Origin: Saururus chinensis
Taxonomy: Eukaryota; Streptophyta; Magnoliopsida; Piperales; Saururaceae
Reading direction: 5' to 3'
Assembly (NCBI GenBank): GCA_035235625.1
Contig: CP141150.1
Span: 14,698,330 to 14,762,329 of the forward strand
DNA: 64,000 nucleotides
In this document: in pieces, positions 1 through 64,000 of the stretch
How positions within the stretch are numbered: the first letter of the stretch is position 1
Layout of the letters: every line of letters begins with the position of its first letter
Notes under the pieces: model-generated
Databases searched by the model: none
What the model saw: only the letters and a program-made list of their open reading frames with translations
Told to the model about the DNA's origin: nothing
Position numbers and translations under genes: made by a program

Positions 1-805
1 GTATTATAGGTGGGCCCACTTTTAATTTAAAAGATAGTATACTCACAATTTTATTTCGTAAGGCTCGTCCATATGAGTGCAACAGTACCAAGAACTCTTG
101 TATTCGAGTTTGGGAGAGTAAGTTATGAGCTTTTAAAGTTAAAAAAAATTGAATTAAAAAATAATAATAATAATTTGTGTTAGATGTAGCTTATGCTAGC
201 ACGCTACATGGCGCACACGGGCCCACTCACCAAGTGGTCACCTCCTCAGCGCTGCGCACTTGGGACGCAAAACTGCCTTGCGTGCCTATAAATAGTGAGA
301 GGGTGGGGGGAAACGTGCAACTATTTGCCCTCTGACCTTCATTCTCTTGTGCTTTCGTGTCCCTAAAACTTTCTTTGACCTTTGTGGAGTTAATTTAAGT
401 TGTGTTTAGTCTGTTCAAAAAGTGTTTCTGACTAAATCGAGCGTGCTCTACGAGGTAGTAAGGTTGTTTTTACAATTTAAGCATTACAAGATAAGGAAAA
501 ACTCAAGAAGAAGCTTCAACTAAAGTCTAGGTAGGAGGTTTTAAATTCTAAACGTATGCTTTGCCAGAAGTAATCAATTTTTGAAATATTGTTCTAAAAT
601 AAGCTAAAAAAACTTTGTTTTCTTGTCTGCTAAATAATTTTATTTTGATGTGGATTGCTACGAGTGTTTGCACTCTCTGGATACTTCCTTGGTGAATAAA
701 CAAAGAATTATTAAAATAATAATTCAGGATACTTGCCACACTTATCTATGAGGAATACAAAATATGAGATATCATGAGAAAATTCTTTTTGGCGGCCATT
801 GTCCC
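1..805 (+). mobile_element. Possible old LTR end with primer-binding-like site
   Basis: A TATA-like box (CTATAAATAG, near 287) is followed by a pyrimidine-rich stretch, as in an LTR promoter and R region. Near 787 the sequence TTTTGGCGGCCATTG resembles the TGGCGCCGTTG primer-binding site of Tat/Athila-type Ty3/gypsy elements. No second LTR and no coding region were found, so this would be a decayed fossil fragment. The call is weak and rests on these two motifs. Confidence 0.3.
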
Positions 806-1499
806 ATAAGGGCAAGAGTAAATTGTTAGGTATTATGGTTCTAAGATTAATTATGTATATTATGTTAACTTTTGTCGGGGCATATTAAGCCCTATTCTGT
901 AATTTTGTAATTACATAAATTAATCAAAAAATTACTCATTTGTATATGGTTGATCTTGTCTAATTTTTAAATTTAAAATTGATGCAATTTTGACATTTAA
1001 TTTCAGTTGAAAATATTAAATATTAGAAGATGTTTTATGAGTCCAATTGTTAAGTTTAAGCTTGTAAAGAAAGAGAATATAAAATTTATATAGCTCCAAT
1101 GTTCAAAAATGTCATTAATAGAGCTATAACAGTGTCATGATTAATGGAGGATATGGTCAAGCAAAATATGGCTCCTCTAAAGCTACAACAGCTAAGAGGG
1201 TTGCAACTTGTGCAATGGATATGATTGGATTATATTTAGTCCTACTAAATAGATGAGACAAAGAAAAAGTAGCCGCTAGTGGAGCTGGTAGCAGAGCAGT
1301 TAGAGGCGGAGGCAAGATAGGCATCGACAAAAATAGAAGAAAAGGTAGGGGTGACAGCAATAGTGGCAAAGCTAGAGTGATATAAGGCTCGGAGGAGGTA
1401 AGCATAATTAGTTACAAAGGTAGTTAGATTATTTCATGGAGCATGTATTGCCTCGTACATATGAATAACTCTATTTAGGGTCTTATTTATATTACACAT
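806..1499. other. AT-rich intergenic DNA, nothing recognised
   Basis: No ORF with recognisable motifs, no clear repeat and no RNA gene were seen. A short purine-rich segment near 1255-1400 gives only low-complexity translations. Confidence 0.5.
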
Positions 1500-2063
1500 A
1501 CATTTGGGCATCACGGGAGTTACAAAATCTAGTTACATTAAAAGAAAAAATTCACATGAGCTCCGACTGAAGCCCGACTGCAACTGCACGAGACATTACA
1601 AACCGTCAAATCGAAATTTCACTGTATGCATTACTCAAAAGACTGCTTGTCCCTGTAAGGCTGTAACACAAGCGACAGCCCGGGATACCCCAGCTCGTAG
1701 AGACGTGTCTGAGCCCGGGTTCATGCAAACGGGCCTCAAAGGCAAGAACCCGAACGCAAGCGCGGTGGCAATGGTGACGGGGCTGGCGTGGCCGCGGCCA
1801 TGGCCAACGGTCACGCTTTCGTCCTTCCCGTCTCCACAAATGAACGGGGTCGTTATTTTTTATTTGGATGGGAGTAGCCTTCGTCGTTAAGGCAACCAGC
1901 AGGTTGTATTCACCTAACGCAACCTTATTGGACGGGCTCAAGCATATTCCCAGACTCCGGCCCCAGAGGGGGGCGAGACGGGGAGAGGAAGAGACAGTTT
2001 AATCGGATCATGACCTGAACCAGCGCCGCAGGGAAGACAGGGGGAGAGAAGAGGCCCGAGGAG
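1500..2063 (+). promoter_or_regulatory. GC-rich promoter and 5' UTR region of the LRAT-domain gene
   Basis: The base composition changes from AT-rich to GC-rich from about 1660 up to the first coding exon, as is common for plant promoters and 5' UTRs. Overlapping open frames on both strands here have no recognisable domain and look like by-products of the composition. The transcription start cannot be placed. Confidence 0.4.
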
Positions 2064-5000
2064 ATGGGCCTCCTCTCGAACAAGATTACAAGGGAGGAGC
2101 TTAAGCCTGGGGACCATATCTACTCCTGGCGCACCGCCTACCTCTACGCCCACCATGGTATGCTTTTCCAGTTTTCGTCCTTTTCTTGCCATTTTCCTGC
2201 TACCCTTTTGGAATTGCTTCGTGTTGCTTGAGCCTGGCGTGGGTATCTCATGACAAAGATGGTGGCTTGTTCCTTAAAAAGGATAAATGATGATTGTGGA
2301 ATTCGTGTTCTTCCCTTTTGTAAAGAGTGTCTATTTTGTTTGCATATTTTATTTGATTACTGCTTGTTTTGTACGTGTGTTTTCTTTTCTTTTTCTGCTT
2401 GATCTTGAGAGGGTTTTCAACATTGCCTAGCAACAGGGCTCTTCCCGCTGTTGCATTGTCAAAATTTGACTTGTTTGTGGTTGTTGCATTGGGATCCTGA
2501 TCAAAGATCTTTGCTTTCTTTGAAACTACTCAAGATTCTAATTTTGTAAGCATTTATTTGATCAAGTAGAGTGGGAAAAGTAGTTGTCAATGTACTTGGT
2601 CCCGGCACCATTTGATTGCTCTATTGTGTATAATGAAGTCTCATATTTGATTCAGGATTTTTTTTTTTGGTGCTTGGTAATCTGCGAAATATTTTCTTTT
2701 AACTCGCTATTGTAAGGATAGTGCCACTGGTATTTTGGTTTGCTTTTGGGGACCTTGCACATTGTATCCACTTATGCGACTGTGAAGGAGACATTTCGTA
2801 GTTTTGATGGCCTCTACCTGTACTGCATTCCAGTTTGATCGTTATTCTCTATCTTCTTTAGTTGTCTTCGTTTTCTTCTCTCTTTTTTCTATTGGTTTGG
2901 ATACAAATGATTTTTTTTTCTGTAAAGATGAACAAATATTAAGAAACCATTTGAACTATATAATTTCGACAGGACAACTAAAAGTTTTGGAGAAGACATG
3001 CGGCCAAGACAACTAGGTGTGCTTAGGGTTTGTTTGGACCAGTAGAAAGTGAGGGAAAGGAATCTTTTGAAAATCACCCAGTTTCCACTATTTAGTGCAA
3101 TGGGAAAGAGAGAATAGAGCAAAAATTGGGAGAAAGGGGGGGCGGGGTTGGCTTAAAAACTTTCCGCTCTTTAACCCATGGATTTTATGAGAAAATCTGC
3201 ATATCAAAGACTTGTATCTTCAACATTGCTAGTCTCGACCTTACCGCCACTACTCTTGTTGTCGCCGCCACCGCTATTATTGGTACTACCACCATTACTG
3301 CTGTTATCGCTACCACCACCATCACACTACTGCCACCTTTACTACTACCTCCGCCACCATTGTAGCTGCCACAACCACTACCAACACAACCCATTACAGC
3401 CCCTATCGTCACCACCTCTGAAGCTCCCACCATCATCAACTCTATGCCACTGTTATCGCTGCCTCCACCACCACCATCGGAAGCAGTTCGGAGGTGGTAT
3501 GGTGGCAGCAACATAGGGGTAGTTTTATTATTAAAAATACATATGAAACAATGTTATTTTTGTTGTTAGGGTGGATTCAAGTTTCAAATTTTCTATAACA
3601 CTATTGGTGCAACCAAAAAGTGAAATTTGTTTAGGATCCTCCTAGTGTCTCTTTCACGGGGATTTACTTTCTCTTTATCTTTCTCCTTGTTTTCACCAAT
3701 CTAAACATACCCTTATTATTTGCACAAGGAAACAAAAAATGGTGACAATAATATTAGGAGTAATTTCGACTATCTATCGGATAAGGATTCAAGTGATCTA
3801 GATCGTCTTTGCTACTGGATAGATATGATTGGTGTATGTGGTCAAATGCAAATGTCATTTCCCTAATTAGTTTATGTTGTTAGCCAAGTATGGAGGCATG
3901 ATTTTGGTGTGTGGGCTGTATATGACATGTTTTGTGGCTTTTCTATTGATTGAATCAACATTTACATACTTGTACGTGCTTTTTGTTTTGGTTTAAAGAT
4001 GGAAAGGATTCTATATTTCTTCGGGGCATTTAAAGCTAGAGTTTTAAGCCCTTATTTTCTTGCTCTAATTATAGATGAATTAACTGCACATATATAAGGT
4101 AGGATACCTTGGTGCTTGCTTTATGCGGATGAAGTAGTTTTAGTGGACAAGACTATAGTAAGGTTAAATGCTAAACTAGAATTGTGGAGAGAAGCTCTAG
4201 AATTAAAAAGTTTTAAAATAAGCAAGACGAAGACGAAAAATATGGAATTTAACTTTAAGGAAAGTAAAACTATGGGTACAACTTTAGTTGAAATAGATTG
4301 AGAAGAAGTGCCAAGATGAGCAATTCTGATATTTAGGCTTCATTATCCATAAAGAGGGAGACATCGATAGGGATGTTGTATATAGGATTAATGTGGGATG
4401 GGTAAAATGGAGAGCAACGTCAGTAGTATTGTGTGATAGGCGTGTCCCAAATGGGCTTAAAGGTAAGTTCTATTAAATAACTATTACACTGATGTAGATC
4501 GATATCTACATAAACAAAATTAAAGGAAAAGTAGAAGAAAAATAACTAAACAATGAAATAAAATAACTAAATTCTGATTTATGTAATCTGTTTATCAAAA
4601 TAGGCATAGCCTCTACATATTTATAGATAATTAAGTCTCCTAATCCAAATGATATTATAACTCTTAATTGAAATAGACTTCTAACTAGAATGGGCCTCTA
4701 ACATAAGCTTAAGCCCAATAGAATCCTAATTACTCTAAAATATAATCACTAACAAATAAATCCTAATTACTAAAGGTAGACCTGACCCCTTGGGCGGGTC
4801 ATAACATTCCACCTCGCTTCCGCTCCACCTCGTCCTTGAGGTGGTCTTCAACTTGGGGCGATTGAGGAACAAAGACTCACAAGGGACTACAGAGGGCCCA
4901 CCAAAGCTCTGCATAAATTTGGTAGTCTATCTTGATAATATGCACATTTCCATGAGGATCTCTTTCCAACAGTAACTGCACTTTAATTGCTTGAGGTTGA

Positions 5001-8000
5001 AGTTTTGTGTTCCAGAGTCCATAATTATAACCAAGTTCAGCACACGAGCATATTACATCGGCAATATATTCGGTAACACTTTTCAGGGTTTGCTTCTTGG
5101 CAGCTACCTCCTCACCAATAATAGAGATATTGGAATGTATATGTAAAACACATACAAATTTTAGGTGAGAAGCCGCACAACCCATGAGCCTAACAAAGGG
5201 ATAATATTTGCCTACGGACCGGGCGTCAGTCATGACACTCCCTAGCAGTTCCGCATATATCTTGCAGGCTGTATCAGATCCAAAACATGCAGGGACTTCT
5301 TTGATTTTCAGATCACCATCAATTGTCTTTGGACATCCAATAACACAAGTCTTCATATTTTCCATGCGGAAATGTTCGGCAAGGAGACAAGCATTTGTAT
5401 GCGAGTCATCTTCACAAATAACATGTCGAAACAAATCAAGTTTCACAGCATTCCCTTCGGCTTGCTTAAAATGTTCAAGAGTGTCTATTTTGTCCCTTCC
5501 ACTGCAAACCATGGCAAAGTCTCCCAAATTCATAGGAGGATAGATCAATTCGATCCTCAGCTCCAATAATGTGAAGGCATTCAGGGGTAGAGATGGGCTG
5601 GTGCATGACGAAACTGCATAGAAAAACAATGGGAAGTCCATTGTCCAGAAGATTAGAGAAAACCGGATTAAAACAGGGACAAGAGTCCTGTTCGAAATAG
5701 GTAAAGAGTAGAGTCCGGGAGAAGAAAACTGTTGTGCACGATCTGCCGGATGAGAGCAGGAAGGAACCGGGCCGGAGTAGGGGTCTTCGGAAGGTGGAAG
5801 TTTGGCTTGAACCCGCACAGTGCCGTGCGCAGGCACGAAACATGGCAGTCTGGGAGTATGTTCGTTCGTTGGTGAAAAAACAGGAACATGTAAAGCCGTA
5901 AGGAAACAAGATGCCAACTTTTTCACAGAATACCAGAGACATGATGCTGTCCCGTGGATTGCCAGAACTGTGAAGGAAGCAAGAGTCCGGTGGATGACGG
6001 AAGAAGGGAATACGGCGGTTGAGTCCGGAACGAGATTGAAGTGGAAGGCGGAGTAGATTCCAAGTCCTTGCTGGAGCAGGAGTTGTCCGGACGATGTGAA
6101 GGAAAGATTATTTGGGCGAAATCACCGGAGTAAATCTGGCAGAGACGGCGGAAGATCTTGGGTCGGCTTCGTCTGCGGACAGTGGCTGGTGGAAATCCCT
6201 GCGTCCAGTGGAGACAATGGAGTCGCAGAAGAAGCTGTGGAGGTGGTGACCACCGGGCGAGGCTGGCAGGGAGGGTGTGGGGGATGGCATGGCGGGGCGA
6301 ACAGGGAGAGATCGCAGGGAAAGATGAGGCTGTGGGCGGTGGATCTGGAGGTGGCTTGGCCTTGCCAGTCAAGCAAAGCTGATTCAGGGAGGAGGAAACA
6401 CAGCCATGGAGCACGAAGCAGGTAGGGGCTAGGTCGGCGAAATGATTCATGGCCAGAGCAACAAGGCCGGCCGGGGAAGGAGACTGCAGAGCTGAAATCA
6501 CAATCTTAGCACTGATCGCGGACTGGGTGATATGTGCGACTGTGGATAAAGCCATGGAAGAGAAGAGCCGAGCGGAAGGTGGGTCCTACCACATGGACGG
6601 ATGGCGACTAAACGTGGAAGGTATCCCGGTGCTGGGCACAAGCAGCGGGCGGCAACGAGACGGCAGACGGAGCCAGTGGAGTCCGCATTAAGGCGGTCGG
6701 GCTGAAGGGTGCCAGATTTAGAATGGGAAGCTGTTGATTCGGCAATTGCACTTGGAGCGATTGAACGGCGTGGGTGAGTGCAGTAATAGCAATTTTCACA
6801 TCGATAAGTTCCGAAATAGCCGTTTTTACATTGGTAAGATCCAAAAGCACTGTGTTGATTTGCGTTTCTAACTGCTGTGTGCGAACGTGAAGGCTAGCAA
6901 AGGAAGAATCATAGGCACTCATGGCGGATGAGGGTGGGAGGGAGGGCAACAACGGTCGAAACCGCTCCGATACCAATGATGTAGATCGATATCTACATAA
7001 ACAAAATTAAAGGAAAAGTAGAAGAAAAATAACTGAACAATGAAATAAAATAACTAAATTTTGATTTATGTAATTTGTATATCAAAAGAGGCATAGCCTC
7101 TACATATTTATAGATAATTAAGTCTCCTAATCCTAATGATATTATAACTCTTAATTGAAATAGACTTCTAACTAGAATGGGCCTCTAACATAAGCCTAAG
7201 CTCAATAGAATCCTAATTACTCTAAAATATAATCACTAACAAATAAATCTTAATTACTAAAGGTAGACCTGACCCCTTGGGTGGGTCATAACATACACCT
7301 GCAATACTCGAGCATAATGCAATACTCTGTGGAGCATAATGTTGGGCAACAAATAAGTCATTTAGATAAATTGAATATAGTTAAAATGTAGATGCTAAGG
7401 TAGATGTGTAGAATAACTAGAAAAAATATGATTAAAAATAAGTATATACATGCAAACTTAGGAGTAACACCTTTAAGGAAGAACTTCAGGGAGTGTAAGT
7501 TACATTAGCTTAGGCATGTACAAAGAAGACTATTAAATGCTTCGATAAGAAGGTTATAAGGGTTTTATATAAATGATGCCAAAAAAGGGAGAGAGACACC
7601 TAAGAGAAGTTAGATAGAATTAATAAAGAATGATATGACTATGCTATTTTTTACGAAAGAATTGGCACAAAATATGCTAGAATTGAGGCATAAGATCCAT
7701 GTCACTACCCTAAATTGTTAGAAAAATGCGCTATTTGATCATGATTATGATTTAAATTAAGCTAGAGCATTTCTCCTCATCTTCTTGTTGCATACTACAA
7801 TGTTGGGTTGTTAATGCACAATAACAGGGTTCTCATCTCCTCAAAGCATGATTTGTGTTTAGTTGCGAAGCCATTTGAAGCTACATGATTTTGTTGGTGA
7901 AGAAGAAATTTGTGCGCCAGATTTCTATGTTTATTGCTTGAAGGAAAATTTAGAGCGTAGATATTTTTTTGTGGAAAAGTGTATGCAGTTGGATGACTGT

Positions 8001-8777
8001 ATGTATAATCATTTATTCAAAGTTGACTTTCTTAATAGTAATTGGAGATTGTTGGATTTTGGAATAAGATGTAAATGATATTCATGACTAATTGTTTGTA
8101 AAATTTCAGGAATATATGCTGGAGATGACAAGGTCATTCATTTTACAAGAGGAGCTGGTCAGGAGGTGGGGACAGGCACAATCCTAGATCGTTTCCTCTT
8201 CTGCTCACCTTCCTCTCCGACGGGCGCACGATGTCAGAAATGTGGTGATCAGTCAATGCTTACTGGAGTCATTGAGTCCTGCCTAGATTGTTTCCTTTCT
8301 GGAGGCAATCTTCATCTCTTCCAATATGATGTTACTGCAGCTCATTTTGTAGCTCAAGCACGAGGTGGAACATGTACTCTTGCCGCTCCTGATCCACCAG
8401 ATTGTGTTCTTCACCGGGCAAAGTACCTCCTTGAAAATGGCTTTGGGCTCTACCACATTTTTAAAAACAATTGTGAGGACTTTGCTATCTACTGTAAGAC
8501 AGGCCTCCTGGTGGTAACAAGCATCAGCGTAGGGCGGAGCGGACAAGCGACATCCTTCCTTGCTGCTGCTACGGCTATCGTTTCATCACCGCTTCGTTTT
8601 ATGACCACAAGCTTTGCAGGGCTGAGTGCTGTTGCTGGAACTGTCTACTGTCTTAGCCGCCTTGTCTCTGATATTGGACTGCGCCGAGATGTTAAGAAAA
8701 TTTCGGTGGAGAATTTGATTGCAGAGAGTCAAGCGGAGTCTGTTCCTCTCATGGAACAAAGTCAAATCAACAATTAA
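2064..8777 (+). CDS. LRAT/NC-domain protein, two coding exons (2064-2157, 8110-8777)
   Basis: Joining the exons gives 253 aa. The first exon starts MGLLSNKITREELKPGDHIY and ends at a GT donor at 2158; the second follows TTTCAG at 8109. The join is in frame and restores HHGIYAGDD. The protein matches the plant NC-domain (LRAT-like, NlpC/P60 superfamily) family, which includes Arabidopsis LEAD-SENSITIVE 1-type proteins. The likely active-site residues are present: His in HHGIY (about residues 30-31), His in VIHF (about 42) and Cys in NNCEDFA (about 153). A Cys pair CxxC (about 73-76) and a hydrophobic C-terminal stretch (about 177-215) suggest membrane association. LRAT relatives are acyltransferases or thiol hydrolases; the plant substrate is not settled. 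The 5,952-bp intron is packed with transposons, yet the frame and splice sites are intact. The start is the only ATG in good context before the conserved N-terminus. Confidence 0.9.
3026..3712. mobile_element. Tourist-like MITE (PIF/Harbinger type), 687 bp
   Basis: The ends are imperfect inverted repeats (left GGGTTTGTTTGG, right GGGTATGTTTAG on the opposite strand) flanked by TTA on both sides (3023-3025 and 3713-3715). This is the 3-bp target duplication typical of PIF/Harbinger elements. The interior (about 3230-3500) is a low-complexity run of ACC/GCC-like triplets, which produces spurious open frames on both strands. No transposase is encoded, so the element is non-autonomous. Confidence 0.7.
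4490..4806 (-). repeat. 3' LTR of the gene-capturing retroelement
   Basis: A 317-bp repeat matching 6977-7293 with about 10 differences. On the element strand it starts TGTTATGACC and ends CTACATCA. Confidence 0.9.
4807..4832 (-). other. Polypurine tract of the retroelement
   Basis: On the minus strand the bases directly before the 3' LTR are purine-rich (GCGAGGTGGAA next to the LTR). This is the expected place and composition for plus-strand priming. Confidence 0.65.
4920..5545 (-). pseudogene. Captured fragment of pyrophosphate:fructose-6-phosphate phosphotransferase beta subunit
   Basis: The frame reads as the catalytic beta subunit of plant PFP, the cytosolic enzyme that interconverts fructose-6-phosphate and fructose-1,6-bisphosphate with pyrophosphate. 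Diagnostic stretches in the right order are VCSGRDKIDTLEHFKQAE, TNACLLAEHFR, GCPKTIDGDLK (active-site motif), FGSDTACKIYAELLG, IIGEEVAAKKQTLKSV, YIADVIC, AELGYNYG and LLLERDPHGNV. The beta subunit is favoured over alpha because alpha reads PVTLNGDLK at the active-site motif. Plant PFP genes have many introns, but no intron interrupts this stretch, which points to capture through RNA. The fragment is partial and is embedded in a retroelement fossil, so no enzyme is expected. It is antisense to the surrounding LRAT gene. Confidence 0.87.
5930..6963 (-). other. GC-rich interior of the retroelement, including an ORF next to the primer site
   Basis: This stretch is much more GC-rich than its surroundings. 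A 122-residue open frame on the minus strand (6976-6608) starts at the primer-binding site and contains a helical, Leu/Val-rich middle (LETQINTVLLDLTNVKTAIS). This recalls the N-terminal coiled coil of some plant gag proteins, but no zinc knuckle or other retroviral domain was recognised. It may be gag-derived, a leader, or further captured host DNA. Confidence 0.35.
6964..6975 (-). other. Primer-binding site (initiator tRNA-Met type)
   Basis: On the minus strand, one base after the 5' LTR, the sequence TGGTATCGGAGC differs at one position from TGGTATCAGAGC, the common plant primer-binding site complementary to initiator tRNA-Met. Confidence 0.8.
6977..7293 (-). repeat. 5' LTR of the gene-capturing retroelement
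   Basis: A 317-bp repeat, the partner of 4490-4806, of identical length and about 97% identity by eye. Confidence 0.9.
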
Positions 8778-9689
8778 TTGACACAACAAACAGTACACAC
8801 AAACTGGATGGTGTGATTTAAAGTTCACTTTATTATGTAGGTGGAGTCTGCAAATGGTGTTGATTTTGGTTTGCAATATGCTCAAAGAAATGGAAATGCT
8901 TCTTTTCATATCAAATTTTTGCAAAGCTCATATTCCAGCAATATGGGTCTTTGAAAGGGATTTTATACCATATTTGATTCTTATTAGAATCAAATGATAA
9001 TACAAAATCCATGCAAAGAAACATAGTGACAATTTTTTACTCCCAATAACCTTCCTAATGCAACCCTATGAAAAGAGGACAATGAGATGAAGGTTCAACA
9101 TCATTTTTGTCACATTTCTTTCTAATGATGTGCATTGACTTCATGAGAAGATAACTGTACATTGAAATTGGCAATAAAGTTATGTAAATAATTTTAAAAA
9201 AAACGTTTCAGGATTATTTCAAGCATATCAAAATTATATTAATGAAAGAGCTCTCATTTAGCCTGCATATAGTTAGGAAAAATCTTTAATTAATCAGCAC
9301 GCACTGATGATTCAACTGATGTAATGCAGGTATGCTCTTATATATGTGGTTGCCATGTTTCATCCTCTATGTAAATCACTCGGCCATTCTCTAGTTGACC
9401 CCTTGAAATGACTCAACTCTTTGATATGCTACTGATGCTCTTTGGTTGGGGAGGGACCCATGCCTGAAATCTAAGTGATAAAGTACAAGTTTTATATGCA
9501 TTTCATATGTGTATTATGCGTTTTATATGTGCATTGTGTAAAATGCATATTGCACTTTAATGTTGGATGGGTGGGTACATGGGAAAAGGAGGCTATAATT
9601 AAATTTATTCGCCTCTTGTCTCAAAGGTACAATTTTTTAAAAATCTTTATGTACAATTAGAAAGGTGAAAAGTGCAAGGTTGATTGAAA
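8778..9689 (+). other. 3' UTR and downstream DNA of the LRAT gene
   Basis: AT-rich sequence follows the stop codon. No second gene, repeat family or RNA gene was recognised, and the polyadenylation site cannot be fixed. Confidence 0.45.
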
Positions 9690-9880
9690 TTTTATCAAAT
9701 CTGGAATTGAAGAGGTAGGAGCTCAAAATGTGATTCAAGTTGTATCAAACAATGCTTTTAACTATATTGCAGCCATAAGAATCATTGAAGAGAAGTATCC
9801 AAACATATTCAAGACCTCTTGTGCCACACATTGCTTGCATCTTAAGGCTCATTTTTCTCATAATTCAATTAGTGGAAATA
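9690..9880 (+). pseudogene. hAT transposase fragment (DUF659 region)
   Basis: The plus strand reads IEEVGAQNVIQVVSNNAF, then EEKYPNIFKTSCATHCLHL. This resembles the part of plant hAT transposases of the DUF659 type that normally reads VGxxNVVQVVTDNA...CAAHCLDL. Only this short piece is recognisable, and no terminal inverted repeats or 8-bp duplication were found. It is an isolated remnant. Confidence 0.65.
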
Positions 9881-9984
9881 ATTTTTTTCAAACTTTTTTG
9901 TCAATTATGCAACAAAATTATGTTGGGGATGATCCACTCATTTTCAAATATACACTTATCCAAACCAACATAATATATATGACA

Positions 9985-11605
9985 AGGTTAAATCATACGA
10001 CAAACATATAGGGTCTCACTTGAGTACATGTCATGGATCCGTAATATACACAACCAGAAGTAATTGGCACTCACGTGCCTAGGTTCAACTACACACATTA
10101 CTAAAAATTTGCTAATAAAGATTAGAAATCCTAAATCAGTTATAAGTGAGCCAATCGTCCTTTCCAAGCACAACAATACCAACTTGGCTACTCCTTTGGC
10201 GAATTTGCATCACGAGGATACTGAGTATATGGATATTGTAAGAACATATGAGTTATATGTCAAGGTTATTGGCTGACTTCTTTGTCAAAATTATGTCTAG
10301 AAACCTTGTGTATATATTGAGTCTTAGAATCTAATGAGAGGTTATTGTAGTTGAGTCAGTTTTAGAATTGATAGACTTGAAAAATACGAGTAGATGTGTT
10401 CTTATAGATCAAAACAGAAGACTAAATAATGTTAAAGGTTTTTTAAGCTTATTTAAATCACATTTGCATACCAAAATCACTTAAAGAAATTTCATAAGTA
10501 ATTTAAAGGGTTTCCAAAGGTTTAAGGCAAAAAGGGCCAACTGTCAAATTTAAGTCAAAATGATATATCACTGGATATAAAGGAGAAGAGAACCATCGAT
10601 TGCTGATGAACAATTGCATGGAATCAATAAATCGATCAATTTCCATTACAAACAAACAATTAGGCGATCTAAACGAGGTTGGTGGTTTGCTTGTGTCAAA
10701 GTAATGTCTTGCTTACTAATACATTGATTTGGTTCATTTGGAACTACCGTGGTTTTTTACCCATGTTAGGATTTTCTATGTTAAATTGTTGTGTTCATGT
10801 GCGGATTTGAATGATTGATACAACGTGAGTGAGGTTTGATATAATACATGTTTGATTCGGATACACATAAAAAATTATGCTCAAAGAGACCATATCTCGT
10901 AGTCTTTATCTTCAATAGATAATTGGACTAGAGGCAATATGGTGATCCGCTAAGTTAAGTAGATGAATATTAAACTCACAAATCTACCCATTGTGATAGC
11001 TAAACAAGTACTATGTAATAACATAACATTCATAATATATAACATTATCACATGGTAACATAGTATTATAATCAAGAAAACTTCAATGATATATATCAAC
11101 ATGAATAGCTACAAGACAATTGAGCATAATTCTAATCAAATGCTTCAATCACCGATTCAATCCGAAACATGACTACACTCGTGAGTTGCTTACACCTTAA
11201 GTATAAGTCATAAAAGTTTGCTATGACATTGCAGCTACGTCTACGAGTCCTTATTGCTCACTAAGTCCATTAACTACTCAGCATCCGACCTCAATTCGTT
11301 GGAAGCTTGCCCGCTCCATCCACGCCATGAAGCTAAGACCTACAAGGGCTCATAAACATGAGTGGTTGAATATCTCAACTACTATGATCGTCAAAACCTT
11401 CTATATTGTATTGTACGATACCAGACATATTTTACTACTCTAGTCCGTTCAAACCTAACTATTAGGCCAAGGGAGCGACTCTACATAACTCCCTTCCTTG
11501 GGGAGCCACATGACCATGATCTTGTTTCATATCAAACCCTTATGTTCTATGTGGCTAAATGACTTACTTGAGGAGTCGACATGAGACTAGGAATCTCATA
11601 CCATA
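9985..11605 (+). repeat. Dispersed repeat, copy 1 (inverted partner at 38045-38880)
   Basis: Long stretches match the reverse complement of 38045-38880. Examples are ATATACACAACCA, TCCATCCACGCCATGAA and GACCATGATCTT with their surroundings. Copy 1 has about 750 bp more (roughly 10240-10990) than copy 2, so an insertion occurred in copy 1 or a loss in copy 2. Part of that extra piece (10280-10600) resembles 37070-37330. No coding domain was recognised; it is probably LTR or leader sequence of a retroelement. Confidence 0.55.
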
Positions 11606-12780
11606 TGTGTAACACCCATAGTTTTCAAAAGGAATTTTTGAACATTTTAAATTATAATATCGTAGAGTAAATTACTTAAGGAAATAGTAATGATGATAAG
11701 TATTAAGGTAAAGAAATTATGATTTATTTTGAAGGTTAAAATCGCATATGTGAACCACCGACATGTCAATGAACTCACTAGTGAAACAGTGTTCTCGCTG
11801 TCATCGATGTTTGACGTGTCAATGAATCTACCGATGAAACAATAAATCCTCTATCGGTGATATTTGACATATTGATGAACCTGTTAATGAAGCCGTAATC
11901 TTCCTATCAGTAGGGATCTACCCGTCAGAGATGCTGGAACCAACTTACCAATGGTTGCAAAACTACAATTAAAGATATTTCAAGTGGTTTCTAGAGTTGG
12001 TTACTCACCAAAATTCGGTTTTCATTTTCTATTTCATTCATTTTTTTTTTCATTTTTCTTGATAATAAGAGGATGGGAGCTTCACACTAGCCTAAGCCGA
12101 CCTAAGTAGGTAATCCTTCCCGATCATCTTTACAAGGACAATTTCATATGGACAAAAGATATTGAAGTCAATAAACTTGCAAACTTTGAATTCTAAATAT
12201 GAATCTTCATAGCGGTGTTTCTATTATTTTGTTCAGGGCTTCCCTGAAGCCTATTGGGTTTAAAACTAATCTTAGGGGTACACCTTGATGTTATAAACCC
12301 GAGGTAATTTTCTTGCCATTTAACGGGTCATAAACCCCTTGAACCGAACCCAATTTAATTAATAGTTTTACGTTAACCTTAGGGGTAAAATAGTCAATTA
12401 TATATTTATTGGGATTTTTCTCTAGTTGTTCATTGGTCTATAATTAGGTTACACAAACCCCCATCCCTGAGATTTTTCTTAATTTTTAAACTCACTCATA
12501 AGCCCCTGAACTGGAGCCCCTAAATCGAGCGATTGAAAATTTTCTATCATTCAACTCATAAGGTTAAATTGGTCAGTTTAAAGCCTTGGGGATTTTTCTC
12601 CAATCTGAAATTTTATCAAGGCACTCGGCATACTCTCATGGTCATTTGTAATTTTTTTCAATTTTTTTCCACATCAACCTACTAAACTAGACCCAGTTCA
12701 GTGAGGTTTTTTTTATTTTTTAACTAGACCGGACCAAATCCCCAACCCGGTTGACGATGATCAGTATTACGAGTCATCTA
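11606..12780. mobile_element. LTR-derived sequence left of the nested solo LTRs
   Basis: It starts TGTGTAACACCC, a form common at plant Ty3/gypsy LTR ends. It contains repeated variants of GACATGTCAATGAAC (11760-11900) that also occur, inverted, near 37690-37860. It may be one side of an older LTR continuing at 19231-20386 beyond the solo-LTR insertion, but matching outer flanks were not found. Fossil; boundaries uncertain. Confidence 0.4.
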
Positions 12781-15700
12781 TGTAAGATCTCTAAACTTAA
12801 ACCTGCTTATTTTATTCTAATTGCTATTGTGTAGTTTAATGTTAATTCTGATTGGTTTTGACTATTTTTGAAATTAAAGGAGTTAACAAAGGTTTTAACC
12901 AAAATTTTTTTTCACATGTATGGTTTTTAAGTTAATTTAAGTTATTGGGAATTTTTTGAAATTTTTAATATTTTTCCCAAAAAGTTAGGAGGCGGGACCC
13001 ATTGTGAGCCCCACATACAAAATTTAAATTCTTAGCCCTAAATGACCCTTACATCAACCTAAGACAAAAAAAAAATTTCAAAATTTTTAGACATTAATTT
13101 GGGTTTAAATAAGCAAGTTTATCCATTTTTAATAGTAAATCTTATTTGTACCCCACTAATTAATTAGGTTTACCCCACCCTCTACTATAAAAGGAAAAGC
13201 TCAGCCACTTTCTCAATTGAGAAAGGGCTAAGACCTAGAGCTTAGGAGCCTAATCCCTATTTTCAAATCATTTCCTTTGCTTTGGAATAATCTCAATTTT
13301 CACTCAAAAACTACTAATTTGGGTTTCTATTTCAAAACCTAATAATGAGAATTTCGTTTCTAAGCTTCTTGAACCTTAGATCTACATGTTCTTAAAGGAT
13401 TTAGATGTTTTAAATTGGATTTATGAAGGTATTAATAAAAACCATATGTTTGGTAGGTTTTGAAGGTGTTTGAAGAGTCTTTTCGAGTCAAGAAGTTGCT
13501 GGAAGGTAAGTGTTTTGGTCCTAAATATAGTTGTGATTTTAGATTCGAGTTTTGGATAGAGTTTGAAATGGGTTCCATGGTTGTGAGCTTTAATGGTGAT
13601 TTGAGAAAGGTTTAATCTTTGATAAAATTTCTTAGGGTTTTTGTTTAGTAATGCCTAGATTTGATGTTTATTAAGCATAGATTTGATTATGATGATGTTT
13701 GGGAGTAGAATTTGGTAGTTTAAGTTGTTCATGAGAAGTTTCGGTTTGGATTTCGAAGTGGGGAAGATGAACTAGGAATTGATGTTATGGTGATTGAACA
13801 ATCATGCAGGCCAATCAAACGGCCAACCATTCGAACAGCCCTGCAGGGCGTTCGAACGCCCACATGGCAGAATGGTGGACTTTGCCAATTTGTCCATTTT
13901 TTTAATTTTTACTATTAAATATTATTTCTTATGTTAATATTGAGTAATTTGAGCTAGAATGAGCTACTAGAAGGGTGTGATATTGATATTGGAAATTATG
14001 AAGAATATTGAAGTATTGTGTGAAATTGCATGTTGTTGGCTATACTTGTTTGGATTGCTTATCTTGAATCTATAATTGAATGATTCTTTATATTTTAAGC
14101 ATGATTCCAGCAAGATTATAGCATGAGAATGAAATGGTATGTCTTCATATAATGTGATTAAATTATGGGTGAATGATGGTGCGACGTCTAGATTCAAGTG
14201 TGGTGTGAATATGCTTACATAGGTTTTGCATAGGGTTACACTTGACTTGGTTGATGGTTTTCAATGGCTTTTCACTCATGATTTCAGTAAGGAAACATGA
14301 TTAGATGTTAATGAGCATGTGTGTGGTATAATGATGAGTTATTTATAAGGCATGTCCATACGCTTAGAATTAAATATTTCTACCATGCACACATACATGT
14401 GGGGGATGATTATGATAATGCTTGGTATTATGATTATGAATAATACATGAGGGGCTGATGGGAGCATGTGTCATGAATTATGTTTCATGTATTCTTTGCC
14501 CATGTATGTACCATGTTGCATGCATCATGAAATGGATTACCGATTGAGACTTTATCGAGATTAGTCGTGATTAATAAGTTAGATGCAATGATGTGAGGTT
14601 GCTTGCCGAATTAATCGATCGTTGGCTTATTGGAAATTGGTTGGTCCGAAAGGATATGTGTCACACCCCGACACCGCCCGACCCGAGCCGAACCTGGTCC
14701 AAGGGCTGGTCAAGCGCATAGGGCGACGGAATTTAAAGCGATTAATGGATAGCAGAAGACTTAGCCCCTCCTACGGGTGGTTTAACTAGCGAAGTTACGC
14801 ACTACTTTGAGCAAGAGTAATAAGGATAAATAGGATAAAAATAAATGACATAATCATCCTCATCACACACGAAACCCATATAAACATCTCTGAAGCCCAC
14901 ACATGGCTCAAAGTCTAAAAAGGTCAGAAGCATCTAATAACAGCAAGATGCTAGTAACAGACATGATCCACCATATGGAGTTCTCAAGATCTAAAAAGAT
15001 GAAAATCAAAAGTAAAATGCCATCAGGACATGACGGAAACTAATCACATGAGTACTTATATCGCCCCTCGTATAATGTATCCTGCACGTATGCACATCAT
15101 GTCGTGCAACCCCAAAATAAAACACAAAATGGGGTGAGTACAAAACTCAATAATGGTTTGGATACGGCGACAATAATCAGAAAACCATCACAACATAGCA
15201 ATATAGCAATTCATATTCAAAATTGACATGATATACCATTTTCTGATCATTCCCTTGCTAAACCCCTATTTATCTATAAACATAAGAGCTATCATGCATA
15301 TAACACACATAACAAAGTCAAGGCATAAATGATCAAATTATCACCTAACAACCATCCTGCATAGGTAATAGTTCACATCTAATCAAATCAAGCATAATAA
15401 CAACATAAACTGCATGAGAAGTGTCTTTCACACACTTTCTGATCATGCAACCATATCACATAAACCTGCATAATAGTGTCTCATTCACACGATTTTGGAT
15501 TCATATCATATCAACCTGCATAATAGTGTCTCAATCACATGATTCAGATCATGCATTCATATCAAATAAACCTGCATAATAGTATCTCAATCACACAATT
15601 CTGATCATGCATTTTTATCACATCCCCATTCACACTGCACGACAAACATGTCAAACACATGATACACAATCATGTATAATAAGTCCTAATCACATGTGTC

Positions 15701-18700
15701 AAATTATCCCTACACAATCCTAGGCATAACCTTCATAATACACATGCATCATCACAAATGGTTAATGCCTCCATCAAGGAGTAAATACGAGCATTTCCAC
15801 ACAGGCGGGACACAGTCAAGGCCACAATTTCACACAAGAAATATAAAATGTCGAGGTAGTCAGCCCCTAAGTCTACTTGCCTAGGAAGATCCTAGTCAAG
15901 GATGTCTGATTCTCACACAGAGAACCTAGAGCAGGTGTGTTCACCTAGGGACATCTCTTGCAGTGCAGGAGAGCCCGAATTCCCACACAGGGAACCTTAA
16001 AACACATGGTAGCCGATGCACGAAGTGTACCACTCTGGATTCTTAGGGTCTAGATGACAATCTCAATAATCTCATCCGCAAGACAAGTACACAACTTGTC
16101 CTCACATAACTCAATTTGACTTGACTCAACCCTGGGAGTATACATGTTCCACATAGGAACTCAAATCGAAATCATGTCCTTTCGGACCAACCAAGTTCCG
16201 ATTAAGTCAACGATCGATTAATCTGGCACGCAATCTCACATCATTACATATAATCGATCAATTCCAGCTAAACATCAGTAAAATCTCATTTATGAAGTCT
16301 GTTCCATGATGCATGATATCATGATACATCCGTGAGCAAGATCTACGTGAATTCCAACACATGGAATGTGCTCCTATTAGTCCCTTCATGCATCATAATC
16401 GAATCAAAATTAATTACGATTTCATAGTAGATTCCCCATATGTATGTGTTCATGCATATCCTAAGCACATGACCAATGCTTTGACATAAACTCATAAATA
16501 TACACATGCTTTAACACTATTCCAGTAGCTTAATTCCAACATAAAACACTTCCCATAACTAGTAGAATCATCAAATAGAGTAAAATCACTGAAGTGAGCA
16601 TCAAAATAAAAAATGGCAGAATTGTCGTGTATCCGATCGATCGGCCTGACAGGCCGTTCAAATGGCCCGATCGATCACCAGCACGTAGTTCGAGCCTTCT
16701 TCTTCCTTTCGAAATTCAAAACTAAAACACCATTGAAGAACCTTAAAACCTTAATCCCAAGCCTCATACACCATCAAAATTCCATCAAACATTCCAGAAA
16801 GCTAATTAAACCCATTCCAAAGTAAAACCCTAATAAATCAAGGTAAGAAATTAACATTTTAGAAATCTACCATTCCAAAGTAAAACCATAAAAATCGAGA
16901 ATTTTACCACAATAAGGCTGAGATTTGAAAACCCATTACCTCTCCACTTGATTTGAGTCTCAATCACCTCCGAAACCTTCCAAAAGCATAATTTTTATAT
17001 TAATACATATTTAAACTCGATTTAACCTTAAATATCATAAAGTAAACCTTAGATCTAGAGCTTTGGAAGCATAAAAATGAATTTTTGAAGGTTGGGGATT
17101 GGAAAAGAGGAGTAAAATAATGATTAAATGGTTTGAAATCGGATTGAATCAATGGAGGAAGATAGATTAAGAGAGGATTAGGAAAAACCCTAATGATTAA
17201 GCATGGATTAGGGAAGAACATACTTCTAATCACTTTCTCTTTGGACCTAATTGGAGATTAGGCTCAAAACACCCTTACACAGCCTATTCCCAATTTGGAA
17301 ATGGCTTAGCCCCATTCCTTTTATATAAAGAAATGGGGTAAACCTAACTAACATTTGGGGTATAAATATAATTTTTAACTAAAAGTATGTATTTTGGCCA
17401 TTTAATCCCTAATTAAGACTGAAAAAATTCTAAAATTTTTTGTAATGACTTCCTTTGATGTCTAGAACATTTTTAACAAAAAACCCTAAATTCACCAATG
17501 GGGCCCACAAGGGGTCCTGCCAAACCCTAATTTTTAGAAATTTTGAAAAAAAAAATCTAAAAATTCCCAAAAATTCAGATTTGACCCAATTTCACTTAAA
17601 ACTCATAAATATGAAGTTAATTTTGATTAAAACATTTAGAAACCCTATTTATTTTCAAAAATCAGCGAATTTAATAAGAAAATGCTTAAACCACACCATA
17701 ACCGTTAAATAATAAATAAAATTAAATGTAGAACTGTTTAAGATGAGAGTCCTTACAACATGATTTTGATTTGAGTTCCTGTGGAAGATGGATACTCCCC
17801 GGGTTGAGTCGATCTGAGTTGATGTTGAGTTGAGTTGAATGGAGACGAGTTGTGTACTCGTCTTGCAGATTGAGATTTCTTGAGATTGTCATATAGACCT
17901 TGAGAATCCAGAGTGGTACGCCTTCATGCACTGGCTACCACGTGTTCTAGTTTTCCTATGTGGAAATTCAGACTCTTCCCGCCGTATGAGATGTCCAGGG
18001 CGAACACACTATTCTAGGTTCTCTATGTGAGATTCGGACTTCACTTCGTGGACTATCCAGGGTGAGCAGAGGGGCTAACTACCCCAAACACTCTAGATTT
18101 TCTTCGTGGAAATTCAAACTATGTCCATAACGGGCCAACACCCTAGGTTCCCTGTGTGGGATTTAGACCCTTCTTCGTGGATTGTCCAAAGTGGGTGATA
18201 TGATTGTATTTCTCTCCAAGATGGAGACATTCACCATCGGTTGATGATGCATGTGTATGAGATAATATTATGCCCGTGTTCACAGGTTGTGTAGGGATAA
18301 TTGAGATTATGTAATACATGTGAATATGATTTATTATGCATGATTTAGTATCGTGTGATTGAAACATTTATCATGCAAGGGTGAATGATCTATGGATGAA
18401 TGATATGAATATGCATTATGTGATTACGTGTTGGAGACATGTGTTATGCAAGTTGAATGTTATGAAGGAGAATTGTTTAGTATGAATGATCTGAATGTGT
18501 GTTAGAAACACTGCTCATGCATGTTATATATGATGCTTATGCATGATGTGATTGAGTGAGAATCACTTATTATGCAAGATGGATATGCCATAATATGATT
18601 ATTCATGACATGATTAGTATATATGAGATACTTGTATGTAGGATGATTACTTATGGTTAAATAGGGGTATGGTAAGGGAATTCATCAGGTGAAATGTGGA

Positions 18701-19230
18701 TCTGAATTACCATGTTGATGTGCCATGGTTATTTTTCTGATTATCATTACCGTATTTCAAACCTTATTAAGTTTTACTCACCTCTCTTTCTTTGTTTTGT
18801 TTTGGGGTTGCATAGTGCGACATGCAGTTGATCAGGATTCCCTGTATGAGGGACGAGCGGGATATGTGTGGGAGTAGGCGTGGATGCCTTAGTACCTTAT
18901 GTTGTCTTTTTATTTTATGCTATCATGCTTATAGAACACCTTGTATGGATGCTTTTAGACTTGTCTAAGATTTTCTAATTACGAGTCATGTGTTGCCTCA
19001 GGATGTTATGTATGTGGGTTGAGAGTGAGGATTCATTTCAGAGATATTATCCTCTTTTATTTTTACTTTATTTCTTTTGCACAAAGGACTAAAGGAGTGT
19101 GACTCCGTGTTTGTGTTAATCACCCATTAGAAGGGTTAAAGACTTCTGCAAAGCAACTTAGTTGTCCCCTTGTGCTTCACCGGCCCCTGGACAGGGTTCG
19201 GCTCGGGTCGGGCAAGCCCGGGGCGTGACA
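12781..19230 (+). mobile_element. Solo LTR of a long-LTR Ty3/gypsy-like family, containing a nested solo LTR
   Basis: The element begins TGTAAGATCTC and ends GGGGCGTGACA. It is flanked by perfect 5-bp target duplications ATCTA (12776-12780 and 19231-19235). Its own sequence is 12781-14658 plus 17763-19230, about 3.3 kb, with a TATA box (TATAAAAGG, 13186) at the expected place inside. There is no internal retroviral region, so this is a solo LTR left by LTR-LTR recombination. Family assignment (Ty3/gypsy, long-LTR chromovirus-like) rests on length and end sequence only. Confidence 0.85.
14659..17757 (-). mobile_element. Second solo LTR of the same family, opposite orientation, nested
   Basis: On the minus strand it runs from TGTAAGGACTCTCATC to CGGGGTGTGACA and has a TATA box (TATATAA, near 17322). 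It is flanked by ATATG (14654-14658) and ACATG (17758-17762), a 5-bp duplication with one change. Removing it joins the outer LTR smoothly: the outer sequence across the site matches the inner LTR's own sequence near 16150-16200. At 3,099 bp it is a solo LTR younger than the outer one. Confidence 0.85.
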
Positions 19231-20386
19231 ATCTACCTCACGGCCGGCCACATCACCTCTGGTGGCACCGCTGCTGACCGTAATGGCTGGACGAGGGTTG
19301 GGGAAAATTGAATCGCCGCCTGGCGGTGATTTTGATGATCCTGGCCTTGCCGCCGACCGGTGGCCGTTCGGGGATTAAAAACACAATTCTTTTCCCTACA
19401 ACTAACCACGGTGCCTACCGGCCACCCGTCATGGCCTAGTGAGGGACCGGCTCAACCAGACCGTCGTTGCACGGTGAGTCCGGGAGCCCAGGTCCCGTCG
19501 ACGGCCAGAGAAACAGCTCCCCCGTGTCTCTTCTATTATTTTTTTTCTTTGTGTCGGCCTGACGACCTGCTTGGTGGCGGCCATGTGCCAGAGCCTGGCG
19601 CTCTGCTCCTCCAGACATAGGTAGTGGTGGTAGAGGGAGTCTTGTGTTAAAGGACCGGCCGGGCGGTAGCCTCCCGATAGCCGTTCGACTATTTTTTTGA
19701 AAAAAATTACAGTATAACAAGACTGTTTAACCAAATTACATAAATAGTGATGCAGAAATCACTGCTCATGTAAATTACAAAAATAGAGATTGCAAAAATC
19801 AATATTAATGTAATTTACAATCAAATTTACCCAACAAAATCTCCACTAATCTTGGATCGAAGACTAAGACAATGATCCCTTAATTGTCGATTTGCCGTCG
19901 ATCCACCACCATTGGAGTCTTCGTCGTCCACCCCCTTCTCCCTCCTTTAAGGGTTAAAGAGCTCCCCTAATTATGCCCTAAGAATCCCTTTTATAAGTAT
20001 GGGGATTAGGGTTCCTAATCTCCTTAAAAGTTGGGCCAAACTTCCTCACTTAGGCAACCTAATTAGGCTTCAAAAAATTTATTTCGTCACTTTAATTAAC
20101 CGGGCCCATAAAACGACTTAAACCACCCAAATACACGTTTAAATTAGGTAAATAGACCCTGTACGATATGTTCAACTTCGAATAGTCGTATCTCCCTCAT
20201 CTAAACTTTGATTTGTGTGTTCTTGGTGGCATTTCAAAGCCCTTTCTATCTACTTTCTTACCACATTAGTCTCAGCAAGAAATTATATCTATTAAGGAAT
20301 TTATTCTACCATGAAGTTCAAAGGGTCAAACAACCTATTTTCCATGTGTTTAATTTTCGAAACCTTGGAAATTTTGGGATATTACA
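19231..20386 (-). mobile_element. Minus-strand LTR-like sequence
   Basis: On the minus strand it starts TGTAATATCCCAAAATTTCC near 20386. It passes a TATA-like box (TTATAAAAGG, near 19990) and continues GC-rich towards 19231. This start and the promoter layout are typical of plant Ty3/gypsy LTRs. Fossil; the left end is obscured by the solo-LTR insertion. Confidence 0.5.
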
Positions 20387-20929
20387 TAAGAACTACATGG
20401 ACTGTGGACTTTATCTTATTATTTGTGGTGTGATGATGGGAACCACTGGCCGAATCCCAAAAGCCCATTAATAAAATTGACAGAAAGGCCCTTGTTAATT
20501 TTGTCTATTCTTTTTTTATGGTTTGATAATTATTTACACTTATCTTGTTATATTAGATGATGATATGCACAAACTAAGTTCCCACACCCATTGGGATGAC
20601 TTAGAAGTGGCCAAAGCATTCTAAGTTATTGTCAACATGTGAATCATATAAAAATGCTACTATGGGGTACATAGATTCACATAAATAATCATGTGATGTC
20701 ATCAAATTTTAATTATGTGACAATGAGTATCATTCGGCCCCATAGGGAGGTGGTAGTTATAGTCATTTGATTAGGATAGGGTGGAAGGTTATATATTGTC
20801 ACATGGTTGAATCCCTAGGCCTAAAGGTATGAGATTTTCCTGTTATATATCACGTATAACCCACTAGCCTTATTATAAAACAAAATGACCATTTGTTTAT
20901 ATACAGTTTTAGTAATTTTGGTACAGAAT
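20387..20929 (+). other. AT-rich DNA left of the copia element
   Basis: No ORF or clear LTR was found. It is not similar to the 3' LTR at 25500, so the 5' LTR of the copia element is not visible here. It may be leader sequence. Confidence 0.4.
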
Positions 20930-23900
20930 GCAACCTTTGCCTAAAGGGAGGTTCAAAATTTTACTAGTTAATTTTAGCATTGGCTATTTCATATTAAAGT
21001 TTGTTTCTTGCCCTATTAATTGTATGTATGTATTTCTTCTTTTATTGCAGTTTATCCATCTTTTATTTCTAACCCTAATCAACACCTTTAATTATTGTCA
21101 GGGTGTAATTTTTGAATTTGAAGGAAAATATACTTTAGTATTAGGGTGCATGGACTTGGATCTAGTATTTCGTATAGATGTACCCACTACCCTTACGGAT
21201 AAAAGTACGCCAAGTGAAGTAACATTATTTGAAAAGTGGGAGCGATCTAATCGCTTAAGTATGATGCTCATGATGTCTCACATAAATAAAAGCATTAAGG
21301 GATACATCCTAGAATGCGCTACAATGTCAGAACTTTTGGAAGCTATTGAAACTCAATTGAGGACTTTTGATAAAGCCTTGCCAAGTACCTTAATGTCCCA
21401 ATTGTCATCCATGAGGCTAACAGATAACAAAGGGGTGCGAAAGCATATCATGCAGATATGTGATATTGCTAATCAGTTGAAATGTATGAAAATCAAGATT
21501 GACAACACCTTTTTGGTCCACTTTATCCTAAACTTCTTACATTCACAATATGGGACATTTAAGATTTCTTACAACACATATAATACTCAATGGTCAATCA
21601 TGAACCCTTTTGAGTATGTGTGTCTAGGAAGAAGGGAGACTTAAGCAAGAGAAGTTAAAAATTTCCCATCTAGTTTCTCATAAAGGACAAAAAAAGGGAA
21701 TCATGGTGCTTCAAAGAAGAAAGCTATTAAAGGTGTGCAAATGAAATCTACTGGCATCACTAAGAAAACCAAATGCTTTTTTCGTAAGAAGAAAGGTCAC
21801 ATAAAGAAATATTGCCCTAAATATCAAAAGTGGCTTGCCAAGAAAGGAGGTAAATTTATGAATTTTGTGTGTTATGAGTCTAATTATGTTGATTGTCATA
21901 GTAATAACACATGGTGGATCAATTCTGGTTCTACAATTTATGTTTCTACTATCATGCAGGGGTTTCTCAATCTAAGGAAACTGTTCGATGAGGAGCACAA
22001 CATCTATTCAAACAATAAGATGTGATCAAAGGTTGAAGGTGTGGGAACATATCGACTTTTTCTTCATACATAATATACCTTAGATTTAGAGAGAACTTTT
22101 TATATTCTAAGTTTTTCAAAGAATTTGGTTTCCGTGTCAAGACTAGTGCCTTATGGCTTTAATTTTTAGTTTATGAATTCATCATTTCTGATTATTAAAG
22201 ATTCGATTACTATTGGTTTTGGTTCCTTGATAGATGTGTTATATTGTATCTCCATGCATGTTTCCTTTTAACAATCTATGATGTATATGCAAGGTAGTGT
22301 TATTAAAAAGAATTCCTCTATGTTATGACACAGGTGGTTAGGGCATATCTCTATTTACCACTTAAAGATATTAGTAAGAGAATGAGTCTTAAAAACTCTA
22401 GATTTTATTAATTTTGAGATATGTATAGATTACATAAAGGGAAAGCCGACTAATAAATCTTCTAAGAGTGCTAAGAGGCATGATGAGAAATTAGAAATCA
22501 CACACAATGATATTTGTAGACCATTTAGTACACCATGTCTAAATGGTGAAAGGTTTTTTATTTATAGATAATCATTCCCGATACATGTATCTTTATCTCT
22601 TAAAAAAAATGCTGCAACATTTGATACTTTCAAGACTTATAAGGCAGAGGTAGAGAAACAATTTGGCACGAGTATCAAAATTGTTCGATCAACTAGGGAA
22701 GGGGAACATTATGGTACGTACATAGAAAGTGGACAAAAACCTGATCCATTTGCATAGTTTCAGAAGGAACATGGTATTATTCCACAATATATAGTACCGA
22801 GTACACTATAATAAAATGATGTAGCTGAAAGAAGAAACTACACTTTAATGAATATGGTGAGGAGCATGATTTGTAATTCCTATTTTCCTCTCAATATGTG
22901 GAATGAAGTCTTAAAGATAGGTCTATGTACATTTTAAATTGAGTTCCATATAAAGTCGTTCCTAAAACACCATTTGAGCTATGGAATGGATGAAAACCAA
23001 GTTTAGATCATGCACACATTTGGTGTTCTCCTATTGAGGTTTGGGTCTACAATCCACTTAAAAAGAAGTTTGACCCTAGGACTATCAATGGTTTTTTCAT
23101 TGGCTATGTAGATAGGTCTAAGGGTTATAGGTTCTCCTATTGGAATGCACAATTTCTTGAAAATGATAACCTGAGTGGGAGTATTTTCCAAAAGCACATT
23201 GCGTTTGAGGAAGTATGGCTTCCAATTTTTATACCCACATCCGGTGGAAGATCACATGTTATATTATGTATGGTGATTCTAGATAATCCTATCATTCTGC
23301 CACCATCCCCTCATGAACAAGTTGTTAAAGTGCTTATTGTATAGGTACCTCCACCTGTGGATGAAATAGGACTTCGACGGTCCTTAAGAATAAAGAAACT
23401 TGGACTCCCTTCTGACAATGTTGTATACCTCTAGGAATCCAACAAAAATAATAAACTAATTCAAGATCCTATTACTTTTTTATAGGCCATAAATGTATAT
23501 AACTCCAGCAAGTGGTATAATGACATGTAGGATGAGATAAAATCTATGGCTAATAATCAAGTCTAGGATCTCATAGAGTTACCACAAGCCGCCAAGACTC
23601 TTGGCTGCAAATGAGTCTATAAAACTAAATTAGATCCATTTGGTAACATTAGCATATATAAGGCAAGACTTATTGCTCAATGTTTTCTTCATAACGTTGG
23701 TGTCAACCACAATGAAACTTTCTCTCTAGTTTCTACGAATGATTCATTAAGAGTTTTTTGGCCCTTATAGCTCATTTTGACCAAGAGTTACATCAAATGG
23801 ATGTGAAGATGCTATTTTTTAATGGGGATCTTGAGGAGGAGGTGCACATGAATCAACTTGAATGATTTATTTCAGGTAACAAAAGTCATCTGGTTTGTAA

Positions 23901-25895
23901 ACTCAAGAAGTTAATATACGGACTAAAATAAGCCTCCCGACAGTGGTATTTGAAGTTCAATAATATTATTACTTCATTTGGTTTTAAGGAGAATATTGTT
24001 GATCAATGCATATACCTTAAGGTTAGTGGGAGTCATTACACATTTTTGGTCTTCTATGTTGATGACATTCTACTTGCAAACAGTGTTTTAGGGATATTGC
24101 ACGAGTCTAAACAATTTCTTTCTCAAAACTTTGACATAAAAGATTTTGGAGAGGCATTATGTGTCATAGGGATTGAGAGCTATCATGATAGATCCAGAAG
24201 GATCCTTGGGTTGTCTCAACATACTTATATCAATAAAGTTCTGAAAAGAATTAACATGGAAAACTTCCTGCCTAGTGCAGCTCTTATTGTGAAGGGTGAC
24301 AAATTTAGCTTATTCCAGCGTTTAAAGAATTCTTTGGAGTTGAAAAGCATAAAAGAAATTCCCTACGCATCAGTTGTTGGTATTATGATGTACTTGGAGG
24401 TCAGCACAAGACCAGACGTTGCTTTTGTTATGGGAATGTTGGGTAGATACCATAAAAATCCAGGGTTGGATCATTTGAAAGCTGTAAAGAAGGTTATGAG
24501 GTACTATAATGAACAAATGATTACATGCTTACATATAGACATTTTGATCATTTGGAGCTAGTCAGGTACATTTATATAGACTTTGTTGGTTGTGTTGACT
24601 TGAGAATTTTGACATCGGGTTACATTTTCCTTCTGGCAGGTAGAGTTGTCTCTTGGAAAAGTATCAAGCAAACCCTTACAGCTTCCTCGACTATGTAGGC
24701 AGAGTTTGTTGCTTGTTATGAGGGCACATCACATACTACTCGGCTAATTAACTTTATCACAGTGCTTACTATTATGGATTATTTATATAATTAGGTCCTT
24801 AAAGATGTTTTGTGATAATAGTGCTACTATGTTTTTTATGAAGAACAATAAGAGTGGCAGTCAGAATTAGCACGTCGACATCAAGTATCTTTTTGTTCGG
24901 AATCGTGTTAAAGACAACAATTGTTATTGAGTATATAAGTATAAAGCTAATGGTTACTGATCTAATGACTAAGGGCTTACCACCTTCTCTATATAAGAGT
25001 CATGTGGATCGTATCGGCTTATTAGCTCATTGTGCATTTGATTTAGCTTATATATTTATGGACTTTTTTTATTTAACATAGCAGTTAAATTTTTTTTTCT
25101 CATGTTGTCTCTTTTTTTGTGCACTTAAGTATGAGATTATTTTTGGACAATGAGTGGGAGCATGCCTTCACTCATATTTATTTATTTTTGCTACATAGAA
25201 CTCAAACGGAGTGGATTAGTTGCATTGTGATATGTAGAAGAGAATGTTCTCATATGAGGATATAATTGCCCTAATTCATGCAATTATGACATTTTGTAAA
25301 AGTGTGCAGATACCACTTACAGTTTGAAGGGTATTATTTTTTTAAAAACAATATGTGCATACGAAGATTATTTTAAATTTTCCCATTAACCACTTTGTCA
25401 TTATTTTAAATAAAATATTTTTTTAAAATTTATTTAATTGAGCCAAGTAGGAGATTTTATTTCTATGACTTAATTAAGAAGTTATGCCAAGTGGGAGAAT
25501 GTTGGGCTTGTTTTAAATTAAAATAAAATGTAGCCCAACTGTCTCAATTGACACATATTTTGGGCTTTCAAAACTGTCTAGGTAATGGGCATGAGTCATG
25601 ATACCCATTAAGCTATGGTTTTAATTGCGAATTTGGATCGTTACTTGACCTCTGGATGGATGGTCAGGATTCTAGGGTTCTTACTAATGGTATCCTGGTT
25701 TAGTTATAAATACACCATTAGCCATCCTAATACAATGCCTTGAGTGAGAATTAATATCAGTCAAGTTCTAAATCAGAAACACATTGTGAGGATTTGTAGA
25801 AGATTAGCAAAGGAAAAGCTTCACTAAAGTGGATATTTAGCCTAATGGCTCTATGTAAGCCTAATCCATTAATATTTTATTCCATCACACCTCTC
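20930..25895 (+). mobile_element. Ty1/copia retroelement, broken
   Basis: Recognisable parts lie in copia order on the plus strand: gag (about 21110-21640, with LVLGCMDLDL and FEKWERSNR), a zinc knuckle (about 21770), an aspartic-protease-like WWINSGST (about 21910), integrase (about 22540-23230), reverse transcriptase with YVDDILL (about 23760-24530), and RNase H ending near 25080. A purine tract and one LTR follow. Integrase before reverse transcriptase defines copia. The element is an old fossil with numerous breaks, and no 5' LTR was found. Confidence 0.85.
25500..25895 (+). repeat. 3' LTR of the copia element
   Basis: It begins TGTTGGGCTTG directly after a purine-rich AAGTGGGAGAA and contains a TATA-like TTATAAATAC near 25705. 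The right end is approximate because there is no partner LTR for comparison. Confidence 0.6.
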
Positions 25896-26544
25896 CAAGG
25901 TCTAGCTTGTATACTTCATTTAAGAGCCATCATATTGAGCCATCCTAGTCACATTTAGTTAGATATGGTGATCTACAAATTTCAATGTGGGGAAAGGGGA
26001 GAAATGATACAATAGGGTTAGAAAAGGATAACAAAATTACTTTTAACTCTACTTTTCCACTAATCAAACATGTTGAAATATGGTTAGCCCCTACATGTAG
26101 CTCCAAAAGAAACCTAATCCTAATTGAACTCATAATCATAATGTGCCTAACAATCAGTCCTAAAGCCTAATTACATTAAATAAATAAGTTAATAATTTAT
26201 TTACTACATTACAAGAAAAAATGCACACACATTATACGTATAAATATAAATGAAATAATATAAAAATATATTAAAAATAAAATATATATATTGAACGAAG
26301 GTCACTCTTGCATGCTATAGTTATAATACATTGTTTTGAGAATCAGAATGATCATTAGTTATACACACAAGCTCTATATTAACCCATACACATGCATAGT
26401 AGGCAATTGTAAATCCAATTCTCATAGGTTATATTATGTCATAGGTCTACCAAACAATGGTATCGAAGGACTTTATGTCGTAGAGCATGTTATTTATATT
26501 CAAGACCAGTTTAGTAACATTTTTCATTTGATAGAGCTCTTCGA
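25896..26544. other. AT-rich intergenic DNA
   Basis: No gene was recognised. CATTACAAGAAAAAATG near 26208 resembles the start of CACTA transposon ends, but no matching end or transposase was found. Confidence 0.4.
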
Positions 26545-26765
26545 GGGTCTCCCAAACTGGTGTTCCTTTTTGCCACACAGGTGCCAGCCAAGCAATTGAC
26601 GCCTGCATGGCTTTTTTTAAAAAAAATTAGTTGATTTCATCCTTCTAAGAAATCAAGTTTAAGCTGATTTCGTCTTTCTAAAGGACGAAATCACGACACT
26701 TAGCGGATTTCGCCGAGGCAGCAAATGAAGCCGATTTCATCCTTTTAAAGGACGAAATCGTCGCC
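26545..26765 (+). repeat. Left terminal inverted repeat of the MULE, with palindromes
   Basis: It is complementary to about 33270-33469. It holds palindromic units built on GATTTCGTC..GACGAAATC, at about 26670-26696 and 26733-26759, plus a degenerate unit near 26636. Confidence 0.75.
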
Positions 26766-27010
26766 TTTTTACAAAGCCTTCGCCTCCCGTCATTTTTCGC
26801 GTTTCTATCCGTCCCGAGTTTTCGCTCTGCCGCAATTTTGTCTACTCCACCGCGATTTCGTCCACCCCGTCGTGATTGAGTCTGCTCCACCGCGATTGAG
26901 TCCGCCGAAGCTCTGTTTTGACTGCCACCTAGCCGCCAAGTCCACCAAGCCGATTTAGGTATTTTTTTGGCCCTAGTTTCAATTTAGGGATTTGATACAT
27001 TTAAATTTTC

Positions 27011-27548
27011 GTAATGTATGCCTTAAAGATTCAATTGTTAGATTTTAGTGATCTTCTTGTGTTATGTTAGTCCTTAAAAACGATTTTGTGTGATTAAAGA
27101 TTCAATTGTTAGGGAATTTTGTTAGTTCATCTTAAGAATTTTGTGTGCTTAAAGATTCAATTGTTATGGCATTGACTGGGAATTTTGTAATTTTTCGTAA
27201 TGTATGCCTTAAAGATTTAATTGTTAGATTTTAGTTACCTTCTTGTGTAATGTTAGTCCTTAAAAACAATTTTGTGTGATTAAAGATTCAATTGTTAGGG
27301 AATTTTGTTAGTTCATCTTAAGAAGTTTGTGTGCTTAAAGATTCAATTGTTATGGCATTGACTGGGAATTTTGTAATTTTCAGTAATGTATGCCTTAAAG
27401 ATTCAATTGTTAGATTTTAGTGATCTTCTTGTGTTATGTTAGTCCTAAAAAACGATTTTGTGTGCTTAAAGATTAAATTGTTAGGGAATTTTGTTAGTTC
27501 ATCTTAGGAATTTTGTGTGCTTAAAGATTCAATTGTTAGGGCCTTGAC
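27011..27548 (+). repeat. Three tandem repeats of 186 bp in the transposase leader
   Basis: GTAATGTATGCCTTAAAGAT recurs at 27011, 27197 and 27383, and the copies are nearly identical. Each unit also contains internal copies of TTAAAGATTCAATTGTTAG. They lie between the left inverted repeat and the transposase start. Confidence 0.9.
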
Positions 27549-27905
27549 TGTGTGTGCCCGGACTTGTACTAATTAGATTCATTAAATTAACATAGTAATA
27601 TTTTACCAAGTCCTAAGATGAACTAGACCGGATAAATAAATAAAAGATGTGCTATATTGTCAAAGAAGAAGTGACAAAGGCCTAGATTGCATAATGTATT
27701 CATCTCTTATTCAAAGCTAAGAAGTCTATATTATTGTGTCGTGTTTGCTACTCATTCTAGTTTAACGAACTTGGAATTTGCTCCTCTTTTCTAAAGTCTT
27801 TAGGGACTGGTTAGTCTTTAGTTTAATATTTCTATCAATAGGTATAGAGCGATTGCTTGATGTAATATTATTTTAATTTATTGTTTATTAATTAAGTAAA
27901 TAGAG

Positions 27906-30720
27906 ATGGCAGAAGAAATGGTTAGTTTTTTAATTAACTATGACGGATGCATAGAAGGATTATTAATTAAGAAACCGTCTACATTTGATGAATTTAAGAT
28001 GCACGTAGCAAGCAAGGTTGGGTGGGATCGAAGCAGATGGAAAATTACTATAAAATGTAATATTCTGTCATATGGATTGAGAATGATACTAATGTGCATA
28101 AATGATGATGCATCAATGGGTTTTATGTTTCACCACTCATGTCACAAAATTTCTTTCAAGTTATTTCTCGAAAGAGAGGCCTGAGTGACTAGTGAAAGGC
28201 GAAGTAGTTCACATAGGAGCTCTCACAGAAGTTCTCACAGGAGCTCGGATAGAAATGTGAACAATGAAATGCATATATAAATTCCGGTGGACGACGAAGA
28301 AGAAGGGAATTTATCTATGACAGTAGCTTCAAATAAATGTCATAGGTCGTTTGCCCCTATTTACGATGGAAGTGGACCTAATTGGAGGTAAGGTTTATTA
28401 AGTTGTAAATCCTTTTTGAATCTTATAATTATCAATGAAATATAGGATGGTAAATTTTGAATTTTGTTTGTGTGCAATATGGAAGGTCCACAACACATGC
28501 ACACGAGCCATTTAGCTTTCAAATGTCCCAAGGCGGTGCATGGTACGGAACTCAAAGTTCGATGGGTATTCATTACCCCTACATGTATGTTGGTCATACC
28601 AATGCTGGACCATCCAATCAAAGGTGAAATTTATATTCATAGATGAATATAACATTTTTAGGCATATGCAATTTAATACATATGCGACGTTCTTATGTAG
28701 GGGGGCATATGTCCACAATGAAGATATTGATGAAAATGAAGCTAACAAAGGTGAAGATAATATTGGTGAAGCAAGTGGAGAAGATTCAGACATGAATGAA
28801 GAAGAGGTCAAAGGTGAAGAAAGTGCTCAACAGATGGTTGACGACAAGGGGGATGATGTGGTAGACAATGTTATTGCCGCAAATGATATGAATGTGGATG
28901 ATGAAGAGCCGCCATACTATGAAGTGGAGCCACTCTATGCACACATCATAGATGAGGAAATAGATGCGGCAATTAATTCTGCCATGGATATGAACCAACA
29001 AAAGGAAGATGAGTTATATGTTAGTTGCATCTTTGAGAATAAAGAAGCATTCGTTATAGCCTTGCAGGAGTTTTCCATTCAAAATCATGTCGAATACAAG
29101 GTTGTACGAACAATTTTTTTAGAGTATACAGTGAAGTGCATTGATAGTACTTGCCCTTGGAGAGTTCATGGCTCATTAAAAAGGGGCGGAGGGTGCTTTA
29201 AATTGAGGAAGTACAAAGGTGATCACACATGTCGGAATGCCCAGCTTAGCACAGATCATAGGCAGTGCAATGCCTCTCTTATTTCGAAGGTCATAATGCC
29301 CGCTATCCAAGCCGAATTAACTCTCACACTAGGGGATATTATTCAAAGAATGAAGGAGAAGTATCATGTTGACATATTTTATAAGAAAGCATGGGCAGGA
29401 AGGAATATGGCGATCAAGGGTATATATGGGGATTGGGTGGAATCATATAAATTGTTGCTAATGTACATAAGGGCGGTGCAAGAAGCAAATCTTGACACCT
29501 ACTACCGCTTAGAGGATGATGTAGTACCTCGTGCAGATGGTGGCACTTGTAGGAGATTTACACGGTTGTTTTGGCATTTGAGCTGTCTATAGCGGGGTTT
29601 CGACATTGCATCCATGTGATTGGTATTGATGTCACTCACTTGTATGGCAGATATCTTGGTGCTCTTATGGCTGCAACGGCTACAAATGGAAACAATGAGT
29701 TATTTCCTCTAGCATTAGGGCTTGTCGGGAAGGAAGATGGAGACAATTGGAAATGGTTCTTAATGGAACTAAGGGATCATGTACTGATGGGCATGATGGA
29801 TGTCGTCATTATTTCAAATAGGCATAAGGGGCTTCAAAAGGCCGTGCCTGAGGTTCTTCCCGAGCCTATGTACCACCATCGTTATTGCATCCATTACATA
29901 AAAGCAAATTTTCAGAAGGAGTTCAAAAATGATACACTGACGAACTTGATTGGGGCAGCAGCTTGTGCACTTACAGTAGAAATGTTTGATGCTAAAATGG
30001 ACTTGATTGGTCAGGAGAGTCCTAGGGCAAACATCTCCTCTTAGGGGGAGAATTGCATCCTGCACAGTGGTCCCTTGCCCACGGTGGTTGTAGGACATTT
30101 GGCATGATGACTACAAATATGGCTGAAAGTTTAAATAGCGTATTAAAGGGGGCACGAGGATTACCCATGCAGGCTTTAGTGTCAACTATTTTTTATCGGG
30201 TCATAAAATTCTTTGTTAAATGATCGTCTGCCGCATCTGCCATGGCTACCCCGTATACTCCCAGAGTGGAAGCGAAAATGAGAGAAAAAATAAGAAAAAT
30301 TGGGGAGTATATAGTTAATAGGATCAACATCGGTCAATATGAAGTGACATCTATTCGTGGCCGGAAGGTTATAGTAAATGTGAGAATGTATACTTGTACA
30401 AGCAACATCCCTCAAGTTTATGGTTATCCTTGCACTCACATTATCGCCGTGTGGGCAAAGCAGTGGGAGCCGATACAGACATCACTGTTTTACACATCGT
30501 CCACTTATAAAAATGTGTACTCGGCATAATTTAATTCTCCTCATGGTTGGGAGTATTGGGAGAGGGATATACCTTTTGTGTTGCACCCTCTAATAGCAAC
30601 AAGGCAACCTGGTCGCCCACGGTTTGTTCGTATTAGGAATACAATGGACCATAGAGCGATGGAGAGAGATGGTAGAGGAGGATATAAATGCGGGAGGTGA
30701 AAACAAAGTGGGCACAATAG
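27906..30720 (+). pseudogene. MuDR-type MULE transposase, decayed
   Basis: An N-terminal piece (MAEEMVSFLINYDGC, 27906-28184) ends at a stop. The main frame resumes from about 28690, with an acidic linker and then a Mutator zinc-finger-like domain (CIDSTCPWRVHG...GDHTC, about 29140-29240). The DDE domain follows in a shifted frame from about 29571: IGIDVTHLYGRYLG (first Asp), then ISNRHKGL where active enzymes have ISDRHKG. A further frame change precedes NMAESLNSVLK (acidic residue, about 30120). A degenerate SWIM finger (TCTSNIPQVYGYPCTHI, about 30390) and a zinc knuckle (CGR..QSGHNSRAC, about 30690, interrupted by a stop) end it. Several frameshifts and stops plus the Asp-to-Asn change mean no active transposase. 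Confidence 0.85.
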
Positions 30721-30851
30721 TAGAGCATGTAGAAACCCTCATGTTGATTGGTAAACATATAATCAATCTATTTATTTATTCTCTATTTTAGGTATGAGCA
30801 CATGTTCCTGATGAATAATGATGTGATCTTAATTCTCCGTCCGCAGATCAT

Positions 30852-33065
30852 ATGGATCATGCAGATCCTTCTTACGGGCCAGGCCCGATTGATGATTTTG
30901 TACTCTTACAGCAGGAGACACATAGGTCGGCAGCTATTTGGAGAGGAGAGGTATGATAACTCTTTTTAAAAAAAATTTCATTTTTTTTAGACGATATAGT
31001 ATGATGGGTTATAATTTTTAAATTTATTATAGGACCCCGGGTGCCTTGAGTGCACCGAACATTTTACGTATCTCTGCCATTGGCCAATGGATGATCGTCT
31101 GTTGCCCTATATTGAGCGAGCGGGATTCGGGCATTTCATTCATCTTAAGTATGTCTGTCTCGATAGGCCTCTATTGACAGCTCTAGTTGAGAGATGGAGG
31201 AGGGAGACGCAGACGTTCCATTTGCCCTATGGAGAGATGTCCATCACTCTCATGGATGTGGCAGTTCTATTAGGACTTTGCATCGATGGCCATGCGGTGA
31301 CGGGCACGACAGGAGGAGCTCATGGTGATATATTAGTTAGACTCCTTGGTAGAGCTCCTCCTGCTACATTCATGCATGGTAGCCGAGTGAGCCTTCGATG
31401 GCTCTTACAGGAGTTTCGAGAGCTCCCAGCTGATGCTACGGAGATAGTTATCGAGCAGCATGCGCGAGCTTATCTTTTACATCTACTTGGAGGGACGATA
31501 TTTGCGGATACCACGAGTAGCCATGTACATGTGGCCTATCTCTCCCTCCTTGCGGATTTCGACATGGCGGGTGCGTATTCATGGGGCAGTGCCACTCTTG
31601 CATTTTTATACCGAGAGTTAGGGAAAACATGTCAGGCCAAGACCTCAGGGATTGCAGGCTGCCTGACCCTTCTTCAGGTAAATAGATTTATAACTTTAAA
31701 TAGTTTTTTTCACGTATAATTCTTTAATTTTATTTAATATGTTCATATTTTTTGACATAGCTATGGTCGTGGGAGCATTTACACGTCGGACGACCAAGTG
31801 CTGAGATGGGTCGCTTAGCCGAGGGTGCTCCATTAGGAGCGAGGTAGGCTTTATTTTTGTTTAACACTTAATTATTTTAGCATCGTTTTATATACATTTG
31901 CTAAACTCATTTTTTTTAAATTTAACTCCTTAAGGTGGAATGCTCGGAGAAAGAGAATAGAAAATCCACAAGGAGTCCTCTGATTGTACAAAGGGGAGTT
32001 AGACCACCAGTGGCCATATCAGGTAATTTTATTGATGTGTTGAACTTTTTTGTAGTAATTATAAAAAATATTGTTGTTATTTAAGTTAAATTATCTTTAT
32101 ATATTGTATAGGTTATTAGGCAGCCATACTCACTGGAAGTATTGGCTACCTTACCTCCTCTATGTACTGACGGTCGAGACGTGTGGCTATCTTGTACTCC
32201 ATTAATATGTTACGAGATAGTAGAGATGCATGTGCTGGATCGGGTAATGCTCCAGTTTAACCTGGAGCAAGGGGTCCCACCGTCTCCCGTTGAGTATATC
32301 CATCACATCACTCAACAGGGCCGCTATATTACCGACTGGACATTACATCATGCCACTATTATCGGAGGGGAAATAGCTTCGACATCGCGAGATGTACGTA
32401 GCGCATATATACAGTGGTATTTACCGATTACACAACGATATATTTTGCCCCGCGATGATATAGAGGAGATGGCATATCAGCCTAGGGGAGCGTTTGAGGT
32501 AGCTTTGGTAAGTATAACTTTGTTAATTAAGGCACATATTATTTTCTTATTTCTTATTAATTATTTATCTAATTTTTAATTTATCTTTTGATAGCTTCGT
32601 TTAGCTCGACGTACGCATACGCATTTGACTGACACAATTAACACCTACACTTCGAGCGAGGACTTATTAGCTGCATGTCAGTCGGTGATTAGGGAGAATG
32701 ATGACGTCATTCGTAGCTTGCCATTGCTTCAGTCGATGATTACGGATGTCCCTAGAGATTATCCGGTCCACGAGGCCATTTAAACATAGCCGATGCACTA
32801 TTCATTCCATGATATTCCATCATCATCAGCAGCGCATAGCTCTCCTCCCTGTTCATCATTTGGAGTCACTGCACATGTAGCTTAGGCAAAGCCGATTTTA
32901 TATTATAAACGACATCGGTCAGCTCGTGTTGAACAATCTATTACTTATGAGAAGCGAGAGCTAGAGCCACATCCCGAGCTGGAGCCACAGCCAGACCAAG
33001 AACAGGTAGATCATGAGGAGGAGCTCGTACAACACTGTCGAGGTCGAGGACGTAGGAGATTGTGA
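30852..33065 (+). pseudogene. Plant mobile domain (PMD, MAIN-like) gene in the MULE
   Basis: Six exons with GT/AG ends can be read: 30852-30950, 31033-31677, 31761-31843, 31935-32022, 32112-32507 and 32595 onward. The protein starts MDHADPSYGPGPIDDFVLL and contains the PMD core: LPYIERAGFGHFIHL, ERWRRETQTFHLPYGEM, LMDVAVLLGLCIDG and SWGSATLAFLYRELG. PMD proteins such as MAIN and MAIL1 act in silencing and genome stability, and transposon-borne forms are common. Stops occur in exon 4 (TGA at 31981) and in exon 6 (TAA at 32781, TAG at 32787, TAG near 32881), and a basic RGRGRRR-like tail ends near 33065. It is therefore probably inactive, although splice sites and most of the frame are well kept. 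Confidence 0.82.
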
Positions 33066-33269
33066 CATTAGCGTTGTTGTATGTTTATTTTAAACTAAAC
33101 ATTTTCTCGACTTGTGTGTAATATATTTGATAAACATTTATATTTTATGTTTGTTTTCATTCGATGATGTCAATAACTTTGATGTTATCTTTGGTATGCA
33201 TGGAATGTGTGGAATGAATGAACAGGGACAAGCGTTAAATTTAGTTTAAAACAGATCTTTAAAAAAAAT

Positions 33270-33469
33270 TAACTTGATTTTATCCTTCTAAAGGATGAAA
33301 TCAGTGTCACGATTTCGTCCTTTAGAAGGACTAAATCAGCTTAAACTTGATTTCGTCCTTCTAAAGGACGAAATCAACTAAAAAAATTTAAAAAAAAACC
33401 ACTCAGACGCCAGCTGCTTGGCTAGCGCTTGCGTGGCAAGAATGAACACCACTTCGGGAAATATTTCCC
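33270..33469 (-). repeat. Right terminal inverted repeat of the MULE, with palindromes
   Basis: Complementary to the left end. Three palindromic units of about 27 bp lie in series (about 33274-33300, 33312-33338 and 33347-33373), the last being a perfect GATTTCGTCC...GGACGAAATC. Confidence 0.75.
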
Positions 33470-33529
33470 AAAGTGGTCTAAAATGGTAATTATTTTTTTA
33501 AAATATTATTTAAATAAATTTCCAATATA

Positions 33530-33575
33530 TATATATATAGAGAGAGAGAGAGGGAGAGAGAGAGAGATAGAGACC
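33530..33575. repeat. TA then AG microsatellite
   Basis: A TATATATATA run passes into AGAGAGAGAG with a few interruptions, directly left of the fold-back element. A further TA run lies at about 33790-33815 on its other side. Confidence 0.9.
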
Positions 33576-33576
33576 C

Positions 33577-33766
33577 GTTTATATGAGCCCGGGCTCATAT
33601 ATGCCTACGTGAGCCCGGACTCTATGGGCCATCGGATTTACATCCGGCGGCCCATAATACTCATGGGTTTAAATGACCATGAGTATTATGGTCCGTCGGA
33701 TGTAGATCCGACGGCCCATAGAGCCCGGGCTCACGTAGGCGTATATGAGCCCGGGCTCATATAAAC
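33577..33766. mobile_element. Fold-back element, 190 bp
   Basis: Two 90-bp arms are reverse complements with about six mismatches, around a 10-base centre (GTTTAAATGA). The arms begin GTTTATATGAGCCCGGGCTC. It has no coding capacity. It lies between AG and TA microsatellites, so a target duplication cannot be judged. Related GAGCCC-containing pieces occur at 48270-51375. Confidence 0.85.
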
Positions 33767-33777
33767 TTTTTTCCTAT

Positions 33778-33812
<35 letters not shown>

Positions 33813-33959
33813 GATATATACGTAGAGCCTACAAAAAAGTTCAAGGAATCATAATCATGTGACATCTAATTTGATAGAGCTTAACGATAGCTTTCTAATA
33901 ATACCAAGAGCATGAGAATTTGATTTCAGTAGTATCTAAGTTGGGGAGTGTAAGATATA

Positions 33960-34217
33960 TTATTCTAAAGTTAAAACTAACCTAACTAAAAGATAAGGAT
34001 TACAATTATGATATCTTTGAATTTTTAAAGATTAGAATGGGTCAGATATTGGTAAAATAGGGATTAATGATATAAAATATGGGTCAAATTATTTGATTTT
34101 AAAAGTTTTATACTACACCAATTTACTTTATATTATAGTAATTTATGATTACTAATAAGTAAATAAACAAATCCTAATTAAACTAGCAAACCATAAAAGT
34201 GAGCCTAACCCTTAGCG
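33960..34217 (-). mobile_element. LTR-like fossil related to the gene-capturing element's LTR
   Basis: On the minus strand it begins TTTTATGACCCCCGCTAAGG and continues with AATTAGGATTTGTT. This resembles the 317-bp LTRs at 4490 and 6977, which read TGTTATGACCCGCCCAAGG and AATTAGGATTTATTTG. Beyond it to 34650, no coding domain was recognised. It is more decayed than the copy in the LRAT intron. Confidence 0.45.
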
Positions 34218-34654
34218 GGGGTCATAAAATTCTCCAAGTCATCCTTTTATGTGATCTTCAAATCTTCAGCCACATGCAAGGATGAGCACGCTGAGGTATC
34301 CCTTACAACAGCTTGATTGGCACCCACCATTGTGCCAATGTGTATGTATATTTGCTTGAAATCACAAAACCATGTCTCTTGATTCCAAAATTATATAATG
34401 AGTAGTATATACAATTGGACCTTGTAGTAAGTGGGCCAATACAATCGAAGGGAATGAGCCTACGAATGGACACAAGAAACTCATGAATGGTAGGAAACCC
34501 ATGCAATACCCTCCAAGGTTGAAACTGAGCCCATACATATTATAAAACAAAAAAGTGAAGCCAAATCTAGTTTGGGTGAGTCCAAGAGTAGCGGCACAAC
34601 CCAATCCTTAACTCGAACCTGGTTGCAATAGTTGGTTTAATTCCAAGGGACCGT

Positions 34655-37030
34655 TGTCACAGATAGGGTCCATACACCTCATGCAAGCTTATAAATAGTT
34701 GTTTTAATCCCAAGGGATCATTGTTATGGACAAGCTCAAGCTCACACAAACTTATAACTTTTATAATCCCTCGTAAATATTTTTTAATAACTTCCATTAT
34801 ATTTTTATGTATTTTTTTTTATTTTTTCATAAATATATTTGTACAATTTGGCTGCTACTCCAACAATATGCAAGAAATCTCTTATGCCATACATGGTTGG
34901 TGATGCATTAGAATTGCTCGCTTATGTAATTTGCACATTGCTTTGTAAACTCGTTAATAGTGAATGTAATACATCTTCATGTTTGTGTTCATTTATTTCT
35001 TTGCAATATATCACTCTCATTCCCCCTACCCCTTGCTTTGTGTGTCCTTTTGCAAGTAACCCCTGTAATACCCTTCACAAAGTAAGAACACTTGTTGCAC
35101 TTGAAAAGCTTACTTGTTGAGTGCAAAGTCTTGCAAGTGCAGCATATTAGCATGCCCATCAAGCAGGGTTGTGAAAGGTACCAGAGCTAAAGGTTCATGC
35201 AACCTCCATCGCGATACAATTATCTCGTTGAACAAATTTTGAAAGAGATGCCAAAGTCAGTGGTTGAGGCAAATGGGGTCAAAGAGCCCGCATCATTGTC
35301 AACCAAGATGCCCAAAACTATGGTGTATGTGGATGTTGTAGATGAGCATTTAACATCACTCATGACCAGCATTGACAAGTTGGAAGATAAGATGAACTCC
35401 ATATGGAGAATTGTGAACTGATCAACTAACTCTGAGATGATGTGCAAGTATTTATGAATTCTTTGCAAGAGGCAATGGGCACAATGTACTTGAATGACGA
35501 TGCCAAACTGTGGTGGAGGACCAAGTATGAGGAATAACAAGAAGCCAAGTTTGGATAGACACATAGGAGGACCAGAAGAGTCAACTTAAGACTCAATTCC
35601 ATCCCAAAAATATCAAGTTTGTTGCTGGGAGAAACCTTTGATGTCTCTAGAACACTAAGATTATTCGTGAATATGTTAAGCAATTTACAATCCTTATGTT
35701 GGTTATTTGCGACATGTTCGAGAAAGACGAATTATTCTCCTTTTTGGAGGGAGTGAAGTTGGGGGTTCATACTGAATTCAATAGGTGGGCCATAAGAGAT
35801 TTGACCATTTCTATTACTGAAGCAGAACATCTCACCAACTATACTAATTATAGTGACTTCAAGAGAGGTAACACTAGCCAGAAAGATCAAAGACACGGCA
35901 AAAAACCAACGGTCATTTACTAGGGGCCAAGATAAAGGCAAAGTCAATATGAGGTATAGAAAACCTTTTTTTACAAAAGTGACAAACCAAGGGAAGACAA
36001 CTCAGGGCCTCAAACTCAAAAGATTGTGTGTTCCTATGTAATGGCCCCACCGCGTGAGCAATTTCCCACAAAAAAAGAAGCCTCATGCTTTATTTTCCAA
36101 GTAGGAATCTCCTAAGGCAAGAGACGAAAAGACAAACAACAGCCAGGATTAGGAACCCAAGATGGTAGCATTGAGCTTGCTCAATGCACTCAAGGGGCGA
36201 TATTTGACAAATTTCTCTTAGGCTAAAGGCTTATATACATTGAGATATGTTTAAATTGAGTCCCAACCTGACCCATGGTGGACATGAGAGAAGCCCATAT
36301 ATTTGCATCCAACAAGGAGATAAAGCTTCTTGGACTACAATTGGTAAAAGATTCAAGTTGAATGAAGGTGGTGAACTCTTAAGCTCATCTTATTACTAAA
36401 TTGGCCAAGGATCTTCCCATTCAGATATAAAGCTGGTCTGGTATAGTTAATCTAATGGTCATTCGTTTGGATAATTTTCTGGTAATACTTGAGATTGACT
36501 TTTTAAAAGGTATAAGCATTGTCCCAATGCCCTACTTGGGGTTGATATGCATGTTCGACAAGATTATCTCATGCATGGTACCCGCAATACACAAAGGAAG
36601 GACAAAGATTGAGCACTTGTCAGCTATACAGTTAGACAAAGGTCTAAAGAAGGAAGAGCCTACATACATTGTAGCCCTTCACATGGAAGAACAACTATCG
36701 AATGAAATGACCATCATCCAGGAAGTTAAATCTATCATGGAAAAATATGCATATGTTATGCCAAAGTCTTTACCCAAGCGCCGAGGCAAATTCATCACCA
36801 AATTGAGTTGGAGCCCAATGCTAAACCTCCAGTTCATGCCCCTTATCAAATGGCTTGCCCAAAGCTTATAGAACTACGAAGATACCTAGATGAACTTCTT
36901 CAAGAGGATTTCATCCACTTCACCAAAGTACCCTTTGGAGCCCCAATCCTCTTTTAGAAGAAATACAATGGGAGCTTACGCTTATGCATTGACTACTAGG
37001 CCCTTAATATGTTGATAGTAAATAACCTAC
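34655..37030 (+). mobile_element. Ty3/gypsy remnant (LTR end, primer site, gag, start of reverse transcriptase)
   Basis: An LTR-like stretch ends near 35172, followed by GGTACCAGAGC (35177), close to the tRNA-Met primer-binding site. A gag-like region with a coiled coil (DEHLTSLMTSIDKLEDKMNS) follows at 35200-36040. Near 36690-37000 are the sequences that precede and begin gypsy reverse transcriptase (MPKSLPKRRGKF and FGAPILF-like). The element stops there, next to another repeat. It is a broken fossil with many breaks. Confidence 0.7.
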
Positions 37031-38044
37031 TAGAACATATGTGGCATATATATTATTATTGCCCATTTTTTATGATCAAAATTATGTCTATTTGTGTGTG
37101 TAATTTAAATCTTATAGAGTATGACTAGATTGGTGATGTATCGAGTCATATTTGGAAGTAACTACCTTGAAAAATTGGAGTAGATGTTCTAAAGATTCAA
37201 GGTTAAAGAACTAATCAAAGTAAGTAAAATTTGAAGACAAAAAGGTAAATATCACTTACACACAATCACAAACACTTAGGAATTTCATGAAAAATATCTA
37301 ATGCGAGTGTTACAAAATAATGGATTAAAAGGGACAAAAATTATAAATTAGTTAAAAATTGATTAATCATCCTAAAAGAGAGATCAATAGGGCTAGAATG
37401 TGAATTGAGATTTTTTCCAAGTGTGAACGATCGATTACACTATTAAAAAGATCGTTCATTTACTACTATTAATTTTGAGAATTATGATTTTATGTTTAAT
37501 GATCAATAGTTTACATAAATCATTGTTTAACATTAGTAGGAGATGGTATATGTAGAAATATATGTCATAATATGCTTTTGGGTAAGTTTGGGAAGCCAGG
37601 ACAATCTTTGTTGTTTCTTCCCGATCATCAGCATGACCATTGATATGTTGGTGACATTGACAATGAAAGTAAAGAGATGACATAATTGACACTGACTTAC
37701 ATCAACTTATCTGTGAGCAATCGGTCAGCCATCAGGAGTGAGGTCAATGTGTTGGTGAGACACTGACGAGGAAGGTTGTTCTATGACAACCCATTGGTGG
37801 TCACTGATGGTTATCGGTAACTTGGTCAACATGTTGGTGAGTCTACCAATAGTAAGTCAATTTTGGATATTTTTTAGTATGAATTATTAGGTAATAAAAG
37901 CTATTAATATGTAAGATACTAGCATGAAATTCAATGTATATTAGTTCAAGAGTATTTAATAATATATTTGTTGTTGTTTTGGTATGAGTACCTTGTATGT
38001 GTGAAAATCCTTGTAATGGATAGCACCCCAGTATGATGTTTAAG
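37031..38044 (-). repeat. Retroelement-derived repeat DNA
   Basis: 37070-37330 resembles 10280-10600. 37690-37860 contains variants of a CAACATGTTGGTGAG motif related, inverted, to 11760-11900. No gene was recognised. Confidence 0.4.
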
Positions 38045-38880
38045 GACACATAAGGATTAAAGATCCTAGTGTCTGGCTGGGTCCTCAATTGAGTATTTTA
38101 GCCAAGTAACAGAAGGGTTTGGTATGAAATAAGATCATGGTCTTCCGACTCTTTAAGAAAGAGAGTTATGTAGAGCTGCACTTTGGCTCAAGAGAGCTTT
38201 GAATGGACTAGAACATTAAAATATGATTGGTCTCATGCAACGCAATATAAGAGGTTTCAATAATCATGATAGTTGAGATCTCGACCACTTGGGTCCATGA
38301 GCCCTTATAGACCTTAGTTTCATGGCGTGGATGGAGTGGGCAGACATCAGAAGAATTGAGGTTGAATTGTGAGTAGTTCTTGGTTTAGTGAGGCAAGGTT
38401 GAACTCTTAAACGTGGTTGTTATATCATAGAGAATCCTTATAAGTTTTACTTATGGTGCACGCATCTCACAAGTGTGGCCTTGATATTAATTATAATCAT
38501 GTAGAAGCGCTTATGATTGATTATGTTTATTTACTTATGATTAATCATGTTGATGTTAATACTTGATTATCATAGTTAAATTATAAGATGATATGGTATT
38601 CATTTACTTTATCATTTATAGTATTTGTTTAGCTACCCCCACTAAGCATATTCGTATACTCAGCATCTTTATGATATTGGTTCGTCGAAGGAGTACCTAA
38701 GTTGGGAAAGTCATGCATGGAAAGGATGACCAAGTTTCTTGTAGTTGATGTAGGATTTATGATTTTTATTAGTAAATTTTTTGTAATGTGTGTATTTGAA
38801 CTTAAGCACGTAAGTGTCAATTACTTATGGTTGTGTATATTATAGATCATGGAATGTATTTGGGCAAGACTATGTATTTT
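38045..38880 (-). repeat. Dispersed repeat, copy 2 (inverted relative to 9985-11605)
   Basis: The reverse complement matches copy 1 over most of its length, with roughly three quarters of positions shared by eye. The short open frames on matching strands of both copies are alike because of this repeat, not because of a gene. Confidence 0.6.
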
Positions 38881-40008
38881 ATTATGTGAATATTAATATA
38901 TTCGAAAATAAATAGATTGCCCCTGAGATAATTTTGATGCATAATTGAAAAAAAGTTTTAAAATATTTGTTTCCACTATTTTATTTACTAGAAAAATAAG
39001 TTTTAAAACTTTAGAACAATACAAAACTACTACGTCCTTCCACATATACGGTGCTTTGGGCTAACCACCATGTATTTAACATTGTAAGGGGTTATTTGGT
39101 CCTGTTAAATCTCAACGATAATGGTAATCTAGTCATTTAGGAGGAGACTTGTGCAAAAAGTAGGCGAAAAGGCTAATGGGACATTTTGGCTTTTCTACTT
39201 AAACCTAAAGCAACTCCGCTTTAGCGCTAAAGTGGACCCCTAAATGTGAGAAACATAAGGATTCTCACAATTAAAATGTCATGTAGAAACTTTAACCAAT
39301 ATGTGGTGGTGGAGAGAGATTGGGCCATAGAACCCCACAATGATGTGGTGGCCCTCGACCAATGAACAACAATGGGAGTAACCGTCTCTACCAATGAATG
39401 GACGAGCAATGGAGGGGTTGGGGGTTTTCATCCTTAATCACTAATGGATGAAACCCTAGTAAAAATGCATCTTTGTCTCTCAATCTTGCCCACTAAAGTG
39501 AGTATTGTGAATCAGTGAATCGACATTATGGATGAATTCGTTAAGAGACACTAAAATTTCTTGGTGAATGTATACTAATGATATGGGAATAATTTATTAT
39601 TTCATTTCGCAAACTCATCTCTGAATTTCAACATCTTGTAAGCAATGCTTTTGTTGTTTCGTTAATGCATGACTCAATTTAATTACACGGCAAATATGTT
39701 GGTCAATGGGTCCTAAAGAGGCAAATTTCTATGATAATTACCCTATGCCTTTCTCTTTTTTGGTTTAAATGACCAGGCTTTTACTCTATTAATCTATTAC
39801 GCTCAGGTTAACTAATAGCTGCTAAATATGTGAGTTTAATGCTTGTTTGTTCTGTTATAATTTCGTCAGAAATGCTGCACCATACATTTTTAGTTGTAAT
39901 ATTTTATGTCTAGATAGAACATTGAAGAAGGACTCCAATTTTAAACATAAAGTACTTTCTAATTTTAATAAAATATAAATATCCTACTTGGACATTAGAT
40001 ATCAATAG
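38881..40008. other. Intergenic DNA, nothing recognised
   Basis: No coding region, RNA gene or clear transposon end was seen. Confidence 0.45.
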
Positions 40009-40144
40009 TGATATTCCTACAACAAAAATTTACACAAGAGTTTTGAGTACACTTTATAAGTGGGCCGTATACAAAGTTAACGTGAGCTCACTTATCTAGA
40101 CCAACTAAAATTCATGTATAAAGTTTTAATGTAAAAATATCACT
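40009..40144. mobile_element. Small MITE, about 136 bp
   Basis: The ends are inverted: GTGATATTCCTACAAC on the left and, on the opposite strand, GTGATATTTTTACATT on the right. The same family occurs, interrupted, at about 44855-45930. Confidence 0.6.
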
Positions 40145-40269
40145 TTCTATTAATTAGAATACAATTTTTAAATCCCATAAGACCGTGTCCATTCTTTAAT
40201 TGATTAGTTAAGAATCTCGTTTATATGCACTCAGTATGGCGTGAGCTGTATATTTTTGGGTAATTTTTA

Positions 40270-41454
40270 TTGTGCTGGGAAAATCACACCCGACCCGTTT
40301 ACCCAACCCGCCTAACCCTGCACCTGACCCGATTATAGGTAGGGTCAGGGTTTAGGCTTTTGACCCGCTTTGAATTTAGGGTCAGGTCGAACCCGACCCG
40401 CAAAATCCGACCAACCCGACTTTTACCCGACTACAAATAATAAATAAAATTATTATAGTGTTGATCTATTGTACTTACTTATACTATTATTATAATACTT
40501 GCTTAGTGCATACTATGTTGAACTAGAGATGATGAAACATAAATTTGGGCATAAATAAGATATTTAGAGTATAGGTGTGATCACATATATTTTGCTTTGT
40601 AGTAGATATCTATTTTGGGATGATAGAGGATGATATCTTCAAGTTGAGGTTAATTTCTATATAGTTTAATTTCTTTTTTTAACTCTTTTGGGTATGGTGA
40701 ATAGAATGAAAATATGTCATATTTTGTTATATTTATTACCAATCTTCTCTTCTTCAAAAGAATACATCACACACTAAATTCAGCTCTCTGTGAAAGGCCT
40801 GACAGTCATAATAAAGAGCAAGTTAGGAACATGCAACGAGATAGGCGGATAATAAAACACAATAAAAGACAACTTTTATAGGAAGAAAATTATAACCAAG
40901 TGTCACTCGTTGCTGAGGAGGGTAGGGCTATAAGTAGCCATAGAGAAGTAGTTACTATAATTTTGAAATTAAGATATACTGAATCGCATGATCCTCTATG
41001 TCATCAAAGAAATAATTAATGTTTAATATATTTTGTGTTTATATGTGAGTTATCGAAAGCCAAGTGAGCCAATCATGAGTAAATAAACGTTGAAGGTCTA
41101 TTTTGTTATTCTTTCTCAGAATGAAAGAAATATAACACTACACCTCTAGGGTATTCGTTGATGGCTACTATAAAAACGTGTCAGCCACAAATTAGCCAAA
41201 GAATTAAACATTACAAATTAATGTTGTAATGTATTTAATTTCTTTTATGTTTAGCCCCCGCAAAGAGAAGGTATATAATATGAGTCTAAAAAAATTAAAA
41301 AAAAAGTAGGGTTACCCGCATACCTAACCTAACCTGACTCAAGTAGGGTTAGGGTTTGAATTTTCGATCCAATTTAAAAATAGGGTCGGGTCATGACCTA
41401 ACCCGTTTCAGTGTGGGTCAAGGCCAACCCGATCCGACCCGATTCACAGCCCTA
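40270..41454 (-). mobile_element. hAT-like non-autonomous element, copy 1
   Basis: About 1.19 kb, the reverse complement of 42210-43410 with high identity (about 95% by eye). The ends are rich in CCCGACCCG, and the terminal sequence on the minus strand is TAGGGCTGTGAATCGGG. The AT-rich interior has no ORF. No matching 8-bp flanking duplication was found at this copy. Confidence 0.7.
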
Positions 41455-42201
41455 GCAGCCCGTGTTACTCACAAAAGCAAGTTTAGATCCGCCTCGATAC
41501 GCACACAGCACACCTCATTGGATTTCAATTCGATGGCGCTTGATGCACCATGTACACACTAACAGGCATACGACTTGACTAACTTTTTCTATTAATTATA
41601 TTTTCTTAAATCTTTTTTCTCTTTACCCCCTACTTCGTAGCATACATGACTATGCACCAACACATGTGTGAATTCAATTAGTGTTAGATCTTTTTTTAAA
41701 ACCCGTGTCTTTTCCCTCTTCCTCTTTACTTGGGACCACCCCTTCTCTTCCTCGGTGGCCCATACCCGACCCCAGCAGCCAAAAGCAACTTTGGCTTCCC
41801 CTCCCTCTCCTCCTTAGTAGCTCGGCCCCGACCTCAACCCTAACAGCTTTAGCTCTCCTTCCCCTCTTCCTCTCTCCTCTTGGGGCCAACCCCTCCCTCC
41901 TTGACCCTAATCCCAGCTAGGATCATGAGTCCTACCATCGACCCACCTTCCCCTCCCTCTCCTCCTTCACAGTCACATCCATGAGCACGTCCGCAACCCA
42001 ACCTTCCCCTTGGGGCTATCCCCTCTACACCCTAGCTCCGACCCCAACCTCTACAAGGAGAAGCGTGCCAAAAACTGCCATGGGTTGGGACATTGTTTTT
42101 TTAGTTATTTTTCTAAAAACTAGACCTGCCCGGTCTTACAGTTTGAATGGCCAAGCTAAAGTGACTCGCCTAGGTCAACCTCGCCCGGCAACCCAAGACG
42201 A
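41455..42201. other. Spacer between inverted hAT-like copies
   Basis: Pyrimidine-rich low-complexity DNA (41690-42060). Its long open frames on both strands have no recognisable domain and reflect composition only. Confidence 0.5.
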
Positions 42202-42209
42202 CTCTGTCC

Positions 42210-43410
42210 TAAGGCTGGGAATCAGGTCAAGTCGGGTTGGCCTTGACCCCTACTGAAAGAGGGTCGGGTCATGACCCGACCCTCTTTTTAAATCGGATCA
42301 AAAATTCAAACCCTAACCCTACTTAAGTCAGGTTAAGTCGGGTATGCGAGTAACCCTAATTTATTTCCTTAAAATTTTTTTAGACTCATATTATATACCT
42401 TCTCTTTGCAAAGGCCAAAACAAAAGAAGTTAAATACATTACAACATTAATTTGTAATGCTTGATACTTTGGCTAATTTGTGGTTGACACGTTGTTATAG
42501 TAGCCATCAACGAATACCCTAGAGGTGTAGTGTTATATTTCTTTTATTCCGAAAAAGAATAACAAATAGACCTTCAACATTTATTTACTCATGATTGGCT
42601 CACTTGGCTTTCGATAACTCACATATAAACACAAAATATATTAAACATTAATTATTTCTTTGATGGCACAGAGGATCATGCGATTCAGTATATCTTAATT
42701 TCAAAATTCTAGTAACTACTTCTCTATGACTACTTATAGCCCTACCCTCCTCAACAACGAGTGACACTTGGTTATAATTTTCTTCCTACAAAAGTTGTCT
42801 TTTATTGTGTTTTATTATCCGCCTATCTCGCTGCATGTTCCTAACTTGCTCTTTATTATGACTGTCAGGCCTTTCATAGAGAGCTGAATCTAGTGTGTGA
42901 TGTATTCTTTTGAAGAAGAGAATATTGGTAATAAATACAACAAAATATGACATATTTTTATTCTATTCACCATACCCAAAAGAGTAAAAAAAAAATTAAA
43001 CTATATAGAAATTAACCACAGCTTGAAGATATCATCCTCTATCATCCCAAAATAGATATCTACTACAAAGCAAAATATATGTGATCACACCTATACTCTA
43101 AATATCTTATTTATGCCCAAATTTATGTTTCATCACCTCTAGTTTAACATAATATGCACTAAACAAATATTATAATAATAGTATAAATAAGTACAATAGA
43201 TTAACACTATAATAAGAATTTTTTTATTATTTGTAGTCGGATAAAAGTCGGGTTGTGCAATTCGGGTTCGACCCGACCCTAAATTGAAAACGGGTCAAAA
43301 GCCTAAACTCTAACCCTAACCTTACCTGTAATTGGATCAAGTCAGGTACAAGGTTAGGTGGGTAGGGTTCAGGTTGGGTAAACGTGTCGGGTGTAATTTT
43401 CCCAACCCTA
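42210..43410 (+). mobile_element. hAT-like non-autonomous element, copy 2
   Basis: 1,201 bp with ends TAAGGCTGGGAATC and, on the other strand, TAGGGTTGGGAAAA. It is flanked by CTCTGTCC (42202-42209) and CTCTATCC (43411-43418), an 8-bp duplication with one change, as hAT insertion produces. It has no transposase. Confidence 0.78.
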
Positions 43411-43661
43411 CTCTATCCTAATTTCTCACCAAGCCCGGTTAAACCTGGTTGAACCGCCGAGTCCGGGTTTTAAAACATTGACCCTAAATGGTGACTCCGC
43501 ATTGGTTAGCTTGCCCACTTGCCCATACCCGACCGAATGTGGGCTTTTGAGCGGATCCTCCCCGGCCATCGGAAGAAAGGGGCGTCCGACTAGCGTAGTC
43601 GCTAATCGACTACACACGAGAAGAAATCAAGGCTTCCTTTGTACTAACATAAAAGAGTACT

Positions 43662-43668
43662 TATAAAA
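43662..43668 (+). promoter_or_regulatory. TATA box of the MADS gene
   Basis: TATAAAA lies 133 bp before the start codon. The pyrimidine-rich run after it would fit a transcription start and a leader of roughly 100 bp. Confidence 0.6.
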
Positions 43669-43794
43669 ACCTTTCATTCTTACAAGAACAGTGTCATCTC
43701 CTCCTTCCCAGACCCCAGTTCTGATTTTACACCTGCGAATTTTCGGTCTGCGTAGCAAGAAAAGGGAAGTTTGTGACTTTGTGAGACGAGAGAG

Positions 43795-44661
43795 ATGGCA
43801 ATGGCGACGACGAAGAGGAGAAATACGGGCGTAGTGTACGTGGAGGACAAGCACCAGAGATTCGTCACCTTCTCCAAGCGCCGCTCCGGCCTCTTCAAGA
43901 AGGCCGCCGACGCCTCCGTCCTCACCGGAGCCTCCCTCGCCATTCTCCTCTTCTCCCCCTCCGGCCGCCCTTTCTCTTTCTTTTCTTCATCCTCCTCGTC
44001 CTCCATGTCCTTGGACCCCCTCCTCGACGCATTCCTCTCCGGTGCATGTGCCGGTGCCGGTGCCGGTTCCGACGTTGTTTCTGCCGACCACCGCCAGCAG
44101 CAGCCGTCCCCAGAAGTCCAGCGCCTCACCCACGAGATTTCCCAGCTTGAGCGCCGGATCGCTATCGAGCGGGCTACCAAGAAGATCAAGAAACCAGAGC
44201 AGAAGGATGCAGGCTTGTCGAGGTGGTCGGATGCCAATGGAATTGCTAGTCTAACGACGAGGGGATCATCCGTGGCGGAGTTGAGGGCCGTGGAGAGGCA
44301 GCTGGAGGAGACCCAGCTCAAAGTTCTGACCCAACTGGACGAGATAGCGGCCAAGGAGAAGACGCAGGACCCCAAGAATTACTACGAGACCGAGGAGGCT
44401 GAGAATGGGGTTGCATCGGCGGTGACCGACCAGTCGCCCCCGTCGCAAGATCCTCCTTCTTCATCGTCGAACTGGACAAACAATGTGAACGGCAACGAGT
44501 GCTGGGCAGAGCTGCAATTCTCCGATCACGATCTTGGGTGGGGGTTCAACCCAACAGAGTTGCCCTCATTTTCCTCTGCGGTGGACGATGACGAAATTGC
44601 TGCCTATCTGTTCTATCATCAAGATTCAACCCCACCGGATATTGCCTCTATATTTGCTTGA
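43795..44661 (+). CDS. Type I (M-alpha-like) MADS-box transcription factor, single exon
   Basis: 288 aa. The MADS domain covers about residues 6-65: RFVTFSKRRSGLFKKAADAS, then SLAILLFSPSGRPFSF. The SxxxPLLDAFLSG that follows resembles the VDxVIDRFL segment of AGL61/AGL62-type proteins. There is no K-box and no intron, as expected for type I genes, which mostly act in the female gametophyte and endosperm. A serine run (about 63-70), a helical region (LTHEISQLERRIAIERATKK) and an acidic, Ser-rich C-terminus follow. Before FVTFSKRR the family usually has GRxKIxxxxI, but here it is RRNTGVVYVEDKHQR, so DNA contact may differ. A second ATG at 43801 could also serve as start. The gene is GC-rich and intact, and sits between hAT-like elements. 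Confidence 0.88.
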   Translation: MAMATTKRRNTGVVYVEDKHQRFVTFSKRRSGLFKKAADASVLTGASLAILLFSPSGRPFSFFSSSSSSSMSLDPLLDAFLSGACAGAGAGSDVVSADHRQQQPSPEVQRLTHEISQLERRIAIERATKKIKKPEQKDAGLSRWSDANGIASLTTRGSSVAELRAVERQLEETQLKVLTQLDEIAAKEKTQDPKNYYETEEAENGVASAVTDQSPPSQDPPSSSSNWTNNVNGNECWAELQFSDHDLGWGFNPTELPSFSSAVDDDEIAAYLFYHQDSTPPDIASIFA

Positions 44662-44854
44662 TGATTCTCTCCATGCACGGTGCTGGCTGTTTGAGTTGTA
44701 CTCTGATTTTTTTTTTACTGTTTTTTTTTCAACTTTGACTGTTGTGTGTGCTAGGGCTTTCAACTTGCTGAAATTAAACAGCTAAAACTGTAATTTGTTT
44801 TTGGTTAACTTTAATTGATTTATGATTTCATCCATAATAAGATGATCTATAAAG
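44662..44854 (+). other. Likely 3' UTR of the MADS gene
   Basis: T-rich DNA follows the stop codon, with AATAA-like signals near 44833. The transposon cluster starts directly after it. Confidence 0.4.
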
Positions 44855-44913
44855 GATACTAATATTCCCACAACAAAAGTACCCACAAAAACGTTTTGAT
44901 TGGCCTTCACAAG

Positions 44914-45825
44914 AAGGGGTGTTCATGGATAAATACGGACGCGAACAGAGGTATGTTCACGTCCGTCCGCCAATTAGCTAAGTGTTGTCTGCGTCCGTCC
45001 ATGTCCGCTAATGTCCGTAGTATCTATTGTCCAAGTCCGTCCGTCACGGATACGGACGGACATAGACAAACGCGGACAATTAAGCCAAATTCCTATTTTT
45101 ACATGTACAGTTCTTATGTAACATGTTAGAACTGTCCTAACATGCTACATAAGGTCTGTATTTATATTTTTATATATACAGTCCTTATGTAGCATGTTAA
45201 GACAGTCTTAACATGCTACATAAGGGCTGTATTTATATTTTTACATGTATAGTTCTTATGTAGCATGTTAGAACTGTCCTAACATGCTACATAAGGTCTG
45301 TATTTATATTTTTACATATACAGTCCTTATATAGCATGTTAGAACTGTCCTAACATGCTTACATAAGGTCTGTATTTATATTTTTACATGTACAGTTCTT
45401 ATGTAGCATGTTAGAACTGTCCTAACATGCTACATAAGGTCTGTATTTATATTTTTACCTAAAAAATACATATATAAAATGCTAAAATAAGTTAAAAATC
45501 ACCCATAATTAAACAATACTAAAATTTTAAAATTCTTATTATCAATTATAACAAAAACAAAGTCTTCTTTGTAATTAAATCAACTATAACTATCAAGTAC
45601 TTGATATAACTATAATCCAAAATTTTAATTAGGTGGCGTACGCGGACGTCCGCGGACACGGACAACAGTTTATCCACGTCCGCAGGTACCTACAAGGACG
45701 GACAAATTTAATGGTCCATGTTCGTGTCCGCGTCCGCCCCGGACTAAAAACTTTGTCCACTCTATGTATTTATAAACGCGGACATGGATGGACAAACGGA
45801 CGTTGGACGTCCGTGAACACCCCTA
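44914..45825. mobile_element. hAT-like non-autonomous element with hairpin array
   Basis: 912 bp with inverted ends AAGGGGTGTTCATGG and, on the other strand, TAGGGGTGTTCACGG. Perfect 8-bp duplications TTCACAAG flank it (44906-44913 and 45826-45833). Subterminal regions are dense in CCGTCCG/CGGACG motifs, which are probable transposase-binding sites. There is no ORF with a domain. The centre is a tandem hairpin array. Confidence 0.9.
45091..45457. repeat. Five tandem hairpin units of about 71 bp
   Basis: Each unit is a near-perfect palindrome: CTTATGTAGCATGTTAG, a 7-base loop, then CTAACATGCTACATAAG. A spacer containing CTGTATTTATATTTTTA joins the units. Five units follow one another with few changes. 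Confidence 0.9.
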
Positions 45826-45930
45826 TTCACAAGTGGGCTCCACACTAAACTCAAATGGGGTTACTCATCTTGACCAATCAAAAGTCATGTGTGAGTTTTT
45901 GTTGTGTACTTTTGATGTGAAAATATCATT

Positions 45931-47819
45931 TTCCTTGTAGTAAATAAGAATTTACTACGAGGTAAATTGTGACACATCCTTGCTTGCAATCACAGCTGCC
46001 CTCTACCATGAACTCAAATCCGCTAGTGAAGCTACCCTATGTTCTAAAGTCAAATTCGTTTGGTGAAGTTTTAGTAGTTGTTGATGGTTTTAGATTGTCG
46101 GCACACATTTTAGCATACAAAATTTATACAGACTATGATTTATGCAAATTTTGTGTGACAGTGTGCACAGTCGATCTAAGGACATCATCGGCTGGTAAAA
46201 CTTAACCAATCACCTGGATATATATTTGAGCTCCTCTTTCCTACTCCAGTCTTGTATGCTAAATTGCTAATTGCTAATATCCATGAACATTATTTTCCTC
46301 AATTAAAATGTTCCAAATGATGGAATAAAATGGATAGATTTAGGAAGAGACTTTTTGGTATTTATACCTTGTTGAAAATTTATTTTTAAGCACGTGGAAA
46401 TAAGAGAAAGCATGAAAAAAATAAAAAACTTGGGGTCTTTCAAATGACGTACTGTAAAATAATTTAGAACTTTCGTGTAGAATCTTTTTTGAAGCCAAGT
46501 AATTAGGGTTAGTTGAACCCGGTTGGCTTGGCTGACATAAACCAGGTACTGCTAAAATTTACCATCCAGTTCTGAGATGGCCCGTTTCTTGGCAAGGCCA
46601 AACACAAGTGATACTCCGTCCGTTTTATTAGCATTTTCATTTATAAAAAATGTAACACAAAGACAAAATTTTCTTGTAATTTTTTTATTTAGATGCTCCT
46701 TCTATTTAGGATGGGTAATTCGTCTCTAGATATACATAGATGGTAGATATTTAAATTTTTATGGTAGATATTTAAATTTTTATACATATAAGTACAGTGA
46801 GCTTGCTAAAAGAGGGAGGGTGGTGAATTATTCATCATTTTCTTTGGATTAGAAAATTAATATTAGACTGGAATTATTTTTTATTACTTTTACATTTAAT
46901 TTTAAATTTCATAGTCAAATTCTTGAATTTAAAAAATTTAAAATGAATAAAAGTGATTGTGTTGTAAACGTGTTAGGGGTTGCCATTGGGGCACGTGCTA
47001 AGGTAATTAGAGTTTTAATTATGTAATAAGGGCAATTAGGTTAATAAGTTAATTAGGGTTTTCTTTTAATTATGTTATTGGGTCTTAGACGCCTGTTAGT
47101 GAGCCTATTTAAATGTAAGGGCTACACCCTAATTAAATCTTTTAATTTGATCACTAAGACTCCACTAGAATCCAAACTCCTAAATCAACTCTTGTTTAAG
47201 AATTCTCTCTTAATTTTCATTCATAAATATGACTACTCTAAACATGATGTGTATATATTTTTAAAAATCAGAGAATGACAACATCAAGAAAAAAAATCAA
47301 ATTGATCTTCACTTTTCTTGGTGTATCATTCTCTCTATTAAGGTATAATTGACCATAGATCGTGTTGCTTTTCAGTTGAAAAGAAAATTAATCTTATTAT
47401 GTCAATATCTTTTTTGGATTTTGATCTTTTCACACTGTCATACTTCTTTCTATCAGTGTCATGGACATTTTGAGTTTGATTTCTGTATCTCCAAAATGAG
47501 CATTGGTAAAGAGCTGGAATTGAAAACTTCCAATTCAGAAGAGGTGAACCAATCAAAAATAAAAACCAAGCAAATTGCAAATGCAAGCAAAAGCTACACT
47601 ATTTTTTTTGTATTTTTTATCCTATTCTATTTTTTTGTTTCTTTTTTCAATTCAAAAACTGTGAGTTAACAAACATAAAACAAATAAAAATGCAATAAAA
47701 CTAAAATATGTGTTGTCTAAAAGATTGAAAGAATTAAATCATGGACAAAAGATCAATCTCTTTACTTAAAGATGACAAGCTCATTAGCTTTGCCTAGCCG
47801 ACATATCCTTAGTTAATCT
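45931..47819. other. AT-rich intergenic DNA
   Basis: No gene was recognised. The open frame at 47349-47669 and others are hydrophobic, T-rich translations without motifs. ACTCCGTCCGTTTTATTA near 46613 resembles one Stowaway MITE end, but no partner end was found. Confidence 0.45.
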
Positions 47820-48260
47820 ATAGTGTCATATGCTTGTTCTTCCTAATTGATTCTTTAATGCTTCAAGATCAATCTTCCTCACCCATACTTTTTTCATCTT
47901 CTTCTCATAAACTTGGTGAGGTAGCTTAGGGGTGACATGGGTAGTGTGCTTCTTCTCTATCTTCTTCAACCTATGTTTGAAGGGATGATTCTTTGGGCAC
48001 TCTCTTCTAGTATGAAAATCTATATAGCATATGTCACACGCTCCCACAATACTAGAACCTATCCTCATTTCCTTTCCTCTTGACCTAGGTAAGTTGGGCA
48101 CTATCTTAGGTTATTTATCACTTACTTTGACCTTTACAAAGATAGTTGGTTTTGTTAAGGGGGTAGTTAAGTAATTCCTAAAACTAAAGCCCATCTTATT
48201 GGTTTGACCTATGCTAAACAAGGTCTCCAATGTTTTGTCCCACTTATGAATTAAATTAAG
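47820..48260 (-). mobile_element. Retroelement gag fragment with zinc knuckle
   Basis: On the minus strand, CDICYIDFHTRREC fits the CX2CX4HX4C zinc knuckle. It is followed by lysine-rich sequence and KKVWVRKIDL, a form seen after the knuckle in plant copia gag. It is an isolated fossil with no LTRs seen. Confidence 0.5.
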
Positions 48261-48269
48261 TTCAATTCT

Positions 48270-48425
48270 TTATTCTCATTTGTGTGAGCCCAGGCTTGAG
48301 AGTCGTCAGATCGAGATCTGACGGTGCAAGGGGGCATGCAACATGGTTGCCCCCTGAGATATGTGCATCATCAGATCTCTATGGTCCATAGGGTCGGGGC
48401 TCAAGTTAATGCACTGAGACTAGTC
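48270..48425. mobile_element. Fold-back-related element (GAGCCC family)
   Basis: GTGAGCCCAGGCTTGAGAG at the left and GGGTCGGGGCTCAAG at the right, with TCAGATC segments between, resemble the ends and inner arms of the 33577 fold-back. Similar pieces lie at 48960-49040, 49300-49400, 49556-49735 and 51225-51375. Confidence 0.45.
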
Positions 48426-48639
48426 TCTCTCACACATGACTAAAGATAGTAATTTTATGTTTTGTAAAGATGTAACTTTTACCTTTGTAATTATGATATC
48501 ATCATCAAACATTTCCATCGAAGGTTTCAATTTCGATTTTAATCTAATCAATTTACAATTATGTGCAGCTCGTGCCCACATTTTTTCACTAACTTAACTT
48601 GACGATCAGCTTCTTATCTGGCGCCTAGGAGCCCCTCCT

Positions 48640-48765
48640 ATATGCCTCCTCCGTACAATAGTATGGGAGAGGGTGGGGGGAAGGAGGGACCAAGGGGAGG
48701 GGGAGGGGGAGTAGGAGGGGCACTAGACTCTGGTAAGAGAAGGAGGAGGGGGGAGCAAGAGAATT
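48640..48765 (+). repeat. G-rich low-complexity tract
   Basis: Runs of three to six G recur with short spacers (for example GGGAGAGGGTGGGGGG near 48665). This could form G-quadruplexes. No gene is associated. Confidence 0.7.
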
Positions 48766-49489
48766 TATTTTTTTCGTACTTATTTATTATGTATTATATA
48801 TTTAATTAAATAATATGAATTGATAGAATTAAATAACAACCCACTAATAAATAAATTATTCTAATTTTTTTCGTAATTATATAGTACGTATTGATAGAAT
48901 TGAATATTATATTTTGGAACCAAAAACATATAGAAATAAGATGATGTACATATATAAATCATGGAACAGGCAAGATGCATGCCCCCATGCACCATCAAAT
49001 CTCGATCCAATAGTTCTCAAAGCACAAGTGCACACAACCCACTAATAAATAAATTATTTTAATTTTTTTACATAATTATATAGTATGTATTGATAGAATT
49101 AAATAATATATTTTGGAACAAAACATATAGAGTATTTGCTATGCAAAGGGTATACGTTGCAAATACATGGGTTATTTGTGATGCATACCCTTCTCTATAT
49201 TTTATTATATATATTTTTTATTCCAAAATATATTATTAAATATATAAAAAAGTACTATATATTATCTAAAACAATTTAGATTAATGTTTTCATTCTCGTA
49301 TTTGTATGACTAGGCTCACGCATGTCAGGGTGGGCCCACGCTCTTTGAGACATAAGATTTTGATCCGATGATGCAGATAACTCAAGGCGCAGGCAAGTTG
49401 CATGCTCCTTGCTATATAAATATTTGCGATGACACAGATAACTCAAGGCTCATTGACACAGATAACTCAGGGCGCAGGCAAGTTGCAGG

Positions 49490-50341
49490 GTAAGAGTAAT
49501 CATTTGCTTATTTGCACCATTGGATATAAAAAAAAATTACTTAATATCTTAATTCGAGTATGTGTGAGATTGGGCTCACACACGTCAATGTGAGCTCCGA
49601 CTTTGTGGGACATCAAATAGAAATTAGATGACAAATATATATAACTCATGGGATCGGGATGATGCATGCCCCCATGTGCCGTCAAATCTTAATTTGACAA
49701 TGCTCAAAGCCCGAGCTCACACAACCCACTAATAAATAAATTATTTTTATTTTTTATGGAATTATATAATATATATTAAAATAATTAAATAATATATTTT
49801 GGAATCAATAAAATATATTAAATAAAAAATATAGTATTTGCTACACATAAGCTATGCATCGCAAATATCTCTTGTGATATATATATATATATATACATCG
49901 CAAATAGATAGGTTAGTTGAAATAGGTTATTTGCGGCGCATAGAACTATGCATCATAAATAACCTAAGGTATTTGCGATGCATAGCTTTATGCATTATTT
50001 GTGGTGCTTACTCATAAATGTCGCAAATATTTATGTGCATAGCTTTATGCATTGTAATACTCCATATTTTATCTAATATAAGTTTTTTTATTTCAAATAT
50101 AATACATTATTTGTGACACTTGTTCGTTTATGCATTATTTGTGGTGCTTGCTCGTAAACGTCACAAATATTTATGCGCATAGCTTTATGCATTGTAATAC
50201 TCTATATTTTATCTAATATAAGTTTTTTTATTTCAAATATAATACATTATTTGTGACGCTTGTTCGTAAGCATTGCAAATAAGTATAAATATTTGCGATG
50301 TTTAATAAAACATGTCAAATAAGCAAATGATTACTCTTACC
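49490..50341. mobile_element. DNA element with 26-bp perfect terminal inverted repeats
   Basis: GGTAAGAGTAATCATTTGC opens the element and its exact complement closes it, with 26 bp matching at each end. The inside contains many TATTTGCGATGCATAG-like inverted motifs and a 140-bp direct duplication (49987-50126 and 50127-50266). There is no ORF. A clear target duplication was not found. It contains and adjoins GAGCCC-family pieces. Confidence 0.7.
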
Positions 50342-51224
50342 ATCATTGGCAAAGATATAGTTTTCTTAATTATTTACATTTTTCATCAAGTCATTCTTTG
50401 AAAGACATTTAACATCATGTTTAATCAAACTAAAGTTCAATGTAGACATTAAAATATTCTTTCTTAATCACATAAAGTGGATGTATGATAACTAATAAGA
50501 AAGTTTAAAATTGCAAAGTGTTTAGTAGAGATACATTTGCTATTCCATGTGCCACCAACATCAAAACAGGTTTAACTTTTAACTACGGTTTCATTATAAG
50601 ATTTTTTTTAGGGCACTTAGTTTAAAAAACAATGAACTACTCCTCCTCCCCCTAGGTTTTCTTCTTCCATGCTGTCATATTGGAGAAGGTTTAAAAACAC
50701 ATGTTTCTGACATTTACACTACTTTACCCTAGCCTTTGGGGCTTAGAGTCTTTTTGGTAGCATATTGTTTGGAAAAGTAAAATCTTGATGGTTAGAAAAT
50801 GACATTGTGTATTTCCTCTTCATAACCATTGCAAAATAAATGAGGATTAACAACAATTTGTTGTGCCTCGAATTTCGTGGCACCCAACAATTTGGTTGTT
50901 GAGCTAACAAATCCTCTCTTTTCCAACAAAAATACCATTGTGGTAGTTGATTGTAATATTTTTTATGAAACAACAAAATTTGTCTACAATGATCCATATT
51001 AGTACTATAATATGTGACAAGATACAAAAAGGCTACCAAGAAATTATTTGTTTTTTGGTAGAATTTTGCCAGATTTTTCTTATAACATGTTATAAAAAGT
51101 TTTGAATGCCCTATTGCCTTGAGCATAGTCCAAAGAAATTTTATACTCATATTGTCCCATGTTAATAGTTTCATTTAATTTTTTAAAATGAACTATTAAT
51201 TTTTCAAAATGAGCATAGTTTGTA
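50342..51224. other. AT-rich intergenic DNA
   Basis: No recognisable gene. The 143-residue minus-strand open frame at 50743-51174 has no motif I can name; it could be a decayed transposon frame or chance. Confidence 0.4.
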
Positions 51225-51375
51225 GCCCCATTTATATAGGCCCCAACCGAGAGTGAGCCTAGGTATCACAAATCTGACGACGCACATAACTCAGGGGCAG
51301 GGGCATATTGGTTTGTGCCTACTTACACCATCAAATCTTGATCTGATGGCCCATGATACCCTAGCTTACAGGGCA
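51225..51375. mobile_element. GAGCCC-family fold-back-related piece
   Basis: It contains GAGTGAGCCTAGG, AAATCTGACGACGCACATAA and CATCAAATCTTGATCTGATGG, in the order seen in the related pieces at 48270 and 49556. Confidence 0.4.
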
Positions 51376-51469
51376 TGCAAATGTTTCCTTTTCAAAAAAA
51401 TAATTTTAACCCTCTCAACATTAAAAACATAATTATTTTCAAGGGTAGGAAGGGCAATTGTTAGATTTA

Positions 51470-53890
51470 AAAATCTATAAATAAGGGGGAGGTTTAACCT
51501 TCTCTTCACCCTTTCATCTACTTTTGGAAACTCTAACTCTCCTTTCCTCTATACTCGTAAGCTTTCAATCTCTCTAATTTTCATTTTAGATTAAAATTTA
51601 AGATTAAGCTCTCAAGCCTCAATAACAAGATCTCAACACTCAAGCCTCCTCCTTTCCATTTTTATTGAAGCATCAAGTGGGCAAGTTTAACTCAAGCATC
51701 AAACACACAGTAAGTAATTTTGATTTTATAATTTAAAGTTTATGCTAAATAATTTTAATTTTCACTTTAATTTGCCTCCTCTTTCTTTTATTAATTTGCT
51801 ATTATTTATTTTTTTAGAAAATGTCATCCCACTCTAACTACAATGCCTCTTCCTTTGCCCTCGCCCTAACCAACAATGAAGTATTCTCCAATTTTCCTGA
51901 AGGAGGTATTCTTGAAATGATAGATGAAACCAATTATGAAGGAGGTATTCCATCAATGCCTTCGATGGCGGGTGAAAAAAAAAGCAACAAACCTCCATCA
52001 TGTGGAGCTACATGGAGAAAATTAAGGTAGATGACCCTACAACCCTGGAATGAAGATAGTAAGAGCCAAATGCAATTATTGTAAAGCAATCCTAAGAATT
52101 GGAGGCAGGGGTACTAGATATCTTATATAATATGTTAGATCATGCTCCCCCAAACATGACCGAAGGAACCCAAACAATCCCAACTTAGTACCTTGAGCTC
52201 CTCCTCCACCTCTCTTAGCATTTCCACTTTCAATCAAGATATAAATTGCTGGATCTCATGAAGTATGTTGTACTCTCCGAACAACCATTCTCCTTGCCGA
52301 TGATGAACTATTCAAGAACTATATGAGGTAAGCTCTCAACCTAATATTTCATAAAATCCCGCACAACACTCTAAAGAACAATATTTTTAAACTATCCAAG
52401 AAGTACAAGGTTCAACTCATGAATACTCTACTTACAATTCCGAGTAAGATTTCTATAACTTTCAATATTTGGACTAGTAACCATAATATTGGATATGGAT
52501 ACGTCACAACTCATTTTATCGACCAAGAATGAAGATTAAATAAGAGAATAATTTATTTAAACATGATAGAATATCCTCATTCTGCCTCAATTATTGAAAA
52601 ATCATAGACTTTTATTTTAAATAAATTTTAAATTAAAGATAAAATTATGTCTATTACTTTAGATAATGCTTCAAATAATAATTCCAATGTGGAATTTACA
52701 ATCTCATTGTGATCACATCGGTACACTAATCCCTTACATTTTCATATTAGATGTGCATGTCACATAATTAATCTATTTGTTCAAGATGGTCTAAATATCG
52801 TTAAACCCTATATTCAGTTAATTAAAAAAACTTTGCTGCGTATCACTTCTTTACCTTCAAGAATAGAAGAATTTAAAGAGTTGTGTAGATTGCATGGTAA
52901 GAGATATTGGAAGTTTCAATTAGATGTTTGTCATAAGTAGAATAACACTTATTCAATGTTGAAATCATGTAAATGATTAGAAAATTTGATCACAAGTTGG
53001 GCTACAAAAGAGTTACCTGATCTAGGACTTAATGAAGGTCATTTTGCTACTTTTATTTGTTTGATGCAATTTCTTTCTCTTTTTTATAAAGCTACTAATG
53101 AATTATCTAGAGTTTACTATGCTACTTATTGTTTAATTCTGAGCCATTTGTATGAAATAACTTATGCATTTACAAGTTATAGAAGTAATAGAACTTTTGC
53201 ACATCTTGTAAAAGAAATGGAGATAAAATTCAATAAATTTTGGTCTCCTACTCCTATAATTTATTGTTTAGGGGTTGTAATGGATCCTAGGGTAATTAGA
53301 TTAGAAGGTGTACAAATTTTAATAGATGATATACATGATAACATAATCCCCTATGTTGATAATAATGATAACCTATATAAGATCGGAGAAAGTACATTGC
53401 ATTCTTTATATAATGTATATGAACTATCTTATGGGTTAGGACGAAATGATTCAACTTCTTCTTCTACTACTACTACCATGCCTACATCACATAAAACTAA
53501 GGCCTCGATGATATTTCAAAAAAAAAATCTAATACTACTAAATTAGCAATATATTTATAAATTGATTTTCATTCTTTTCTTACCAAGAAAGAAAATAGTA
53601 AATTGAATGTTTTTAGTTGGTGGCGACACATGTAAAGAACAATCATGTATTGTGGCCTTAGCTCGTGATATATTACCCCCCCCCCCCCCCCACATGTCCG
53701 TAGTTGCATAGGAATATGTTTTTAGTGCAAGAGGTAGGGTGTTGAATGATGGACGAAGTCGACTAACTCATTATGTAGTGGAGGTATACATATGCTTGAA
53801 GGATTGGTTAGATGTAGAAGAAATGACACAAGCTCCCAAGTTAGAAGTGGAAATGGGAGAAATATTAGAAGACTTGAGAATCAACTAGTC
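51470..53890 (+). pseudogene. hAT transposase gene (RICESLEEPER/Ac-like), decayed
   Basis: A TATA-like CTATAAATAAG (51476) precedes a leader with a probable 5' UTR intron (GT 51710, AG 51817). The ATG at 51821 opens MSSHSNYNASSFALALTNN. A BED-type zinc finger can be seen across shifted frames (51990-52190: ATWRKLR, AKCNYCKA, HVRSCSPKH). RCACHIINLFVQDGLN (about 52745-52800) and the frame at 52986-53546 (FATFICLMQFLSLFYKATNEL, YCLGVVMDPR) are typical of plant hAT transposases. SARGRVLNDGRSRLTHYVVE and ICLKDWL (about 53725-53815) are the hATC dimerisation domain. Several stops and frame changes occur, and a run of 16 C lies at about 53676. Inverted ends were not identified. Confidence 0.83.
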
Positions 53891-56636
53891 AATAATATAA
53901 TTTTTATTTATTTTTGTATTTGGGATTTTAGATTATAATTACAAATGATAGATAGGCAAATAGGTGCTAACCTAGTTGGCATGTACTCATTCTATAGTGA
54001 TGCAATTCTAGTCTTTCACTTTGTAAGTTATAAAAATAGAAATATTTTTTTTAATATTTTTTAAAAACTTTCTAAGTTGTGTCTTATTTGTTCTTTTCTT
54101 ATCGAGAAAGAAAGTAGTAATTTGAATGTTTTTAGTTGGTGGCAGACACATGTAAAGAACAATCATGTATTGTGGCCTTAGCTCGTGATATATTACACCT
54201 GCCCATGTCCATAGTAGCATAGGAATATGTTTTTAGTGCAAGAGGTAGGGTGTTGAATGATGGACGAAGTCGACTAACTCATTATGTAGTGGAGGTATAC
54301 ATATGCTTGAAGGATTGGTTAGATGTAGAAGAAATGACACAAGCTCCCAAGTTAGAAGTGGAAATGGGAGAAATATTAGAAGACTTGAGAATCAACTAGT
54401 CAATAATATAATTTTTATTTATTTTTGTATTTGGGATTTTAGATTATAATTACAAATGATAGATAGGCAAATAGGTGCTAACCTAGTTGGCATGTACTCA
54501 TTCTATAGTGATGCAATTCTAGTCTTTCACTTTGTAAGTTATAAAAATAGAAATATTTTTTTTAATATTTTTTAAAAACTTTCTAAGTTGTTGTTTTTTG
54601 TTCTTTTCTTATCGAGAAAGAAAGTAGTAATTTGAATGTTTTTAGTTGGTGGCAGACACATGTAAAGAACAATCATGTATTGTGGCCTTAGCTCGTGATA
54701 TATTACACCTGCCCATGTCCATAGTAGCATAGGAATATGTTTTTAGTGCAAGAGGTAGGGTGTTGAATGATGGACGAAGTCGACTAACTCATTATGTAGT
54801 GGAGGTATACATATGCTTGAAGGATTGGTTAGATGTAGAAGAAATGACACAAGCTCCCAAGTTAGAAGTGGAAATGGGAGAAATATTAGAAGACTTGAGA
54901 ATCAACTAGTCAATAATATAATTTTTATTTATTTTTGTATTTGGGATTTTAGATTATAATTACAAATGATAGATAGGCAAATAGGTGCTAACCTAGTTGG
55001 CATGTACTCATTCTATAGTGATGCAATTCTAGTCTTTCACTTTGTAAGTTATAAAAATAGAAATATTTTTTTTAATATTTTTTAAAAACTTTCTAAGTTG
55101 TTTTTTTTGTTCTTTTCTTATCGAGAAAGAAAGTAGTAATTTGAATGTTTTTAGTTGGTGGCAGACACATGTAAAGAACAATCATGTATTGTGGCCTTAG
55201 CTCGTGATATATTACACCTGCCCATGTCCATAGTAGCATAGGAATATGTTTTTAGTGCAAGAGGTAGGGTGTTGAATGATGGACGAAGTCGACTAACTCA
55301 TTATGTAGTGGAGGTATACATATGCTTGAAGGATTGGTTAGATGTAGAAGAAATGACACAAGCTCCCAAGTTAGAAGTGGAAATGGGAGAAATATTAGAA
55401 GACTTGAGAATCAACTAGTCAATAATATAATTTTTATTTATTTTTGTATTTGGGATTTTAGATTATAATTACAAATGATAGATAGGCAAATAGGTGCTAA
55501 CCTAGTTGGCATGTACTCATTCTATAGTGATGCAATTCTAGTCTTTCACTTTGTAAGTTATAAAAATAGAAATATTTTTTTTAATATTTTTTAAAAACTT
55601 TCTAAGTTGTTTTTTTTTTGTTCTTTTCTTATCGAGAAAGAAAGTAGTAATTTGAATGTTTTTAGTTGGTGGCAGACACATGTAAAGAACAATCATGTAT
55701 TGTGGCCTTAGCTCGTGATATATTACACCTGCCCATGTCCATAGTAGCATAGGAATATGTTTTTAGTGCAAGAGGTAGGGTGTTGAATGATGGACGAAGT
55801 CGACTAACTCATTATGTAGTGGAGGTATACATATGCTTGAAGGATTGGTTAGATGTAGAAGAAATGACACAAGCTCCCAAGTTAGAAGTGGAAATGGGAG
55901 AAATATTAGAAGACTTGAGAATCAACTAGTCAATAATATAATTTTTATTTATTTTTGTATTTGGGATTTTAGATTATAATTACAAATGATAGATAGGCAA
56001 ATAGGTGCTAACCTAGTTGGCATGTACTCATTCTATAGTGATGCAATTCTAGTCTTTCACTTTGTAAGTTATAAAAATAGAAATATTTTTTTAATATTTT
56101 TTAAAAACTTTCTAAGTTGTCTTTTTTTTGTTCTTTTCTTATCGAGAAAGAAAGTAGTAATTTGAATGTTTTTAGTTGGTGGCAGACACATGTAAAGAAC
56201 AATCATGTATTGTGGCCTTAGCTCGTGATATATTACACCTGCCCATGTCCATAGTAGCATAGGAATATGTTTTTAGTGCAAGAGGTAGGGTGTTGAATGA
56301 TGGACGAAGTCGACTAACTCATTATGTAGTGGAGGTATACATATGCTTGAAGGATTGGTTAGATGTAGAAGAAATGACACAAGCTCCCAAGTTAGAAGTG
56401 GAAATGGGAGAAATATTAGAAGACTTGAGAATCAACTAGTCAATAATATAATTTTTATTTATTTTTGTATTTGGGATTTTAGATTATAATTACAAATGAT
56501 AGATAGGCAAATAGGTGCTAACCTAGTTGGCATGTACTCATTCTATAGTGATGCAATTCTAGTCTTTCACTTTGTAAGTTATAAAAATAGAAATATTTTT
56601 TTTAATATTTTTTAAAAACTTTCTAAGTTGTTTTCT
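53573..56636 (+). repeat. Six tandem units of about 510 bp made from the hAT 3' end
   Basis: TTCTTTTCTTATCGAGAAAG marks the unit starts at 54091, 54601, 55110, 55621 and 56131; a diverged first copy starts at 53573. The unit length is 509-511 bp. Each unit contains the hATC coding end, the stop and about 220 bp of 3' sequence. Units 2-6 are nearly identical, differing mostly in a poly-T run at the junction; the first unit carries most of the differences, including a poly-C run. The open frames repeated on the minus strand are by-products. Confidence 0.95.
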
Positions 56637-56879
56637 TTAAAAGGGACGAAGCAGATCTGGCGAGCTTGTTAAGCTCGCCCCCCACCCTTGTGGATCGGGC
56701 CCAACCCGCTCTATCAATAGGTCACAGTGGGCCCAGCCCACTACAACCCCTATATAAAGCTTGTATACAAAAGGTTTGGAAAACCCTAACATTCATTAGT
56801 TATTTACTTGATTAATAATGAGTTTGGATAATCCCCTCGTATGTGGACAAAAGAACTTCTTGTCAGCTCTCTTTCTGCC
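56637..56879 (+). promoter_or_regulatory. Promoter-like segment of unknown owner
   Basis: It contains GGGCCCA/TGGGCCCAGCCCA-type plant promoter motifs and a clear TATA box (CTATATAAAG, near 56752), followed by AAAACCCTAAC, a telo-box-like motif common in plant leaders and LTRs. No plus-strand gene follows; the DNA beyond is antisense to the chimeric pseudogene. It could be a lone LTR or a truncated promoter. Confidence 0.4.
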
Positions 56880-57860
56880 GTGTGGCCAAACTAGGAGGGT
56901 TGATCCAGACTCCTCTCAAAAGGCCCTTGCCCCATGTCCCAGCCCCGGACTGCGGACCGCCACTAAGGCAGGGAGGGATGGACTCGAACATATCTCCAGA
57001 TATGAAATCAATCCGATCAAACTTAGGGCAGTCGGTGATGACATGTGGGAGGTCAAACACAATGAGCTTGAGCTTCGGGAAGGTGTCAGCCAACATCTTG
57101 GCAAAGATTCCCATGTTGCCTCCCACGTCTACGAGTGACCCCACACCGTTGGCACTGCTGCACGAAGGTGCCCATGCATAGCCAATTGTCACAAGCCATG
57201 GCCTCATTGCACTCATGGCTGAACTCCAGGTGCTGCCCCTTGTAGACACTGAACTCATGGGCCATCTCGAAGGGGGTCAACCCTTCTCGCTAGAGACACT
57301 CCAGGAGGAAGAGTTAGGGGCACATGAGCTGTGGCTCCCCCTACATGAACACAAAGGGCGACATGCTCATGTTGTGCTCTTTGGTCAGGACCCTCGACGA
57401 CGGTGTCAATGTGTAGACCATTTCTCCGCCATGGCCACATTCATCTCTCTTAACCCCAAATATGCCATTTTGGATGAGTAGGCGCATGAGGCAGGTCACA
57501 GTGAAGGCAGAGCCTTTATTGCCATGGTAAGCTCGAAGAGGGAGATGGAGCCTTCGTTTCGGGGGATGATGTCGGGTATGCCAAGCTAGGCACCCACCAC
57601 CTTGCCACCCAACTCAATCTCCCATAGCTTGCAAAGTCATTGATGACGATGAGGTCGGATAGAGATCGATGACAAAGGGGACACCAGCTAGGAGGATGTG
57701 GTGAGGTACATCCAGGCGTAGTTAAGGGGCAGGTCGAGGGGCCTAGTGGATGGACTTGGAGATCTTGCCCCTCACAAGGTTGGAGTTGAAGTGGTAGACC
57801 TTGAAGCTCATGTAAGGGAAGGTGGACTTGATGCTGGGAAAGATATCCGGCTCGATGCGG
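56880..57860 (-). pseudogene. Chimeric pseudogene: galacturonosyltransferase-like (GATL) fragment joined to O-methyltransferase fragment
   Basis: On the minus strand, 57860 to about 57586 reads as a GATL (GT8) enzyme of pectin or xylan synthesis: FPSIKSTFPYMSFKVYHF, LVRGKISKSI, PLNYA, then LCKLWEIELGGKVVGA. Near 57585 it passes directly into a caffeate/flavonoid-type O-methyltransferase: LGIPDIIPRNEGSISLFEL, TPFEMAHEFSVYKG, then LVDVGGNMGIFAKMLAD (SAM-binding motif I), LKLIVFDLPHVI and GDMFESIPP. The match stops soon after. Both parts have frameshifts and stops: TAG after KISKSIH, a frame change before PLNYA, and several in the OMT part. No intron is seen in either fragment. Host genes of this kind would not be adjacent in this exact in-order fusion, so transposon capture or illegitimate joining is likely. 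Confidence 0.75.
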
Positions 57861-57899
57861 CGTAGAGGAAGTGTATAGCCAACATCAATGGAAGCCTAG

Positions 57900-60800
57900 A
57901 TTTTGGGTCACCCTGTAGGGAGCTGGCTATGCATCGTAAGGCCCCAACCGCTACCAGTAGAGAAGGAGATAGGAAGGATACAAATTGTCTTGCTTCATTG
58001 TCTTGCCTGTGTGTTTTAACTTAATAATAAGTCATTTTTTCAGCATTTAGGGTTGGTCAATATATTTTAAATTTAAAATTGTAAATAACGTCTCGAAAAA
58101 TGTCACTAATGTTTTCAAAATGGTTATTTGTATCAATGAATATGTTAACTAGTATTTGCTTAATTAATACTTATCCATTAGCCATAGTATATTTCGATTC
58201 ATTTCTATAGTTGGAATGAAAAATTCATGTTCTAAATAAAGAAGCTAACTTTAATATTATCTTTGATGTTGCATTAAAAGTTTGTTTCTTATATTTCATT
58301 ATATGGTATAAAACTTACTTTAAAAAAAGATAAATCAGAAGAAGTTACATGATGTGATAAACGTAGAGTTAATTTTGGTTAGTTATATAAAGCTTACTAT
58401 TTCATATGACATGATTGCCCAATGCAAAAAAATGCATTATGGGTCTTTGAAACAATTCGAATCATTTCGATAATAATAAGTTTGATCTATTTTACCGAGA
58501 AGGTCTACTATTCGAGTCTGCATAGCCCTATAAATATTCTATTTTTCTATTCTTGGATAGTTTTCATTTCCTCATTAGTGCTTGCGGCTGGCCTATATGC
58601 TTATAGAGATCCCTCTAAGTATAAAAATGAAAATAAAAGAGTCATTCTTCTCCATTCATCTTTGTGGGTGAATGGAATATGACTTTTTTGACTTCCCCTT
58701 TTCATGTACGTAACATGACCAAAGATTGGGTAATCCACCTTTGAATTGTTATACCCAATCCAATTTATGTTATGAATTCAAAATCATAACACGAAACTAG
58801 CTAAAAACTCAAAAGTCTAACCCAACCCAACCAAATCTAATTGAATCGAATAGTAACAAAAGCATTCGATTATCTATGAAAATAAAAATACTTGTTCTTT
58901 TTATATATGTTCATATAATTTGTATGTCTATACTCATCAGTTTAAGAGAGTTCGCGAGGTCCATCTTGTAGATATCATGTTAAGAAGTCCAACCGTAGAT
59001 GAGATTTTTTTCTATCTTTAGATAAATTCAAGTCAAATCCACATCCACACGTCATGCCCTTTAGCTACCTCAATGATGCAACACGTGAAAAGAAGACAAT
59101 AATATTGATGATCGATCATGTGTCACTTGTGAAAAGCCTCAACAACCTACTTAGGAGTGGGTCGCATTATGGAAGGTAATGTTAAGCTAATTGTTGAACT
59201 AGAGGCTCATGGTTTTCAAGTTGACCATTTGAGGAATTGTTTGGAAGAAATCAAGAAGTACTCCATCTTTCCTAATGAAAGCAGCTATGAATAAGCCTTG
59301 ATCAAAGTGATAATTGTTGAGATCCACAAGAAAATGCACACTATACTCATGAAATGAATAATATAGACACAAAATTATTGAGGTTGAATCAACTTAGAGA
59401 ACACTCAAAGGTGAAAATGCACAATGCGCTGCTCAAGAAAGTCACTTGCGTGAGATGTTGACCTTTTTTTGGGGTGCAATTTCTCCCAAATGATCTTTTC
59501 GATGAAATAAGACAGTAGTCTAATAGTGTAATCATTGCATATATAATTTCTATATTTTAGTCAATTTTTTAAATTTTGTTGTAGTCATGTAGTGGTTGTA
59601 ATGCTATTGTTATAAATAAATTTCTTACAACTCTTTTATATTCCAATCATTTTTTTCCAATTTCATGTAGCCATCTAATGGTCTTAATGCTATCATTATA
59701 AATAAGTTAATTTCGGTGCTTAGAACGTTGTTTTGTTAGTAATTTTCATTGTCATTATGCTAACTACAATGGAAGTTTATCAATACTCAAGGCATTTATT
59801 CAAGACGTCATTTAATAATATAAAAAAACATATTCAAAAGTTAAGATAAACCACAAATAAAATATACGAAATGAAAACATTCGTTTAAAAACATTGTGAA
59901 CATACGCTTATACGTGCTCTCAAATAAGATTAGAACACTCAAATCTTCTTCTTCTTCTTCTTCTTCTTCTTCTTCTTCTTCTTCTTCTTCTTTTGAATTT
60001 ATTTTCATTTTTTAGGCCAAACGCGTCCCTTGCCTTTCCATCTTTGCCTATATAATCCACAAAAAACAAATAAAAGGGAAGAAGGAACACGATGGGTGTT
60101 AGGTAAGTATTTTTAAAACTAATTATTTAAAATTTGTTTACAAATTAGACATTCGTATTTGGTAAATTAATTTGTTTGCAAATTTTAAAATAAATTACCA
60201 TTGTTTTATTTTATCTATTTCTCTTTTTTACATGATTTATTTTTAATGTAACCCTATTGTTTTTACAAGTTAATTAACATTGAAGTTTTCATGTGCTTTT
60301 GCACATGCTCTTCCTGGTCTAAAAAAAACAATTGGGGTTGGCCGTTATGTATTTAATACTGCTGCATTTAAGAATCACAATTTTATGCCACTAAAATCTT
60401 GTATTTTAGGACTCAGACATTAAGAGGAAGAGGTCAAGGGTGGTAGAGGTTGGGGTGGAAGACAACGGTTACTCTTCTGGCAGCGGTCTGATAGCCTCTA
60501 GTGGTGAACCAACAGGCCAACAAATTTCGACTGGGGAGGATGGGTGTCCAACAGATTTCGACCGGGGAGGAAGGAAGGCTGATGGCGATCTGGCAGAACT
60601 CCAATGGACTGGCAAGGAGGACAACAACCAACTGACAGACTTCGGTGTCACTTCCATGAATTCCAGTGAGGGGGGAGAGGAGGCCGACAGCAGTCCAACA
60701 AGCGTGGCACTCCAGCAATAGTCCAACTGATTCCAGCGAGGGAGTATGGGAAGCCGGTGACAGTCGGAGAACCTATGGTGGATTCAAGTGTGTAGGAGAC

Positions 60801-61250
60801 TCCGGCAACTACTGGACTGGTGTATTCCGGTGATGGTCCATTGCACTCCAAAGGTAGGCTGACAGTAGTCCAGTAGCAGGCCAACAATAGTCTATTATGC
60901 TCCAGCAGCAAGCCAACAAAAGAAAGGGAGATGGCAAGGGAAGAGGCCACTGGGAGAGGAGGATAGAGATGAGAAGTAGACGGTGAGTGAGAGATGAGCA
61001 GAGAGAGGAGATGAGAGGAGCTTGTGCATTTCCAATTCTAAGGGAAGAGGTTATAATTGAAAATGCATCGGCTGTGCCTTTTTCAATTGTAAAATTGCAT
61101 GTCGAACGTTGGGGTTTTAAAACCCATGATACATTGACTGACGCAGTACTTTAAAACAGGTTTACAAAACCCATAACCACTAAGGCTAAAATATGAAATA
61201 GGCACTCCAAATCCCAAATAACTAACACCGCTTTCTGCTTTCTGAAATAT
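57900..61250. other. Mostly empty intergenic DNA
   Basis: AT-rich with a few islands. 58422-58682 is an 86-aa hydrophobic open frame (LAAGLYAYRDPSKYKNENK) of unknown origin, perhaps organelle-derived. 59040-59470 has no recognisable motif. 60434-60960 is a GC-rich island with open frames on both strands (Gly/Ser/Asp-rich on plus) but no known domain. No RNA gene was seen. Confidence 0.4.
59945..59992. repeat. CTT trinucleotide microsatellite
   Basis: About 16 uninterrupted CTT repeats. Confidence 0.95.
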
Positions 61251-61301
61251 ATGGATTGTAATTCAGAGTATCCAACGTCCAAACCTAAGCAAAGATGTAC
61301 T

Positions 61302-64000
61302 TCACTGTGTCTGGCCATCCAAGGTTGCCAGCGCTTCCCTCAGTAGCCGCTGCGCCTCCTCTCTTCTTCTAAAACGCCAATAAACAACAAAGCAAACTAT
61401 AATATTTAGCATACAAATATAGACAGTTGGAACAAAGAAACATATGTATAATAGTGCAGAATCACAAACTCATGTTACACAATCCACGGCTACAATTTTA
61501 TCATATCTATCATCTATAACGCTAGAAGGGTTTATTAACAAAAATCAAATTTAACAATAAAGTGAAACCTTCAACTATTGAAGTGACTGTAAGGGAAATA
61601 CAGGAAGACCTCCCATAATACCTTTTCCAATGATAAACTGACCTGTCAAAACTCTAAAAGCACATCGATTTCACATATCAATGACTAAATGGGTGTTTAG
61701 TTGCAGCAATCTTTTCTGGGATTAAATTTTATGTAAATAATGAAAATTTTCAACTGAGTTGTTCTGTAGAATTGGAATAAGGAGATGAAGAGTTCAACTA
61801 AAGAAGAGAGAGTACCATAGGCAAAAGCAAAGAAGAGGAAGGAAGGGCAGATGAGGGAAAGAGAATCGGGACCAGAAAGGGGGACATATATGGGGTTTTG
61901 AATGTTTCAAAATTACAACTCAAGCTTTTCTAGATATTTGCAGATGTACACAGCAAAGCCACGTTACAAACTACCCAAGCAAGTCACGAGTCATCTTGAT
62001 AAAGCTTTAATAAAGATCAACATTGAAAATCAGAAGAAGAAAAAATGATGTCTTCAAAAAGAAAATAAGATAAATGAACAGAGAGTCATATGTAAATATC
62101 TTCCAATCCCAACTCTTAACGTCTACTAAAAAGTTCCAATTTCTTTTTGGAAATTTTACTTTAAGAATTAAATGCTATCTCAATTCTCGTATTAACCAAA
62201 AGGAATTAATCTCACACCTCTCTTCCATTTACATAGACCAATAAAACCCAAAACAATGCCACTCAGGAAACAAGAAAAAAAATAACAAGTTCAAAAGATG
62301 GGCCCCTCTAAAAACTCATGCGGTACAATTTAAATGGTAAAGATGATGCAAAATCAATGCTTCTCAGGGTACAAAGAAGAAGAAACACAAGTTCATAAGA
62401 TGGGACTTCTTTAAACTCTTACAGTTGAAAATTAAATTGGAAAGCAGATTTACCATCAATGCCTCTCCGGATACGAGAAAGAATGAGCAAATTTAAAAGA
62501 TGACCTCCTCTTAGAACTCTTTCAGTTGAATAAGTTGCTACACTTAATGTCAAGATTACTTATGGCTTTTCAAATAAACTCAAATTTTGGTGATGTAATA
62601 ACAATAAACAATTAAACAAGTGTTATTCTTGTTATTCTTTTAACTTTATAATCATGTAAAATAGTAAAATTCATACTATTGCACTTTTACCTTTTTATAT
62701 CCTCCACTGCTTGTTTACGTCGTTGTATCTGAAGTTCTAATATATGGATCAGTGTTGACCTAGCCTAAACAAACGGATTCAAGAATCAAGATTCAAGAAC
62801 CAATTTTTTGAAATTGTCCAGAAAAATAAAGTTTACTCAAAATAATATGAGAAAAAAATACCTGATGTGGCCGCAAAGAATTTAAGAGATGGTGTAAATT
62901 CCTAAATATAAGGGAAATGTCCTCTACCCTCCTGGCATATTGAGATGGTCTTTCAACAAGAACATCAGCAAGTTCCAATATATGTAGCTGCAATTCTCTG
63001 TTCAACGACTGAAGCTCCTTTTTGTAATCTGGACATACCCATATAAATTTCATTCTTAACATAAATTAGGTGGAACATAAAGCTTTAGAAGGAATTGTAC
63101 CTTATACAATTCACTTACAACAACAAATTTAGGTAATACCATCTTTTGATCTCAGATAATCTGATTTTTAAATCAGTGTTTATAATACCATGGTAGACAT
63201 TGGTTAGAATGCCCACTCTGTTGGCCAGCCACTCTAGGATTTTATCCCAACTTACCTAGTACGTATGATGGGTAGGCCTTGTACATGCCCAAGGGGATTG
63301 GCAACGGGATACGCTGCACTAACAGGCCAATTGCCCTGCCCCTTCGAGCCAGATCCTATGGACTAGGAGAACCCTCCTTGTAAAAATAAAATAAAATACC
63401 ACGGTAGTAGTTAAGAGTAATTGATCAATGGCAGTTGATCCCATTTATAGCAAAACAAAGACAATTATAACGGCTGAACTGAAAAAGCTTATCAACATTC
63501 TGATAACAACAATGGATAGTTGCATTTCTCTGATCATCGACTGAAGCTCCTTCTTGTAATCTGGACATTGCCCAATAAAGACGCTATAGGAGGCAGTGAT
63601 GCCCAATACAATTACCTTACAACATCAAGTTTTGGTAATACCATCTTTGAAGTCAGATAAAACGATTTTAGACATTAGAGTTCATAATATCAAGGTAATG
63701 GGAAGTGGTTTTAACAGCTGAACATAAGGAGCTTATCTACATTTTGATAACAACAATGGATGACGCAATAAAGGAGTTGAAAGATGAGACATTCATCTAA
63801 GACATTGTAAATCCAACAAAATTCCATGCGCAGTTCCTCATTCTAATGTTACATGATTCCAACATCACAAACTATTGAAATCTACAAAGAAAACTGAAGA
63901 TCATATCTAAAATTTACTGATATAATTTAAAAAATGAGAAAACAAAGTCAATCACCAGAATACTTACCAATACTGGGGCCTTTGGGGTAGAGCTGACGAA
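61302..64000 (-). CDS. MED7: Mediator of RNA polymerase II subunit 7, 3' part
   Basis: Four exons read on the minus strand: 64000-63968 (partial, its start lies outside the window), 63028-62862, 62764-62691 and 61368-61302. All internal ends are GT/AG and the phases fit. The protein runs RQLYPKGPSID, then YKKELQSLNRELQLHILELA, ERPSQYARRVEDISLIFRN, HHLLNSLRPHQ, ARSTLIHILELQIQRRKQ, and ends EEAQRLLREALATLDGQTQ with TGA at 61304-61302. This matches plant MED7, a middle-module subunit of the nuclear Mediator complex that links transcription factors to RNA polymerase II. About 113 of the roughly 170 residues usual for the family are in the window. No damage is seen. The intron 63029-63967 contains a partial copy of the next exon's edge. 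Confidence 0.93.
63530..63755 (-). repeat. Local duplicate of a MED7 exon start and its upstream intron
   Basis: CGACTGAAGCTCCTTCTTG, then GTAATCTGGACAT (63537-63568), matches the exon edge at about 63007-63035 with one change in the exon part. The similarity continues through the intron side (AATACCATCTTTGAAGTCAG versus AATACCATCTTTTGATCTCAG). Only the first few codons of the exon are copied, with its AG acceptor. Confidence 0.75.

What the first reader, a model, noticed from the sequence alone, without database searches (positions are those of the whole stretch)
4490..7293. LTR retroelement that carries a spliced piece of the PFP beta-subunit gene
Seen: paired 317-bp LTRs, a perfect TACAC target duplication, a near-perfect tRNA-Met primer site, a purine tract, and in between a long intron-free match to the catalytic beta subunit of pyrophosphate-dependent phosphofructokinase. 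No polymerase or integrase was recognised. Known: a few plant retroelements, such as maize Bs1, have picked up host gene pieces. Inferred: capture went through RNA, because the source gene normally has many introns, and the element moved after capture. A PFP-bearing element family is not one I know of.
Basis: partly seen in the sequence, partly recalled or inferred. Interest (0 to 1): 0.8.

Follow-up and report, generated by a model that had tools for sequence, protein, structure and literature searches.

The report
Retrotransposon carrying spliced host-gene pieces
A small plant LTR retrotransposon that probably cannot move without help carries a decayed, intron-free piece of a sugar-metabolism gene, and a few relatives elsewhere in the genome carry the same piece, so it was picked up through RNA and then copied around.

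Summary
Window 4490-7293 is a complete 2,804-bp LTR element on the minus strand: two 317-bp LTRs (10 mismatches), TACAC target duplication, primer site, purine tract, no recognisable pol. It sits in a LINE-like repeat; 35 of 42 genome matches to the joined flanks run across the empty site. The interior carries, in sense, about 585 nt of PFP beta-subunit mRNA. The only intron-bearing source gene found (C2) has introns where the element has none. Copies at C9:16.03 and C6:24.58 Mb carry 12 joined exon blocks of that gene with the same fusion points, in unrelated flanks; three shorter copies lie in a duplicated stretch at C9:11 Mb. dN/dS among the full copies is 0.87-1.44, so the piece looks like a passenger. 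A related C8 fragment carries seven joined exons of that gene, and its NB-ARC/WD40 joint coincides with splice-site sequences. A gag-bearing Ty3-type element shares the leader and is the likeliest helper type; its pol was not seen. New member of a known kind (maize Bs1, soybean gene-bearing TRIMs).

The parts
4485..4489 (.). target-site duplication TACAC, left copy
   Evidence: read; the joined-flank search shows the same 5-base overlap (query 125-129)
4490..4806 (-). 3' LTR (317 bp, TGTTATGACCCG...CTACATCA)
4807..4823 (-). polypurine tract GCGGAAGCGAGGTGGAA next to the 3' LTR
   Evidence: the tract+LTR junction pattern has 180 genome matches at up to 3 mismatches, 0 for the reversed control
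4941..5525 (-). captured PFP beta-subunit mRNA piece: host exons e1-e5 and parts of e6 and e7 joined without introns, two internal deletions
   Evidence: 88.2% (516 of 585 columns) identical to the spliced host gene
5526..5565 (-). possible further upstream PFP exon (e0) joined to e1; weak match
   Evidence: 29-nt match at E 0.36-0.39 and alignment
4877..6121 (-). 414-codon open frame (stop to stop) that runs through the PFP piece; no evidence of selection
5560..6699 (-). interior segments shared with other family members (C9:11 Mb, C6:24.58, C1:43.27, C11:26.35 and others), no Pfam match in the ORFs scanned
6608..6922 (-). leader ORF resembling the N-terminal part of the gag ORF of a Ty3-type element at C8:17.9 Mb (45 of 70 residues)
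6964..6975 (-). primer-binding site TGGTATCGGAGC
   Evidence: LTR+PBS junction pattern has 113 genome matches at up to 3 mismatches, 0 for the reversed control
6977..7293 (-). 5' LTR (317 bp)
7294..7298 (.). target-site duplication TACAC, right copy
4361..4489 (+). left part of the LINE-like repeat into which the element inserted
   Evidence: upstream ORF 4098-4301 has a sub-threshold RVT_1 match (E 0.002, 18.3 bits against cut-off 29.6)
7299..7480 (+). right part of the same LINE-like repeat

Best explanation
A non-autonomous, Ty3-related LTR retrotransposon family in this plant genome acquired a piece of the spliced PFP beta-subunit mRNA and then moved with it. Shown: complete element anatomy, intron-free exon joints, insertion into a repeat whose relatives lack the insert, and the same PFP piece in elements at other sites. 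Inferred: the join was made during reverse transcription inside a particle supplied by a gag-pol-bearing relative, when the polymerase switched between the element RNA and a co-packaged PFP mRNA. One PFP lineage later recombined with a relative that already carried an NB-ARC-gene piece and a WD40-type gene piece (C6/C9:16.03 form); the window copy is the other lineage. The PFP piece is an unselected passenger.
For: Element ends and LTRs. Empty site: 35 of 42 matches to the joined flanks run across the joint, while the window splits 1-129/125-312 with the TSD as overlap. Exons e1-e7 of the C2 gene are bounded by AG/GT, and the element joins e1|e2, e2|e3, e3|e4, e4|e5 and e5|e6 without introns. 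C9:16.03 and C6 match 12 gene blocks from 14226397 to 14239023 in order, with the same 5' and 3' fusion points. No similarity at E 1e-5 among the flank slices compared for window, C9:16.03 and C6; C9:16.03 has a TSD-like pair TAAGA/TAAGC. 12 of 506 compared columns are shared by the three full copies against the gene, 6 of them nonsynonymous, which favours one capture. dN/dS between full copies 0.87-1.44. Only one intron-bearing PFP gene of this type was found (37 of 37 candidates scored). Leader ORF is like the gag N-terminal part of a Retrotrans_gag element. The WD40|PFP joint lies in a shared GAAT.
Against: The window copy and the C6/C9:16.03 copies have different sequence upstream of PFP, and the window may keep more of the upstream exon, so two captures are not excluded. 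C6 has no clear TSD and its LTRs differ at 37 of 291 sites; its two flanks share 223 nt at 80%, so its surroundings are rearranged or repetitive. The window copy has 41 private changes although its LTRs are young, and no close sister of it was found. That the polymerase switched templates is inferred, not shown.
Confidence: 0.9

Rival explanations
1. Two independent captures: PFP mRNA was taken up once by the window lineage and once by the lineage of C6 and C9:16.03.
For: Different neighbours upstream of the PFP piece, and different 5' limits (the window seems to include part of exon e0, the others start about 7 nt before e1). Some deletions are lineage-specific.
Against: 12 columns shared by the three full copies against the gene, 6 nonsynonymous in an enzyme that should be constrained. 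The window and C6 share other interior segments in the same order.
Confidence: 0.15
2. A LINE-made processed PFP pseudogene was already in the genome, and the element picked it up at DNA level or by read-through.
For: LINE-like repeats are common here, and the exon-joined piece alone does not say which polymerase made it.
Against: No PFP retrocopy outside the elements was found: of 16 protein matches from 37 of 37 scored candidates, six lie in element copies and four in the intron-bearing C2 gene; the other six are the C8 fragment's segment upstream of the WD40 piece, three C7 matches to that same segment, and two 33-34% matches on C4 that were not looked into. In C6 and C9:16.03 the piece stops short of the end of the gene and in the window well before it.
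Confidence: 0.1
3. The PFP-bearing open frame is functional: a chimeric protein, or a source of small RNA against the host PFP gene.
For: A 414-codon frame is open through the PFP piece in the window. Sense orientation and 88% identity to the gene would allow small-RNA cross-talk.
Against: dN/dS near 1 between full copies; internal deletions and loss of a codon in the stretch that reads GGDD in the gene. Gene-against-copy dN/dS is 0.57-0.80, which includes the constrained gene branch.
Confidence: 0.05
4. The LTR pair is a local duplication and the PFP piece an ordinary retrocopy lying between the halves.
For: None found.
Against: TSD, primer site, purine tract, empty site in related repeats, and the same LTRs genome-wide.
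Confidence: 0.01

Closest known systems
Bs1 of maize
   Same: LTR element that carries exon-only pieces of several host genes (review PMC13317346, passages seen: ATPase, xylan endohydrolase, beta-1,3-glucanase; exon-only stated in PMC4717578, passage).
   Different: Other host genes. Bs1 is reported to be transcribed and translated as a chimeric gene; here no sign of selection was found and expression is untested.
Gene-bearing TRIMs of soybean, e.g. GmaRetroS15 (PMC4717578)
   Same: Short LTR elements with 5-bp TSDs, exon-only pieces from up to three genes, amplified after acquisition (section 13 read).
   Different: The window element is larger (2.8 kb against 1,172-1,449 bp for the gene-bearing TRIMs) and its leader resembles a Ty3-type gag; the genes differ.
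Maize LTR retrotransposons with gene fragments (PMC2774510)
   Same: 425 intact elements with host gene fragments, at least 189 captures (passages seen).
   Different: That survey found no single element with fragments of more than one nuclear gene; the C6 and C9:16.03 copies here carry pieces of three.
Ty3-type gag-bearing element at C8:17.9 Mb, same genome
   Same: Primer-site region, and 45 of 70 residues in the N-terminal part of the gag ORF.
   Different: Long gag ORF with Retrotrans_gag (1.9e-13); only the last bases of an LTR matched in the 3.2 kb held; no PFP match there.

Membership tests
LTR retrotransposon (complete insertion) | paired LTRs with TG...CA ends, TSD, primer site, purine tract | tested here: met
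LTR retrotransposon, autonomous | gag-pol coding capacity | tested here: not met
   interior 2,170 bp; Pfam scans of nine of its ORFs or ORF parts gave only PFK above cut-off; leader ORF resembles only the N-terminal part of a gag
Bs1-type gene-transducing LTR element | exon-only host gene piece inside the LTRs | tested here: met
Bs1-type gene-transducing LTR element | pieces of several host genes | tested here: met
   for C6 and C9:16.03 (NB-ARC, WD40-type, PFP); in the window copy only PFP was recognised
Bs1-type gene-transducing LTR element | mobile after capture | tested here: met
   PFP piece in elements at unrelated sites
Bs1 itself | sequence homology to maize Bs1 | not tested
   no plant element library at hand
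TRIM | very small size, no coding region | tested here: not met
   2.8 kb with a gag-like leader ORF; the size limit of TRIMs is recalled, 1,172-1,449 bp for gene-bearing TRIMs
Ty3/gypsy-derived non-autonomous element | shared leader/gag with a Ty3-type element | tested here: met
   Ty3_capsid itself was below its cut-off (26.4 against 29.1 bits)
Ty3/gypsy-derived non-autonomous element | matching LTRs with a pol-bearing partner | tested here: inconclusive
Of 11 primer-site/purine-tract pairs found in the capped lists, 10 are 0.7-2.2 kb and one, C9:28.887-28.894 Mb, is 6.8 kb; two ORFs from its last 1.5 kb gave no Pfam match and the rest was not read
LINE-made processed pseudogene | poly(A) tail, 3' end of the mRNA, own TSD | tested here: not met
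   piece is bounded by element sequence on both sides and lacks the end of the gene

The most novel reading that the evidence does not exclude
The family is a serial gene-collecting LTR lineage whose copies preserve the order of captures and more than one way of joining. One joint (NB-ARC piece to WD40-type gene) was made by RNA splicing from a donor-like site in the element's cargo (AAAAG|GTATGC in the NB-ARC gene) into a host exon's acceptor (TTTGTAG|TCAGG), that is, exon trapping by a read-through transcript. The next joint (WD40 to PFP) was made by template switching at GAAT between two cargo-carrying RNAs.
Probability: 0.35. Interest if true: 0.6.

Novelty: new member of a known kind. Interest (0 to 1): 0.45.

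Why it matters
It is a clear, multi-copy case of plant mRNA capture by an LTR element in which source genes, empty-site relatives, intermediate forms and derivatives sit in one genome. The order of captures and the type of each joint can be read directly, which makes the question of how LTR elements pick up host genes (read-through with splicing, or template switching) testable in one family. For gene annotation, it warns that several PFP-like, NB-ARC-like and WD40-like frames in this genome are transposon cargo.

Tried and rejected
Local-duplication reading: rejected by TSD, genome-wide LTR/PBS/PPT junctions and empty site. Retained-intron reading: rejected. The C9:11.02/11.08/11.15 copies were first counted as separate insertions. 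11.08 and 11.15 were then merged as one duplicated insertion (left flanks 94.7% over 1,226, right flanks 97.9% over 477 positions); 11.02 is probably another duplicate, but only its right flank aligns (92.2% over 434 with 11.08, 87.1% over 70 with 11.15) and its left slice matched neither. A search for further captured genes in other relatives scanned 10 ORFs, from 8 of the 9 loci (L074 left out) and from L049; none passed its Pfam cut-off. One sub-threshold ASTER match at C11:30.15 Mb lies next to a duplicated LTR, not clearly inside an element. The first idea that window interior 5560-6699 is further host-gene cargo was dropped: those segments recur in other members and match no Pfam family in the ORFs scanned. 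An earlier impression that every primer-site/purine-tract pair is short was wrong: a scripted pairing found one of 6.8 kb. The host plant was not identified. Paper searches: 'LTR retrotransposon'+phosphofructokinase+'gene capture' gave 0 papers; 'pyrophosphate-dependent phosphofructokinase'+retrotransposon gave 4 (listing and abstract starts only, no title or abstract holds either term); three wider searches on capture and one on read-through were seen as listings, from which four papers were opened; no 'phosphofructokinase' in PMC13317346, PMC4717578 or PMC7264820.
Full report
Anatomy. Window 4490-7293 holds two 317-bp direct repeats 2,487 bp apart, identical except for 10 mismatches (7 transitions, no gaps). 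K2P is 0.032, about 1.2 million years at 1.3e-8 per site and year (rate recalled). Both start TGTTATGACCC and end CTACATCA when read on the minus strand. On that strand the 5' LTR is followed at once by TTGGTATCGGAGC and the 3' LTR is preceded by GCGGAAGCGAGGTGGAA; TACAC stands on both outer sides. The genome gave 45 LTR matches (40 of 476 candidates scored, so a lower bound), 113 LTR+primer-site junctions and 180 purine-tract+LTR junctions at up to 3 mismatches, with 0 and 0 for the reversed controls.

Insertion. The flanks are halves of a repeat that I call LINE-like: an ORF just upstream (4098-4301) has an RVT_1 match below the Pfam cut-off (E 0.002), and the rest of that name is recalled. 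A query of the two flanks joined without the element gave 42 matches, 35 of which run across the joint. The other 7 are the two window halves and five one-sided matches, two of which are neighbouring pieces of one C11 copy. The window's own halves overlap by exactly the five TSD bases. 40 of 548 candidates were scored there.

PFP piece. The minus-strand frame in 5560-4877 matches a solved pyrophosphate-dependent phosphofructokinase (1kzh, E 6.9e-42). The host genome has one intron-bearing gene for it, on C2: exons e1-e7 (14226403-14233909) have AG before and GT after, and the joined exons read as one open PFP frame. The window element joins e1 to e5 and parts of e6 and e7 with no intron, 88.2% identical over 585 columns. 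One deletion spans the e6/e7 boundary, so that joint is not informative in the window; the five joints e1|e2 to e5|e6 are. Part of the upstream exon e0 and a few bases of the exon after e7 may also be present, but those matches are weak.

Other copies. A protein search scored 37 of 37 candidates and gave 16 matches. Six are in elements (window, C9:16.03, C6:24.58, and three at C9:11.02/11.08/11.15), four are exons of the C2 gene, two on C4 are distant (33-34%, not looked into), and four belong to the segment upstream of PFP. C9:16.03 and C6:24.58 each match 12 gene blocks in order from 14226397 to 14239023, with the same 5' joint (GGATCATTGAATCAG|GGTGGC) and the same 3' joint after CAGTTTCATGG, and a shared internal deletion after GCAGTTAC. 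The flank slices compared (about 0.6-1.2 kb) share nothing between window, C9:16.03 and C6 at E 1e-5. C9:16.03 has LTRs differing at 37 of 320 sites and a TSD-like pair TAAGA/TAAGC; C6 has 37 of 291 differences, no clear TSD, and flanks that share 223 nt with each other at 80%. The C9:11 Mb copies carry about 160 nt; 11.08 and 11.15 are duplicates of one insertion (flanks 95-98%), and 11.02 probably is too, on its right flank only (87-92%).

One capture or two. In the aligned PFP region of 506 ungapped columns, 12 are shared by all three full copies against the gene, 10 by C6 and C9:16.03 only, 41 are private to the window, 12 and 13 private to C9:16.03 and C6, 2 join the window and C6, 7 are complex and 409 are invariant. 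Six of the 12 are nonsynonymous. On its own this is only the branch between gene and copies; because the gene should be constrained, I read the nonsynonymous ones as changes in a shared element ancestor. The differing upstream neighbours speak the other way. dN/dS is 0.87, 0.96 and 1.44 between the full copies and 0.57-0.80 between gene and full copies: no sign of selection on the cargo.

More cargo. Upstream of PFP, C6 and C9:16.03 carry 116 and 70 nt that match a C7 gene with NB-ARC (5.5e-59) and LRR domains (86-89%), then about 20 nt that a copy at C8:21.427 Mb continues into a WD40-type gene piece (called tomosyn-like from memory; Pfam gives only beta-propeller matches below cut-off). The source of that piece is an intron-bearing gene at C2:3957344-3961797, seven blocks of which are joined in the C8 copy. 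The C8 copy has about 70 nt of an LTR end before its leader, and no match to the element in the 3.3 kb after it, so it is a fragment. A C7:5.386 Mb locus with several LTR matches carries 190 nt of the same WD40 piece.

Joints. The NB-ARC piece ends at AAAAG, followed in the gene by GTATGC; the WD40 piece begins at the exon start after TTTGTAG, with one mismatch in its first five bases. That is what splicing would leave. The WD40 to PFP joint lies in GAAT, common to both partners, away from a splice site on the WD40 side, which is what template switching would leave. Each is a single observed joint, so chance is not excluded.

Helper. The leader ORF of the window element matches the N-terminal part of a 618-codon gag ORF (open at the end of the locus) at C8:17.9 Mb (45 of 70 residues), which has Retrotrans_gag (1.9e-13) and a Ty3_capsid match below cut-off. 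Its pol was not fetched. Pairing the 100 listed primer-site junctions with the 100 listed purine-tract junctions and 18 edges gave 11 pairs: 10 of 0.7-2.2 kb, the window among them, and one of 6.8 kb at C9:28.887-28.894 Mb. That one could be a longer relative; two ORFs from its last 1.5 kb gave no Pfam match.

Known work. Host gene capture by plant LTR elements is established: Bs1 (review PMC13317346, passages), TRIMs of soybean and Medicago with exon-only pieces, one with pieces of three genes (PMC4717578, section 13), 425 gene-bearing maize elements (PMC2774510, passages). I found no report of a PFP-bearing element in the searches or the term searches. The finding is therefore a real, well-documented new example with an informative capture history, not a new kind of element.

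Noticed in passing
G000 C6:24582012-24583218 and C9:16027456-16028157: PFP-bearing copies also carry an NB-ARC/LRR gene piece and about 20 nt of a WD40-type gene directly upstream of PFP, so three host genes in one element.
   Followed up: yes
L080 (C8:21426900-21428600): Element fragment with an NB-ARC piece joined to seven intron-free exons of a WD40-type (tomosyn-like, name recalled) gene; a high-copy repeat occupies query 883-1102.
   Followed up: partly
L079 around 1324 and L097 around 95: The NB-ARC|WD40 joint coincides with a donor-like AAAAG|GTATGC and an exon start after TTTGTAG, suggesting capture by splicing of a read-through transcript.
   Followed up: partly
G000 C9:28887018-28893804 (L024 holds the last part): Primer-site and purine-tract junctions of this family 6.8 kb apart on one strand; possibly a longer, helper-like member, most of it unread.
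   Followed up: partly
L049 (C11:30150900-30157700): Two LTRs of this family 5.3 kb apart, each followed by similar sequence (88% over 1,269 positions) that in the first unit has a sub-threshold ASTER match (PF03669, 3.7e-4).
   Followed up: partly
L052, L053, L054: Closely spaced LTR copies of this family: 4 bases apart in L052 (a third copy 2 kb away), 41 bases apart in L053, and two direct copies with a partial inverted one between them in L054.
   Followed up: no
L070-L073: A related subfamily (LTR end often ...CTACAACA, tract AAGAGTGGTGGAA) with 1.4-2.2 kb interiors that share long stretches with each other but, at E 1e-5, only short end segments with the window.
   Followed up: partly
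window 4361-4489 and 7299-7480: LINE-like repeat split by the element; the repeat has many copies in this genome (RVT_1 sub-threshold).
   Followed up: yes
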